Source: a virus
Reading direction: 5' to 3' (one strand)
Length of the DNA: 41,710 bases
IMG/VR virus record: IMGVR_UViG_3300048872_000067
Location: 1 to 41,710 of that record
Part shown: positions 1 through 41,710 of the stretch, piece by piece
How the letters are laid out: every line of letters starts with the position of its first letter
How positions within the stretch are numbered: position 1 is the stretch's first letter
Position numbers and translations under genes: made by a program
The notes under the pieces: model-generated
The model's input: the letters and a program-made list of their open reading frames with translations, nothing else
Told to the model about the DNA's origin: nothing
Database searches by the model: none

Positions 1-72
1 ATGCAGCCCCCGCAGTCCATGCAGCCCCCGCAGTCCATGCAGCCCCCGCAGCCCATGCAGCCTCCTTGGCCC
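1..72. repeat. 18-bp tandem repeat at the left edge
   Basis: Four consecutive 18-bp units lie at 1-18, 19-36, 37-54 and 55-72. The first two are identical (ATGCAGCCCCCGCAGTCC), the third differs by one base and the fourth has diverged more. Read on the minus strand they encode a six-residue Ala/Trp/Gly repeat at the C-terminal end of the partial gene at 1-466. The array runs off the window, so its full copy number is unknown. Confidence 0.95.
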
Positions 73-466
73 ATTTCTCTGAAGATTTATGGTCTATTAT
101 AACTGCCCCGGCTAGTGTGTATGCTTCTTTAATTAGCCCAGCCGAACGCATAGCTAATGAGGCAAAAACTCTAGTAGCCACTTCTTGTAACAGCCATATC
201 CGTTTATTACCTTGCTCTTTCGTTTTAGCTCTTGTATTCGACAATCTCGGGATAAAGGCCACTAGTTCCTGCCGCCTAGTATGTGACAAATAGTCGTTCA
301 GACTTCTTGCGTATGCCTCGATCATAGGGCAAACATCGTCTACGTTACGGTCCTTCTTTTCCTCCCCAAGCCACACGGCAGTCGCCTCCATGACACAGAA
401 TTCAGAAGAATTAGGGTGCGCCCCTTTTTCAAGAACAAGGGTGGAAAGATCGAGATTTCCTTTCAT
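1..466 (-). CDS. Ala-rich repeat protein, 3' end missing
   Basis: Partial gene running off the left edge; about 155 codons are visible. The start is ATG at 466, directly after the TAA of the upstream small gene (TAAATG), with a GAGG-type ribosome site inside that gene's end. The N-terminal part carries a stretch around CVMEATAVWLGE and VCPMIEAYARSLND. It resembles a family of phage proteins of unknown function that begin with a similar CxMEA...CP block and often end in Ala-rich repeats. From about residue 130 the protein becomes an Ala/Trp/Gly hexad repeat encoded by the 18-bp array at the edge. The function is unknown. The family resemblance is from memory, whereas the repeat is seen directly. 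Confidence 0.8.
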   Translation of the reverse strand, partial: MKGNLDLSTLVLEKGAHPNSSEFCVMEATAVWLGEEKKDRNVDDVCPMIEAYARSLNDYLSHTRRQELVAFIPRLSNTRAKTKEQGNKRIWLLQEVATRVFASLAMRSAGLIKEAYTLAGAVIIDHKSSEKWAKEAAWAAGAAWTAGAAWTAGAA

Positions 467-547
467 TTACGCCTCTTTCTGTACGTATGCCATTTTAGTA
501 ATAGGAATCTCTGGCGCGTCCGGGGTTCCGTTCTTCCAATGAGACAT
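467..547 (-). CDS. 26-residue hypothetical protein
   Basis: A 26-codon frame fits exactly between two genes. Its ATG overlaps the TAA of the upstream gene (TAATG at 549-545), and its own TAA is followed at once by the ATG of the gene at 466. The product (MSHWKNGTPD...) has no recognisable motif. The exact tiling, with the same junction style used elsewhere in this genome, is the main argument that it is translated. It could instead be a chance frame in an 80-nt spacer. Confidence 0.5.
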   Translation of the reverse strand: MSHWKNGTPDAPEIPITKMAYVQKEA

Positions 548-1125
548 TATCCCTCCACTCTGAGAAAGTTATCAACATTCTGGTTGTTTTCGTACTGAGA
601 AGCTTTCGCGGGACAATCAGAGATTGATAATGCCAATTTCGTTCCGAGAAGTACACTAGCATTGCTGCCCTCAACCGGGAATAATGCATCAAGAATTGTG
701 TTTGTGGTTCCGGCGGACAAATCAAGTCCTACAGCAACAGCAAGTTGTCTAATCTTCTTAATACTCCGGGCGCTCATTGATTTTTCAGTATCTATGTCTC
801 CTTGGCCCGCTGCTCCTTGCTTCCCCTTTAGCACTCCAAAATTCACCAGCATACGTTCAAACTTCGGTTTTCCTACATTACTACTAGGTATGCTGCTACT
901 GCTAGGGATGATCTTAATTTTGGCTACAAATTGGACACGCTGCTCACCTTTACTACCAACCTTATCTTCCCGGTGCGCTGCCTCAATCGTACCCATTTCA
1001 GTCCACCGAGCGTAACCTTTACCATCTCTGACTACACCAGGCGGCGGGATTAGATTAAAACTAATAAGAGCTTCAACAGCGACCAATTCCTCTGGCGAAA
1101 GATTCATGTCTGAAGTATCAAACAT
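547..1125 (-). CDS. hypothetical protein beside Sak4-like ATPase, possibly ssDNA-binding
   Basis: This 192-residue protein begins 8 nt inside the end of the Sak4-like ATPase gene, so translation is probably coupled. I see no catalytic motif. The N-terminal region (about residues 1-75) mixes short beta-like stretches. The middle is Ser-rich and rather low in complexity, and residues 110-160 look helical and basic. Genes directly downstream of phage Sak4/AAA-type recombinase ATPases often encode single-strand-binding or DUF669-like partners. The position suggests such a role, but the sequence alone does not show it. It should be treated as unknown with a replication or recombination context. 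Confidence 0.75.
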   Translation of the reverse strand: MFDTSDMNLSPEELVAVEALISFNLIPPPGVVRDGKGYARWTEMGTIEAAHREDKVGSKGEQRVQFVAKIKIIPSSSSIPSSNVGKPKFERMLVNFGVLKGKQGAAGQGDIDTEKSMSARSIKKIRQLAVAVGLDLSAGTTNTILDALFPVEGSNASVLLGTKLALSISDCPAKASQYENNQNVDNFLRVEG

Positions 1126-1942
1126 TTACAGCCTCCTTTGGTAAGAAAAATCTATCGTACATCTCCCATACGTTCCGGGCGTCCACGTTAACAGCAACTT
1201 TAGGCATCGGGTTTCCCTCTGCACTATTTTCATTGATTCTCGCAATCCAAATCCCATGTGGGGCAGTTCTGGCCACAAATTTTGTCTTTTGAACTAGTCC
1301 TCCGTTTGCAATCACAGACTCCGTTTCTACATCCATACGAATCACTGTCTTGAACTTTGATGGTAGCCACGAAATCAATGCCTTTCCCACTGTCGCTGGC
1401 CCACCTTCATTCGCAGCTTCATCATTTTCCTTTGTGTATTCGTGGCAGATCAAAATGAGGTTCATTTCGGGCTGCTTTTCAATAATCTGCACAATGAAGT
1501 TTTTCAAAATTCCATGCGTTCCGCCTATGTCCCCCTTATCACTTAGAGCTAAGAAACTGTCTGTGCCCGGAATACCAATAGAGTTATGCTTCGATTGGAA
1601 TAGTCCTTTATTTGTGGCATGAGTCAAAATTCGACCTGATAGTGAAGTAAATGTATCAATTACGATAGTCTTGGCATTTGGATACTTTATTTTCCAATTT
1701 GTAGAAGCAATCATCGCTGCATCGTACAGTGGATCAGTAAATGAAGGCTTAATGACGCTAATCCGACCTCGATATTTATCCATCACAGAATCCAAATCTT
1801 CACTACCTTCATCTACGGCAAAATAGATTACATCCCCAAATCTTTCTGTAAGGCTGGTAGCCAAACGAGTCTTACCTCGACCAGCAGCGCCGTAAAGCAG
1901 AATCAATTCTCTGCGTTTTGGTGTATAAGAATCAAGAGCCAT
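1118..1942 (-). CDS. RecA-fold AAA ATPase, Sak4-like recombinase
   Basis: 274 residues with a RecA-type P-loop core. The Walker A motif GAAGRGKT is at residues 18-25, a probable catalytic acidic stretch (AVDEGSE) is near 42-48, and Walker B TIVIDT is at 92-97 with Asp96. This short single-domain form is typical of phage Sak4 (AAA_24-like) proteins, which bind ATP and promote single-strand annealing or strand exchange during phage recombination and replication. The gene sits between a coiled-coil small protein and a putative ssDNA-binding partner, downstream of the primase, which agrees with that role. A KaiC/RadA-like helicase-loader function is an alternative. The ATPase assignment is secure; the Sak4 label is inferred from size and context. 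Confidence 0.85.
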   Translation of the reverse strand: MALDSYTPKRRELILLYGAAGRGKTRLATSLTERFGDVIYFAVDEGSEDLDSVMDKYRGRISVIKPSFTDPLYDAAMIASTNWKIKYPNAKTIVIDTFTSLSGRILTHATNKGLFQSKHNSIGIPGTDSFLALSDKGDIGGTHGILKNFIVQIIEKQPEMNLILICHEYTKENDEAANEGGPATVGKALISWLPSKFKTVIRMDVETESVIANGGLVQKTKFVARTAPHGIWIARINENSAEGNPMPKVAVNVDARNVWEMYDRFFLPKEAVNV

Positions 1943-2081
1943 TTTCAGCCTCCCTAATAATATCTATCTCTCTTTCAATGTCATTTAAATCATACTCAAG
2001 TTGCTGAAGTTCTAGTTCCAGCCCTTGAATCTCGGACATCAGCTTCTCTCTGTATTCTTGCAACATCTCTAAGCTCGACAT
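1932..2081 (-). CDS. small coiled-coil protein
   Basis: 49 residues, starting at the ATG at 2081. That ATG has a perfect GGAGG five bases upstream, so I prefer it to the longer in-frame start at 2138 that would overlap the primase by 70 nt. The chosen start overlaps the primase end by 13 nt, and the gene ends 11 nt inside the Sak4-like gene. The sequence is almost wholly heptad-like and acidic (MSSLEMLQEYREKL then LELELQQLEYDLNDIE), so a helical oligomer or adaptor is likely. No family was recognised. A recombinase or primase accessory role is possible from position only. Confidence 0.75.
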   Translation of the reverse strand: MSSLEMLQEYREKLMSEIQGLELELQQLEYDLNDIEREIDIIREAENGS

Positions 2082-3079
2082 TTCATCCTCCGCTTTATCA
2101 TGTCGTCTGTCTCTGATGACGGGAGTACCGGCGTGCAAAGTTGGCCGCCAAAACGCAATGCCGCCTTAATCTGCCCGTAATCACATCCTAAATCCATAAG
2201 ACTAAGCATAGCCGCTGATGCGGCCCGATGCCTGCCTGGTTCTTCTGCTCCTTCTGTTAGGAATACTCGACCTCCCCGGGTCATGTGAGGGAGATACATA
2301 ATCCAGAGCGCCCCTTCTAAAGCTTCCACAGCGGGTTTCTCTTTCCATACTTTGTAGGGTGCGTAGGTGAGGAGCTTTGATGCTAGGCTCATATTCTTGA
2401 GACTTGTCGTCTCCTTAATCTCGGTCCTACGCCCCGTTTTCTGGTTAATCGTGAATGGAAGCCGCATTACACGCGGCAAGTCAGATACGCTAGTGTCTAT
2501 GTTACAGCCGGAATATGTTCCTCCCATCCGCTCAAATAGCCAGCCTAACCAATAAGCCATTGCACGAGGAGCGGCATCCCCAATTTTCATTTCACGTTCT
2601 ACGTCTGACACATCTTTAAGGTCAAATGACCTAGGAAGTGGGTCAGTGTGGGCTTTAAAAATCTCACTTGTAGGGATCGGCCCGAGTGGGTACCATGCCT
2701 GCACTCCACGCGCCGAATCGATCAATACACGATGGAGTTCTTTCAATCCGAATTGTGCTTTCAGTAAATCCTCTGCCCGTTCTAATGTACTCATAGGATC
2801 AGCATACGGCAAAACAGGGTCAATGTCAAGCATAAACCACGACCAATTCGTAATATCTTCTGCCCTACAGCGTGTTCCTACCAGTTTTCTGGTAGGATTT
2901 AACTGTATGTAGCTATTGAACTTAGCTTTGTCAGCCCATTCAGAATAGTCTACCAGCATGTTCGCATCGGCCACGGCCCCACCGAACACTTCCTGGGAGC
3001 AGGGATTACGAGCAAAGAAACGAATTGGGTATTGGGGATCGAAAAGAGCCAATACTAGTTTCGCTTCCTTTTCGGTCAT
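2069..3079 (-). CDS. PrimPol-type (archaeo-eukaryotic) DNA primase
   Basis: 336 residues with the three hallmarks of the archaeo-eukaryotic primase superfamily. The hydrophobic-D-x-D motif is FMLDIDP, with Asp85 and Asp87. The S/D-x-R-G motif is DSARGVQAWY, residues 121-130. The third motif starts at Asp195 and continues through LPRVMRLPFTINQKTG (about 201-216). The first and third supply metal-binding acids. The C-terminal 70 residues, with a helical RAASAAMLSLMDLG stretch, resemble a primase C-terminal (PriCT-like) domain. The enzyme would synthesise primers for the family A polymerase encoded at the other end of the window. The ATG at 3079 overlaps the stop of the upstream repeat-protein gene (ATGA). 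Confidence 0.87.
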   Translation of the reverse strand: MTEKEAKLVLALFDPQYPIRFFARNPCSQEVFGGAVADANMLVDYSEWADKAKFNSYIQLNPTRKLVGTRCRAEDITNWSWFMLDIDPVLPYADPMSTLERAEDLLKAQFGLKELHRVLIDSARGVQAWYPLGPIPTSEIFKAHTDPLPRSFDLKDVSDVEREMKIGDAAPRAMAYWLGWLFERMGGTYSGCNIDTSVSDLPRVMRLPFTINQKTGRRTEIKETTSLKNMSLASKLLTYAPYKVWKEKPAVEALEGALWIMYLPHMTRGGRVFLTEGAEEPGRHRAASAAMLSLMDLGCDYGQIKAALRFGGQLCTPVLPSSETDDMIKRRMKCRA

Positions 3080-3522
3080 GGCTTTTTAACTTCCGGGAAG
3101 ATTGTCCGACCATTCCAAGGACAATTGGGACACTCAATAGCGTGCAACGCCTCGACCTCTCCAGACTTGATCGAGGCCAGCCAAGCGGCCCTGGCCTTGT
3201 CGTAGGGGGCCCTGGCCTTGATATAGGCGGCCCTGGCCTTGTCGTAGGCGGCCCCGGCCTTGTCGTAGGCGGCCCAGGCCTTGTCGTAGGCGGCCCAGGC
3301 CTTGTCGTAGGGGGCCCTGGCCTTGATATAGGCGGCCCTGGCCTTGTCATTCCCGATAGACCCCTTGATGGGCTGCATGAGCCGGAGCCGAGTAGGTACC
3401 TCACTCTGCGGCTTCGCATTCTTTATGTAGTTGATGCGCCCCTCAACATTCCAGCAGAACTCGAATAGCATGTCGTGGTGGACATGCCAGTAAAGTCCGG
3501 GCATAGTGGCTACGCGCGTCAT
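3076..3522 (-). CDS. heptad-repeat protein of unknown function
   Basis: 148 residues in three parts. Residues 1-58 have no recognised fold. Residues 59-114 are eight tandem seven-residue units of the form DKARAAY/IKARAPY. The C-terminal tail (about 115-148) contains a possible C-x2-C pair (IECPNCPWNG). The repeats are Lys/Arg- and Ala-rich with a Tyr every seventh residue, which suggests a long basic helix. Start and stop both overlap their neighbours by ATGA junctions, so it belongs to the primase transcription unit. Repeat proteins of this style occur in several phages without a known role. Copy number probably varies among relatives because the coding DNA is a near-perfect tandem array. 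Confidence 0.8.
   Translation of the reverse strand: MTRVATMPGLYWHVHHDMLFEFCWNVEGRINYIKNAKPQSEVPTRLRLMQPIKGSIGNDKARAAYIKARAPYDKAWAAYDKAWAAYDKAGAAYDKARAAYIKARAPYDKARAAWLASIKSGEVEALHAIECPNCPWNGRTIFPEVKKP
3181..3348. repeat. 21-bp tandem coding repeat, eight units
   Basis: Eight consecutive 21-bp units inside the gene at 3076-3522, each encoding seven residues. Reading along the minus strand, the DKARAAY-IKARAPY pair occurs near the start of the array and again near its end, so a higher-order duplication probably built it. The repeats are in frame throughout and have no spacers, so this is not a CRISPR array. Confidence 0.95.
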
Positions 3523-4436
3523 TCTTCCACCTTCGCGTATGTTTGCTCACGATCCATGAAATAAGTATCATCGTCCAGACTAATTTCACCCATCATTACT
3601 TGAGTGTACAAATCAATACCATGCCCGAAATATCCACTATCTAAATTTCTGTTTGATCCCACCGTCTCTCCATGCTGATACTGCTTCGCTGTTTTTTCCA
3701 TTTCGTAAGCATACCATACTAGTTCCCGCCGTGCAATATTTTCCGCTTCTTTGCTCAAACCTATAACTGTTTGCAGGAACATACTTTCTGGGGTGTTCAG
3801 AATCTTACCTAATGGCTCTGCTTTGCTCACAACCTTAGAGCGGTATTTAAGTTTCTTGACTATATTGTAAATTGTCCCACCATATTCTAGGCCCTGGGTG
3901 ATGGCATACTTTTTCCGAAGATGGTATCCGTAGAGCAATTCATGCAATGATCGGCCCGCGAGTGTGATGTAATTGCCCAAATCCTTGGCTGAACTGATGC
4001 TTTTATTCTGGATATGAAATGCCTTGCCAAATACCACGGCCACACGGTCAGGTCTGCCTTGGAAAGTAAGACCTTGTTGGAGTGGAAATTCAAAAGGCTC
4101 TTCAACTTCCAGCACACGCTCAATTGGGAAATTGTCTTTCCAGAATTTAAGCGGCTCGACAAGCCCGGTAAGTTCATCGTAGGCTTTTTCTTCTTTTTCA
4201 GTTAAAACTGAATCTCCAAATGGCAATAATAGGCTAGCCAATTCGTTGGATACCGAGGTTGCTGAGGTGCTCTTGAATGCGTTCTCAAAAGCCTGATGTA
4301 AAATCTTACCTACAATGAGTGCCTGAGGGATTCTACGAGGCACACGATTCTCTAGCCAGCAATAACACCAACGAAGCCTGTCATTAGAGAAATCAAGAAT
4401 TGACGAGACGCTAATTGTTGTCAGAGGCTTCCGCAT
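3519..4436 (-). CDS. PD-(D/E)XK superfamily nuclease (RecB/Cas4-like)
   Basis: 305 residues from the ATG at 4436, which has GGAG seven bases upstream. A longer GTG start at 4466 has no ribosome site. The N-terminal SVSSILDFSNDRLRWCY stretch and the VGKILHQAFE helix (His47, Glu51) match the RecB/Cas4-type N-terminus. The core follows as GRPDRV (Asp130) and HIQNKS (Lys145). In the last motif the usual acidic residue is Gln143, which is atypical. The family cuts DNA, usually as an exonuclease in recombination or end processing. Position beside primase and Sak4-like genes fits. No iron-sulfur cysteine cluster like that of Cas4 is evident at the C-terminus. Confidence 0.8.
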   Translation of the reverse strand: MRKPLTTISVSSILDFSNDRLRWCYCWLENRVPRRIPQALIVGKILHQAFENAFKSTSATSVSNELASLLLPFGDSVLTEKEEKAYDELTGLVEPLKFWKDNFPIERVLEVEEPFEFPLQQGLTFQGRPDRVAVVFGKAFHIQNKSISSAKDLGNYITLAGRSLHELLYGYHLRKKYAITQGLEYGGTIYNIVKKLKYRSKVVSKAEPLGKILNTPESMFLQTVIGLSKEAENIARRELVWYAYEMEKTAKQYQHGETVGSNRNLDSGYFGHGIDLYTQVMMGEISLDDDTYFMDREQTYAKVEE

Positions 4437-4695
4437 CACCATTCTCCACTGGCATGAGGTAAACACATATCTCCAGAATACCGATCTTCTTTGTCACTTC
4501 TTCAACCTGCTTTGGCAACTGATTAATCACGCTAGCGGCACTCCAAAACTCGCCCCGGGTGCGGGCCGCTATGTCTAGCTCTATATTCTGGCCCTCAATG
4601 GCGGTCAGGTAATAAGGGCATCCCTCGGGCAACTTCTCTATATATCGCCCCGCTAGGATGAGCGCTATTTGAAGGTCAGTCTTAGCGAGTTGCAC
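4411..4695 (-). CDS. hypothetical protein
   Basis: 94 residues starting at a GTG (4695) that lies 14 nt inside the upstream small gene. An in-frame TGA sits just upstream, and no convincing ribosome site precedes it, so translation is probably coupled. The end overlaps the nuclease gene by 26 nt. The protein has a helical N-terminus (LAKTDLQIALILAGRYIEKL) and a C-terminal stretch rich in beta residues, followed by an acidic tail. No family recognised and no catalytic motif seen. Confidence 0.65.
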   Translation of the reverse strand: MQLAKTDLQIALILAGRYIEKLPEGCPYYLTAIEGQNIELDIAARTRGEFWSAASVINQLPKQVEEVTKKIGILEICVYLMPVENGDAEASDNN

Positions 4696-4801
4696 GGATC
4701 AGTCTCTTGCATTCATCATCGAAATCCTTAAACCACTTCTCCAGCTTGTCAAGCTCGCGCTTCTGCCGGATGATCTGTCGGCTCAATTCGGTGCGTGTCA
4801 T
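4682..4801 (-). CDS. 39-residue basic helical protein
   Basis: Short frame beginning MTRTELSRQIIRQKRELDKL and ending KRLIRATR, with an ideal AGGAGG ribosome site five bases before the ATG at 4801. It is the first gene after the sigma70-like promoter at 4849-4878, so it probably heads this transcription unit. The sequence is highly charged and heptad-like, consistent with a single coiled-coil helix. It overlaps the next gene by 14 nt. No known family; a nucleic-acid or protein adaptor role is only a guess. Confidence 0.72.
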   Translation of the reverse strand: MTRTELSRQIIRQKRELDKLEKWFKDFDDECKRLIRATR

Positions 4802-4848
4802 GTATGCCTCCTATCTGATTCCCATTTTCCAATCGTGGACTCTATCGA

Positions 4849-4878
4849 ATCATACTATACTAGGTTTGCGCATGTCAA
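4849..4878 (-). promoter_or_regulatory. sigma70-like promoter, leftward
   Basis: On the minus strand a consensus -35 box TTGACA (4878-4873) is followed after 18 bases by TATGAT (4854-4849). It lies between the gene ending at 4875 and the small gene starting at 4801. The -35 box overlaps the TGA stop codon of the upstream gene. This is the best host-type promoter I found, and it would drive the nuclease, repeat-protein, primase and Sak4-like genes. Confidence 0.7.
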
Positions 4879-5042
4879 CCATTATTTTCACTTGGGTAAT
4901 CACGCATATACACTAGCATAGCTTCCAGGTCTTCAAGCGAACACCAGCCGTCCACTATAGCTATTGAATCTCCTGGCTCCCAGTCAAAATAAGGTCGGAA
5001 CCAAGCATTTTCAACAATTCTCTTTGCCTCTTCAAAAGTCAT
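4875..5042 (-). CDS. 55-residue acidic hypothetical protein
   Basis: Short frame from the ATG at 5042, overlapping the upstream gene by 11 nt and ending in a TGA that is shared with the -35 box of the promoter at 4849-4878. The product begins MTFEEAKRIVENAWF and contains WEPGDSIAIVDGW followed by an acidic helix (SLEDLEAMLVYM). It looks like a compact folded small protein rather than a random frame. No family recognised. It is probably the last gene of the helicase/FmdB transcription unit. Confidence 0.72.
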   Translation of the reverse strand: MTFEEAKRIVENAWFRPYFDWEPGDSIAIVDGWCSLEDLEAMLVYMRDYPSENNG

Positions 5043-5337
5043 TTCTCTTTACCCTCTTCCGCAGCCACTGCATCATCCGTTTCCAACGGGCCTTTGGTGT
5101 TGCTTTTGGGGTCAGGTCATTGAACGTCGCCACTTTATCGAGCAGGTGAGTGTTAACGCTTACACCCGGGTGATCTGCCCAAAAGCACCCCATAGCGCAG
5201 TGCTTATCTCCGACATCTAAGGCTCCATGAGCTAGACTCCGACGACGCGAAACCTCCGCCAATACCAGCCGTAGGGCGTATTCTGTGGGTAGTGATTCTC
5301 CCGTAGATGAACGGCATTCGGGTCTAAGTGCGCTCAT
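5032..5337 (-). CDS. conserved-looking phage hypothetical protein
   Basis: 101 residues; ATG at 5337 overlaps the stop of the FmdB-like gene (ATGA). Residues 45-100 contain CAMGCFWADHPG, then LLDKVATFNDLTPKATPKARWKRMMQWLRKR. The pattern of a valine/asparagine-aspartate (VN D/FND) turn, a Pro/Thr loop and a basic terminal helix is one I associate with small uncharacterised phage proteins, but I cannot name a domain. The strongly basic C-terminus could bind nucleic acid. Function unknown. Confidence 0.7.
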   Translation of the reverse strand: MSALRPECRSSTGESLPTEYALRLVLAEVSRRRSLAHGALDVGDKHCAMGCFWADHPGVSVNTHLLDKVATFNDLTPKATPKARWKRMMQWLRKRVKRNDF

Positions 5338-5561
5338 TTTTCCTCCCCGTGCTTATGGTGGATGGTTTTGGCCGTGGGCATTAGGCATAGAAACTTGGCC
5401 GGAGCGGGCAGGCTAGGAACGCGCCGTGCCGTTCCAGAGCACTTACAAGGAAAAGCACCGCGAGGGCGCTCACAAGGGCGCTCGGGAAGCGAGTCCATTG
5501 GGGCTAGATCGTCAAACTCGTAGCCACACTTGGAGCAACGGTAAGTGTAAATTGGGCTCAT
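5334..5561 (-). CDS. FmdB-type zinc-ribbon protein
   Basis: 75 residues opening with SPIYTYRCSKCGYEFDDL, the typical N-terminus of the FmdB/CxxC_CXXC_SSSS zinc-ribbon family. The first knuckle is Cys9-x2-Cys12, and the second metal ligands are probably among Cys30, Cys39 and Cys41, which come later than usual. The C-terminal tail is Lys/His-rich. Proteins of this family are thought to be regulatory or RNA/DNA-associated, but their biochemical role is not settled. The gene follows the helicase by 12 nt and overlaps its downstream neighbour by four bases, so it belongs to that unit. Confidence 0.82.
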   Translation of the reverse strand: MSPIYTYRCSKCGYEFDDLAPMDSLPERPCERPRGAFPCKCSGTARRVPSLPAPAKFLCLMPTAKTIHHKHGEEK

Positions 5562-5573
5562 AATGGTTTCTTC

Positions 5574-6716
5574 TTAGTTCTCCTTTCCCCAGTATCTAGT
5601 GCCGTCTTTATCACGCTCGGCCCGAAGGGTGCCTGCTTCAACCAACTTGTTCACCCACTTCGTAATTGTGCTCGGGCTCTTTCCATTCAGAGATGCCCAA
5701 GTCAGTGTATCTTCTCGGCTGAGTCCTTGATTGCTCTTAATGTACAGCAAAAGGCTGGCGCTGTCAACAGAATTTTCGATGGATTCCTCTTCTTGTCGAA
5801 TAATTTCTCCCGCGAATTCTACTCGTTTGGACAGGAAACCCTCTTTCTCCTCGGTTATAATTCGATAATGGAAATCTGGAGTTTGGATTGCCCTAGCCTT
5901 GACTACAGTACAAGAGGATTGCTTGGTTTTGCGATTGCTATTAATCTTAAATATGGTATCAACGGCTCCTTCAATGGCCGTAGAGCCGCGCACGCCAATA
6001 AAATCAGGCTGTCCTAAGGTCGGTTTCGGCCCGTGATGAACCAGAACTATAGCTGCCTTCGTTGCTTGACGCAATTGCTTAATTCCCTGCATGATAGCTT
6101 CCATTTCGGTACTGCTGTTCTCCTCGGAAGTGTGAAGGGATCGGAAAGTGTCGAGAATAATCAATGATGCCCCTTGGTACCCATGCTCTTCCACACCATC
6201 GCTAATTTCCTCGAGGTCCCCGCTGCTATTTGTTACGAGCATAGGGGCGCTAATAGTCTCTCCTCTGTAAGTTGCCAATCGGTTAGCGGTAGCTGCAATA
6301 CGGGCGATGTCTTTAGCGTTTTTAATGTTAAGCCCTGGATGCCACGACATATACAAGGAATCTAAGTCTGAGTACATCTGTTCTTCCCTAACGGCAGCAG
6401 ACTCGTAATCATCCCGAAGCATTGCCCATAGGGCTCTGCCAGTATCATACTTAGGGGAATCTTGTTCGATGAAGAGGACATTCCCGCGTGTGGCCACCTC
6501 AAAATGCCTCATAAAAGGCTTTCCAAGTATAACCGCGCGAGCTAATTCCATAGCGAAGAAGGTTTTACCGCTATAGGTAGGACCTGCAATTAAGGTGATA
6601 GAGCCTTTCGGGAGAAGGTTTTCCACAAGCATGGGAGGCTTGGGCACGTTTTGCAGTCGGGTGGCCCGTTCCAGTTCTAGAGGTTCGGCAGCTTCTAATA
6701 CCAGCTTGTTTATCAT
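5574..6716 (-). CDS. RepA/KaiC-like replicative helicase (AAA_25 type)
   Basis: 380 residues with a RecA-fold ATPase core. Walker A GPTYSGKT is at 45-52, Walker B LIILDT at 185-190 with Asp189, and the motif-3-like VLVHHG at about 224-229. This arrangement is typical of RepA-type (RSF1010-like) hexameric helicases and the AAA_25 family. Residues from about 315 to 375 form a winged-helix-like C-terminal domain (SREDTLTWASLNGKSPSTITKW region), often found on such proteins and probably DNA-binding. With the PrimPol primase and PolA it completes a replisome. The ATG at 6716 has AAGGA five bases upstream. An operator-like inverted repeat and an AT-rich palindrome lie just upstream. Confidence 0.84.
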   Translation of the reverse strand: MINKLVLEAAEPLELERATRLQNVPKPPMLVENLLPKGSITLIAGPTYSGKTFFAMELARAVILGKPFMRHFEVATRGNVLFIEQDSPKYDTGRALWAMLRDDYESAAVREEQMYSDLDSLYMSWHPGLNIKNAKDIARIAATANRLATYRGETISAPMLVTNSSGDLEEISDGVEEHGYQGASLIILDTFRSLHTSEENSSTEMEAIMQGIKQLRQATKAAIVLVHHGPKPTLGQPDFIGVRGSTAIEGAVDTIFKINSNRKTKQSSCTVVKARAIQTPDFHYRIITEEKEGFLSKRVEFAGEIIRQEEESIENSVDSASLLLYIKSNQGLSREDTLTWASLNGKSPSTITKWVNKLVEAGTLRAERDKDGTRYWGKEN

Positions 6717-6755
6717 GTTTTCCTTTCGATCTTGTGCTTGGGAATTAACCCTCCT

Positions 6756-6779
6756 GAGTATAGGTAAACCTATATACTC
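6756..6779. promoter_or_regulatory. inverted repeat upstream of helicase gene
   Basis: On the plus strand the sequence has arms GAGTATAGGT and ACC(TA)TATACTC around a two-base centre, pairing fully except for a two-base bulge. It lies 40-63 bases upstream of the helicase start, in its probable leader. It could be a repressor operator or a leader hairpin. I cannot tell which. Confidence 0.5.
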
Positions 6780-6828
6780 AAGGATTGTTACTAATTCCCT
6801 CTAAGTGATTTGTTTACTTAATACTAGT

Positions 6829-6846
6829 AAATAGTAATTACTATTT
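6829..6846. promoter_or_regulatory. perfect 18-bp AT-rich palindrome
   Basis: AAATAGTAATTACTATTT is its own reverse complement over 18 bases. On the minus strand it directly follows TTGACC (6852-6847), and repeated AGTAA/TTACT words continue to about 6790. It may be an operator lying in a promoter spacer, or part of a replication origin, since it lies immediately upstream of the helicase. The matching -10 box (TACTAG at spacing 17) is poor, so the promoter itself is uncertain. Confidence 0.5.
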
Positions 6847-6848
6847 GG

Positions 6849-7205
6849 TCAAATTGAGTCTGGAGGGGTCGGAATGAGCAATACTGTACCAAACGGTACA
6901 CGTAGGCAATGAATGCTGCGAGGTTCCATCGGCCCGCTGGCACTCTCTACACAAATTAAGGTTGAATCAGGCAACATAATGACGCTAAAACGTGATTCAT
7001 CAACGATGTAGCCGTCGCTCCCGTAATTTGTTTCCTGATACGGTAACACGGCATGGTTGTTAAGAAGCGCCCACGGGCCGAGTTCATCTCCTCGCCTGGA
7101 GCAACGCCAAGGCTCAGGAGAAGCGATTTTGGGAAAAGCGAGTACTAAGAGCATCCCTAAAAGAAAAGCGCTTATAGAGGCTATTAGGAGGTTTCGGAGA
7201 GTCAC
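6849..7205 (-). CDS. membrane-anchored or secreted hypothetical protein
   Basis: 118 residues with an N-terminal hydrophobic segment (about residues 5-27, LIASISAFLLGMLLVLAFP) preceded by a single Arg. It is a signal anchor or signal peptide. The rest is predicted outside the cytoplasm, with two cysteines (in WRCSRRG and HCLRVP, plus ICVES) that could form a disulfide. No family recognised. The ATG at 7205 overlaps the stop of the upstream gene (ATGA). The stop codon is contained in a TTGACC sequence that may be a promoter element for the helicase gene. It could act at the host envelope, but no specific role can be read. Confidence 0.72.
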   Translation of the reverse strand: MTLRNLLIASISAFLLGMLLVLAFPKIASPEPWRCSRRGDELGPWALLNNHAVLPYQETNYGSDGYIVDESRFSVIMLPDSTLICVESASGPMEPRSIHCLRVPFGTVLLIPTPPDSI

Positions 7206-7459
7206 GGTTCCCTTTCGGTTAAATTGTCAATAGCGGCTTGAATCTTAATTTGCATGATCGGGTCAGTCTCTTGCTCTAGTTCAATTTCCAGCCTAATACG
7301 TGTTTGTTCGGGGTCGTCTTCTCCTTCCAGCATCCCGGCACGGTTGTAGAGGTGTGCGGCACGCGCCATAAATTCTTGTTCGCGCTCCCAATTAGACTCT
7401 AGAGAGGCGCGGTCAAGCAGACGGTCAGCTTCTTTCCGTAAAATCTCAGGCAAGCCCAT
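7202..7459 (-). CDS. helical hypothetical protein
   Basis: 85 residues, strongly acidic and helical, with repeating EADRLLDRA, AAHLYNRAG and IRLEIELEQE stretches. The middle recalls a tetratricopeptide-like helix pair but is too short to call. The ATG at 7459 follows a weak AGGA-type site, and the stop overlaps the downstream start by four bases. No known family. It may be a small structural or regulatory adaptor. Confidence 0.68.
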   Translation of the reverse strand: MGLPEILRKEADRLLDRASLESNWEREQEFMARAAHLYNRAGMLEGEDDPEQTRIRLEIELEQETDPIMQIKIQAAIDNLTEREP

Positions 7460-7521
7460 ATTCGGACCATCCTATCATAATAGAGGTTTGGTGTAAAGGG
7501 AAATTAACAGTCGCGCTCTGT

Positions 7522-7686
7522 TTACGCGCTGCCCCCAATATCCAGAATTCGCTCAAGTAAGACGATGATTGATTCTACCTCTGCGGCTGTCTCAAAATCG
7601 TCAATCCTCAAGTGCGCATGTTGGGCGGCTTGGAGCGCCACGATTAACAATTCTGTAGTTTCAGCATCTAACAATGGGTATTCCAT
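7522..7686 (-). CDS. small acidic hypothetical protein
   Basis: 54 residues from the ATG at 7686, which has GGAGG six bases upstream. The longer in-frame start at 7749 would overlap the previous gene by more than 60 nt and has no such site. The product (MEYPLLDAETTELLIVAL...) is helical and acidic, with a Leu/Ile-rich C-terminal half (VESIIVLLERILDI). No family recognised. A 62-nt spacer without a clear terminator separates it from the next gene. Confidence 0.7.
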   Translation of the reverse strand: MEYPLLDAETTELLIVALQAAQHAHLRIDDFETAAEVESIIVLLERILDIGGSA

Positions 7687-7687
7687 T

Positions 7688-7909
7688 TTAAACCTCCAGG
7701 GTAAAACGTCTAATCCACATCTCATCATTCGCAGATAGCTCCCGCCCATCTTGCATTGCTTTCATCCATCTTTCTGTCCCTGGAGCGCAGTAGGAATGCC
7801 GGAACAATCCTCCCCCCACATCAACGGGCCGATTAAGTGAACGTAATGCGGCTAATTCTTCTCGTAAGGTGTGCTCAGTAATGTCTTTTATGCAAACATA
7901 ACAGATCAT
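7688..7909 (-). CDS. small putative zinc-binding protein
   Basis: 73 residues from the ATG at 7909 (GGAG nine bases upstream). Other in-frame starts at 7924 and 7951 are possible but overlap the upstream gene. The sequence begins MICYVCIKDI and later has FRHSYCAPGTERW, so Cys3, Cys6 and a His/Cys pair about 40 residues on could form a treble-clef or zinc-finger site. Small phage proteins with a CxxC...RHxxC layout are common and uncharacterised. A nucleic-acid-binding or host-modulating role is possible. Confidence 0.7.
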   Translation of the reverse strand: MICYVCIKDITEHTLREELAALRSLNRPVDVGGGLFRHSYCAPGTERWMKAMQDGRELSANDEMWIRRFTLEV

Positions 7910-7913
7910 GTTT

Positions 7914-8099
7914 TTATTCTCCATTCTGTTCTTGATCAAGTAAATCTGCAATCGCCTCTATCTCTCTTGCTCCCCATCCTATTGGTCCTGATTCTTCCGT
8001 TCCGTCTCTATATGCACACCAATCAAACAAACGGCATGGGATAGGCGGGAGGATCAAGCTAATGCGAATGTCCCCAAGCCTAACGGCTGGCTCTGCCAT
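7914..8099 (-). CDS. conserved-looking small phage protein
   Basis: 61 residues with the pattern GDIRISLILPPIPCRLFDWCAY, then ...GWGAREIEAIADLLDQ. I recognise this layout (beta hairpin, PPIP turn, F-D-W, then a glycine-rich turn and an EAIADLL helix) from small uncharacterised proteins in many phages and prophages, but no function is known to me. The ATG at 8099 has AAGGGG nine bases upstream, inside the end of the 30-codon gene. Probably a compact alpha/beta domain. Confidence 0.72.
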   Translation of the reverse strand: MAEPAVRLGDIRISLILPPIPCRLFDWCAYRDGTEESGPIGWGAREIEAIADLLDQEQNGE

Positions 8100-8106
8100 G
8101 TGAAGA

Positions 8107-8199
8107 TCACCCCTTTCGGTTGCCGATAGTTCTACCGTGAGATTCGCCTACGATGCCGCCCGCGTTCGCCTTGAAAAATTGATAGGCTTGACGGTCCAC
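8107..8199 (-). CDS. 30-residue hypothetical protein, possibly truncated
   Basis: Short frame from a GTG at 8199 with a perfect GGAGG seven bases upstream; the GGAGG forms part of the last codons of the preceding gene. The product runs MDRQAYQFFKANAGGIVGES and ends GRTIGNRKG. It looks like the N-terminus of a longer phage protein type, so it may be a decayed remnant rather than a complete gene. It fills the only spacer between its two neighbours. Confidence 0.5.
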   Translation of the reverse strand: MDRQAYQFFKANAGGIVGESHGRTIGNRKG

Positions 8200-8201
8200 G
8201 G

Positions 8202-9161
8202 TTATACCTCCGCGTTGATGGTGGCGGCAAACGCTTCGATTTCCGCCCATTGGATTAGGTGGCATCCCGCCGTAACGTCACCATTGGCGGAAATGTGGTT
8301 GACTAGGAACTCTCCCACATGGAGCGGGTGCCCGTTTGGCTCCCATGCCGTGCCGGTATTGTGGCAGTGTGCCGCGCGTTTCATGGCAATGAGCGCGTGT
8401 GCAAGCGGGACGGTTACGCCTTGGGACGTTTCGACAGTCTCCCAGCGTAGGCGAAGCATCGCCGAGCCTTGCGCGGTTCGCATTTCATGATATCCCAAGC
8501 TCACAAGGGCATTGCCGGCACGCCATTGTGTGATACGTTCGGCCGATTCGAGCCGGGCAATGCGTTGCTTTTCCTGCTCGCGTCGCACGCGTGCCCGCTC
8601 GCGTTTCGCTTCCGCTTCCGGGGTACTCAATCGCGCGTTACGCTCCTCGCGGTACGCTTCGATTGTGGAAGCATCCCCCGCGCGGTAAAAGGAGCATTCG
8701 AGCCCGAACGCATCCGCGTACCCTTCCGCTTGCGCTGCATCCCATGCGAGCGCGTCATAAATGGACGTGTAAGGCTCCGAGCGCATCCGCTTGAGCCTAC
8801 CCTTTTGCGTTTTGTATTGCTCCACAAGGTACGCAAGATTGCGCGCGTGATCGGGCTCCGGGCTGGTATCCCCGTAGTGCCGGCCGGCATTGACGCCAAG
8901 GCTAGGCACGCGGTACGTGTCACCATTACCGTGAAATGCGCGGCTTGCACCCGATACATGCCCGCTCGTGGTGACGCTGTACCCTTCGGCCGTGATCAAA
9001 GCAACGCGGTTGCCTTTGGTATCCCGCACGATGCGGGCAACCGGGGTAGAGTAGGAATAAAACACGTCCCGTTCAAAGTGTGTGCTCCCGCTCCGGCCGT
9101 GTTCCTGTGACCCTTGCGCCCAAACGTGCGCGCACATGTGATTTGTGAATACGGTTCGCAT
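8202..9161 (-). CDS. large hypothetical phage protein in GC-rich patch
   Basis: 319 residues with a good start (GGAGGAGCACC before the ATG at 9161). The N-terminus NHMCAHVWAQGSQEHGRS, followed by FYSYSTPVARIV, matches a type of uncharacterised protein found in many phages that begins with an H-x3-H-x-W-like stretch and a Y-S-Y motif. Residues about 185-215 are an Arg/Glu-rich coiled coil (EAKRERARVRREQEKQRI). The C-terminal half contains His/Cys residues but no catalytic signature I know. Base composition is clearly richer in G+C than the neighbouring genes, which suggests recent acquisition. Function unknown. Confidence 0.78.
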   Translation of the reverse strand: MRTVFTNHMCAHVWAQGSQEHGRSGSTHFERDVFYSYSTPVARIVRDTKGNRVALITAEGYSVTTSGHVSGASRAFHGNGDTYRVPSLGVNAGRHYGDTSPEPDHARNLAYLVEQYKTQKGRLKRMRSEPYTSIYDALAWDAAQAEGYADAFGLECSFYRAGDASTIEAYREERNARLSTPEAEAKRERARVRREQEKQRIARLESAERITQWRAGNALVSLGYHEMRTAQGSAMLRLRWETVETSQGVTVPLAHALIAMKRAAHCHNTGTAWEPNGHPLHVGEFLVNHISANGDVTAGCHLIQWAEIEAFAATINAEV

Positions 9162-9175
9162 GGTGCTCCTCCACG

Positions 9176-9433
9176 TTAGGTTAGATCGGTCAAAGCGTTG
9201 ACCGCGTGCGCTCCACCACCATTGTTTATAAAATTTTGCGTCTTCGCTTCATATTCGGCCAGTGAATAGAGCGTGAAGCGTTCCGCGCGGTTCCTGTCTT
9301 CGGTCCATTCCTTCGATTCGATGATGCCCGCACGCACGATGCTAAAGTATCGCGTGCGGCCGTAGGCTTGGCGTACCACAATCCATCGGTCCATTGTACT
9401 ACCTCCCGGTTCGCAGCGGGTTCCGGGCTTCAT
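9176..9433 (-). CDS. hypothetical protein with two tandem start sites
   Basis: Two in-frame ATGs, at 9433 and 9394, are each preceded by an almost identical ribosome site (GGAGGTAG-G/T-ACAATG). The first overlaps the upstream stop (ATGA), so I give 85 residues, but the conserved-looking part begins at the second (MDRWIVVRQAYGRTRYFSIV), which would give 72. The protein resembles a small beta-rich domain followed by an EAERFTLYSLAEYEAKTQNF-like helix. No family recognised. It lies in the GC-rich patch. Confidence 0.68.
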   Translation of the reverse strand: MKPGTRCEPGGSTMDRWIVVRQAYGRTRYFSIVRAGIIESKEWTEDRNRAERFTLYSLAEYEAKTQNFINNGGGAHAVNALTDLT

Positions 9434-9645
9434 TGTCCTACCTCCGGCGCGCAATGCGGCCAGTTATCGCGGATATCTTCGGCTATGATGCGCTCAAGGT
9501 CGTAGTTTAACTCAATTGGCGTGGTGCTGTCAATCAATCGCTGCGTGAAATCTTCCAGACTTTCTCCAATTCGGTTTCCGTAGCCGTTCGGATCGATGCC
9601 AGAGGATACGAGACTTGCCGTGATTTGTTCTATCGTGCGTGTCAT
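9430..9645 (-). CDS. small hypothetical protein
   Basis: 71 residues with GGAGG upstream of the ATG at 9645 and an ATGA overlap with the next gene. The sequence is helical and acidic (IEQITASLVSSG, EDFTQRLIDS, YDLERIIAEDIRDNW) and has no cysteines except near the C-terminus. No known motif. It is one of a run of short, closely spaced genes near the start of the left arm, a usual place for host-takeover genes, although nothing in the sequence shows that role. Confidence 0.68.
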   Translation of the reverse strand: MTRTIEQITASLVSSGIDPNGYGNRIGESLEDFTQRLIDSTTPIELNYDLERIIAEDIRDNWPHCAPEVGQ

Positions 9646-9670
9646 TTAAACCTCCACTATGTAATTTTTC

Positions 9671-9946
9671 TTACCGAGCGCCATCATCATGTACTGAGTT
9701 ATAGCATGGTATGTGCCAATCTTCAATCAATGAGTTAGCGTTCATCAATGGGCCGATTGAGTCATTTTGCCCGTGCATGTGGTGCAATTCGCTGTCGTTT
9801 GGGCGGAAATTATGACTTTGTAAGTGCTTTGTTTTCCAATCACTTACGCGCTTTCCTTCATACTCTGCCCGGACATTCGCGCATGCACCGCAAAGGAGTG
9901 TGCTAGGGTGCTGGATGGAGCAAGGCTCGGCCCGATGAGCGCACAT
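9671..9946 (-). CDS. hypothetical protein with possible zinc site
   Basis: 91 residues starting at the ATG at 9946; no better in-frame start exists before an upstream TAA, and the ribosome site is weak. Cys9, His13, Cys19 and Cys22 (EPCSIQHP ... LCGACANV) could bind zinc. The remainder is His/Asn-rich with no recognised fold. It is the first gene of the leftward arm, next to the divergent control region, so it may be expressed early. Coding status is less certain than for its neighbours because the start signal is poor. Confidence 0.58.
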   Translation of the reverse strand: MCAHRAEPCSIQHPSTLLCGACANVRAEYEGKRVSDWKTKHLQSHNFRPNDSELHHMHGQNDSIGPLMNANSLIEDWHIPCYNSVHDDGAR

Positions 9947-10156
9947 GGAAAACCACGCGGCATTAAGGGCCTTGGGCTTATGCTGATACGAGGGCGGGGC
10001 TCTAGTATTGTTCTCTTACCTTGTGGTTTCTTTAGGCTATGACGTTCATACCTTAGTACTTGAGGCTAGGGGGGAACCCCCGAAGCTGAAAGCTGAGAAG
10101 AAAGGGTCCCTAGTCGCTTGGGAATTCACAATATAAAACTGGTGGCACAAGGCTAA
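9947..10156. promoter_or_regulatory. divergent intergenic region
   Basis: About 210 bases separate the first leftward gene from the first rightward gene, so promoters for both arms probably lie here. A TATAAA-like box occurs near 10132-10137 on the plus strand, but no good -35 box stands 16-18 bases upstream. No TTGACA is present on either strand. A G/C hairpin sits at 10069-10081 and short AAGCTGA/AAGCTGA repeats follow it (about 10083-10097). Confidence 0.5.
10069..10081. promoter_or_regulatory. compact G/C hairpin in divergent region
   Basis: GGGGG (10069-10073) can pair with CCCCC (10077-10081) around a GAA triloop, or four pairs can close a GGAA tetraloop. No T-run follows on either strand, so it is not a standard terminator. 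It could insulate or regulate the divergent transcripts. Confidence 0.45.
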
Positions 10157-10870
10157 ATGCCCATTCGCAAGAAAAGTTCCCGAGTCCCACCAATGCAGAT
10201 GGCCAAAGAATACTTACAAGCCTACCCGTCTGCTACGAACGAACAAGTTGTCCAGGCCCTCAATATCTCCGTGCGAACCGTGACAAATGCCCGGGCGGCT
10301 TTAATCCAAATGGGCCTCCTTCCGCGTTCATACTTTGACCGAAAGAATATGGTTGGTCCAGTGGTCGCGCCAATACAAGCATCTACCACTGATCCCATCA
10401 CAATTGAAGGCATCGTTGAGTTAGGCAAAGCTCTGGAGACAGTTCAGATTGGCCGGGGGATGTCTCCTGTCGAAATGCGCGAGCGACTTTCAAACATTGC
10501 CCGGCGCGCGGCAGTCGAAGGTGCGGGTTCTCTGGAAATCGCGGCAATTCAGGCAATCGCCAAGTTAGATTCCCAGAGTGGAGAGCGAGATAAACTAGGG
10601 CCAGGAGTGCCCCTCTCACGGGCCGATAAAGTCTCTAGGCTTAGTATTCTTATGAAAATTTGCGGGCAAAGTATTACTATCGAATCTCTTATTAATACTT
10701 TCGGAAAGGAAGTAAATGGGCAGTCAACTCAGGAAGATCACTCGCAGCCAGCAGAAGCAGTCATTGAAGAAAATGGGCCTGGGTTCAGTGAACGCTCAAG
10801 TTCAGTTTGTGAAAATGCTATACGAGAAGAGCCAGTCGAAACTTCAGGAAGTTCTGGCGGCGGAAGCTGA
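10157..10870 (+). CDS. terminase small subunit (putative)
   Basis: 237 residues. The N-terminal 60 form a helix-turn-helix (YPSATNEQVVQALNISVRTV with recognition-helix residues TNARAALIQMG), as expected for the DNA-binding part of a small terminase. Residues 95-150 (VELGKALETV ... MSPVEMRERLSNIARRAAVEG) are helical and could be the oligomerisation core. It lies at the head of the late operon, four small genes upstream of the large subunit. The C-terminal 50 residues are low in complexity and are overlapped by the next gene over 155 nt, so the true end may be earlier. An alternative is a general HTH regulator. Confidence 0.72.
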   Translation: MPIRKKSSRVPPMQMAKEYLQAYPSATNEQVVQALNISVRTVTNARAALIQMGLLPRSYFDRKNMVGPVVAPIQASTTDPITIEGIVELGKALETVQIGRGMSPVEMRERLSNIARRAAVEGAGSLEIAAIQAIAKLDSQSGERDKLGPGVPLSRADKVSRLSILMKICGQSITIESLINTFGKEVNGQSTQEDHSQPAEAVIEENGPGFSERSSSVCENAIREEPVETSGSSGGGS

Positions 10871-10934
10871 ACAAGCTAGAAAGGAAGCCAATGCCCGTGC
10901 GGAAGCTGAAGTTCCGACCTCCCAAGGTTCTTGA
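10716..10934 (+). CDS. basic coiled-coil small protein overlapping the terminase gene
   Basis: 72 residues starting at an ATG preceded by AAAGGAAG and directly by a TAA in its own frame. The protein begins MGSQLRKITRSQQKQSLKK and continues as a regular helix (LYEKSQSKLQEVLAAEAEQARKEA), which looks like genuine coding sequence. It overlaps the preceding gene by 155 nt and the following gene by 44 nt, in different frames. Small basic proteins of this kind often stand beside small terminase genes in phages. Their role is unknown to me. The overlap is unusual and is discussed as a finding. Confidence 0.7.
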   Translation: MGSQLRKITRSQQKQSLKKMGLGSVNAQVQFVKMLYEKSQSKLQEVLAAEAEQARKEANARAEAEVPTSQGS

Positions 10935-11232
10935 CCCACCTCTTCTCGTCGAAATTGAATGGATTGATGCTCAAAGTGAGATTGACTACGAAGGACTTGC
11001 AGCAAAAGCGGGTGGATTGGTCCTGTTGCCTACCGCTGGGTATCATGTTCGAACTGGGACACACCCTGAGCATGGCCCATTCATTGTTATTGCCCGTGAG
11101 TGGTTCCTCGACGAGGAAGGAAAAGTTTATACCCGTGATACAACGACTATCCCGACAGGATGGATCAGAAAGTGGAGTGTAATGAATCATAAGACCCAAG
11201 TTTGGCCTCATATTGAAGAGTCAAAAGGATGA
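10891..11232 (+). CDS. hypothetical protein in packaging region
   Basis: 113 residues; the ATG at 10891 has AAAGGA six bases upstream. The sequence is beta-rich (LVEIEWIDAQSEIDYEGLA, GLVLLPTAGYHVRTG, PFIVIAREWFLDEEGKVY) and ends with several tryptophans. It resembles a small single-domain beta protein. No family recognised. The stop overlaps the next ATG by four bases, so it belongs to the terminase operon. A virion or packaging accessory role is only suggested by position. Confidence 0.72.
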   Translation: MPVRKLKFRPPKVLDPPLLVEIEWIDAQSEIDYEGLAAKAGGLVLLPTAGYHVRTGTHPEHGPFIVIAREWFLDEEGKVYTRDTTTIPTGWIRKWSVMNHKTQVWPHIEESKG

Positions 11233-11510
11233 TTAGTGTGTCCACCCCTACGATTTTTGTCCACGTCTTTCCAAAAAAGGAAGAAGATGGCGTGGCAAAG
11301 TTGCATATTGTGGATAATGGGGCAGATTGCCACTGCGAGCCGATTTGTGAAGTTAGATTTGACCCAGAAAGACCAAAAATTCCTATTATGATTGTCATTC
11401 ATCGCCAGGATTTGATCGGTGTTGCTATTTTAGGTCATCTTCCTCCTTCATCTAGGAAAAGTACGAAAGACACTACCCCACCGCCCGACTTTGGGCCAGG
11501 ATTAGTCTAA
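11229..11510 (+). CDS. hypothetical protein in packaging region
   Basis: 93 residues with ATGA overlap upstream and TAATG overlap downstream. The core alternates beta stretches (TIFVHVFPKK, AKLHIVDNG, KIPIMIVIHR) and has three cysteines close together (DCHCEPICEV) that might bind a metal. The tail is Pro-rich. No known family. Coding is well supported by the tight junctions on both sides. Confidence 0.7.
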   Translation: MISVSTPTIFVHVFPKKEEDGVAKLHIVDNGADCHCEPICEVRFDPERPKIPIMIVIHRQDLIGVAILGHLPPSSRKSTKDTTPPPDFGPGLV

Positions 11511-11650
11511 TGCCATTGAATAAGAGTAAGACAAAAGAAGCATTTTCGCAGAATGTCAAGACTGAAATGGCTGCTGGCAAACCACAGAAGCAAGCTGCAG
11601 CTATTGCCTATTCCGTCCAACGAGGCGGTAAGAAAAGGAAAGGTAAGTGA
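11510..11650 (+). CDS. 46-residue basic phage protein (conserved-looking)
   Basis: Short frame starting at the ATG that overlaps the upstream stop (TAATG). The product begins MPLNKSKTKEAFSQNVKTEM, continues through AAGKPQKQAAAIAYSVQR and ends in a Lys-rich tail. I recognise this type (NKS...AF..NV.TE..AGKP.KQA.AIAYS) as a very common small protein near terminase and portal genes of podoviruses. Its function is not known. Strong basic charge suggests DNA binding. Confidence 0.85.
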   Translation: MPLNKSKTKEAFSQNVKTEMAAGKPQKQAAAIAYSVQRGGKKRKGK

Positions 11651-11651
11651 T

Positions 11652-11819
11652 ATGGCCGGAAAGAAAGCACATCCAGGATTTAAAGCAATTCAGGCAAAGA
11701 TTCAAGGAGAAGGGTATTCCAAGGCCGCAGCAGGGGCCATCCTTGCTAATTCTTCAAGAAAAGCAAGCCCCGCCGCGAAGAAGGCCAACCCCCATCTTGG
11801 CAAAGTTAAAGGCAAGTGA
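11652..11819 (+). CDS. 55-residue basic phage protein (conserved-looking)
   Basis: Starts at the ATG at 11652, two bases after the previous stop, with GGTAAGTG as a modest ribosome site; a longer upstream start would overlap the previous gene by nearly 100 nt. The sequence GFKAIQAKIQGEGYSKAAAGAI followed by LANSSRKASPAAKKANP is typical of a widespread small phage protein family, sometimes found in tandem with the preceding gene. It is Lys/Ala-rich and probably binds nucleic acid. Its TGA overlaps the GTG start of the large terminase gene. Confidence 0.83.
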   Translation: MAGKKAHPGFKAIQAKIQGEGYSKAAAGAILANSSRKASPAAKKANPHLGKVKGK

Positions 11820-13576
11820 GTGTCTGGGACCTTGATGCAGAGCGTGAGCTTCTTGCTGATGCTTGTGTACCTGGTCGTAATGAACATGCCCTTTGGAATT
11901 TCGTTCTCTACGCTGCGGGTTGGCATTTTCGCTGTACTGAAGATGGGCAACTCAACTGGATCACAGAGCGTGTCCACCAACCCTGGCTCGATTGGGTCCA
12001 AGAAAAGGTCATGGATTGGAAAACCGAGCGACGAAAGGGAAAAGCAGAACGACACCAACTTATCATCTGTGTACCGAGAGGGTTTGGGAAATCAAACATC
12101 ATTACTAAAATCCTCCCCTTATGGTGCATGTTGGATGAACCAAACATCTCGACCTATATTGGGTCAGAAACTCATCCAAAAGCTAAGGCATTTCTATCGC
12201 CCATGAAGTCTCTGCTCAATGGGACCGATCCATATTCACTTTTCTCCTGGCTCTATGGTAATTGGTATAACCCAGATCGCTCTTGGAATCTTGAGGAAGT
12301 CGTAACAGCATACCGAACCTCTACTGGCATTAGTGAACCTTCAATCGGCACGTTTGGTGTTGAGACAGGCATCACCAGTAAGCACCCCCTATTGATGATC
12401 TATGACGATCCGGTATCGGATGAAAAGATGATCGATGGGGGTAACTGGAATATGAAAGCTCTAGAGTCACTAGATTCAATTTATCCAGCACTCCGACCTG
12501 ATTCAATGTTTATCCTAATTGGGACACGCTATCGTGATGATGACCCCATCGGGACGAGTATTAGAACTGAAGGTGTGGCCGATTGGGTCGGTCATCCTTC
12601 CCCAGAAAAATATAAACCTGGAATTTGGCATGTTTACTTTCTCCAAGCCAGAGATAAGGTCAATATTGAGAATTACCCAAAAGGTGAACCCATCTTGCCG
12701 GAATCTGGATGGAATAATGAAGCTCTTCTTCGTTCGGAGCGCCGAAATGCACAGAAGTATAGTTCCCAGATGATGAATGATCCATTCGTTGGCGATCATA
12801 TGGAAATCACCCGCGCTCAGATTGAGAATTTGCTCATCAAGCGGGCCGATCTTCCTTCTATAGAATATGCCACACTCCATGTTGACACGGCTTTCAAATT
12901 TGATGAAAGACGTGAACGAGGTGATCGTAACGCTATTGTGGTGTGGCTGCATGATCTTCGCCCTACTGGCGTTGTGTTTCTTGATCGTGTGTTGTGCTCC
13001 GAGAAATGGAGCGGAGAAGAGTTTGACTCACAATTAATTCGAGTACTTTATGACTTAAGAAGGCGAGGAATTCGTATTCGGGGACTCACTGACGAGGTTG
13101 AACAGGGTGGAAAGCGAGGGGTTTACCGCCAGCATCTTGAACAACTCATCGGAGGGGCCGGTCTTCGTCCATTTGACATTTACCAATTTAATCGTTCAGG
13201 TTCTCGAAAAGTTATCAGAATCCGAGAAGCTGCATCTTATTGGTTAGATGGTTTTGTACGTCTTGTCGATGATGCTGAAAATCTTGAACTCCTAATCGAT
13301 GAAATGCTCAAAATTGGCCGTTCACAATTTGATGATATCTCTGATGCTGCTTCTGATGTCTTTCGACCTGAAATTTGGCGTGGACGGCAAAATATTGGAG
13401 TAGACGAGCAGCCTATTTTACCTATGCAACCTGGGGATGATATTCTTAAGGGCAATCAATTCGCAAATGATATAAACCGTCTCGGGCGGGACCTTTTTCC
13501 TGAACATTATGGGCCTCTAGACAACGAGCAATCAGAACCCCAACCTGAAAGCGAGTATGAACGCTTCCAAGGATGA
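11816..13576 (+). CDS. terL: terminase large subunit
   Basis: 586 residues with GTG start overlapping the previous stop (GTGA). The ATPase domain has Walker A VPRGFGKS (86-93) and Walker B LLMIYDD (192-198). The C-terminal RNase H-like nuclease shows HVDTAF (Asp near 357), then a second acidic region (LTDEVEQGGKRG), and a terminal DDISDAASD motif that supplies the last metal-binding acids. It is the motor that packages DNA into the procapsid through the portal and cuts the DNA to length. Family length is normal. The closest recognisable type is that of T7-like and other podoviruses, but the packaging mode cannot be deduced here. Confidence 0.95.
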   Translation: MSVWDLDAERELLADACVPGRNEHALWNFVLYAAGWHFRCTEDGQLNWITERVHQPWLDWVQEKVMDWKTERRKGKAERHQLIICVPRGFGKSNIITKILPLWCMLDEPNISTYIGSETHPKAKAFLSPMKSLLNGTDPYSLFSWLYGNWYNPDRSWNLEEVVTAYRTSTGISEPSIGTFGVETGITSKHPLLMIYDDPVSDEKMIDGGNWNMKALESLDSIYPALRPDSMFILIGTRYRDDDPIGTSIRTEGVADWVGHPSPEKYKPGIWHVYFLQARDKVNIENYPKGEPILPESGWNNEALLRSERRNAQKYSSQMMNDPFVGDHMEITRAQIENLLIKRADLPSIEYATLHVDTAFKFDERRERGDRNAIVVWLHDLRPTGVVFLDRVLCSEKWSGEEFDSQLIRVLYDLRRRGIRIRGLTDEVEQGGKRGVYRQHLEQLIGGAGLRPFDIYQFNRSGSRKVIRIREAASYWLDGFVRLVDDAENLELLIDEMLKIGRSQFDDISDAASDVFRPEIWRGRQNIGVDEQPILPMQPGDDILKGNQFANDINRLGRDLFPEHYGPLDNEQSEPQPESEYERFQG

Positions 13577-14144
13577 AAGTCCACATATCGTAGTTTGGGA
13601 CTTAGAAACAAGGAAATTAGCGAAAGATTTGCCCGAAGGATGGGCAGATTTAAAAGCAGGTAAGGGCGGGATCAGCGTTCTTTGCATTTATGATAATTTT
13701 TCTGGACGAGTACATTTCTATGATGAAGCAACTCTTGAATTGGCTGCACAGCATTTGGAATCGGCCCATGCAGTCTGCTCCTTTAATGGAGAAGACTTTG
13801 ACTTGCCTGTACTGCAAGGTGTTCTTGGACGCCGAGTGCTCATACCGACTTCACTTGACCTTCTGCAACTTGTGTGGGCTTCCATTGTCGGGAGACGAAA
13901 AGGCAACAAACTTGATGAAATCGCAAATAGAACTCTTGGTGTTAACAAAATCGGGAATGGTATACTCGCACCAAGATTAGCTGACACGGGCCGATGGGCA
14001 GAACTTTTTGAATATTGTAGCCACGATGTATACTTAACCCGTGATCTTTTCATATTTGCACAACAACATGGTGGTGTAGTCGGAATAGATGGTGAAATTA
14101 TCCAATTGCAATTACCTGATTGGTTCAATAAGGTCAAATTCTAA
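13557..14144 (+). CDS. DEDDy 3'-5' exonuclease (DnaQ/YprB-like)
   Basis: 195 residues with all DEDD motifs of an RNase H-like 3'-5' exonuclease. Motif I is VVWDLET (Asp15, Glu17), motif II SFNGEDFDLPVL (Asp82), and motif III YCSHD (Tyr153 to Asp157), which makes it the DEDDy subtype. The family removes nucleotides from 3' ends of DNA or RNA and here would need two metal ions. It overlaps the large terminase gene by 20 nt, and its stop overlaps the portal start (TAATG), so it is expressed with the packaging and head genes and not with the replication genes. A role in processing DNA ends during packaging is possible, but that is inference. Confidence 0.86.
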   Translation: MNASKDESPHIVVWDLETRKLAKDLPEGWADLKAGKGGISVLCIYDNFSGRVHFYDEATLELAAQHLESAHAVCSFNGEDFDLPVLQGVLGRRVLIPTSLDLLQLVWASIVGRRKGNKLDEIANRTLGVNKIGNGILAPRLADTGRWAELFEYCSHDVYLTRDLFIFAQQHGGVVGIDGEIIQLQLPDWFNKVKF

Positions 14145-16021
14145 TGGCTTATGAAATAAGAAAGGAGACAGGAACACAATGGCGTGACCAACTTATTGCA
14201 ATGGTTCAGGAACGCCGCCAAGTTTCTGAAAATGCCAGTAAATCTTTCAAGAGTAAATTGCCTGAATGGTATAATCTGTGGAGATGTACCCACACTAGTC
14301 GTAAGTCCCCGACTAAGAATGATATTCATCTGCCTTTAATTTACTCTACGATATGGAGTGATGTCGCAAGGAAAGTAGCGACATCCTTCAGCCAGTGGCC
14401 TATTGTTAGCTTCCAGGGCTATGGTCCGGATGATGCGCCATTCGCGCGTAAACAAGAGGCCCTGGTTAATGCACAATTCCGAGATGCTGAAATTATAGAG
14501 AAGGAAATACGTACTTTTTTATGCGGCGATCTTTACGGAACAGCAATCACTCAGGTTATGTGGGATCACAAAGAGGAGATTGTCACTAAAACAGGTTTTA
14601 AGACTCTTCCCCTTAGTCAAGAACGTGTCCGTCAAATTATGCGGGCTAAACAAATTACATTTGATGGGCCGAATACTCGAAATGTCGATCTTTTAGATTT
14701 CTTTCCGCAACCTAGATATACTAATATTAATGGCAATCAAGGTATGCAGTGGTGCATTGTACGATATTACCTAGACCTCGATCAATGTCGGTTCCTTGCT
14801 TCCGAAGCTGGTGGGAAAGTTTTTGATTCCGCTGAAGTAGAGCGATTAGCTCGGGATAGTTCAACTTCTGCTTACCGGGATAATGAAGCTAAAATTCCGC
14901 GTGCTACAAATGAATTGAGCCCAGTGGATTCATTTTCTCGTCCTATTGAGATAGTGGAGATGTGGGGGGCAATTCCTTATGAATTTAGGTCGGCATTTAA
15001 TGGATCAGCCAATGTTGTTATTTCCTTAGCAAATGAAAAGTATCTGTTCCGGGCAGAAGATAATCCAAATGAACACCGACTTAAGCCCTTTTTAAAGTAT
15101 TCACCAACTTTGGACCCTCATTACTTCTATTCTCCTGGAAAAGCTGAAGTGATCGCCCCGATGGCCATTGCGGCCAACCGATTCATCAATCACCAACTTG
15201 ATGGGGCTGACCTGCGGGTTCACCCAATGTGGATGTACAATCGTAATAAAGGGATCAATACCCGAAATCTGTTTGCAGGTCCAGGGCGTATTTTCGGTGT
15301 AGATGGCGATCCCGGTGATGCCCTCATGCCTGTGCCATTTGATGATCGAGCCCTCCAAACAGGCGGAGCAATGACTCAGACTCTTTGGCAGTTCATGCAG
15401 ATGGGTACGGCTGTGCAGGAAGATACAGTTATGGGCGCGGGTGGTGGGGCAGACCGACAGACAGCCCGTGAGTTTATGGGGCGGAGAGAGGCCAGTGGGA
15501 CGCGCCTTATGCTTGAATCTGTCGTCTATGAAACAATGTATCTGGAACCTTTGGGAGATATGTTCTCCTGTTTAAATGGTCAAATGCTCGATCTTCCTAG
15601 AGAAGTCCGCATTTTGGGTGATGCTGCTAAAAATGATGTAGTAACTGGGAACCCAATTCAAAATACCAGAGAAGTCATTGTCCCAGGGGACCTAGACCGT
15701 AGATATGCGGCAAAAGCTCTTGGGTCTACAATGTCAGCCTCTAGGGAATCAATTAAAGCTGACCATCTCCAACTTTTTCAAATTCTTGCAAGTGCCCAAC
15801 CGGCTCTAGCAGGATCATTTAATATGGTGAATTATCTCAGGGAAACTCTTCCTTGGTTTAATTTTAAAAATGTCAATGAAATTATCCAAAAAGCTCCAGT
15901 TGTTCAGGATATGTTAGCCAATTCAGGCCAGACAGCAGGAAGCATGCCTAATGACGCCCAAGGATTGGCCCAACTTATTGGCGGTGGGGCTCCCTCTGGG
16001 CCGAGTGCAGTGATTCAATAA
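14144..16021 (+). CDS. portal protein (head-tail connector)
   Basis: 625 residues, the usual size for podovirus portals. The N-terminal region (residues about 40-130) has the RKSPTKNDIHLPLIYSTIWS pattern and QWPIVSF, typical of portal proteins that begin with a bundle of helices. The middle contains DLLDFFPQPR and a region near residues 330-390 with PGKAEVIAPMAIAANRFINH. That stretch resembles the clip/stem helices of T7-like and P22-like portals. The dodecameric ring would occupy one capsid vertex, dock the terminase and later join the adaptor. Position between terminase and scaffold is the canonical one. Confidence 0.9.
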   Translation: MAYEIRKETGTQWRDQLIAMVQERRQVSENASKSFKSKLPEWYNLWRCTHTSRKSPTKNDIHLPLIYSTIWSDVARKVATSFSQWPIVSFQGYGPDDAPFARKQEALVNAQFRDAEIIEKEIRTFLCGDLYGTAITQVMWDHKEEIVTKTGFKTLPLSQERVRQIMRAKQITFDGPNTRNVDLLDFFPQPRYTNINGNQGMQWCIVRYYLDLDQCRFLASEAGGKVFDSAEVERLARDSSTSAYRDNEAKIPRATNELSPVDSFSRPIEIVEMWGAIPYEFRSAFNGSANVVISLANEKYLFRAEDNPNEHRLKPFLKYSPTLDPHYFYSPGKAEVIAPMAIAANRFINHQLDGADLRVHPMWMYNRNKGINTRNLFAGPGRIFGVDGDPGDALMPVPFDDRALQTGGAMTQTLWQFMQMGTAVQEDTVMGAGGGADRQTAREFMGRREASGTRLMLESVVYETMYLEPLGDMFSCLNGQMLDLPREVRILGDAAKNDVVTGNPIQNTREVIVPGDLDRRYAAKALGSTMSASRESIKADHLQLFQILASAQPALAGSFNMVNYLRETLPWFNFKNVNEIIQKAPVVQDMLANSGQTAGSMPNDAQGLAQLIGGGAPSGPSAVIQ

Positions 16022-16036
16022 TGCCAGAAAGGGCAA

Positions 16037-16354
16037 ATGGACATTCCAGGTGAACTTATCGAACAGATCAGATTTATTATTAACTCTCACGCATGGATCG
16101 ATTATTTTGAACCGGCTCTCAAAGATATGCGGGAATCGTGCATCAATGTACTCCTTGATCCTTCAAAACGAAGAGCAGATCAAGGGAATGATGACTTTCT
16201 ACGCGGGTGCGTGAAAACTATAGATGATTTTCTGGGCCTAGCTCCGGGGCTTATCGCTGAAGCTGATGCGAGACGAGAGCAAGAAGAACAAGAGGCAAAG
16301 GAAGCTGAGGAAAATTCGGACCTTAGACGCGCAGTTGAGCCGTTTAAGTTCTAA
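16037..16354 (+). CDS. hypothetical protein between portal and scaffold
   Basis: 105 residues; ATG at 16037 preceded by AAAGGGC. Mostly helical, with a long acidic coiled stretch near the end (ADARREQEEQEAKEAEEN). No motif recognised. Small helical genes at this position are common in podoviruses and are sometimes head-assembly or scaffold partners, but I cannot show that here. The gene is followed 36 nt later by the scaffold. Confidence 0.72.
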   Translation: MDIPGELIEQIRFIINSHAWIDYFEPALKDMRESCINVLLDPSKRRADQGNDDFLRGCVKTIDDFLGLAPGLIAEADARREQEEQEAKEAEENSDLRRAVEPFKF

Positions 16355-16390
16355 CCCAACCACCCGACCGACTCGGGGAAAGAGACTAAA

Positions 16391-17395
16391 ATGCCTAGAA
16401 CAGATGAAAGATCATTGGCAATCTCCGCAGAAGTAACCCAGGAATTTAATAAAATGGTTGATTCTGGTGCCATTACCGGAGTTGATAAGATTCCTGTAGT
16501 CGAAACTGTGGCCGAGACGTCAACCGTCCCGGTTGCATCTCCCGCCGTTGTAACGCCCACCGTTACCCCGGCTCCCGCTCCGGTTACCACACCGGAGACT
16601 GGAAAAGTGTTTAACAAATATTCCGATCTTAAAGAAGCTGAGAGAGGATATTACAATGTGGTCAACACACTCTCCACAACTCTTGATGAATCTGCCAAGA
16701 AGGATGAGGAGATTACTAGGTTGAGAAGTCAGCTTGCTGCTACCCCTCGGGTCGATCAGGACCGTGAACGGGTCAACCCCGTTACTCGTAATCCTATTGA
16801 TTGGTCAAAGGCCCCAGCAGTAGAGAAGACTTCAGAGGTATCCGGTATCCCAGTAGAGATACTTGCTGATTTCGCAGAAATGGTCACACGTACAGCGACT
16901 GAGAATGCAAATCAAAACTTTCAGGATACACTAGCTCCCTTAAAGGCTGAAGCTGAAGCTGAGGCATACATGCGGGAGAATTACCCTGATGCCTTAAATC
17001 ACACTAAGGAAGTCACGAATTTCATTAAGGCCAATCCCAGGATTGCCAAAACGGTCGGGGCATTGATCCGGTCAGGCGAACCTGCGGCTGCAATGGAACA
17101 TGCCTGGACTATGTATACTATTGATACGGGTATCGGAATTGAAACAAAAATGAAGGCTAACTCTGAAGTTGCAGAAGCGGAACGTGCTAAGGCAAGAGCC
17201 TCAGCCGGGCTTCCGTCTTCACCTACTACACCCGTCCACTCTGCCAATGCAGGTACCCCGCCGCCTACCGCTGAGGAAATCGAATTTCTCAAGGATAAGG
17301 CGAAAGGGGGAGACGAAAAGGCTAAAATTCTCCTGCGTCGGATTTTTGCTGGACATCTGCTTCCGCCTGCTCTTAGAACTTGGGAACAGACGTAA
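16391..17395 (+). CDS. capsid scaffolding protein (putative)
   Basis: 334 residues directly upstream of the major capsid gene. It has the make-up of a phage scaffold. A Pro/Val/Thr-rich disordered stretch lies at about residues 35-70, a helical coiled-coil core follows (FNKYSDLKEAERGYYNVV, ESAKKDEEITRLRSQL), and the C-terminal half contains charged helices ending in an AEEIEFLKDKAKGGDEKA stretch. Scaffolds guide coat assembly and leave the head before packaging. No protease domain is visible. The assignment rests mainly on position and composition. Confidence 0.8.
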   Translation: MPRTDERSLAISAEVTQEFNKMVDSGAITGVDKIPVVETVAETSTVPVASPAVVTPTVTPAPAPVTTPETGKVFNKYSDLKEAERGYYNVVNTLSTTLDESAKKDEEITRLRSQLAATPRVDQDRERVNPVTRNPIDWSKAPAVEKTSEVSGIPVEILADFAEMVTRTATENANQNFQDTLAPLKAEAEAEAYMRENYPDALNHTKEVTNFIKANPRIAKTVGALIRSGEPAAAMEHAWTMYTIDTGIGIETKMKANSEVAEAERAKARASAGLPSSPTTPVHSANAGTPPPTAEEIEFLKDKAKGGDEKAKILLRRIFAGHLLPPALRTWEQT

Positions 17396-17416
17396 AGCAA
17401 AGGATTCTAAAGTAAC

Positions 17417-18412
17417 ATGGCTACAATCGGAAATGTCGGAACTTACCTCTACGATTCGTACACGCGAACAAGTGCGAACAGAGAGGATTTGGTTGACTGG
17501 ATTGCCAATATCGACCCGACGGAGACACCGTTGGTTGTGTTGCTTGGCAAAACCCAGGCAAAAAGTACATACCACCAGTGGCAGACTGAAAATCTGCGTG
17601 CTCGGTCTGCCCGAGGCGTTGTGGAAGGTGCGGATTTCGCCCTTCAGACACTCACGGCTCCGACTCGTGTGGTTAATCAGACGGAAATCTTTGGTGGTGA
17701 TATTGCTGTTACTGAATCTGAACGTATGGAAAATCCTGCGGGTTTAGGGGATGCTTACACGCATCAGTTGGAGAAGGAAACTAAGGCCACGATGGTCGAT
17801 ATTGAAGTCGCTATTATGGCGGCTGGAACGGCGACTACGGGTACTTCGGCTGCTGGCCGTGTAATGAAGACACTAGAAGACTTCATTACTACGACTACTT
17901 TCACAGGTGCGAGCTATACGGGCCTAGCGGGTGACGCTACCCATGCAGGCGTGTTTAATGCAAACGACGTAAATGCGTTCTTGAACTTGATCTGGACGCA
18001 GGGTGGGAAGACTGATCTTATCGTAATGAATGGTGCCTACAAGCGCCAATTCAGCGCGTTGACAACTTCCAATACCCGTAACGTATTGGCCACCGATAAG
18101 AAGTTGGTAATCGGTGTAGATGTTTACGATTCAGATTTCGGCCTAATGCCCATCCAGTTGAATCGCTGGTCGCCTGTGTCGGCTAACACCGCCTCAGCTA
18201 CTGCAAATGCAACGGATGTAAGCGGTCGTATCTGGTTCTTGGAGCGTGCTAAGGTCCGGCTTGCGTGGTTCCGCGAACTTCAGCATAGGTTGATGGGAAC
18301 TCGCGGTGATAGCACGGCTGGTCAAGTTCGGGCGGAGTTGACGCTTGAAGTGGCTAATCAGAAGGCGCTCGGTGTTATGAAGGGCGTGAACAACAAGTCG
18401 GCAGTTACGTAG
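17417..18412 (+). CDS. major capsid protein, SU10 (DUF5309) type
   Basis: 331 residues, beginning SYTRTSANREDLVDWIANID and continuing through TPLVVLLG and ESERM. The N-terminal arm, the THQLEKE helix and the later VMNGAYKRQFS stretch match the family of SU10-like (DUF5309) major capsid proteins, which adopt the HK97 fold. About 415 copies or fewer would form the icosahedral shell; the exact number depends on triangulation. The gene stands directly after the scaffold, and its codons look well adapted. It is followed by a conserved-looking hairpin at 18434-18489 before the next gene, which may tune downstream expression. Confidence 0.88.
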   Translation: MATIGNVGTYLYDSYTRTSANREDLVDWIANIDPTETPLVVLLGKTQAKSTYHQWQTENLRARSARGVVEGADFALQTLTAPTRVVNQTEIFGGDIAVTESERMENPAGLGDAYTHQLEKETKATMVDIEVAIMAAGTATTGTSAAGRVMKTLEDFITTTTFTGASYTGLAGDATHAGVFNANDVNAFLNLIWTQGGKTDLIVMNGAYKRQFSALTTSNTRNVLATDKKLVIGVDVYDSDFGLMPIQLNRWSPVSANTASATANATDVSGRIWFLERAKVRLAWFRELQHRLMGTRGDSTAGQVRAELTLEVANQKALGVMKGVNNKSAVT

Positions 18413-18433
18413 GCTGGCTGAACAGGGCTAACA

Positions 18434-18489
18434 GTTCCGGGGGTGAGATGCGATTGGAACGTAACCAATAGCTACTCGGCCCCCGGAGC
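18434..18489 (+). ncRNA. structured RNA hairpin downstream of capsid gene
   Basis: A 10-bp stem (18434-18443 with 18480-18489, one G-U pair) closes a nested structure. Next are GAG/CTC (18445-18447 with 18475-18477) and a five-pair ATTGG/CCAAT hairpin (18453-18457 with 18465-18469). No U-run follows, so it is not a typical intrinsic terminator. It might stabilise the capsid mRNA, act as a processing site or be a partial terminator. The pairing is seen in the sequence; the function is inferred. Confidence 0.6.
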
Positions 18490-18510
18490 AACCTGCCCAA
18501 AGGAGATAGA

Positions 18511-18804
18511 ATGGCTGGTAGAGATTTTAGCAAAGATAAGGGTTTTCTTGAAGATAACCAGGACCTGTTCCTGGGTGGAATGGTCAGGCCGACGAGGGTT
18601 TTCGATATGAATATCCTTTCTCCTGCGACCGTGCCCACCATTGGTGCTAGTTCTAATGGTGCGGCTGAAAAGGAAAACATGAGTGTAGATGCCTATGGGC
18701 CGATTGATGGTCCTATGTCGGGTAATGTACCCCAAACTGACAACATAGGGCCGACTACACATGGGGGATCGGGCGGTATGGGCGATCAAGGATTGGGTTT
18801 CTAA
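18511..18804 (+). CDS. small hypothetical virion protein
   Basis: 97 residues with an AAAGGAG ribosome site before the ATG at 18511. The sequence is Gly/Asn/Pro-rich (PIDGPMSGNVPQ, HGGSGGMGDQG) with few helices, suggesting an extended or disordered chain. It directly follows the capsid gene, a usual position for head decoration or minor head proteins, but no specific family is recognisable. Translation continues almost directly into the next gene. Confidence 0.68.
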   Translation: MAGRDFSKDKGFLEDNQDLFLGGMVRPTRVFDMNILSPATVPTIGASSNGAAEKENMSVDAYGPIDGPMSGNVPQTDNIGPTTHGGSGGMGDQGLGF

Positions 18805-18805
18805 C

Positions 18806-19033
18806 ATGGGCACTAATAACAATGGTTTCCACCAAGATGGCATCCCTCTTGAGAAGTACAAGTTTGATAAGGAGGCTGACCAGCGCGCTAAGGATGCTAC
18901 CGATGTTGGCCCCATTAATGATATTAATGGGGAGCCTGTAACTCCCACCGCTGATGCCCAAAAAGCACGATATGCTGCACGGGTAAAGGCACAAATGACT
19001 TCTCATAAAAATCCAAAGAATCGAGCATACTAA
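18806..19033 (+). CDS. small hypothetical protein, late operon
   Basis: 75 residues from the ATG at 18806, one base after the preceding stop. An in-frame upstream start at 18761 would overlap the previous gene and is less likely. The sequence is polar and charged (LEKYKFDKEADQRAKDATDVG, ADAQKARYAARVKAQM), with a basic helical C-terminus ending NPKNRAY. The stop overlaps the next ATG (TAATG). No family recognised; a minor virion component is possible. Confidence 0.68.
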   Translation: MGTNNNGFHQDGIPLEKYKFDKEADQRAKDATDVGPINDINGEPVTPTADAQKARYAARVKAQMTSHKNPKNRAY

Positions 19034-19407
19034 TGGCAGCGCATAGACCGAAGTTTGGACAAGTAGAGCGCCAGATGATGGACGAGTTGTTTGAGCCTGA
19101 GGTCTTGCGTGAAAAGATTCCGGGGATGGGTGACGTGCTCGACGGTGCGGCCCATCTCCGGGCGCTGCATGAAGAGATTGGAATTATAGGAAAATTCAGA
19201 ACCGCCAATGGATTCACAGCGGACCGATCTGTGCAGCGCATTTGTAAGATTGATACAAATATATTGATAATGTTAGACCATCTACATGAAGCAGGTTGTA
19301 TGTGCGGTAAGCCTCTATGGGGGAGTGACGGCCACAAGGCTTGGTTCTACGAATGGCTGGAAGGTCCTGGAAAATCCTTTGATACCCGAACGAAAGTGAT
19401 TTTGTAA
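19033..19407 (+). CDS. hypothetical protein, late operon
   Basis: 124 residues joined by overlapping stop/start codons to both neighbours. Mainly helical; three cysteines (ICKID, GCMCGKPLW) include a C-x-C pair followed by a Trp/Gly-rich stretch that could be a small metal site. The region VERQMMDELFEPEVLREKIPG is amphipathic. No known domain. It precedes the glycosyltransferase gene by a four-base overlap, so the two are probably co-translated. Confidence 0.7.
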   Translation: MAAHRPKFGQVERQMMDELFEPEVLREKIPGMGDVLDGAAHLRALHEEIGIIGKFRTANGFTADRSVQRICKIDTNILIMLDHLHEAGCMCGKPLWGSDGHKAWFYEWLEGPGKSFDTRTKVIL

Positions 19408-20669
19408 TGTCTATCCATGAAGCAGGTGGACCAACTAAAGCAAATTTTGGAGTTTATGGGATTAGTAACTTTGATAAAATGTCAGCCCAGGCTTACTATC
19501 GGGTTGGAGTTCCCCTGAAATCTCTCTATCTTCTTGGTTTAGCTAACATTTATATAGATGATGGTAAAGATAACCGTGATCTTGCAATGCAGATTCAGAT
19601 GGGTTCTGACATCGTGATGGGTTGGAATATGAGCAGTGATGTACATTTTAAGGTAATCCAAGACTTCCATGAGTACAAGCATATTATAGACAAAGGCGCA
19701 ATAAGACTGCCCCCTACTTTTGTCTTTGATATGGATGATGATATCTCCTACGTTTCCCCTTTGAACGATACTTTTGTTCATTTTGGAGTGCGTAACTGGG
19801 AAGGGGATATGCTTAATCCAGGAGATACTTTGGAGTGGCCTGCTCCTAATGGGAAGACAATTAAATTATGGGAAGATAAGATTACTGTAGGAGCAAATAA
19901 CAAAACCTTCGATATCGAAAATAATCTAGCCCGACTGGCACAGCACTATGAAGGAGCAAGGTTGTCCCGGGGTGTGACTGTTACAACTCCATTCTTAGCA
20001 GAAATTTATAAAGATCATGGCGTTCAAAATGTCCATGTATATCCAAACAGTATCCTAGAAAGTGATTTCTTCATCCCTACCCTTGTGCCACATGAGGGTG
20101 TCCGTATTCTTTGGCAGGGGAGTACATCACATTTTGAGGACTGGTTCCCAATTCAGGATGCGGTAATTGAAGTTCTTAAGGAGAACCCGCAAGCTAAATT
20201 GGTAATTTATGGAGCCTTGTGGAAATACCTCCAACGTAATATACCGCCTGAACAGCTTGAATTCCATGAATGGTCAGATTACTCAACCTACAAAATCAAA
20301 CGGCACATTCTAGATTGTGATATCAATCTCTGCCCTCTTATTGACACGCCATTTAACCGCTCTAAAAGTGCCCTTAAATGGTATGAAGCATCAATTGGCC
20401 CAAGGCCAGAGGCTACCTTGGCTGCGAAGTGCGGACCATATCTAGAAATTGAACACGGCAAAACTGGATTACTTTATGAAACGCCTGAGGAGTTCAAAAC
20501 GAACCTGACGGCTTTGATTAAATCTAAGGAGCTACGTCTTACCTTGGCGAGCCATGCGAGGGATTGGGTTCGATTAAATAGAGATGCCCTGAAGACCGGG
20601 GTTGAATATATGGAGTTCTTAGAAGAATTGAAACGCCAACAGCGCCGGGAAGCTCTGGCAGCCAGGTAA
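19407..20669 (+). CDS. GT-B fold glycosyltransferase (GT4-like) in virion operon
   Basis: 420 residues. The C-terminal half matches GT4-like glycosyltransferases. It has a nucleotide-sugar strand (VRILWQGSTSHFEDW, near 235-250), KLVIYG, the LCPLIDTPFNRSKSALKWYEA region (about 310-332) that corresponds to the sugar-nucleotide-binding segment, and the terminal GKTGLLYETPEEF motif. The N-terminal half starts YGISNFDKMSAQAYYRVG and includes MDDDIS. The enzyme would transfer a sugar from a nucleotide donor to an acceptor I cannot identify. It sits within the structural operon, 40 nt upstream of the tail adaptor gene, so a virion protein or a glycan on the host surface may be the acceptor. Confidence 0.8.
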   Translation: MSIHEAGGPTKANFGVYGISNFDKMSAQAYYRVGVPLKSLYLLGLANIYIDDGKDNRDLAMQIQMGSDIVMGWNMSSDVHFKVIQDFHEYKHIIDKGAIRLPPTFVFDMDDDISYVSPLNDTFVHFGVRNWEGDMLNPGDTLEWPAPNGKTIKLWEDKITVGANNKTFDIENNLARLAQHYEGARLSRGVTVTTPFLAEIYKDHGVQNVHVYPNSILESDFFIPTLVPHEGVRILWQGSTSHFEDWFPIQDAVIEVLKENPQAKLVIYGALWKYLQRNIPPEQLEFHEWSDYSTYKIKRHILDCDINLCPLIDTPFNRSKSALKWYEASIGPRPEATLAAKCGPYLEIEHGKTGLLYETPEEFKTNLTALIKSKELRLTLASHARDWVRLNRDALKTGVEYMEFLEELKRQQRREALAAR

Positions 20670-20709
20670 CCCAACAAGAGAAATCAGCTTGGTGTTTAAG
20701 GAGAATTAA

Positions 20710-21654
20710 ATGAGCATGTTGCTAACCGATGCCCAAATATATGTTAGTAGAATCTATGGGGGAACAAATAATTCTGTAATCCTAGCTCAAGCTCTAGACG
20801 CTATTAAATCTACCTTTGAACTATGGCAACGAAAACATAATTGGCACTTTCTTCTACAAGATACCTCCCAGACTTTTGCGGTAGTCAGTTCCAGTACTTC
20901 TTCTGTTACTCTTACTACAGCCGTAACCAATGGTTTTAAGAATGTATTGGTAGGAATGACAATTACCGGAACAAACATTCCAGTAGGAACTACCGTTGCC
21001 TCAATCGAATCTAATGTAAGTCTTACTATGTCTGCTGCATCCACCGGAACGATTTCAGCAGCTTCAATTACTTTTGGAGGAACTATCCCGATTATCACGG
21101 GAACTTCTACCTACAAGTTACCTACTAAATTCTGGAAACCATATTCTTGCCGATTACTAACGAATTCCAAATGGCCTCTTCGATATGTCCAACAAAATTT
21201 TGTGGATGCCATTACATTTGACCAGAATATTGCAGGAGTGGTTTCGGCTTATACCCTGTATAATGCAAATGATTTTGATGCCTCAGGAACACAGCAATCT
21301 TTTATGAAAGTTTTTAATATCCCAGATCGTAATGATACGGCTCTACTTCGCTATTACCGACCATTCGATCCTTCTAGAACAACTGTTGATATTCCAGATG
21401 GATACCTTTATACTTTTTTGGATTGTGCCCAGATCAAATTGCTTCTTATTAAAGACTCCATGAACCCACGTCTTCCGGCTCTTATGTTGCAAATGTATGG
21501 GAGCCATGACCAACGTGGAGATTTCCAGGCAGCAATTGCCGCTGATTCTGAAGAAGGTGGAGAAGATCAACTTGAAGAAATGAAATCTCCACATGAGATG
21601 GAAAAGCGTGGATTTGGGTTTAGTGGGAATTTCTATCCCCGAGGCGATTATTAA
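20710..21654 (+). CDS. tail adaptor (tail tubular protein A-like)
   Basis: 314 residues with AAGGAG upstream. The beginning (LTDAQIYVSRIYGGTNNS) and the end (DGYLYTFLDCAQIKLLL ... MLQMYGSHDQRGDFQAAIA) fit the helical adaptor that joins portal to tail in T7-like phages (gp11 type). Residues about 57-124 are an insert. It is a Ser/Thr/Gly-rich beta domain with the signature VGMTITGTNIPVGTTVASI, followed by VSLTMSAAS. That insert shares its pattern with segments in the two next proteins. Such inserts are probably displayed on the outer surface of the connector. The adaptor role is inferred from length, helical ends and gene order. Confidence 0.78.
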   Translation: MSMLLTDAQIYVSRIYGGTNNSVILAQALDAIKSTFELWQRKHNWHFLLQDTSQTFAVVSSSTSSVTLTTAVTNGFKNVLVGMTITGTNIPVGTTVASIESNVSLTMSAASTGTISAASITFGGTIPIITGTSTYKLPTKFWKPYSCRLLTNSKWPLRYVQQNFVDAITFDQNIAGVVSAYTLYNANDFDASGTQQSFMKVFNIPDRNDTALLRYYRPFDPSRTTVDIPDGYLYTFLDCAQIKLLLIKDSMNPRLPALMLQMYGSHDQRGDFQAAIAADSEEGGEDQLEEMKSPHEMEKRGFGFSGNFYPRGDY

Positions 21655-24600
21655 TGGCAGTCCGTAAGGAAGTTCTTAATGGTGGTGTGGTCCAAGTACG
21701 GCATCCTACTTTACTTAAAGAAGGGGAAGTTCTTCAAGCAGATGATTGCATTCTGCGGCCCGGTGACCCTGCCTTATGCTCTGCCCCAGGGCGTACCGCC
21801 TACGGTACAGTACGAAGTACATCTATCACCACAGTCACGGTGTCAAACACCACACTCACTTCTGCTGGACTATTCGGAACTGATATTGCTACTGTGACAG
21901 TCACATCTGGGTCCGATGTCATAACTAAAGCAGCCGCCGCCTTGGCAGGATTAATCGCAGGACAAACAGTCGTAGGCACAGGAATCCCAGCAGGTACGGT
22001 TGTTAAACGTACCCTTTACAATACCAATGATGTACAATTATCAAATGCTGCTACGGCTACTGGTACTCCGACTATTACTGTCAGTGATCTTCATCCAGGT
22101 ACTTTCATTAGTGGGTCGGGAATAACAACCGGGACTAGCATTGCATCTATCCAAAGTGCTTCCTCACTCACGATGTCCGCAGCAGCTTCTAACGCAGTAT
22201 CTGCCTCGCGCACTTTTAGCGAGAAAGTCAGCGGACTTAAAGCCATTGAATTCAATGCAGGTGAGAGTGATGTGATGCTCGCTAAAGCGGCAGATAAAAT
22301 CTATACCTCTCCGATTACAAATATTACTGGGACATTCACAGAGAAGATACATGGTCTTTCCCAGAATGTAGAGGCTACATTAGAAACTGTACGTGCCAGT
22401 AGTAATGCAAGTACCGGTAAAAAACTGAATGGGCATCTTATCTTGACTGGATTTGATCCTCCTCAGGTTATTTATCTTACAGATAATGGTACTGGAACTG
22501 GAAATCAAATTCCAACTTCTAGGGCATTAGGTATGAAGCCTGTAACAGATTTTGTGGGGGCTGTAATTGTTCCAGGAGTATGGTCTAGTCTCAGTGATTT
22601 GGGTAATAGATATTACTATTTTCTTATTACGGAAGTTTTTAATCCAGGCAGTATAGATGAAGTAGAAAGTACATATAGTGGAATTCCTAGAGGTGTCCAA
22701 ATTACCGATTTCAATACACAAAGCATTCTAGTTACATACACCGCTGGTGCCGCTCCCGCAATTCCTACAAATGACGGACTTAATGGTTCAAATTTAGCAA
22801 CTCATTGGCGTATTTATATCGCCCCGGGAGAGGTATTAGATGCACAACCTCTTCCTGATCTATCTGCGTTCACTGCAGTACAAGATGTACTGATGGCAGT
22901 AAATTCTGTTACGCTTTCTAATTCAAATCCTTTGCAATCTGGGTATGCCCGCACTATAGAGGCGTATGGGGCATTACCAGCATTATTCCCCAGTAGCCCA
23001 TCAAACTCCCTATCAACTATCGCACGACAGGAAGTTACGGCCACTTCGGCTACAAGTTCTAATATTTTAACATCTTCAGCCGCATTTGGAACAGTAACTC
23101 CAGGTATGTTCATAACATCCACTACAAATAAAATTCCATATGGAGTTTACGTAGTCAGTGTGACATCTTCTTCTGCGCTCGTTATGTCAAGCGCAGCTAC
23201 TGGAAGTGCAACTGAAATTTTTGGATTTGGAAATCGACCTTCTTGGGGGGTAAATTATGCTACTTCTCCTCCTAATCAGGGGAATTATCGTGGAAGTGTT
23301 TTTGAAAATTTTGGAATTGAGAATATAGGAGCATTTGCTGCTGCTACAATTACTGGTGTTAAAGTAGAAATTAAAGGATCGTTTAAAGCAGCTTCTGGTG
23401 GGGACAGAGGTTTCGACGTTGTGTTGTATAAAGGAGGCCAAGGAGGAACGGCAAGTCCAGCAAAACATGGGGATTTCGGATCGGGCGCGGGCGGCGGGGT
23501 GAGGGTAAAAGAACATAGAGGTTCAGGAATTATCACACTTGGAGGACCTGGAGATACCTGGGGAATAGCTTGGGCGGTAGGAGGAACAGATTTTATTGAT
23601 GATACTAGTGGCCCGTATACATCATTTGGAGTTGCGCTCAAAAAAAGCTCTGCAGCAGTAGATATAACACATTTTATAGAAGGAGTCAAAGTTACTATTT
23701 ATTCTGGTTCAGAAACTATTACTTTAAATGGAAATCCATTTAGAACTATCATTATTACTGACCAAATAGGCACTTCCGCTGGTGTCGGCGCGGCAGGTCA
23801 GCCCCCTATTGCCTCAACCGGAGATGTAATAGATGATATGGTTGTTCTAAATGATGCTAATTCTGAGGCAGATATAGTAGCTTCTTTGCCCGGTAATATG
23901 GATGCTTACCCTGCCGGGTACCGCTTACCTTTAAAAGATAAAGTAGTTTCTATTCGACGATACGGGACGGGCGGGATTATCGGGTGTAAAAACTCCCTAA
24001 AACGCCTCAACTATTTTCCTCGGGAAACCGATGCCGATGGTTCCAAAGGACGTTGTTTTGAAGATATAGCTACCGATCATGGCGTGGTCGGCCCAATGGC
24101 AATCACACTTATGGACCTTCCAGGGCGCGGCTCAGTTATGCCATATATGTCCTATAATGGGCTACATTGGACTGATGCTATCACAACTTCTGTACTTAAT
24201 GAAGACTTAGATTGGGGTTCACTGGTGGAACCGACGTTGATCCACAGATCAGTTCTCCGAGTCTACCCTAAATTATACTTAATCGCTTTCTATTATGTCC
24301 CCACCGGCGGGACAAGATTGACAAAAGTAATCTACTTTTTCTACCATCCTACTCATCTCAAACCGGGATTTAAGTTACCCGCTATTGGTCCTGTTTCATG
24401 TGAATCTGGAAGTGCTACTAGCGTATTGGTCAATGGTGTTCCTCGCCTGTTCACAGGGCATGGCCTTGATGGAAAAGTATATCTTGAAGATAATGGCATT
24501 ACTGATGATTCCGGGGGGACAATCCTCCCTATTATACGCACGCGCCGGTACTATCTTGCAGAGTTAGGTTACGATGGTCGGGTCGAGTCTTTCTATATTA

Positions 24601-24857
24601 TTACGGATGCTTCTGGTACTTCCACAACTGGGGGGTTCACGGCTGTTTTAAATCGTCAGAATGGTGGAGAACTAGTAACTTTAGTGGATACCGTTACTGG
24701 GGACACTGTGACGGGTGGTATTATCCAGTTATTTATAGACAATGCAGGTGAAACATTCGATATTAAGATTAGTAAAGCAGTAGCCCAATCAGCCCCTATT
24801 CGACTTCATTATATAGGTTTTGAAGCTGCCTATCTACATTCTGGAACTGGTGATTAA
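21654..24857 (+). CDS. tail nozzle protein (tail tubular protein B-like)
   Basis: 1067 residues. The N-terminus (VRHPTLLKEGEVLQADDCILRPG) has the look of T7 gp12-like nozzle proteins, whose beta-propeller starts with a similar stretch. Beta-rich repeats follow. Surface-type beta domains similar to that in the adaptor occur at about residues 58-188, apparently one nested in another, and again at about 460-525. The later region (residues 760-1060) reads as continuous beta strands ending with HYIGFEAAYLHSG. It would form the distal end of the short tail through which DNA leaves. The start overlaps the adaptor stop (TAATG). It is longer than T7 gp12 because of the inserts. Confidence 0.82.
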   Translation: MAVRKEVLNGGVVQVRHPTLLKEGEVLQADDCILRPGDPALCSAPGRTAYGTVRSTSITTVTVSNTTLTSAGLFGTDIATVTVTSGSDVITKAAAALAGLIAGQTVVGTGIPAGTVVKRTLYNTNDVQLSNAATATGTPTITVSDLHPGTFISGSGITTGTSIASIQSASSLTMSAAASNAVSASRTFSEKVSGLKAIEFNAGESDVMLAKAADKIYTSPITNITGTFTEKIHGLSQNVEATLETVRASSNASTGKKLNGHLILTGFDPPQVIYLTDNGTGTGNQIPTSRALGMKPVTDFVGAVIVPGVWSSLSDLGNRYYYFLITEVFNPGSIDEVESTYSGIPRGVQITDFNTQSILVTYTAGAAPAIPTNDGLNGSNLATHWRIYIAPGEVLDAQPLPDLSAFTAVQDVLMAVNSVTLSNSNPLQSGYARTIEAYGALPALFPSSPSNSLSTIARQEVTATSATSSNILTSSAAFGTVTPGMFITSTTNKIPYGVYVVSVTSSSALVMSSAATGSATEIFGFGNRPSWGVNYATSPPNQGNYRGSVFENFGIENIGAFAAATITGVKVEIKGSFKAASGGDRGFDVVLYKGGQGGTASPAKHGDFGSGAGGGVRVKEHRGSGIITLGGPGDTWGIAWAVGGTDFIDDTSGPYTSFGVALKKSSAAVDITHFIEGVKVTIYSGSETITLNGNPFRTIIITDQIGTSAGVGAAGQPPIASTGDVIDDMVVLNDANSEADIVASLPGNMDAYPAGYRLPLKDKVVSIRRYGTGGIIGCKNSLKRLNYFPRETDADGSKGRCFEDIATDHGVVGPMAITLMDLPGRGSVMPYMSYNGLHWTDAITTSVLNEDLDWGSLVEPTLIHRSVLRVYPKLYLIAFYYVPTGGTRLTKVIYFFYHPTHLKPGFKLPAIGPVSCESGSATSVLVNGVPRLFTGHGLDGKVYLEDNGITDDSGGTILPIIRTRRYYLAELGYDGRVESFYIITDASGTSTTGGFTAVLNRQNGGELVTLVDTVTGDTVTGGIIQLFIDNAGETFDIKISKAVAQSAPIRLHYIGFEAAYLHSGTGD

Positions 24858-27683
24858 TTGAGAGCTTTTGAACCACAGATTCCTGCCCGAGATTTTGATA
24901 ACCGGCTGTACGAATGCCTAAAGAATATCAATGGGTATTTGCAGCAGGTGGACACAGCTTTCGGTTTAATTGGCCGTGGATTGGTCCCGGTAGCTGGAGC
25001 AGGTCCAGGTATTCCGGGAACGACTATTGGGGGGTTGATTAGACATAGCCAACTTCTTGGGCTAGAGGCCGACGACCATCTTCAATATCTTCTATTAGCT
25101 GGTCGTTCAGCGGGACAAATTGCTCATGGGACAAAAGGATCAGGTTCGAGTGGGGCAACGACAGATGTAAGTGAATTTAGTACTCAAAAAGAAGGAACCG
25201 GAGGAGTTACTTGGACTCCTATTGCGATAGGAACAAGTGCTCAAATTAATGATATTATAGTAGTTGTTGTTTGTACTGCTGGGCGAGATGGAAGTCCTAC
25301 TCAAACGCATGATGCTCTCACAGATACTAAAGGTCATACTTGGACAAGACATGCTTTTGCAAGTTTTGAAAGACCAGCAGCACCTAACCGATTTGCTGCT
25401 GCTAGTATTTGGACGACAGTTATCACTACACCACTTGTATCCGGTGTTGATACACTTGGATTAACTTTCTCTGGCGCAGTTGGAAGTCGTGCAATTGAAT
25501 CAAGAATTTTTAGAGGATTCTCTGGTGCAATAGTAAGTCTCGCAGGGTCTACCTTCCAGGGAGTTGATGTTAATTCTCCGGCAGACCCACCTGCAAGTCT
25601 AACTATTTCTGGACTGACATCAAGAGAATATCTATTTATTAGAGCAACAAGTATTGCAGACAACAATACAAGTTACACTGCATCAAGTGGGTATACTGAA
25701 TTTACATCAGTACATACAAATGCGACGACATCACACGGTACACTAGATGATAATGTTGGGTGCCGTGGAGAATTTTCAATCGTTACTAGTACAGGAAGCA
25801 CCAGCGCCGGGCCAACAATAAATTTAACGAATCTTCCAATGACACTCTCGTTGTTGGTTGCACTTAAAGTAACTGGAGGAAATGCTGGAAGTTTAAAATT
25901 CTTTTCAGGTGACGATTCATCGTCGGCTGAGATAGCGATGGTCGGGAGTACAATTACCTCAAATTTTGACTTCTTTAATTTTCGCGCTATAGGTGGGGTA
26001 ACGACACTTTCATATATTCGTGGCAGTGATGGTGCATTTGTCGGCCCGGTTGTAGCAGTAGGAACTGACACTCATCCTGATAATATATTTAGGATTGTCG
26101 GATCGTCTGATGCTACTAAAAAAGTAGCCTTTGAAGTAGATGGGCTGACTACAGCCACTACTCGTCTACTGACTGTTCCTGACGTTGATGGCATACTGAT
26201 CCTTAGCCAAGGTACGAGTGCAGGTCAGGTAATTGGGACTGGGGCGCACACAGGTGGCGCAGCATCTTCAATGGTTATTGAAAATTCAATAATGATTGGA
26301 GATGGTCTAAGTGGGACTAATTTCACGGCTGGAAGAGTTCTCAATGCTTTGCACGGGGCGGGGAATAATACATCATTTTTTCTATTAAGAAATACATTAA
26401 ATACACCGAGTGGGGCCGCATCTGGAGCATTTTTCTTTCTTGATATCCAGCCCCAGGCAGTTGGGTATTCCAGTGGAAGTTACACATATACCGGATTTAG
26501 ATTTTTAGCAGCGAGTACCATTGTAGCATCGGGGGTGACGTGTTCAAATGCAACTGGGGCCATTATCCAATGTTCTCCTGTAGGAGCAAATGACGTAGGT
26601 TCGGGAAATCCTCATGGTCCAATAAGCATATATCGCGGATTGTTGATTACAACAATCGGCACGACCATTCCATCAGATAGAGAAATTGCTGTATCTGTTA
26701 CGGCTGGGAGTACAGCAGTAACGTCTGCGGGGCTATTTGTCTCCCCAATTGCCTCTGGACATTCGATTAGGTCATCTGGAGGAGTAGGTGTTATCGCTCC
26801 TGTTACGACTATTACTATTACAGATGCATCTAACGGAGTATTGTCACAAAATGCAACTGTGACTGGTGCCACCACCGGAGTGATAGGTCCTCTTTCTACA
26901 GAGATTACTGGTTTGAGAATTGCAATGTCAGCTAGAACGCAAACAGTCACAGATTTGCGTGCGATATCGATTGTGGATAATGGTGGGGGAAATCAATGGG
27001 TAAAAAATGCATCCGTAATAGAATTAATTTCTGCCCCAGGGAGCACAGTGAACACAGAAACATGGTCGTTTATAAAGAACACTGTGACTGTATCTGGACC
27101 AGGAACTATTTGGCTCTTTAATTTTACTAGTACAAATAGTTCCAGGCATGCTGGTATGTTCTCAATTGGTCATACGGCGACACCCACTTCGTGGATTCAT
27201 TTAGGAACTGGAACGACTACAATCTCCCCCCTCCGATTTGTGGCAGGAACTAATCTTACAACTCCGCTATCTGGTACTGAAGAGTATGATGGATCATATT
27301 TCTATCTAACACATGGGGATGCGATACGCACTCTTATCCCGACACAGCGAGGTACGTTAAATCTTACGGCACAAGCAGCCGCTATAGGCGCTACTGCTTT
27401 ATACGCCCCGCCTGCTGCTGGGTATTACCTTGTTCATTACACATTGGAAGATACTACTGCTGATGTGACGGCAGGTACAATACAATTTCAAATAAACTAT
27501 ACTGATGATATTGGTGCTACAAATCAAGTAGGAGCCGCTCTTATATTAACAGCAACAGGGCGGGATAGAGGAACATTCCAAATTTATAGTGCAAGTGGCA
27601 CTATTACTTATCAAACTAATCTTGTAGGAATAATCGCAACTAGCCGATATGCACTTCGCGTTCGTCTAGAGGCTATGGGGTAG
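24858..27683 (+). CDS. tail fibre / receptor-binding protein
   Basis: 941 residues from a TTG start (24858) adjacent to the previous stop. The N-terminal 50 residues (PARDFDNRLYECLKNINGYL) probably attach to the tail. Next comes the fibre motif HSQLLGLEADDHLQYLLLAG, characteristic of phage fibres with a D-H-x-Q-Y-L turn. The shaft is a long Ser/Thr/Gly/Ile-rich beta region, with a surface-type domain similar to those in the adaptor and nozzle at about 611-675. The C-terminal 110 residues (GATALYAPPAAGYYLVHYTL ... TNQVGAALILT) form a jelly-roll-like head that may bind the receptor. No chaperone-type autocleavage domain is evident. A strong terminator follows. Confidence 0.86.
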   Translation: MRAFEPQIPARDFDNRLYECLKNINGYLQQVDTAFGLIGRGLVPVAGAGPGIPGTTIGGLIRHSQLLGLEADDHLQYLLLAGRSAGQIAHGTKGSGSSGATTDVSEFSTQKEGTGGVTWTPIAIGTSAQINDIIVVVVCTAGRDGSPTQTHDALTDTKGHTWTRHAFASFERPAAPNRFAAASIWTTVITTPLVSGVDTLGLTFSGAVGSRAIESRIFRGFSGAIVSLAGSTFQGVDVNSPADPPASLTISGLTSREYLFIRATSIADNNTSYTASSGYTEFTSVHTNATTSHGTLDDNVGCRGEFSIVTSTGSTSAGPTINLTNLPMTLSLLVALKVTGGNAGSLKFFSGDDSSSAEIAMVGSTITSNFDFFNFRAIGGVTTLSYIRGSDGAFVGPVVAVGTDTHPDNIFRIVGSSDATKKVAFEVDGLTTATTRLLTVPDVDGILILSQGTSAGQVIGTGAHTGGAASSMVIENSIMIGDGLSGTNFTAGRVLNALHGAGNNTSFFLLRNTLNTPSGAASGAFFFLDIQPQAVGYSSGSYTYTGFRFLAASTIVASGVTCSNATGAIIQCSPVGANDVGSGNPHGPISIYRGLLITTIGTTIPSDREIAVSVTAGSTAVTSAGLFVSPIASGHSIRSSGGVGVIAPVTTITITDASNGVLSQNATVTGATTGVIGPLSTEITGLRIAMSARTQTVTDLRAISIVDNGGGNQWVKNASVIELISAPGSTVNTETWSFIKNTVTVSGPGTIWLFNFTSTNSSRHAGMFSIGHTATPTSWIHLGTGTTTISPLRFVAGTNLTTPLSGTEEYDGSYFYLTHGDAIRTLIPTQRGTLNLTAQAAAIGATALYAPPAAGYYLVHYTLEDTTADVTAGTIQFQINYTDDIGATNQVGAALILTATGRDRGTFQIYSASGTITYQTNLVGIIATSRYALRVRLEAMG

Positions 27684-27686
27684 TAT

Positions 27687-27786
27687 GGAGGCGTGGCTAA
27701 TGCGAAGCACTCTAATGGGGAATCGTAGTACGGATCGCAACGTACGAGTTAACCCAGTAAAAGTGAACCACGCCTCCTTTTCTTTT
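27687..27786 (+). terminator. long-hairpin intrinsic terminator after fibre gene
   Basis: A perfect 10-bp stem, GGAGGCGTGG (27687-27696) with CCACGCCTCC (27768-27777), is followed by TTTTCTTTT. The 71-base interior can form further nested pairs: CACT/AGTG (27708-27711 with 27762-27765), TGGG/CCCA (27716-27719 with 27753-27756) and TCGTA/TACGA (27723-27727 with 27743-27747). It would end or attenuate transcription before the internal virion protein genes. Confidence 0.75.
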
Positions 27787-27806
27787 ACATTTACAAAGGA
27801 GAACAA

Positions 27807-28394
27807 ATGAATCCACTATCGTTACTGCTATCACTTGGCCAAGCAGGACTTGGGGCAGCCCTTGGAGGAAAGCAAAATCCGACTATTGATCCCGAACAGC
27901 TTAAGCGTTTGTTCGGTCCTGGGGCGACGGCTGAAGAAGTTCAGGCTCTATTCAATCTTCTAAAGAACTCACCTGCATTTGCAAATATTCTTAGCGGAAA
28001 TTCAATGCAAGGAGCGAACATTGCTAACCAGGCTTCGGCTCGAATGGGATCAGCCGGAACAACGGGTACTCCTATTGGTGCATTTCTTGACCAGGCCGGG
28101 CGTGGTTACGGCCAAACATTAAACCGGGGTGCGCAAGCCAATTTGTTTATGGAGGCACTTAAAGCAGCTACCCAAAATATCCAGTCACGCCAGTCCGCAT
28201 ATGTTAATTCCCAAAATAATCGGCAAGAAACTCCGACTTTCAGTCGTATGGTAGGGGCTTCCTTGTTGAATTCAGGTGCAAGCGGATTCTCTAATTGGCT
28301 TAACGCTCCTAGGGCTGTTCTGCCTGATGCTGGAGCTTCTACTATGCCACAGGACTTTATCGGACCTCTTATGCCTGGGCAAAGGAGGGGTTAG
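27807..28394 (+). CDS. internal virion protein (small, putative)
   Basis: 195 residues with AAAGGAG before the ATG at 27807. The N-terminus is Leu/Gly-rich (PLSLLLSLGQAGLGAALGGK), and the rest is Ala/Asn/Gln-rich and helical. In T7-like phages the gene after the tail genes encodes a small ejection protein (gp14 type) with such composition, and here two larger partner genes follow directly. It is therefore probably part of the internal core that is expelled into the cell with the DNA. Homology is not shown by any motif, so the assignment is positional. Its stop joins the next gene's GTG start. Confidence 0.65.
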   Translation: MNPLSLLLSLGQAGLGAALGGKQNPTIDPEQLKRLFGPGATAEEVQALFNLLKNSPAFANILSGNSMQGANIANQASARMGSAGTTGTPIGAFLDQAGRGYGQTLNRGAQANLFMEALKAATQNIQSRQSAYVNSQNNRQETPTFSRMVGASLLNSGASGFSNWLNAPRAVLPDAGASTMPQDFIGPLMPGQRRG

Positions 28395-29362
28395 TGGCTA
28401 CCGACCCGCAACCCGCTGAAAGTCAGGACTCTATTCTCGCTGCCCTATCTAATTTACTTGGTGGAGCGCAGCAGGCACAACCAGATATTTCCTCTCTATT
28501 TAACGAAGCTCTTTCAGCTAATGCTAATGCTACTCCCCCAGCCACTATACCTGTTCCTGGAGGGACCAATCCATACGGAAGAATGGCCTCTATATTTGCT
28601 GCTTCCTTAGCTGACCAACTAGGTGCAAGAGGTTCTTTAGTAGGCACTCAGGCTAAATTAGCCCAGAATGATGAAGCCAGTATTGCCGCTGCCCATGAGA
28701 ATTTTGCCCGTAAGCAAGCATTCGATGACAAGAAAGCTATGGAACGCATGGGCATTCTTATGAAGATTGGAGAAGCAAAATCTAAGGCACTTGAAAAACA
28801 AGGGGACATGGCAGCCTACGAAGCGCAGGTTAAGGCTAATCTTATGATGGCCGACCGCGCTAGAAAGCTCCAAGAAGATGTGGATGCTAGGGCTGCGGAA
28901 GCTGCACACAAAAATAGGCTTGAAGAGATTATAGCCGCTAAGAAGAGCACACCTGAAGAAAAGAAAATAGCTGCTGATGCTAAAGCACAAGATATGGAAG
29001 ATAAAGCAGTTCTGCGTTTTCAAGAAGATATTAGCAATGTTGCTAAGAAGCCTGGAGCCACATCTAAGCAGATGGTTCCAGGTTCCCAAGGCATATTTAA
29101 CTGGGGTGGTGATAAGGCAATAGCTTTAACTCCTTCTGCTGTTCAGCAAATTAGAGGAAGGTCTGCCGCTACTGCCAGATCAGCAGGGAGCCAGCGGCTT
29201 AGAGAAACAGCCCTACAGACTTACATTGACACCATGCGAAATTCTACTACTGGAGAAGTGGACAGGTCAACTCCTGAGTATAAACGCTTCTGGACTCTTG
29301 TTACTTCTGTAATCCCCGATCAGGCTGCTCGTACAGCATTCCTAACTAGTGTGGGCTTTTAG
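28394..29362 (+). CDS. internal virion protein (helical, putative)
   Basis: 322 residues with a GTG start at the end of the preceding stop (TAGTG). The protein has a flexible N-terminus and a central long helix (residues about 90-205) rich in Ala, Lys and Glu, such as KKAMERMGILMKIGEAKSKA followed by AHKNRLEEIIAAKKSTPEEK. The C-terminal part (KRFWTLVTSVIPDQAART) is more compact. The composition and position match the middle ejection protein of podoviruses. It could form part of the trans-envelope channel, but no homology motif is visible. Confidence 0.65.
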   Translation: MATDPQPAESQDSILAALSNLLGGAQQAQPDISSLFNEALSANANATPPATIPVPGGTNPYGRMASIFAASLADQLGARGSLVGTQAKLAQNDEASIAAAHENFARKQAFDDKKAMERMGILMKIGEAKSKALEKQGDMAAYEAQVKANLMMADRARKLQEDVDARAAEAAHKNRLEEIIAAKKSTPEEKKIAADAKAQDMEDKAVLRFQEDISNVAKKPGATSKQMVPGSQGIFNWGGDKAIALTPSAVQQIRGRSAATARSAGSQRLRETALQTYIDTMRNSTTGEVDRSTPEYKRFWTLVTSVIPDQAARTAFLTSVGF

Positions 29363-32106
29363 TGGCTGAAATCGATCCGTTTGCCCCAACTACTATATCT
29401 TCCATTCCACCGGCGACTACGGGGATCGATCCTTTTACCCCAGCCACTCCCGAAACCGTTGGAGTAGGTGCGGCTGATCCGTTCGCCCCTTCTACGACTA
29501 TACCACAACTTAAAGTTACTACCAAAAACTACGCACCAGGGCCGATTGGAGAGCTAGATAAGTTCATTACTGAGACATTTAAAGCTCCTATTACTGCCTT
29601 TAAGGCTACCGGGCAAGATTTAGCTACATTTAATGCTCTTGTCAAAGCAGATGGCCCAATCAATGCCATGCGTTCTTGGGGTAGTGAATTCAGGAGTAAA
29701 CTGGGCTTACCAATTACTTCTGAAGAGGAACAATCTCTAGCTCAAGATATCGCTATCTACCGAAGTTCCCATAAGGCCGATCCTTCTGTACTCAAGACGT
29801 TAGACCAGGCATTTAACCAGCATATGACGGTAGATGACCTCAAAGAAATGAATCGTGGGCTAGTCAATGTAGCCTCAATGATCGCTCCAGTTGGTAAATT
29901 AACTGCCCTAGCAGCTAATCCCATTAAAAATCTACTGGTACGCCGCATTGCTGATGCTGAAATGCACAGCGTAGCCTCCTTCGTTGCTTGGACTGTGGGC
30001 ACTAATTCAGCTAATCAAGAAGACCTTACGAAAGGCGTACCCGAAGCAACAATTGCTGGAGCGCTCCTTCCTCCAGTGGCTAAATTTGCAGGAGCCGCAG
30101 CCGGACAGGTTGTTAAATATGGAGTTAAAGGAGTAAGTGCTGTAGTCGGTCCGGGGGTTGAGGCATTTGATAAAGCGGCTATGAAGGTTAACTTATACGC
30201 CGTCACACGGAATCTCTTTCACCATTTTTGGGATTATGTAGGCTACTCTGGCGAGGCATTGGTTAGAGATGCTGGGCTCCCCCAGACAGCCGATAATCTA
30301 GCCGCAGCCAGAGGTGTTTACCATACGCAGGCTGGAACTTGGAATGGCAAAGTAGATGTGCAATTCATGGGATTAGATAAAGAAGAACGAGAAACTTTAG
30401 CTAAAATGCTTCATCTATCTGAAGCAGATGCTTCTAAACTTGATCCTACTGGCGCGCTCATGCCTAGAGCCAAAGCTGTGTCACAAGTCCTAAAAGAAGT
30501 TGCAGACCGAGCGACTGCCGCGCAGGTACTGCAAATAGATGTGGCTACTGGGGCACTTCGTAGGTTCAAGCCCCGAGGTGATTTCGGAATGCCCCATGTG
30601 ATTGTAGATACACAACAGTTCATCACACCAGGACCTATGCGAGATGAGGCTCTTACTATATTAACTAAGCAACATAAGATGCCTCTTTCTCAGGCTGAAA
30701 GAGTTCTTGAGACAATGCACGCAGAGAATCTTACCGAAACTCGTTCCGGTATAGGCAAGGGATATGCGAATCTTATGGGCAGAGCTTATAGTTTACCTGG
30801 ATTTGTACAAGACCCAGGGGCTATTTTACCGGAATACTTTAGTGATATGGCTCGTAAGATTGAACTATCAGCTAGATTTGGGGGAGAAACCATACCAGAA
30901 AAATCTACTGTTAGGGATATATTTCCAAAAGCATTTGAAGGGATTGATAAGTTAGTGGAGCCGGAACGCAGACAGGCGGTTGAAACTGTAATTTCAGGAC
31001 AACTTGGACAGTTCACACAGGGTAATATCCTAACTCAGAAGATAGCCAAAATTGCTCAGTACCAGGCTGTAATGAAGTTAGGACTCGCTCAGTTTACGCA
31101 GCTTACGCAATTCGCAGCGACGGTAGCCCAGACTGGTTTCCGAGATTCCTATAAAGATTTATTGCGTTTAGGTGCCCGTGATCCTGAACTTCATAGAGTC
31201 ATGCTCCGCACAGGAGCTTATATGGAATCATTGGTCCGATCTTCCCAAGAAAGTATGAGTACAAGCGGGCCGATGATTACTAAAGTAATGAACCGTACTG
31301 GTTTTACCGCAATGGACACGCAAGCGAGGCGGTATGGAGTTCTACGCGGGTTTTCGATGGCATCCTACCAAGCAGAAAAATTAACTGAATTAGTTTCACG
31401 GCAACCCCAATCTAAAGGACTTGAATCTAAGTACATTACCGGACAAATCACACAAATTGAAAAGAAATTTGATATAATGGGTATTGATGGGGCCGACCTC
31501 GTTAGACGAGGCGGTATCCTTAACGAAGATGACCTGGTTAAGGCAGGCCAGAAGATCAGCACAGATGTAAACTTCTGGAGTGACAGCCTCTCTTTACCTT
31601 TATTTTTGAAATCCCCTTGGGGCCGTATCCTAGGGCAATTTAAATCCTTCGCGTTCCAGCAGTCTCGATTTATCAAAGATGCTATTGTTAAACCTGCTCT
31701 TGATGGGGACCTTGGCCCATTAATACGAACACTTCCTGCTCTTGCTGCAACGGGTGAAGTAATAGCGGATATTAAATCTCTTATCCGACTTAGGCCCAGA
31801 AATGATGAAGGATTACTCCGGCTCTTAAATGATCTTGGAGCGGGAGGTTCTTTTGGAATTATAGCCGATGGGATTCAAGCAACTAATTATTCAGATGGAT
31901 TACTTAAGTGGGCAGCCGGACCTATGATTTCAGATGTCACTGATTTGGCATATGGTGGTGCGGACTTAGTACGCAAAGGAAATATACGTAAACTAGGCAA
32001 GAAAGTAGTTGCGGCTGGTGTCCCGTTTATTCCCTACGTCGGACCGGTTATCGCTCCTGCTGTAGGAAATATCTTATTTCCACCTAAACAACCAGCGGGT
32101 CAGTGA
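29362..32106 (+). CDS. large internal virion (ejection) protein, putative
   Basis: 914 residues with a GTG start overlapping the previous stop (TAGTG). The N-terminal 50 residues contain three copies of a DPFAP/DPFTP-type repeat followed by Thr/Pro-rich linkers. The rest is predominantly helical with several hydrophobic Ala/Gly/Val stretches, for example LLPPVAKFAGAAAGQVV near 235-250 and KKVVAAGVPFIPYVGPVIAPAVG near the C-terminus, which may associate with membranes. No lytic transglycosylase motif was found, unlike T7 gp16. Its size, order and composition fit the largest ejection protein of the core. It is the last large gene of the late operon. Confidence 0.7.
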   Translation: MAEIDPFAPTTISSIPPATTGIDPFTPATPETVGVGAADPFAPSTTIPQLKVTTKNYAPGPIGELDKFITETFKAPITAFKATGQDLATFNALVKADGPINAMRSWGSEFRSKLGLPITSEEEQSLAQDIAIYRSSHKADPSVLKTLDQAFNQHMTVDDLKEMNRGLVNVASMIAPVGKLTALAANPIKNLLVRRIADAEMHSVASFVAWTVGTNSANQEDLTKGVPEATIAGALLPPVAKFAGAAAGQVVKYGVKGVSAVVGPGVEAFDKAAMKVNLYAVTRNLFHHFWDYVGYSGEALVRDAGLPQTADNLAAARGVYHTQAGTWNGKVDVQFMGLDKEERETLAKMLHLSEADASKLDPTGALMPRAKAVSQVLKEVADRATAAQVLQIDVATGALRRFKPRGDFGMPHVIVDTQQFITPGPMRDEALTILTKQHKMPLSQAERVLETMHAENLTETRSGIGKGYANLMGRAYSLPGFVQDPGAILPEYFSDMARKIELSARFGGETIPEKSTVRDIFPKAFEGIDKLVEPERRQAVETVISGQLGQFTQGNILTQKIAKIAQYQAVMKLGLAQFTQLTQFAATVAQTGFRDSYKDLLRLGARDPELHRVMLRTGAYMESLVRSSQESMSTSGPMITKVMNRTGFTAMDTQARRYGVLRGFSMASYQAEKLTELVSRQPQSKGLESKYITGQITQIEKKFDIMGIDGADLVRRGGILNEDDLVKAGQKISTDVNFWSDSLSLPLFLKSPWGRILGQFKSFAFQQSRFIKDAIVKPALDGDLGPLIRTLPALAATGEVIADIKSLIRLRPRNDEGLLRLLNDLGAGGSFGIIADGIQATNYSDGLLKWAAGPMISDVTDLAYGGADLVRKGNIRKLGKKVVAAGVPFIPYVGPVIAPAVGNILFPPKQPAGQ

Positions 32107-32300
32107 TGGATACTAAGTTTGATCCTTTCGCATGGTTACTAGGAGGGCTAGGAACTATAACCCTAGCTTGGGTGGGGGCAACAACTAAGAAAGTTAATCG
32201 GCATGAAACAGAAATCGCGGTGCTCAAGGAAGGCCAAAGAAGTATCGAGAATTCTCTCGACAGACTCGAATCGCATTTCGGCACAAAGCCGAAGGAGTAA
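32106..32300 (+). CDS. small membrane protein with coiled coil (XhlA/holin-like)
   Basis: 64 residues. I use the ATG at 32106 overlapping the previous stop (TGATG); a GTG three bases upstream is in the same frame. Residues about 7-25 (PFAWLLGGLGTITLAWVGA) are a membrane segment, followed by TTKKVNRHETEIAVLKEGQR and SIENSLDRLESH, a coiled coil. This layout is typical of small haemolysin XhlA-type or lysis-associated membrane proteins encoded beside holins. It may cooperate with the next gene in lysis. The ribosome site is poor, so translation is probably coupled. Confidence 0.7.
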   Translation: MDTKFDPFAWLLGGLGTITLAWVGATTKKVNRHETEIAVLKEGQRSIENSLDRLESHFGTKPKE

Positions 32301-32302
32301 TT

Positions 32303-32551
32303 ATGCTTAACAAGGATATTGTGCTGTGGCTTGTGCGCAAGGCTGTGTACACCGCAGTTGGTGCCGCTGTGGCTGTAGTGACGGCGTACTTTACGCAGCA
32401 CGCGGGTGGGCCTGATTTCAATTTCACTAATCTAAGTATCGTAGGCGCTATAGGCGGCGTCGTCTCGGCTGTAGTGGGTGATCTTCGCAGGGCACTAGCT
32501 CCTGACTTTCTCCAGATTGCTACGGGGGCTGACCCCAGAAAGGACGGCTAA
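32303..32551 (+). CDS. putative holin (two membrane segments)
   Basis: 82 residues with AAGGAG before the ATG. Two hydrophobic segments are visible: about residues 14-29 (AVYTAVGAAVAVVTAYF) and 44-60 (LSIVGAIGGVVSAVVGDL). A basic stretch follows (DLRRALAPDF) and a short polar tail. The size and topology fit a class II holin that would permeabilise the inner membrane so that the endolysin encoded at 36220-36621 on the other strand can reach peptidoglycan. No sequence family was recognised, so holin is inferred from topology and position. Confidence 0.68.
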   Translation: MLNKDIVLWLVRKAVYTAVGAAVAVVTAYFTQHAGGPDFNFTNLSIVGAIGGVVSAVVGDLRRALAPDFLQIATGADPRKDG

Positions 32552-32700
32552 TGAACCTCGGGAAATTGCTACACAAAATTGTAATTCTCCGTCCTCTTCT
32601 TAAGCTAATTGGTGTGAAGGACCACACAATTGCAGCTAAGATTGGGGAAGGACTAACTATCGTTGACAAGGCAGTCAACGAACCAGGGAAGGACAAGTGA
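32551..32700 (+). CDS. 49-residue hypothetical protein near holin
   Basis: Short frame that starts at the ATG overlapping the previous stop (TAATG) and ends in a TGA overlapped by the next GTG start. The product begins MNLGKLLHKIVILRPLLKLI and ends with a Lys-rich tail. It is basic and amphipathic, like small proteins found near phage holins. A 7-bp hairpin (CGTTGAC/GTCAACG, 32661-32680) lies inside the gene. Function unknown. Confidence 0.68.
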   Translation: MNLGKLLHKIVILRPLLKLIGVKDHTIAAKIGEGLTIVDKAVNEPGKDK

Positions 32701-32978
32701 GGTGGCTGCGCAGGAAGTTAATGGGGTCCATAGATGGGAAATTAAATTTCGTCCTTAAATTTATGAGGACACTTATTGTAGGAGATGCTATAATTATTAT
32801 GAATCTTGACAACGTATTGGCAGCTTTGGCAGATCAAGCAGCAGAAATTAGTGTGATTAAGGCGTACATTGCGGGCCTTCAAGCTAATCAGGCCGATCCG
32901 GCGAAGGTTCAGGCTGCGTTTGATGCGGTAACGGCGAACACGGCTAATCTGGCGTCGGCTATTCCTCCGACTCCCTAA
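32697..32978 (+). CDS. small hypothetical protein, last of late operon
   Basis: 93 residues from the GTG at 32697, which overlaps the upstream stop and has GGAAGGA just before it. A shorter form from the ATG at 32799 (MNLDNVLAALADQAAEISV) is possible and would contain the conserved-looking part. That part, a helical Ala/Gln/Asp-rich stretch ending AFDAVTANTANLASAIPPTP, resembles a class of short phage proteins with coiled N-terminus and an Ala/Asn/Pro-rich tail. Their role is not known to me. It is followed by a structured RNA element and the operon terminator. Confidence 0.68.
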   Translation: MRWLRRKLMGSIDGKLNFVLKFMRTLIVGDAIIIMNLDNVLAALADQAAEISVIKAYIAGLQANQADPAKVQAAFDAVTANTANLASAIPPTP

Positions 32979-32986
32979 CTTTTCTA

Positions 32987-33071
32987 TGGGGGAGGGATAG
33001 GCAGTAAGACCGCTTCAGAGCGGCAACCGGTAAACGTCGGCCCTCAATAGCTCATTCGCGGTGAGCCCCCA
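32987..33071 (+). ncRNA. multi-branched structured RNA element before late terminator
   Basis: After the last late gene, UGGGGG (32987-32992) can pair with CCCCCA (33066-33071). Inside are AGGG/CCCU (32993-32996 with 33041-33044) enclosing hairpin CCGCU/AGCGG (33010-33014 with 33019-33023, UCAG loop) and a CCG/CGG hairpin (33027-33029 with 33038-33040). A further stem, GCUCA/UGAGC (33050-33054 with 33062-33066), competes for one base with the closing stem. The four nested helices in 85 bases suggest a folded RNA. It is unlike any family I can name. Confidence 0.55.
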
Positions 33072-33080
33072 ACAAAGATT

Positions 33081-33119
33081 AGGCCCCGATCCTATTTAAA
33101 GGAAAGGGGCCTTTTCTTT
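33081..33119 (+). terminator. intrinsic terminator of the late operon
   Basis: AGGCCCC (33081-33087) pairs with GGGGCCT (33106-33112), with TCC/GGA inside, followed by TTTCTTT. It ends rightward late transcription. It lies between converging gene blocks, so it may also stop leftward transcripts, although a T-run on that side is weak. Confidence 0.85.
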
Positions 33120-33147
33120 AATTGTTTTCTCGTTTTTAAAGTATGCT

Positions 33148-33552
33148 TTAATTTCCTAAATCAGTGATCTTTGCTGGAGGAACTCCGTCATATACTACAA
33201 TTACAATATTGGTTGGACAACTCCTGCCCGCGTTATTTTCTCCACGGGCATAGAACTTCCTAGTTCCAGGAGTAGCAAATGTCGCCGCCAAAGAATCCAA
33301 CGCCCCTGCGATAAAAGGACCAAACTTACGGACAACAAGCTGATCGGTGGTTGCAGGAACAGTCCCAGCCATAAGCCACAGAGAGACGCTTCTAACTATA
33401 GTGGGAGTCGTAGTCTGGGCACATGTGATACTGTCTACTTGCCCAAATGAAGGCACAGTGAAACGAAGATTAATTGTCTCAGGTAGAGCAGTCGAGCATG
33501 ACAGCAACCCGGCAGCAATAATTACGGCACAAATTCCAAATAACTTCTTCAT
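33148..33552 (-). CDS. predicted lipoprotein
   Basis: 134 residues with a classical signal: MKKLFGICAV basic start, a hydrophobic core and a lipobox ending LLSC with Cys19. A signal peptidase II substrate is therefore likely, with the mature protein anchored in a membrane. The rest is beta-rich, with ITCAQTTTPTIVRS and FYARGENNAGRSCP stretches that recall an immunoglobulin or fibronectin-like domain. In other phages such as T5, small outer-membrane lipoproteins block receptor use by competing phages. Whether this one does so is inference. It is the last gene of the leftward right arm, overlapping its neighbour by ATGA. Confidence 0.78.
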   Translation of the reverse strand: MKKLFGICAVIIAAGLLSCSTALPETINLRFTVPSFGQVDSITCAQTTTPTIVRSVSLWLMAGTVPATTDQLVVRKFGPFIAGALDSLAATFATPGTRKFYARGENNAGRSCPTNIVIVVYDGVPPAKITDLGN

Positions 33553-33923
33553 TCATTCTCCTTTGGTTCGTCCTTGAAACGACCACGTGGCCTAGTTTCG
33601 ATTTGGTCTTCAACAGTTAAATCGGCATCAGCCATATTAAATTCAACTACATCACCATTAATTCTAGCCTGTTCGTTTTCGTAAGGGCTCAATACCCTGC
33701 GGTAAACCTCTATCTTGACAGCCTCCAGCGTGCCAAGAATAGCCACTCCCTGCCAATACTTGATCGTCCCGAAGGTGCGGACCAATTGCATTAGCAATCT
33801 AGTAATAACGTAATTCACGTCCCCCATCCATGAACTTTCCAGGTTAGTTCCTTTAATGTAAGCTGCCAAACCCTCGACGTATTTATCTAGGACCTCACGA
33901 CGTGCTGTCGGGATGTAGGGCAT
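33549..33923 (-). CDS. conserved-looking phage protein (DUF6899-like)
   Basis: 124 residues with AAGGAG upstream of the ATG at 33923. The opening MPYIPTARREVLDKYVEGL, the GDVNYVITRLLMQLV helix and the later IEVYRRVLSPYENEQARING stretch match a small protein family common in phages that begins MPYI and ends with an N-G-D-V motif. I believe this is DUF6899, but the name is from memory. The function is unknown. It overlaps the upstream gene by 29 nt and the lipoprotein gene by 4 nt. Confidence 0.75.
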   Translation of the reverse strand: MPYIPTARREVLDKYVEGLAAYIKGTNLESSWMGDVNYVITRLLMQLVRTFGTIKYWQGVAILGTLEAVKIEVYRRVLSPYENEQARINGDVVEFNMADADLTVEDQIETRPRGRFKDEPKENE

Positions 33924-34146
33924 CTGAATCTCCTTCCTTCAAAAGGTCCTTTAGTGGCTGTGAAAAATCACCTACCCTCCAAAAATTGGGAAAAAAACAA
34001 TCGGATCGGGCAGCGGGGTGAAGTGAAGGCTCATGTACGGTACACCCGCACGGGAGCTTGTGAGGGTATACTTCTACAACATCCGGCCTTGGTTCATCAC
34101 TGGGAGTGTTGCTATTACCTGGTCGTGTATCACTATCTTTCCCCAT
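33895..34146 (-). CDS. small hypothetical protein with possible zinc site
   Basis: 83 residues with GGAGG four to five bases upstream of its ATG (34146). It overlaps the glycosyltransferase gene end by 73 nt in another frame. The N-terminal 25 residues are polar and unstructured. The core has PCGCTVHEPSLHP and DCFFPNFWRVGDF, so cysteines and histidines could form a small metal site. No family recognised. The ribosome site argues it is real even though the overlap is long. Confidence 0.62.
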   Translation of the reverse strand: MGKDSDTRPGNSNTPSDEPRPDVVEVYPHKLPCGCTVHEPSLHPAARSDCFFPNFWRVGDFSQPLKDLLKEGDSDALHPDSTS

Positions 34147-34658
34147 GCTGCCTCCACATGCTTGATAAAGTAGTAGTCCGAAATAGCTACTTGGTATGGC
34201 GGAAAATCTGCCATTTTAGGCATCTTTGCCGTGTCTCTAGGTACAACTATTTGTTGTCCTGATACTTCCCCACAGTTCAGACTGTTCTTTAATATACGCC
34301 CCGTATGTTCCATAGCAAATAAGTGGGGCACCCCCGGGTCGATTTTTACCCCTTCCCGTATGATATTGAATGCCTCATGGTGAGTAATATCGTCATCACC
34401 ATTGAAAAAAACATAATCGCCTCGGGCATGTGCAATCCCGTAATCACATGCGCTGCAGCCATAGTCACCTACCCGTTCTGGAAGCTCTAAGTAGCGAATG
34501 CCCATGCTGCCATTATACACCAGAGCTAGCCCACTCATTGGGTTTGGGCCATCCCCAACTATGATTACCTCGTCCCTAGGATCAAGATTGGATAGTCGGT
34601 AAAGGTGCTGGTGCAGAGTGCTCCGGCCAATTGTGGGAATTATTAAACTAAGCCGCAT
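34074..34658 (-). CDS. GT-A glycosyltransferase (GT2-like)
   Basis: 194 residues with the start of a family 2 enzyme: LSLIIPTIGR at 3-12, then VIIVGDGPNP (32-41) for the nucleotide-sugar site, and the metal-binding NGDDDI at 86-91 (DxD). Such enzymes transfer a sugar from a nucleotide donor with inversion. The product is short for the family, so it may be single-domain. It is the third gene of a sugar cassette with the aminotransferase and the acetyltransferase upstream, which suggests it transfers the amino sugar they make. The ATG overlaps the aminotransferase end by 11 nt. The acceptor is unknown. Confidence 0.84.
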   Translation of the reverse strand: MRLSLIIPTIGRSTLHQHLYRLSNLDPRDEVIIVGDGPNPMSGLALVYNGSMGIRYLELPERVGDYGCSACDYGIAHARGDYVFFNGDDDITHHEAFNIIREGVKIDPGVPHLFAMEHTGRILKNSLNCGEVSGQQIVVPRDTAKMPKMADFPPYQVAISDYYFIKHVEAAWGKIVIHDQVIATLPVMNQGRML

Positions 34659-35715
34659 GGAATTCCTTAATTGCCGTAATTACCTGATCCTGCTCTGCTT
34701 TCGTAATATCTGCGTGCATGGGCAGGCTCAGTACCTCTCGGGCATATATCTCAGCATTAGGCCACGGCCCTTGGTCAATGCTTTCAGCTACAAAGATAGG
34801 CTGCATCGGAACCGGCACAGGATAATGAATAAGAGTGGGAATCCCTTTAGCTGTGAGATAATCCCTAAGTTCTTTACGCCTAGTAGACCGGATAACATAC
34901 AAATGATGAACTGATGAAGCGTGGTTTGGTTGGTTTCCGGGTGTTTTGAGTTGCGAATCGTAATAAGACGCTGCGGCCCATCTTTGCTCATTTCGGTCGG
35001 ATAGATATTTCAGCTTAACACGCAGTACAGCAGCTTGAATTTCATCCATCATAGAGTTCACGCCACCTCGTAGCTCATGTACGTATCGGTCAGTACGACC
35101 GGCATCACGTAAAAGCCTAATTCTCTCCGCCACTATAGGAATGTTAGTAGTGACGGCCCCAGCCTCACCTAACGCCCCCATATTTTTGGTTGGGTAAAAT
35201 GAGTAAGCTGTGGCATGCCCCAAGCCTACATCTTTCGCCCCGTGTGCCTGAGCCGCGTCCTCTAACATTACAAAGCCACCGTAATCTGCTAACTCTCTTA
35301 AACTGCCATTAGTAGAGTGTACCCTACCATACAGGTGAACAGGAACGACGGCCCTAGTCTTAGAAGTTATTGCCTTAGCATAAGCATAGGAAGAAACAAG
35401 ATAGCCGTCATCAGAATCCACATATACCGGAGTAGCCCCAACAGCCTTAATCGCTAGAGCAGTGTATGCCACATTGAAAGCAGGCGTGAGCACTTCATCC
35501 CCCGGCCCGATTCCAAGAGCTAGAAGTGCCAATCTAATAGCATCTGTTCCATTTCCCACACCCACAGAAAATCTTTGTCCTGTATAGGCAGCCCATTCGT
35601 TCTCAAAGGCTTTAATCTCTTTTCCTCCTAAATACCACCCGCTATCGATTACTTGGCTTACCGCATCCCGAACTTCATCTCTGTAAGGCATCATCAAATC
35701 AAGATTGAAGTTCAT
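34648..35715 (-). CDS. DegT/DnrJ/EryC1-type sugar aminotransferase
   Basis: 355 residues with the whole PLP fold of the family. GNGTDA is at 54-59, Asp153 (EDAAQAHGA) would hold the pyridine nitrogen, and the Schiff-base lysine is Lys177 in YPTKNMGALGEAGAV. These enzymes convert nucleotide-linked keto sugars to amino sugars, for example dTDP-3-amino-3,6-dideoxyhexoses. The sequence is closest in appearance to FdtB/QdtB-type 3-aminotransferases, but the sugar position cannot be fixed from sequence alone. It is followed by a GT2-like gene and preceded by a GNAT-like gene. The ATG at 35715 has AAGGA upstream. Confidence 0.9.
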   Translation of the reverse strand: MNFNLDLMMPYRDEVRDAVSQVIDSGWYLGGKEIKAFENEWAAYTGQRFSVGVGNGTDAIRLALLALGIGPGDEVLTPAFNVAYTALAIKAVGATPVYVDSDDGYLVSSYAYAKAITSKTRAVVPVHLYGRVHSTNGSLRELADYGGFVMLEDAAQAHGAKDVGLGHATAYSFYPTKNMGALGEAGAVTTNIPIVAERIRLLRDAGRTDRYVHELRGGVNSMMDEIQAAVLRVKLKYLSDRNEQRWAAASYYDSQLKTPGNQPNHASSVHHLYVIRSTRRKELRDYLTAKGIPTLIHYPVPVPMQPIFVAESIDQGPWPNAEIYAREVLSLPMHADITKAEQDQVITAIKEFHAA

Positions 35716-36223
35716 TTTTCATCCTTTCATGGTACTCAAGAATATCTTCCCATGCCTCTAGTTCTATAACGCCGCTCTCGTTATTAGGATGCAGCAAATA
35801 ATCTACCCCATCCTGAGAGGAGCTGATTTCCCATCCGTAGACCTTATTCAAATGCACAATTGCCTTATTGGCTCTTAATTGGGCACCTCCAAGCGGCCCG
35901 GGGGAAGCATCTAAGTAGTGTTCAATAAAGTAGCGGGCGTATCCCTTGCCATGCTCCTCTTTACGAATAGCAAATACTGGTGTTGAGAATCTACCTCGAT
36001 CTGTAAGCATAGAAAAGCCTAACAGCCTGTAGTAATGATCCTCACCTTCATCGTAATGCAACCACGCTCGAACCTTGTTACGATTCTGGTTGTACCACCA
36101 GTCCACTTGCTCCTCAGATGTTCGGTAGGGCAACGGTCTTGTGGACAAATCAGTGAGGCTTTCATTATAAATCAGCCGCATGACCTCTACTTGAGCCAGG
36201 TTCACAACCGGGTCGATTTTCAA
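35699..36223 (-). CDS. GNAT-like acetyltransferase
   Basis: 174 residues from a TTG start at 36223 overlapping the endolysin stop (TTGA). The acetyl-CoA site is FAIRKEEHGKGYARYF (residues about 85-100, pattern R-x3-H-G-K-G-Y-A), the mark of the GNAT fold. A beta strand precedes it (LLGFSMLTDR), and the C-terminal part has the usual helix-strand. Next to a sugar aminotransferase it probably acetylates the new amino group to give an N-acetylamino sugar. GNATs acting on proteins or other amines cannot be excluded. It overlaps the aminotransferase by 17 nt. Confidence 0.78.
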   Translation of the reverse strand: MKIDPVVNLAQVEVMRLIYNESLTDLSTRPLPYRTSEEQVDWWYNQNRNKVRAWLHYDEGEDHYYRLLGFSMLTDRGRFSTPVFAIRKEEHGKGYARYFIEHYLDASPGPLGGAQLRANKAIVHLNKVYGWEISSSQDGVDYLLHPNNESGVIELEAWEDILEYHERMKNELQS

Positions 36224-36621
36224 ACTAGTTGTCCAGTTTTCGTATCCATAATAACCATAATCAATTCCTGTGGGTGTTCTGGGTCATTTGCTACATCAAC
36301 ATGGATATCATGGGGCTTAATTTCAAAACGAGTGAAACCAGCAGCCAGTAGCGCCACCAAGATATTCCACCGGGCGTGTGCGTTAGGTACTTGAATATCT
36401 ACCGCTTCACCAGCCAGATGTGCGGATGAAGGCTTTCCCCCCACGGCCCGGTTGTGCTCTACTGTACGCCACCCACTTTCGATAACGAACGGCACTCCAG
36501 CCAGTTCTCGGGCTGCATCTAGCATATGAATAAGTTCTTCCTTCATAAGTGATCCAGTTCCCACAGCGGTTGGATCATCAAATTCGTTAGGGGTGAAGTG
36601 TTTAATTTTTCCCCAGTCCAT
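36220..36621 (-). CDS. M15-family peptidase, endolysin
   Basis: 133 residues with the zinc site of the peptidase M15 family: SAHLAGEAVD (66-75, His68 and Asp75) and HDIHVDV (104-110, His107). SGWRT (49-53) precedes them. These are D-alanyl-D-alanine-type or L-Ala-D-Glu peptidases that cut peptide cross-links of peptidoglycan. The compact single domain without a cell-wall-binding module is the usual form of an endolysin acting on thin Gram-negative walls. The ATG at 36621 has GGAGG upstream. No signal peptide is seen, so release would need the holin-type protein at 32303-32551. Confidence 0.88.
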   Translation of the reverse strand: MDWGKIKHFTPNEFDDPTAVGTGSLMKEELIHMLDAARELAGVPFVIESGWRTVEHNRAVGGKPSSAHLAGEAVDIQVPNAHARWNILVALLAAGFTRFEIKPHDIHVDVANDPEHPQELIMVIMDTKTGQLV

Positions 36622-37018
36622 TTTTCGCCTCCTCTTTTACGCGGATTGCTTTTTTCTCCACATTCCGAATTATTACGGCCATTTTCCTAACACCCTTCTC
36701 CCCAGCCCATCCAATTCCAAGGCGCGCTCGAAGCTCCATCGCATCGATGAGCCGTTGCTGCTCGCTAACGGGCTGGAGAAATCCTTCCTTAATGGCCTGA
36801 AAGCGTCCATACATGCTAGCGACTAGAAGTTCCCGCAACTTGCGGTTTGTTTCAGTGAGTCTTCCCTTGGTCAATCCCCGTTTGGATAGATAGTAAAATA
36901 GCCAATGGCGAAAGCATCGGTCAGAATTTACTAGGGCTTGCGATTTGCATTTAGCACACATGCCCAACATTATATGGCGGGCTTCGTAGTCCCTCCTGCG
37001 ATCACGCAAGACGGGCAT
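36602..37018 (-). CDS. hypothetical zinc-finger protein
   Basis: 138 residues from the ATG at 37018, with GGAGG six bases upstream; a longer start at 37081 would overlap the previous gene by 80 nt. A C-x2-C ... C-x2-H pattern (MCAKCKSQAL then DRCFRHW, residues about 20-37) suggests a zinc finger. The remainder is helical and basic (LRELLVASMYGRFQAIKEGF, ARLGIGWAGEKGVRK). It overlaps the endolysin gene by 20 nt. No family recognised; a nucleic-acid-binding role is plausible. Confidence 0.72.
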   Translation of the reverse strand: MPVLRDRRRDYEARHIMLGMCAKCKSQALVNSDRCFRHWLFYYLSKRGLTKGRLTETNRKLRELLVASMYGRFQAIKEGFLQPVSEQQRLIDAMELRARLGIGWAGEKGVRKMAVIIRNVEKKAIRVKEEAKNGLGKN

Positions 37019-37688
37019 TCTTTTCCTCCTTTCGTAATTGTTCCAACCATTCAAAACATAATCCATACCCAACGATGTCAACTAGGCTGTCTCTATGGTC
37101 AGGCTTATTTACTAGACGTGATAGTTTAATCCCAATCATAAAGAGAGCGATATCCTCTTCGGTTAGGTCTTCTTTCAATTTATGCTTGAATAGGGTATTT
37201 ACAATCCCTTTGGTACGCCCAAAATCAGACAGAGGATTTGAATAAGTCTCACTCCTATCTCCGAAAACGAGACGCATTGCTTCCTGCGCTACGTTCTCCT
37301 TAAGCGGCTCACCTGTCTCTGCATCGTATACCGGAATGCCCACAACTTCGCACAAATGTTTCTCAAAAGTTGCGCCTTTACTATCCCGCCAAGACGGGAG
37401 CATATAGATACGCTCAACCCTCGGGCCGAGTAGGACAGATACATCTCGCCTAATATACTCACTATAGGTGCCAGAGTGGTCCCCGTGGTCTAGTTCTAGT
37501 GGCGAAATAACCTCGAAACCCTGCTCACGGTACTTAGCAGCGTAGACGGCAAACTCGCTAGCACCCCAATCTAGCAGGCCAGACATACGTCCTGAAATGT
37601 AAATAGTAATTTTTGTCCCCGTGCAATTACGCCTTACGGACTCTAACATAGGCACAGCAGAATCCACATCACCGTCCCAGGGCTTCAA
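37002..37688 (-). CDS. DUF4406 / deoxyribosyltransferase-like protein fused to DUF6378-like domain
   Basis: 228 residues from a TTG start with a perfect GGAGG six bases upstream. Residues 25-120 (IYISGRMSG ... YIRRDVSVLL ... MLPSWRDSKGATFEKHLCEVVGIPVY) follow the DUF4406 pattern of nucleoside 2-deoxyribosyltransferase-like proteins; the Glu in GATFEKHL is the likely nucleophile equivalent. The C-terminal half (VAQEAMRLVFGDRSETYSNP ... ALFMIGIKLSRLVN ... DSLVDIVGYGLCFEW) matches DUF6378. The fusion is a single gene, with no frameshift seen. It may cleave or exchange nucleoside glycosidic bonds. The substrate is unknown. Confidence 0.82.
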   Translation of the reverse strand: MKPWDGDVDSAVPMLESVRRNCTGTKITIYISGRMSGLLDWGASEFAVYAAKYREQGFEVISPLELDHGDHSGTYSEYIRRDVSVLLGPRVERIYMLPSWRDSKGATFEKHLCEVVGIPVYDAETGEPLKENVAQEAMRLVFGDRSETYSNPLSDFGRTKGIVNTLFKHKLKEDLTEEDIALFMIGIKLSRLVNKPDHRDSLVDIVGYGLCFEWLEQLRKEEKNARLA

Positions 37689-38085
37689 TTAGTTCCTCCA
37701 GTGTATTAAACACGCCATCAGCAAATAGGTACATTACATCGAATCGCTCAGGATCGCCGTCAAGAAGAATATATCCAGATTTCCCACGACCAAGTAACCA
37801 TCCCAATTCAAGGTGCCCAGAGCGTCCGGCGGGCAGTACAAGAATTCCAATATCGGCACTTTCCAAATGTTTCCTATCGAACTCATACACATGATGTGCT
37901 GCGAATCCTTTGAGGGCCATTTGAAAAGTATGACCCCGTGCCTTTTCGTAGTCCCGCCAGTAATCATCCGCTTCAGGCCCCGCAGCCATCCAGTCATCAA
38001 AGACCTCGTACCCTTCAGCCCTGAGAGCATTGGCAATCTCCCCGACCTTGGGGTTGCGAAGCGATCCTATCAGGTAAATTACCAT
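37669..38085 (-). CDS. nucleoside 2-deoxyribosyltransferase-like protein
   Basis: 138 residues from the ATG at 38085; the longer in-frame start at 38127 has no good site. YLIGSLRNPKVGEIANALRA at the N-terminus, the middle VYEFDRKHLESADIGILVLP and SGHLELGWLLGRGK (with the catalytic Glu in HLELGW) match the 2-deoxyribosyltransferase family. These enzymes move the deoxyribosyl group between bases or hydrolyse deoxynucleotides. This is the second such gene in a row, next to a MazG-like gene and the polymerase, which points to nucleotide-pool management. It overlaps the previous gene by 71 nt. Confidence 0.84.
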   Translation of the reverse strand: MVIYLIGSLRNPKVGEIANALRAEGYEVFDDWMAAGPEADDYWRDYEKARGHTFQMALKGFAAHHVYEFDRKHLESADIGILVLPAGRSGHLELGWLLGRGKSGYILLDGDPERFDVMYLFADGVFNTLEELIEALGR

Positions 38086-38317
38086 TATCCAACCCTTTCC
38101 TGTGGAATGTCTCAAGAGCCGCGACAATGACTGAGGCTGATTGCACTAGCTCCACTTCGTAATTATCGTAATCACCTTCATAAATCGCCTTTGCAATCTC
38201 TCCAATCTCCTCAGCTAAGATTATAAACCAATAGGAAGGTGAGTGGTCCTGCACGCCCCACTTGGCGTCTTGACGGAAACGTTCCGCGCGGATCGCTTCA
38301 TAGATTCTCTCAGACAT
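38015..38317 (-). CDS. MazG-like NTP pyrophosphohydrolase
   Basis: 100 residues from the ATG at 38317 (GGAGGAGAAGG upstream), overlapping the polymerase stop by 8 nt. The sequence RAERFRQDAKWG ... FIILAEEIGEIAKAI ... ELVQSASVIVAAL carries the helical EExxE-type acidic signature of the MazG/all-alpha NTP-PPase superfamily. It would hydrolyse nucleoside triphosphates, or a related substrate such as ppGpp, as phage MazG is thought to do. The last 23 residues lie in an out-of-frame overlap with the downstream gene and look unlike the rest. Confidence 0.8.
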   Translation of the reverse strand: MSERIYEAIRAERFRQDAKWGVQDHSPSYWFIILAEEIGEIAKAIYEGDYDNYEVELVQSASVIVAALETFHRKGLDNGNLPDRIASQPQGRGDCQCSQG

Positions 38318-40604
38318 TAGCCTTCTCCTCCGACAAACTTCCCCAACTCCCGCCCGGCTCACCGTATTTAATCGCAACAGGTATGGAAAATCCAGGGGCG
38401 ATTTCATCGAACGTCTGCTCTAAAATTTCTTTGAAAACGTACATATGACGCAGCTTTCCGGCGGGCAGTTGCAACAAGAAACTATCATGTACAGTTGTTA
38501 CCAGCCGTCCTCCCAGGCCCCTGGCTTCTCTAGCCAGATCAGGCAGTACTTTGTAGGTAATATCTGCGATGCTGCTCTGCGGTAGAAAGTCAGCCATTTC
38601 CGGGCCATCATCCCGACCCCCATAGAAGAAACGCACCCGGCCAAATGGGTTAACCAAATACCCCTTGTTCGTTCCTTCAGCTACTGTCGCTTGTTGCCAA
38701 GCTGCCATCCTAGGGTACTCGGCCCGGATGAGTGCCTGAGCATTCTTGATTGTCGGAATATCAATAAGCGTTCCGTGCTTCTTCATCATGGATTGAATGG
38801 TTTTTGCTCCGCCGAGATAACAGGAAGCATAGAGCACGTTCTTCGCAAGTGCTCGCGGAATTCCTAGTCGGTCTGCCGTCCTCTGGTGTATATCCTCTTC
38901 AAGAGCCCGTTGAAGATTTTCGTCGCGTGCCAGCGCCGCAATAACCCGAAGCTCAGCTTGTGAGTAATCGAATTCCAAAAAGACCTGCTCCGCATCATCA
39001 GGCACATACACTTGGCGCGCGGCAGGAGTCTGGTTTTGGATGTTAGGGTCCCGAACCCCGAGTCTCCCAGTTGAAGCGCCTCCCTTGGCCCCAAAACTCT
39101 CGCCTTCGGAACCGCCGGGAAGGTACTGAGGATGAACTCTATCTTCTCCTGAATTGAAGAGTCCAGCAAGGGTTTTAGCGTAGGTTCCGTAGGCTTTGTT
39201 GGTCCCACGATACTCCTCCAAAATAGTAATCATCTGTGCATGTGCCGGGTATAGCCGCTTCAAATTAAACAAAGCCTCACCGTCCACAGTTGAACCATCT
39301 GATTTATTCTTTTGTGGAACCATCCCGAGTGTCCCGTAGAGATACTTATGTAGCTGCGGCGGGCTGGCCGGGTTCACCTTATGCGGGGCTGTTTGGACCA
39401 CCCACTTAGTGCCTAGCACGGTCAGCTTTTCTTTAAGCTCCTCTGCCCATTTGGATGCCCGAGTCACGTCCACCTTAAGCCCCTGTTCCTGCATATCCAA
39501 AAGTACAGGGAGAGCTTGGCAAACTCGCTCTGACAACTCGGTCATACCGAGTAACCTAAGCCTCTTCTCAAGCTCGTCAGCAAGCAGCATAGTTACATAC
39601 GAATCTTTGGCGGAGTAAAAATATTCATCGGTATCTGATAGAGCTTTCCATTGTTTAATATTGAGGTACACACTAGCTACAGACTCCAATCTTTTAAGTA
39701 AATCAGCCTGTAGCAATTGAGCCATAATCATTGTATCCATGATCGGCTGTGCCACCGGAGCCCCGGCGTCGCGTAGGCGGGATGTATCGAACATACTATT
39801 ATGGGCAAATTTTTGGTAAGCAGGGTTAGCGAGGTAAGGAGCTACATAGTCCCGAGTTTGCTCATTCCAGTCCAGGCACATTGTAGTCACACCATCTGAT
39901 ACGCTAAACCCCGCGAAACTACGCGGTTCTCTTGAGTACCCACCAAGAATAGCGGCCACTTCAATATCAAAAGCAAACCGGCTACCTTTAGGAATCCACC
40001 CCTGGATAGGTTCAGTAGAAAATGCTCTACGGGCATCAAAAACAGAATCATCAAGAATTAACCCACCATCAGCAGCCGTCTTTGCGCGCCTAATATCCTG
40101 CACGAAAGCGAAGAACGGCTTACGTCTCTTAGTGATAATATACGCCACACTATAAGTCGGGATTACTATAGCATTCTCAGGCAGGGCAGGGGTGGCTGTA
40201 ATAGTCACATTGACTAACTTAGATGTACCTTTCTTGGCTCCCGATTTGTAAACTCCCTCTTCCTTTTTCTCCTTGTATGTCACTTGGCCGAGATCATCTC
40301 GGGAGAATACGTACCCGCGAAGAGATTCGATCCCATCCTTACGCCCTAGGACAGCCCTAGCCGCATGTGGCCCGAATGGGATCAACACACGGGCCGAGCT
40401 TTCCGCTAGTTTCTCGTAAAAATTTTTCTGATTGGCTTTGATTTGCATGATAGTCGGAACCAGCCCACTCTTGGTAGGCTTCTCTTCAATGAGATTAAGT
40501 TCTTCACAATCAGCAGATTGAATCCCTAATTTTTGTATTTCTCCGTATAACCAAGCGCGGTATCCATCTGACAACGGGCCATCATGTACAAGTAGGAAGC
40601 GCAT
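38310..40604 (-). CDS. polA: DNA polymerase I (family A), with UDG-like N-terminal domain
   Basis: 764 residues. Residues 1-105 resemble a uracil-DNA glycosylase fold (VLIPFGPHAARAVLGRKDGI), but the catalytic GEAPG-type motif is replaced by VHDGPL, so activity is unlikely. The proofreading exonuclease has FDIE (Asp213, Glu215), Asp273 and YSAKD (Asp334). The polymerase domain has motif A FDYSQAELR (Asp546), motif B RALAKNVLYASCY (Arg584, Lys588, Tyr592), and motif C TVHDS (His706, Asp707). Tyr592 stands where E. coli PolI has Phe762 and T7 polymerase has Tyr526. No 5'-3' exonuclease domain is present. Start ATG at 40604. Confidence 0.95.
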   Translation of the reverse strand: MRFLLVHDGPLSDGYRAWLYGEIQKLGIQSADCEELNLIEEKPTKSGLVPTIMQIKANQKNFYEKLAESSARVLIPFGPHAARAVLGRKDGIESLRGYVFSRDDLGQVTYKEKKEEGVYKSGAKKGTSKLVNVTITATPALPENAIVIPTYSVAYIITKRRKPFFAFVQDIRRAKTAADGGLILDDSVFDARRAFSTEPIQGWIPKGSRFAFDIEVAAILGGYSREPRSFAGFSVSDGVTTMCLDWNEQTRDYVAPYLANPAYQKFAHNSMFDTSRLRDAGAPVAQPIMDTMIMAQLLQADLLKRLESVASVYLNIKQWKALSDTDEYFYSAKDSYVTMLLADELEKRLRLLGMTELSERVCQALPVLLDMQEQGLKVDVTRASKWAEELKEKLTVLGTKWVVQTAPHKVNPASPPQLHKYLYGTLGMVPQKNKSDGSTVDGEALFNLKRLYPAHAQMITILEEYRGTNKAYGTYAKTLAGLFNSGEDRVHPQYLPGGSEGESFGAKGGASTGRLGVRDPNIQNQTPAARQVYVPDDAEQVFLEFDYSQAELRVIAALARDENLQRALEEDIHQRTADRLGIPRALAKNVLYASCYLGGAKTIQSMMKKHGTLIDIPTIKNAQALIRAEYPRMAAWQQATVAEGTNKGYLVNPFGRVRFFYGGRDDGPEMADFLPQSSIADITYKVLPDLAREARGLGGRLVTTVHDSFLLQLPAGKLRHMYVFKEILEQTFDEIAPGFSIPVAIKYGEPGGSWGSLSEEKANV

Positions 40605-41151
40605 TCATGCCTTTCTGTCTTATTATAAAAGGTGCCCACCACATCCATTTATTGGGGATGCGCTGTTCCCAATACCTTATTGCTTTAGCCAAAACCTGTT
40701 CATCTGTTAGATACGCATGCCCGCGCGTTACATTGCAGTGCATACATAAAATTCTCAAATTTTCTTCTTTGTTGTTACTTCGGTCTGCATCTATATGATC
40801 CACACTAAGACGTCTTACAATTGCATTCGCAGTAAAGCCTTTTCTTTTCAATAAAGAGCGCTGCCCTTCCGTAATTCGACATATAGCACAATAGGTATTT
40901 ACATTAAAAATTTGATCTACTATTTTTTCGGCTAATTCACTTGTCATACCCATGTGCCTATACCATGCTACATGTCTGCGCCTGGCGCCGTGATCGGATT
41001 TTCGATATAGTATAGCCTGGGTGGCACCGCCCTTACCTTTACATATTTTACACCATGATGCAAGTCCGTCATGGCGTGCCCCGTTCAAATCCCACTTACT
41101 TACTGGCTTCGTCTCCTGGCACCGGGGGCACCTCTTGTGAGTCCTTTCCAT
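40582..41151 (-). CDS. HNH endonuclease, endonuclease VII-like
   Basis: 189 residues from the ATG at 41151 with GGAG upstream; an earlier start at 41193 lacks a good site. The protein has an N-terminal zinc knuckle (Cys8, Cys11, Cys34, Cys37), then the endonuclease VII core. The core has Cys88-x2-Cys91, VDHID (Asp118, His119), Asn131 and CMHCN (Cys136, Cys139, Asn140). Such proteins either resolve branched DNA, as T4 endonuclease VII does, or act as free-standing homing nucleases. The gene directly precedes the polymerase gene and overlaps it by 23 nt. It is not interrupted, and no intron is visible. Confidence 0.86.
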   Translation of the reverse strand: MERTHKRCPRCQETKPVSKWDLNGARHDGLASWCKICKGKGGATQAILYRKSDHGARRRHVAWYRHMGMTSELAEKIVDQIFNVNTYCAICRITEGQRSLLKRKGFTANAIVRRLSVDHIDADRSNNKEENLRILCMHCNVTRGHAYLTDEQVLAKAIRYWEQRIPNKWMWWAPFIIRQKGMNALPTCT

Positions 41152-41665
41152 TGGCAGTCTCCGTAGATAGAGCAACTTTAATTCCAAGTCCATTAGCCAA
41201 TGTCGTTAGTTGATTATTAATTGCTGCAACGGCCACCCGAAATGCGCCTGCCTTTAGTCCTTTTACATCATCAGGTGACAAGGGAAATTCCTCACCATTC
41301 GTAGCTATCAACACCCCACGCTGAAGATCAAAAATTGCAAAATCAGTTAAAGGCGTTCCTCTGGCCGGGCCAATATTTTGGGTCGCAAGTTGTATAGGCT
41401 GAATCGGCCCGGGTGTAGCCTGAGAATTACGGGCAACTCTTTCTGCTACATCAGCTTCCCATAGAGCCTTCAATTCTAACTCTTCCTCGGGACTCAATGG
41501 CTCAGCAGGCGGAAGACTCACCCCGCCCGCCACAGCAGGAGGTTCGGAAGACACGATAGCGGCCCCCGCCCCTCCTTCAGCCCTAGTGCCTGATTCAGCA
41601 TTTATCCTAGCTATATTATTCAAGTGGTCTACAAGTGGATTTTCGCGCTGAATGATATTTGCCAT
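41096..41665 (-). CDS. hypothetical protein upstream of HNH gene
   Basis: 189 residues with GGAGG nine bases upstream of the ATG. Residues about 25-60 are Ala/Pro/Gly-rich and probably disordered. The middle (SPEEELELKALWEADVAER) is an acidic helix, and the C-terminal part (FAIFDLQRGVLIATNGEEF, FRVAVAAINNQLTTLANGLG) forms mixed beta and helix. No family recognised. It overlaps the HNH gene by 56 nt. Position upstream of the polymerase suggests an early replication-associated role, but nothing shows it directly. Confidence 0.7.
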   Translation of the reverse strand: MANIIQRENPLVDHLNNIARINAESGTRAEGGAGAAIVSSEPPAVAGGVSLPPAEPLSPEEELELKALWEADVAERVARNSQATPGPIQPIQLATQNIGPARGTPLTDFAIFDLQRGVLIATNGEEFPLSPDDVKGLKAGAFRVAVAAINNQLTTLANGLGIKVALSTETANGKDSQEVPPVPGDEASK

Positions 41666-41710
41666 TTACGTTTCCTCCGTGATATTAATCAAATCATCAA
41701 GAAGTTGAAT
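41666..41710 (-). CDS. C-terminal end of a gene cut by the right edge
   Basis: Fourteen codons plus TAA (IQLLDDLINITEET) run in from the window end and stop directly before the ATG of the next gene (TAAATG). Only the tail is visible, so no product can be named. The junction type, the same as at 466-469, and the ribosome site inside its end support it as coding. Confidence 0.55.
   Translation of the reverse strand: MQLLDDLINITEET

Follow-up and report, generated by a model that had tools for sequence, protein, structure and literature searches.

A predicted six-stranded β-barrel domain in the adaptor, the nozzle and probably the fibre of a viral tail

Introduction

Phage virion proteins are mosaics, and many of the units that move among them are undescribed. 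Phages also have promiscuous Ig-like domains, small β domains that are found in several unrelated virion proteins. β-Barrel insertion domains are already known as a kind. According to the available portions of two sources, the P22 coat protein and the depolymerases LKA1 gp49 and KP34gp57 each have a small six-stranded barrel inserted in the virion protein (PMC5701251, PMC10653864). The decoration protein of the Arthrobacter phage Bridgette (8ECI chain 1) is a separate capsid protein. The SU10-type short-tail machine has nozzle domains that the available part of its description calls Ig-like (PMC9509320), unlike the barrels described here.

The present barrel belongs with the insertion domains. 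As in the P22 and depolymerase proteins, it is inserted in a loop of its host protein, with filled and empty places in relatives, but those barrels sit in coat proteins and enzymes, whereas this one is found in tail proteins, and the structural similarity to them reaches only Z about 7-8. It is like the Bridgette decoration protein in sequence family and predicted fold; however, it is a domain built into the chains of the adaptor and the nozzle, where it occurs several times, probably with one copy nested. Since it lies inside these reading frames and does not stand alone, it is a shared domain and not a decoration protein. It resembles the phage Ig-like domains as a small β domain spread over several virion proteins, but it has no Ig-family match in Pfam, and in fold it matches the decoration protein best. 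The adaptor, portal and capsid families are common to the SU10-type machine and this locus (Pfam), as is the adaptor fold, but the SU10 adaptor profile (PF24175) has no room for a barrel before profile position 45.

Genomes, profiles and searches

The window, which is the whole stretch of DNA analysed, comprises 41,710 nt of one strand of the viral record IMGVR_UViG_3300048872_000067 (positions 1 to 41,710). The motif-trained profile was built from loci fetched by motif alone, with the window, L001, L128 and L132 excluded; L083, later recognised as a distant relative, was kept in it. The lineage profile was built from the lineage copies of the barrel and was used to rescore the fibre and the segment A1 of the nozzle (Table 1). 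The relative L134 is in neither profile. Eighteen genomes were compared, including the window, and 13 nozzles were compared for insertion places.

A core-motif scan of viral contigs gave at least 120 stretches, and 109 of the 120 listed hold the barrel domain. Because the loci were selected by motif, these counts are not a prevalence, and the conservation of the motif among 114 copies is built in. In named phages, tblastn with adaptor, nozzle and domain queries returned nothing useful (a single match at E 7), which is no proof of absence because the BLAST low-complexity filter may mask the domain. No relative was found by searching genome contigs with the nozzle alignment or viral contigs with the fibre segment. 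Pfam yielded no model for the barrel, its 56 rows giving scattered single weak matches only, and no match for the nozzle-like or the fibre-like protein; NCBIfam returned no family for any of the window's three proteins, and a search of the available literature for the motif strings found no match.

Table 1. Features of the tail region (window coordinates)
Feature	Coordinates	Strand	Residues	Remarks
Glycosyltransferase-like gene	19407..20669	+		PHROG 7162, E 1.6e-25; directly upstream of adaptor; outside barrel domain
Adaptor (SU10-type head-tail adaptor)	20710..21654	+		Pfam SU10_adaptor; carries one barrel
Adaptor barrel copy	20878..21081	+	57-124	Motif-trained profile, i-E 9.3e-10
Nozzle-like protein, 1067 aa	21654..24857	+		Named by gene order and first-pass label; hosts three barrels
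Site S1, A1, first half of probable outer barrel	21819..21887	+	56-78
Site S1, inner barrel, complete	21888..22088	+	79-145	i-E 2.1e-13
Site S1, B1, second half of probable outer barrel	22089..22220	+	146-189
Site S4 barrel (nozzle copy 2)	23025..23231	+	458-526	i-E 1.6e-7
Fibre-like protein, 941 aa	24858..27683	+		First-pass label
Probable divergent barrel in fibre	26676..26897	+	607-680

Fold and kinship of the barrel

By sequence profile and structure model, the segments are copies of one predicted six-stranded β-barrel domain of about 67 residues, kin to the Bridgette decoration protein. The copy has six strands in both the nozzle and the adaptor models, and both models, a check proposed in the first-pass annotation, lead to 8eci_1. 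For the nozzle model, 8eci_1 is the first row in Foldseek (E 3.3e-3, probability 1.00), with no match at E≤0.001, and the first row in VIA (Z 9.8, rmsd 2.6, 76 aligned; the next row has 7.9). In the adaptor model, which was built from 12 adaptors, the insert at residues 55-125 matches the same chain with Z 10.3 and rmsd 1.5 over 69 aligned residues at 36% identity. The sequence profile matches 8eci_1 at E 4.5e-5 when it has 7 rows and at 9.6e-8 when it has 56, and at E≤1 the 56-row profile matches no other PDB sequence, the P22 and depolymerase barrels included. Fold neighbours of the barrel include the insertion barrel of the LKA1 tailspike (Z 8.1) and residues 225-343 of P22 chain 9pgg_Ab, which we take to be the coat protein (Z 7.1), both near background. 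An Ig-like domain was rejected, since Pfam gave no Ig family for the three proteins at E≤1 or the 56 rows at E≤0.1; the Ig fold is also not among the matches listed for the two models, although absence from the list is no proof.

Copies in the adaptor, nozzle and fibre

The adaptor matches PF24175 (SU10_adaptor) with 27.7 bits against a cut-off of 27, its residues 125-254 aligning with profile positions 45-165 of 194, and its model matches the A4, GP4, VP1 and SU10 adaptors with Z 9.7-12.2. The barrel sits behind two N-terminal helices and ahead of the strand at YKLP. The adaptor copy and, in the nozzle, the inner barrel, the joined outer halves, the outer second half and copy 2 all have motif-trained scores that were reached by none of 1000 composition shuffles; B1 scores i-E 6.4e-6, covering profile positions 14-58 only. 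Pairwise alignment of the segments agrees: the adaptor scores 98 with nozzle copy 1 (shuffle maximum 79) and 90 with copy 2 (shuffle maximum 67), neither reached in 500 shuffles, and the similarity between the two nozzle copies is weaker (2/500). The repeat is thus, at the level of sequence, genuine in the adaptor and nozzle and forms one family there.

For the fibre the evidence is marginal, and the pattern that the first-pass annotation had described in three tail proteins is only probable in the third, although the residue borders hold for all (Table 1). The whole fibre does not reach E 1 with the motif-trained profile, and its scan gives only 1.9 bits. The excised segment scores 7.6 bits over positions 2-58 (4/1000 shuffles), and 7.0 bits with the lineage profile (11/2000). 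Its pairwise scores are weak or absent (reached by 6, 60 and 144 of 500 shuffles), and control windows from non-carrier frames reach its score in 34 of 6550 cases, 4 of the 6550 doing so in alignments of nearly full length. In 8 of the 18 genomes, barrel copies occur in the gene that follows the nozzle. A divergent copy in the fibre is probable.

Insertion places and spread

In the 13 nozzles, copies lie in five places that are filled in some relatives and have clean empty counterparts in others, so that the comparison with insert-less relatives suggested at first pass could be made. L134 carries the barrel in three neighbouring tail genes, namely those of the adaptor (1e-8), the nozzle (9e-9 and 1e-11) and the fibre (2e-5). 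In a tree of 35 copies, 11 site changes are needed (minimum 8; shuffled mean 23.0), and copies of most sites cluster by site, which indicates that copies are seldom inserted and are inherited once in place; the five fibre copies, however, form no common group. These patterns support a spread that would be rare and old, a slow mobility. The earlier suggestion of a mobile surface domain spreading among virion genes therefore stands in its spread, seen in the filled and empty places and in L134, but at this pace. A recent mobile element is unlikely, since the adaptor, second nozzle and fibre copies of the window share just 25-30% identity with its inner nozzle copy and most sites form their own tree groups. 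The barrel would fold on its own, with neighbouring ends, so that rare recombination may insert a copy in an exposed adaptor, nozzle or fibre loop, where it would then be inherited.

The outer domain at site S2 of L132, L135, L137, L141 and L142 may be of the same family. It was not counted as a copy because comparing profiles gave little signal (a probability of 34% with the lineage profile and 3.5% with the census profile, with reversed controls at 0.1 and 0.3) and the first half in L132 does not stand out (317/2000 shuffles).

Alternative explanations

Ser/Thr/Gly-rich β segments could look alike by chance, and the composition is indeed biased (55-59% S+T+G+A) and the fibre segment marginal. 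Such low-complexity convergence is very improbable for the repeat as a whole, given a predicted fold in common and the composition shuffles, which reject it for the adaptor and nozzle, though not for the fibre. Whether one copy lies inside another at site S1, as had been noticed at first pass, is a closer matter. Partial repeats might simply flank a full one side by side in nozzle residues 56-189, with A1 and B1 not forming one barrel: the outer halves are poorly modelled (pLDDT blocks 50-69, against 82-98 in the inner barrel), A1 alone does not stand out with the motif-trained profile (4.5 bits, 48/1000 shuffles), and joining the halves brings no gain in the window with the lineage profile (36.6 to 35.3) or the motif-trained one. 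With the lineage A-half profile, A1 of the window scores 8.6 bits (12/2000). Against a side-by-side arrangement, which seems unlikely, the total length of 134 residues equals two domains, A1 of L001 alone scores 13.5 bits with that profile (0/2000), and joining the halves of L001 adds 5.8 bits (45.1 to 50.9). In five other nozzles, moreover, a different domain, intact in L143, is interrupted by a copy of 64-67 residues. One barrel copy is probably inside another.

The role of the barrel is argued from its kin. The best explanation as a whole, to which we give a probability of roughly 0.55, is one barrel family, inserted rarely in loops, with a role that is most likely structural and not one of dedicated receptor or glycan binding. 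By analogy with its one solved relative, a capsid protein, the barrel would sit on the tail surface as a rigid knob and pack against adjacent subunits or fibres, as cement or for docking. In the available part of the source, the LKA1 insertion barrel is likened by its authors to the P22 coat domain, which likely stabilises subunit contacts (PMC5701251). It is possible, if rather doubtful, that the barrels instead bind host glycans or cell-surface proteins, extra copies raising avidity or altering host range. Their carriers are surface proteins, fibre and tail collar proteins are among the predicted-structure matches, and autotransporter passenger repeats occur in all four bacterial carriers tested (out of 39 carrier frames), which fits adhesion too. 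Sugar contact is possible because, as far as the available portions of the sources go, the KP34gp57 and LKA1gp49 insertion barrels help to form a sugar groove (PMC10653864, PMC5701251), but these are neighbours only at the level of fold, near background. The glycan or cell binding proposed at first pass found no support: in 114 distinct copies, charged or aromatic residues dominate no column, the few charged residues are not conserved, one copy is located in the adaptor, and the sole PDB sequence match at E≤1 is a protein that decorates a capsid. The upstream glycosyltransferase may, speculatively, modify the virion. That it glycosylates the Ser/Thr-rich barrels, which would then carry the virion glycans, is improbable, even though the putative gene immediately precedes the adaptor in each of the 18 genomes (17 by profile, L140 by record search), five of its products are 35-58% pairwise identical, and Ser+Thr make up 30-38% of the barrels versus 14-16% of the rest of the adaptor and nozzle. 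Its Pfam glycosyltransferase scores are all below cut-offs, and it was found in only one of the 120 motif-fetched loci listed (L083, a relative), so the barrel domain does not need it, although these loci are short. Equally improbable is the wider proposal of a protein-level mobile module that colonises exposed loops of unrelated virion proteins, in the adaptor, nozzle, fibre and capsid, as well as its own fold, and is sugar-coated by this enzyme in the present lineage; if true, glycosylated barrels would give the tail a changeable glycan surface.

Significance

The barrel can be traced from empty to filled places at the resolution of single loops, probably including insertion into itself. It is tied to a solved capsid decoration protein, and its repeated insertion into tail-protein loops shows how a phage surface can be decorated with a reusable part. 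A curated model of the barrel would aid the annotation of uncharacterised virion proteins, and the nested and empty sites offer ready cases of how virion proteins tolerate inserted domains.

Copies in the adaptor and nozzle, and a probable copy in the fibre

The window is a complete virus record of 41,710 bases, whose capsid protein matches Pfam SU10_MCP (E 3.7e-62), whose portal matches SU10_portal (37.9 bits) and whose adaptor matches SU10_adaptor at 27.7 bits (cut-off 27). The nozzle and the fibre have no match in a Pfam search, and their names come from gene order and the labels of the first-pass annotation. No named phage is matched by tblastn with the adaptor or nozzle at E 0.01. The Ser/Thr/Gly-rich segments that the annotation had read as a repeat in all three proteins are present where it placed them, and pairwise shuffles uphold the shared repeat for the adaptor and nozzle but leave it without clear support in the fibre. 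A profile whose training loci were retrieved by motif only, excluding the window and its relatives L001, L128 and L132 but including the distant relative L083, detects the adaptor and nozzle copies (see table), and none of 1000 composition shuffles equals the score of the adaptor copy, the nozzle inner copy, the joined outer halves, the outer second half or the second nozzle copy.

Features of the window and places occupied by the domain in related genomes
Feature	Position	Profile match	Present	Absent
Glycosyltransferase-like gene directly upstream of adaptor	window 19407-20669	PHROG 7162, E 1.6e-25	window, L001, L083, L128, L132, L134, L135, L137-L146, L148	
Adaptor copy	residues 57-124	i-E 9.3e-10	by profile, 6/12: window, L001, L083, L134, L145, L142	
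Nozzle S1, inner	residues 79-145	i-E 2.1e-13	window, L001 only	other 11
Nozzle S1, outer halves	residues 56-78, 146-189	second half, i-E 6.4e-6		
Nozzle S2 (interval, not one exact point)			single copy: L083, L134, L145; split domain: L132, L135, L137, L141, L142	
Nozzle S3			L128 only	
Nozzle S4 (second copy)	residues 458-526	i-E 1.6e-7	window, L001 only	other 11
Variable stretch beside S4	window 23232-23723 (nozzle residues about 527-690)			
Nozzle S5 (C-terminal)			all 10 others reaching S5	window, L001 (L132 ends before S5)
Fibre segment	residues 607-680	nothing at E<1		
Gene after nozzle			two each: L083, L141, L142, L146; one each: L134, L137, L138, L139	
L083, motif-fetched contig	L083:4380-10771		adaptor (one), nozzle (two), fibre (two)	
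L140, fused adaptor	L140:1-2466	no passing match		

The cut-out fibre segment scores 7.6 bits with the motif-trained profile (4 of 1000 composition shuffles as high), a scan of the whole fibre gives only 1.9 bits, at residues 613-673, and a lineage profile, built from copies of the window's relatives, gives the segment 7.0 bits (11 of 2000 shuffles as high). Among 6550 control windows from non-carrier frames, 34 reach the fibre score with the motif-trained profile, four of them in a near full-length alignment (two overlap in one frame), and 44 reach it with the lineage profile, two of them near full-length; these few high-scoring windows may themselves be genuine copies. In eight of 18 genomes the domain occurs in the gene that follows the nozzle, and the other ten, including the window, have no passing match, some of these contigs ending early. 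Given the weak segment scores, the small number of control windows that score as high and the copies in the same gene of eight genomes, the window fibre probably carries a copy, as judged from sequence.

Predicted fold

The model of nozzle residues 48-200, built from 56 aligned rows, has a mean pLDDT of 73, with the inner copy well predicted (blocks 82-98) and the outer halves poorly (50-69). In the PDB it best matches the decoration protein of Arthrobacter phage Bridgette, chain 8eci_1 (VIA Z 9.8, rmsd 2.6, 76 aligned residues, 30% identity; next row Z 7.9); the Foldseek value for this chain is E 3.3e-3 with probability 1.00, and no Foldseek match in the PDB reaches E<=0.001. Confidence is moderate for the whole-adaptor model, which draws on 12 adaptors (mean pLDDT 67, with 73-87 in the blocks of the insert), and as a whole chain this model resembles the known adaptors of A4 (Z 12.2) and SU10 (Z 9.7-9.8). 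Its predicted insert, residues 55-125, matches 8eci_1 with Z 10.3, rmsd 1.5 and 36% identity. The two models were built separately but are not fully independent, since three adaptor pieces are common to both alignments. The sequence profiles find the same chain, at E 4.5e-5 with seven rows (next matches 0.7 or worse) and at E 9.6e-8 with 56 rows, where it is the sole PDB match at E<=1. Matches in a library of predicted viral structures include a tail collar protein, a Synechococcus phage fibre and an S-PM2 virion protein. A predicted major capsid protein of HK97 type from an uncultured phage (BFVD A0A6J5SIT1) also matches, so the barrel module may occur within capsid chains as well.

Probable nesting in the nozzle

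Nozzle residues 56-189 have the length of two domains. The inner copy is a whole domain, and the stretch after it is a second half, in which the profile match starts only at position 14. The motif-trained profile misses the stretch before the inner copy (48 of 1000 shuffles as high); with the lineage profile this apparent first half scores 13.5 bits in L001 (0 of 2000 shuffles) and 8.6 bits in the window (12 of 2000). When the outer halves are joined, the score rises from 45.1 to 50.9 in L001, but there is no gain in the window (36.6 to 35.3). At S2, a copy of 64-67 residues splits a second domain in five nozzles, and in the L143 nozzle this second domain is whole. In hhalign the S2 split domain is only a weak match to the family, with probabilities of 34% and 3.5% against two profiles and of 0.1 and 0.3 in the reversed controls. 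From the S1 half scores and the split and whole forms at S2, there is good support for full copies having entered another small domain; the split domain is likely of the same family as its insert at S1 and may be so at S2.

Filled and empty places, and probable inheritance of copies

Of 18 genomes with a nozzle, including the window, 13 were retained after five near or cut copies were dropped. Once the copies are removed, with hand-set limits for the window, L001 and L132, the nozzle cores align smoothly, and both filled and empty places are found among them. The stretch beside S4 is a second variable region, with a different form in other nozzles. On the core tree, S1, S3, S4 and S5 take a minimum of one change each and S2 at least three, with L140 and L143 coded empty. 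At the adaptor site, a related-looking segment is seen by eye in all 12 aligned proteins, shortened in L132. In L140 a single open frame of 836 residues joins three adaptor units; by eye, units 1 and 2 have a barrel-like segment and the third has none.

The copy tree, of 35 copies and 69 columns with outer copies entered as joined halves and many forks unresolved, requires 11 site changes, against a minimum of 8 and an average of 23.0 with shuffled labels. The adaptor, S1-inner, S1-outer, S2 and S4 copies form one group each, S5 takes four changes and S2-inner two, and the fibre copies are unclustered (four changes, a number as low in 133 of 500 shuffles). The S1-outer copies group with those of S4 (88/88), a hint that a copy was made long ago within the nozzle gene. 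The proposed mobility among virion genes agrees with the filled and empty places but not, where fast spread is meant, with the grouping of most sites in the tree; the pattern is consistent with copies that were seldom inserted and then passed on vertically, rather than with a fast element. Of 120 genome loci, 37 carry the domain. In four genome contigs (L222, L165, L158, L204), bacterial proteins with autotransporter repeats score for the domain, with at most five copies per frame, a co-occurrence at the level of the frame only.

Possible function

A profile built from five of the 18 genomes places the glycosyltransferase-like gene, whose Pfam match to Glyco_trans_1_4 is under the cut-off, directly upstream of the adaptor in 17 of them, and a whole-record search does so for L140. 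Among the 120 motif-fetched loci listed, it occurs in only one, itself a relative. Its product may modify the virion; that it puts sugars on the barrels, in which Ser and Thr make up 30-38% of residues against 14-16% in the remainder of the adaptor and nozzle, is a guess.

The barrels could contact sugars, as the insertion barrels of depolymerases are described as shaping the sugar pocket (PMC10653864), and autotransporter passenger repeats occur in all four bacterial carriers tested, which were picked, out of 39 carrier frames, from those with several copies, again as frame-level co-occurrence only. Across 114 distinct copies, charged and aromatic residues dominate no column (the highest listed are Asp at 11% and, in the last column, Tyr at 27%), and D, E, K, R and H together make up 3.7%. 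The predicted barrel also resembles the insertion barrel of the LKA1 tailspike (Z 8.1). The authors of the LKA1 work compare that barrel to a P22 coat domain with a likely role in stabilising contacts between subunits (PMC5701251). Kinship with the decoration protein, the likeness of fold to the LKA1 barrel, the few charged residues and the lack of columns rich in charged or aromatic residues would favour a structural role. In SU10, the adaptor is described as a dodecamer docking the long fibres and the nozzle as a hexamer (PMC9509320); if that stoichiometry holds here, the virion would show 12 adaptor and 18 nozzle barrels.

The fold is already known, as is the concept of virion proteins with a small inserted barrel, and phage domain mosaicism is well described (PMC10684548). 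A Pfam search finds no family for the domain, NCBIfam gives no match to the three window proteins, and eight PHROG families match some copies. As far as these searches show, what is apparently new is the link of a tail domain to a decoration protein, its probable self-nesting and the record of its gains and losses site by site.
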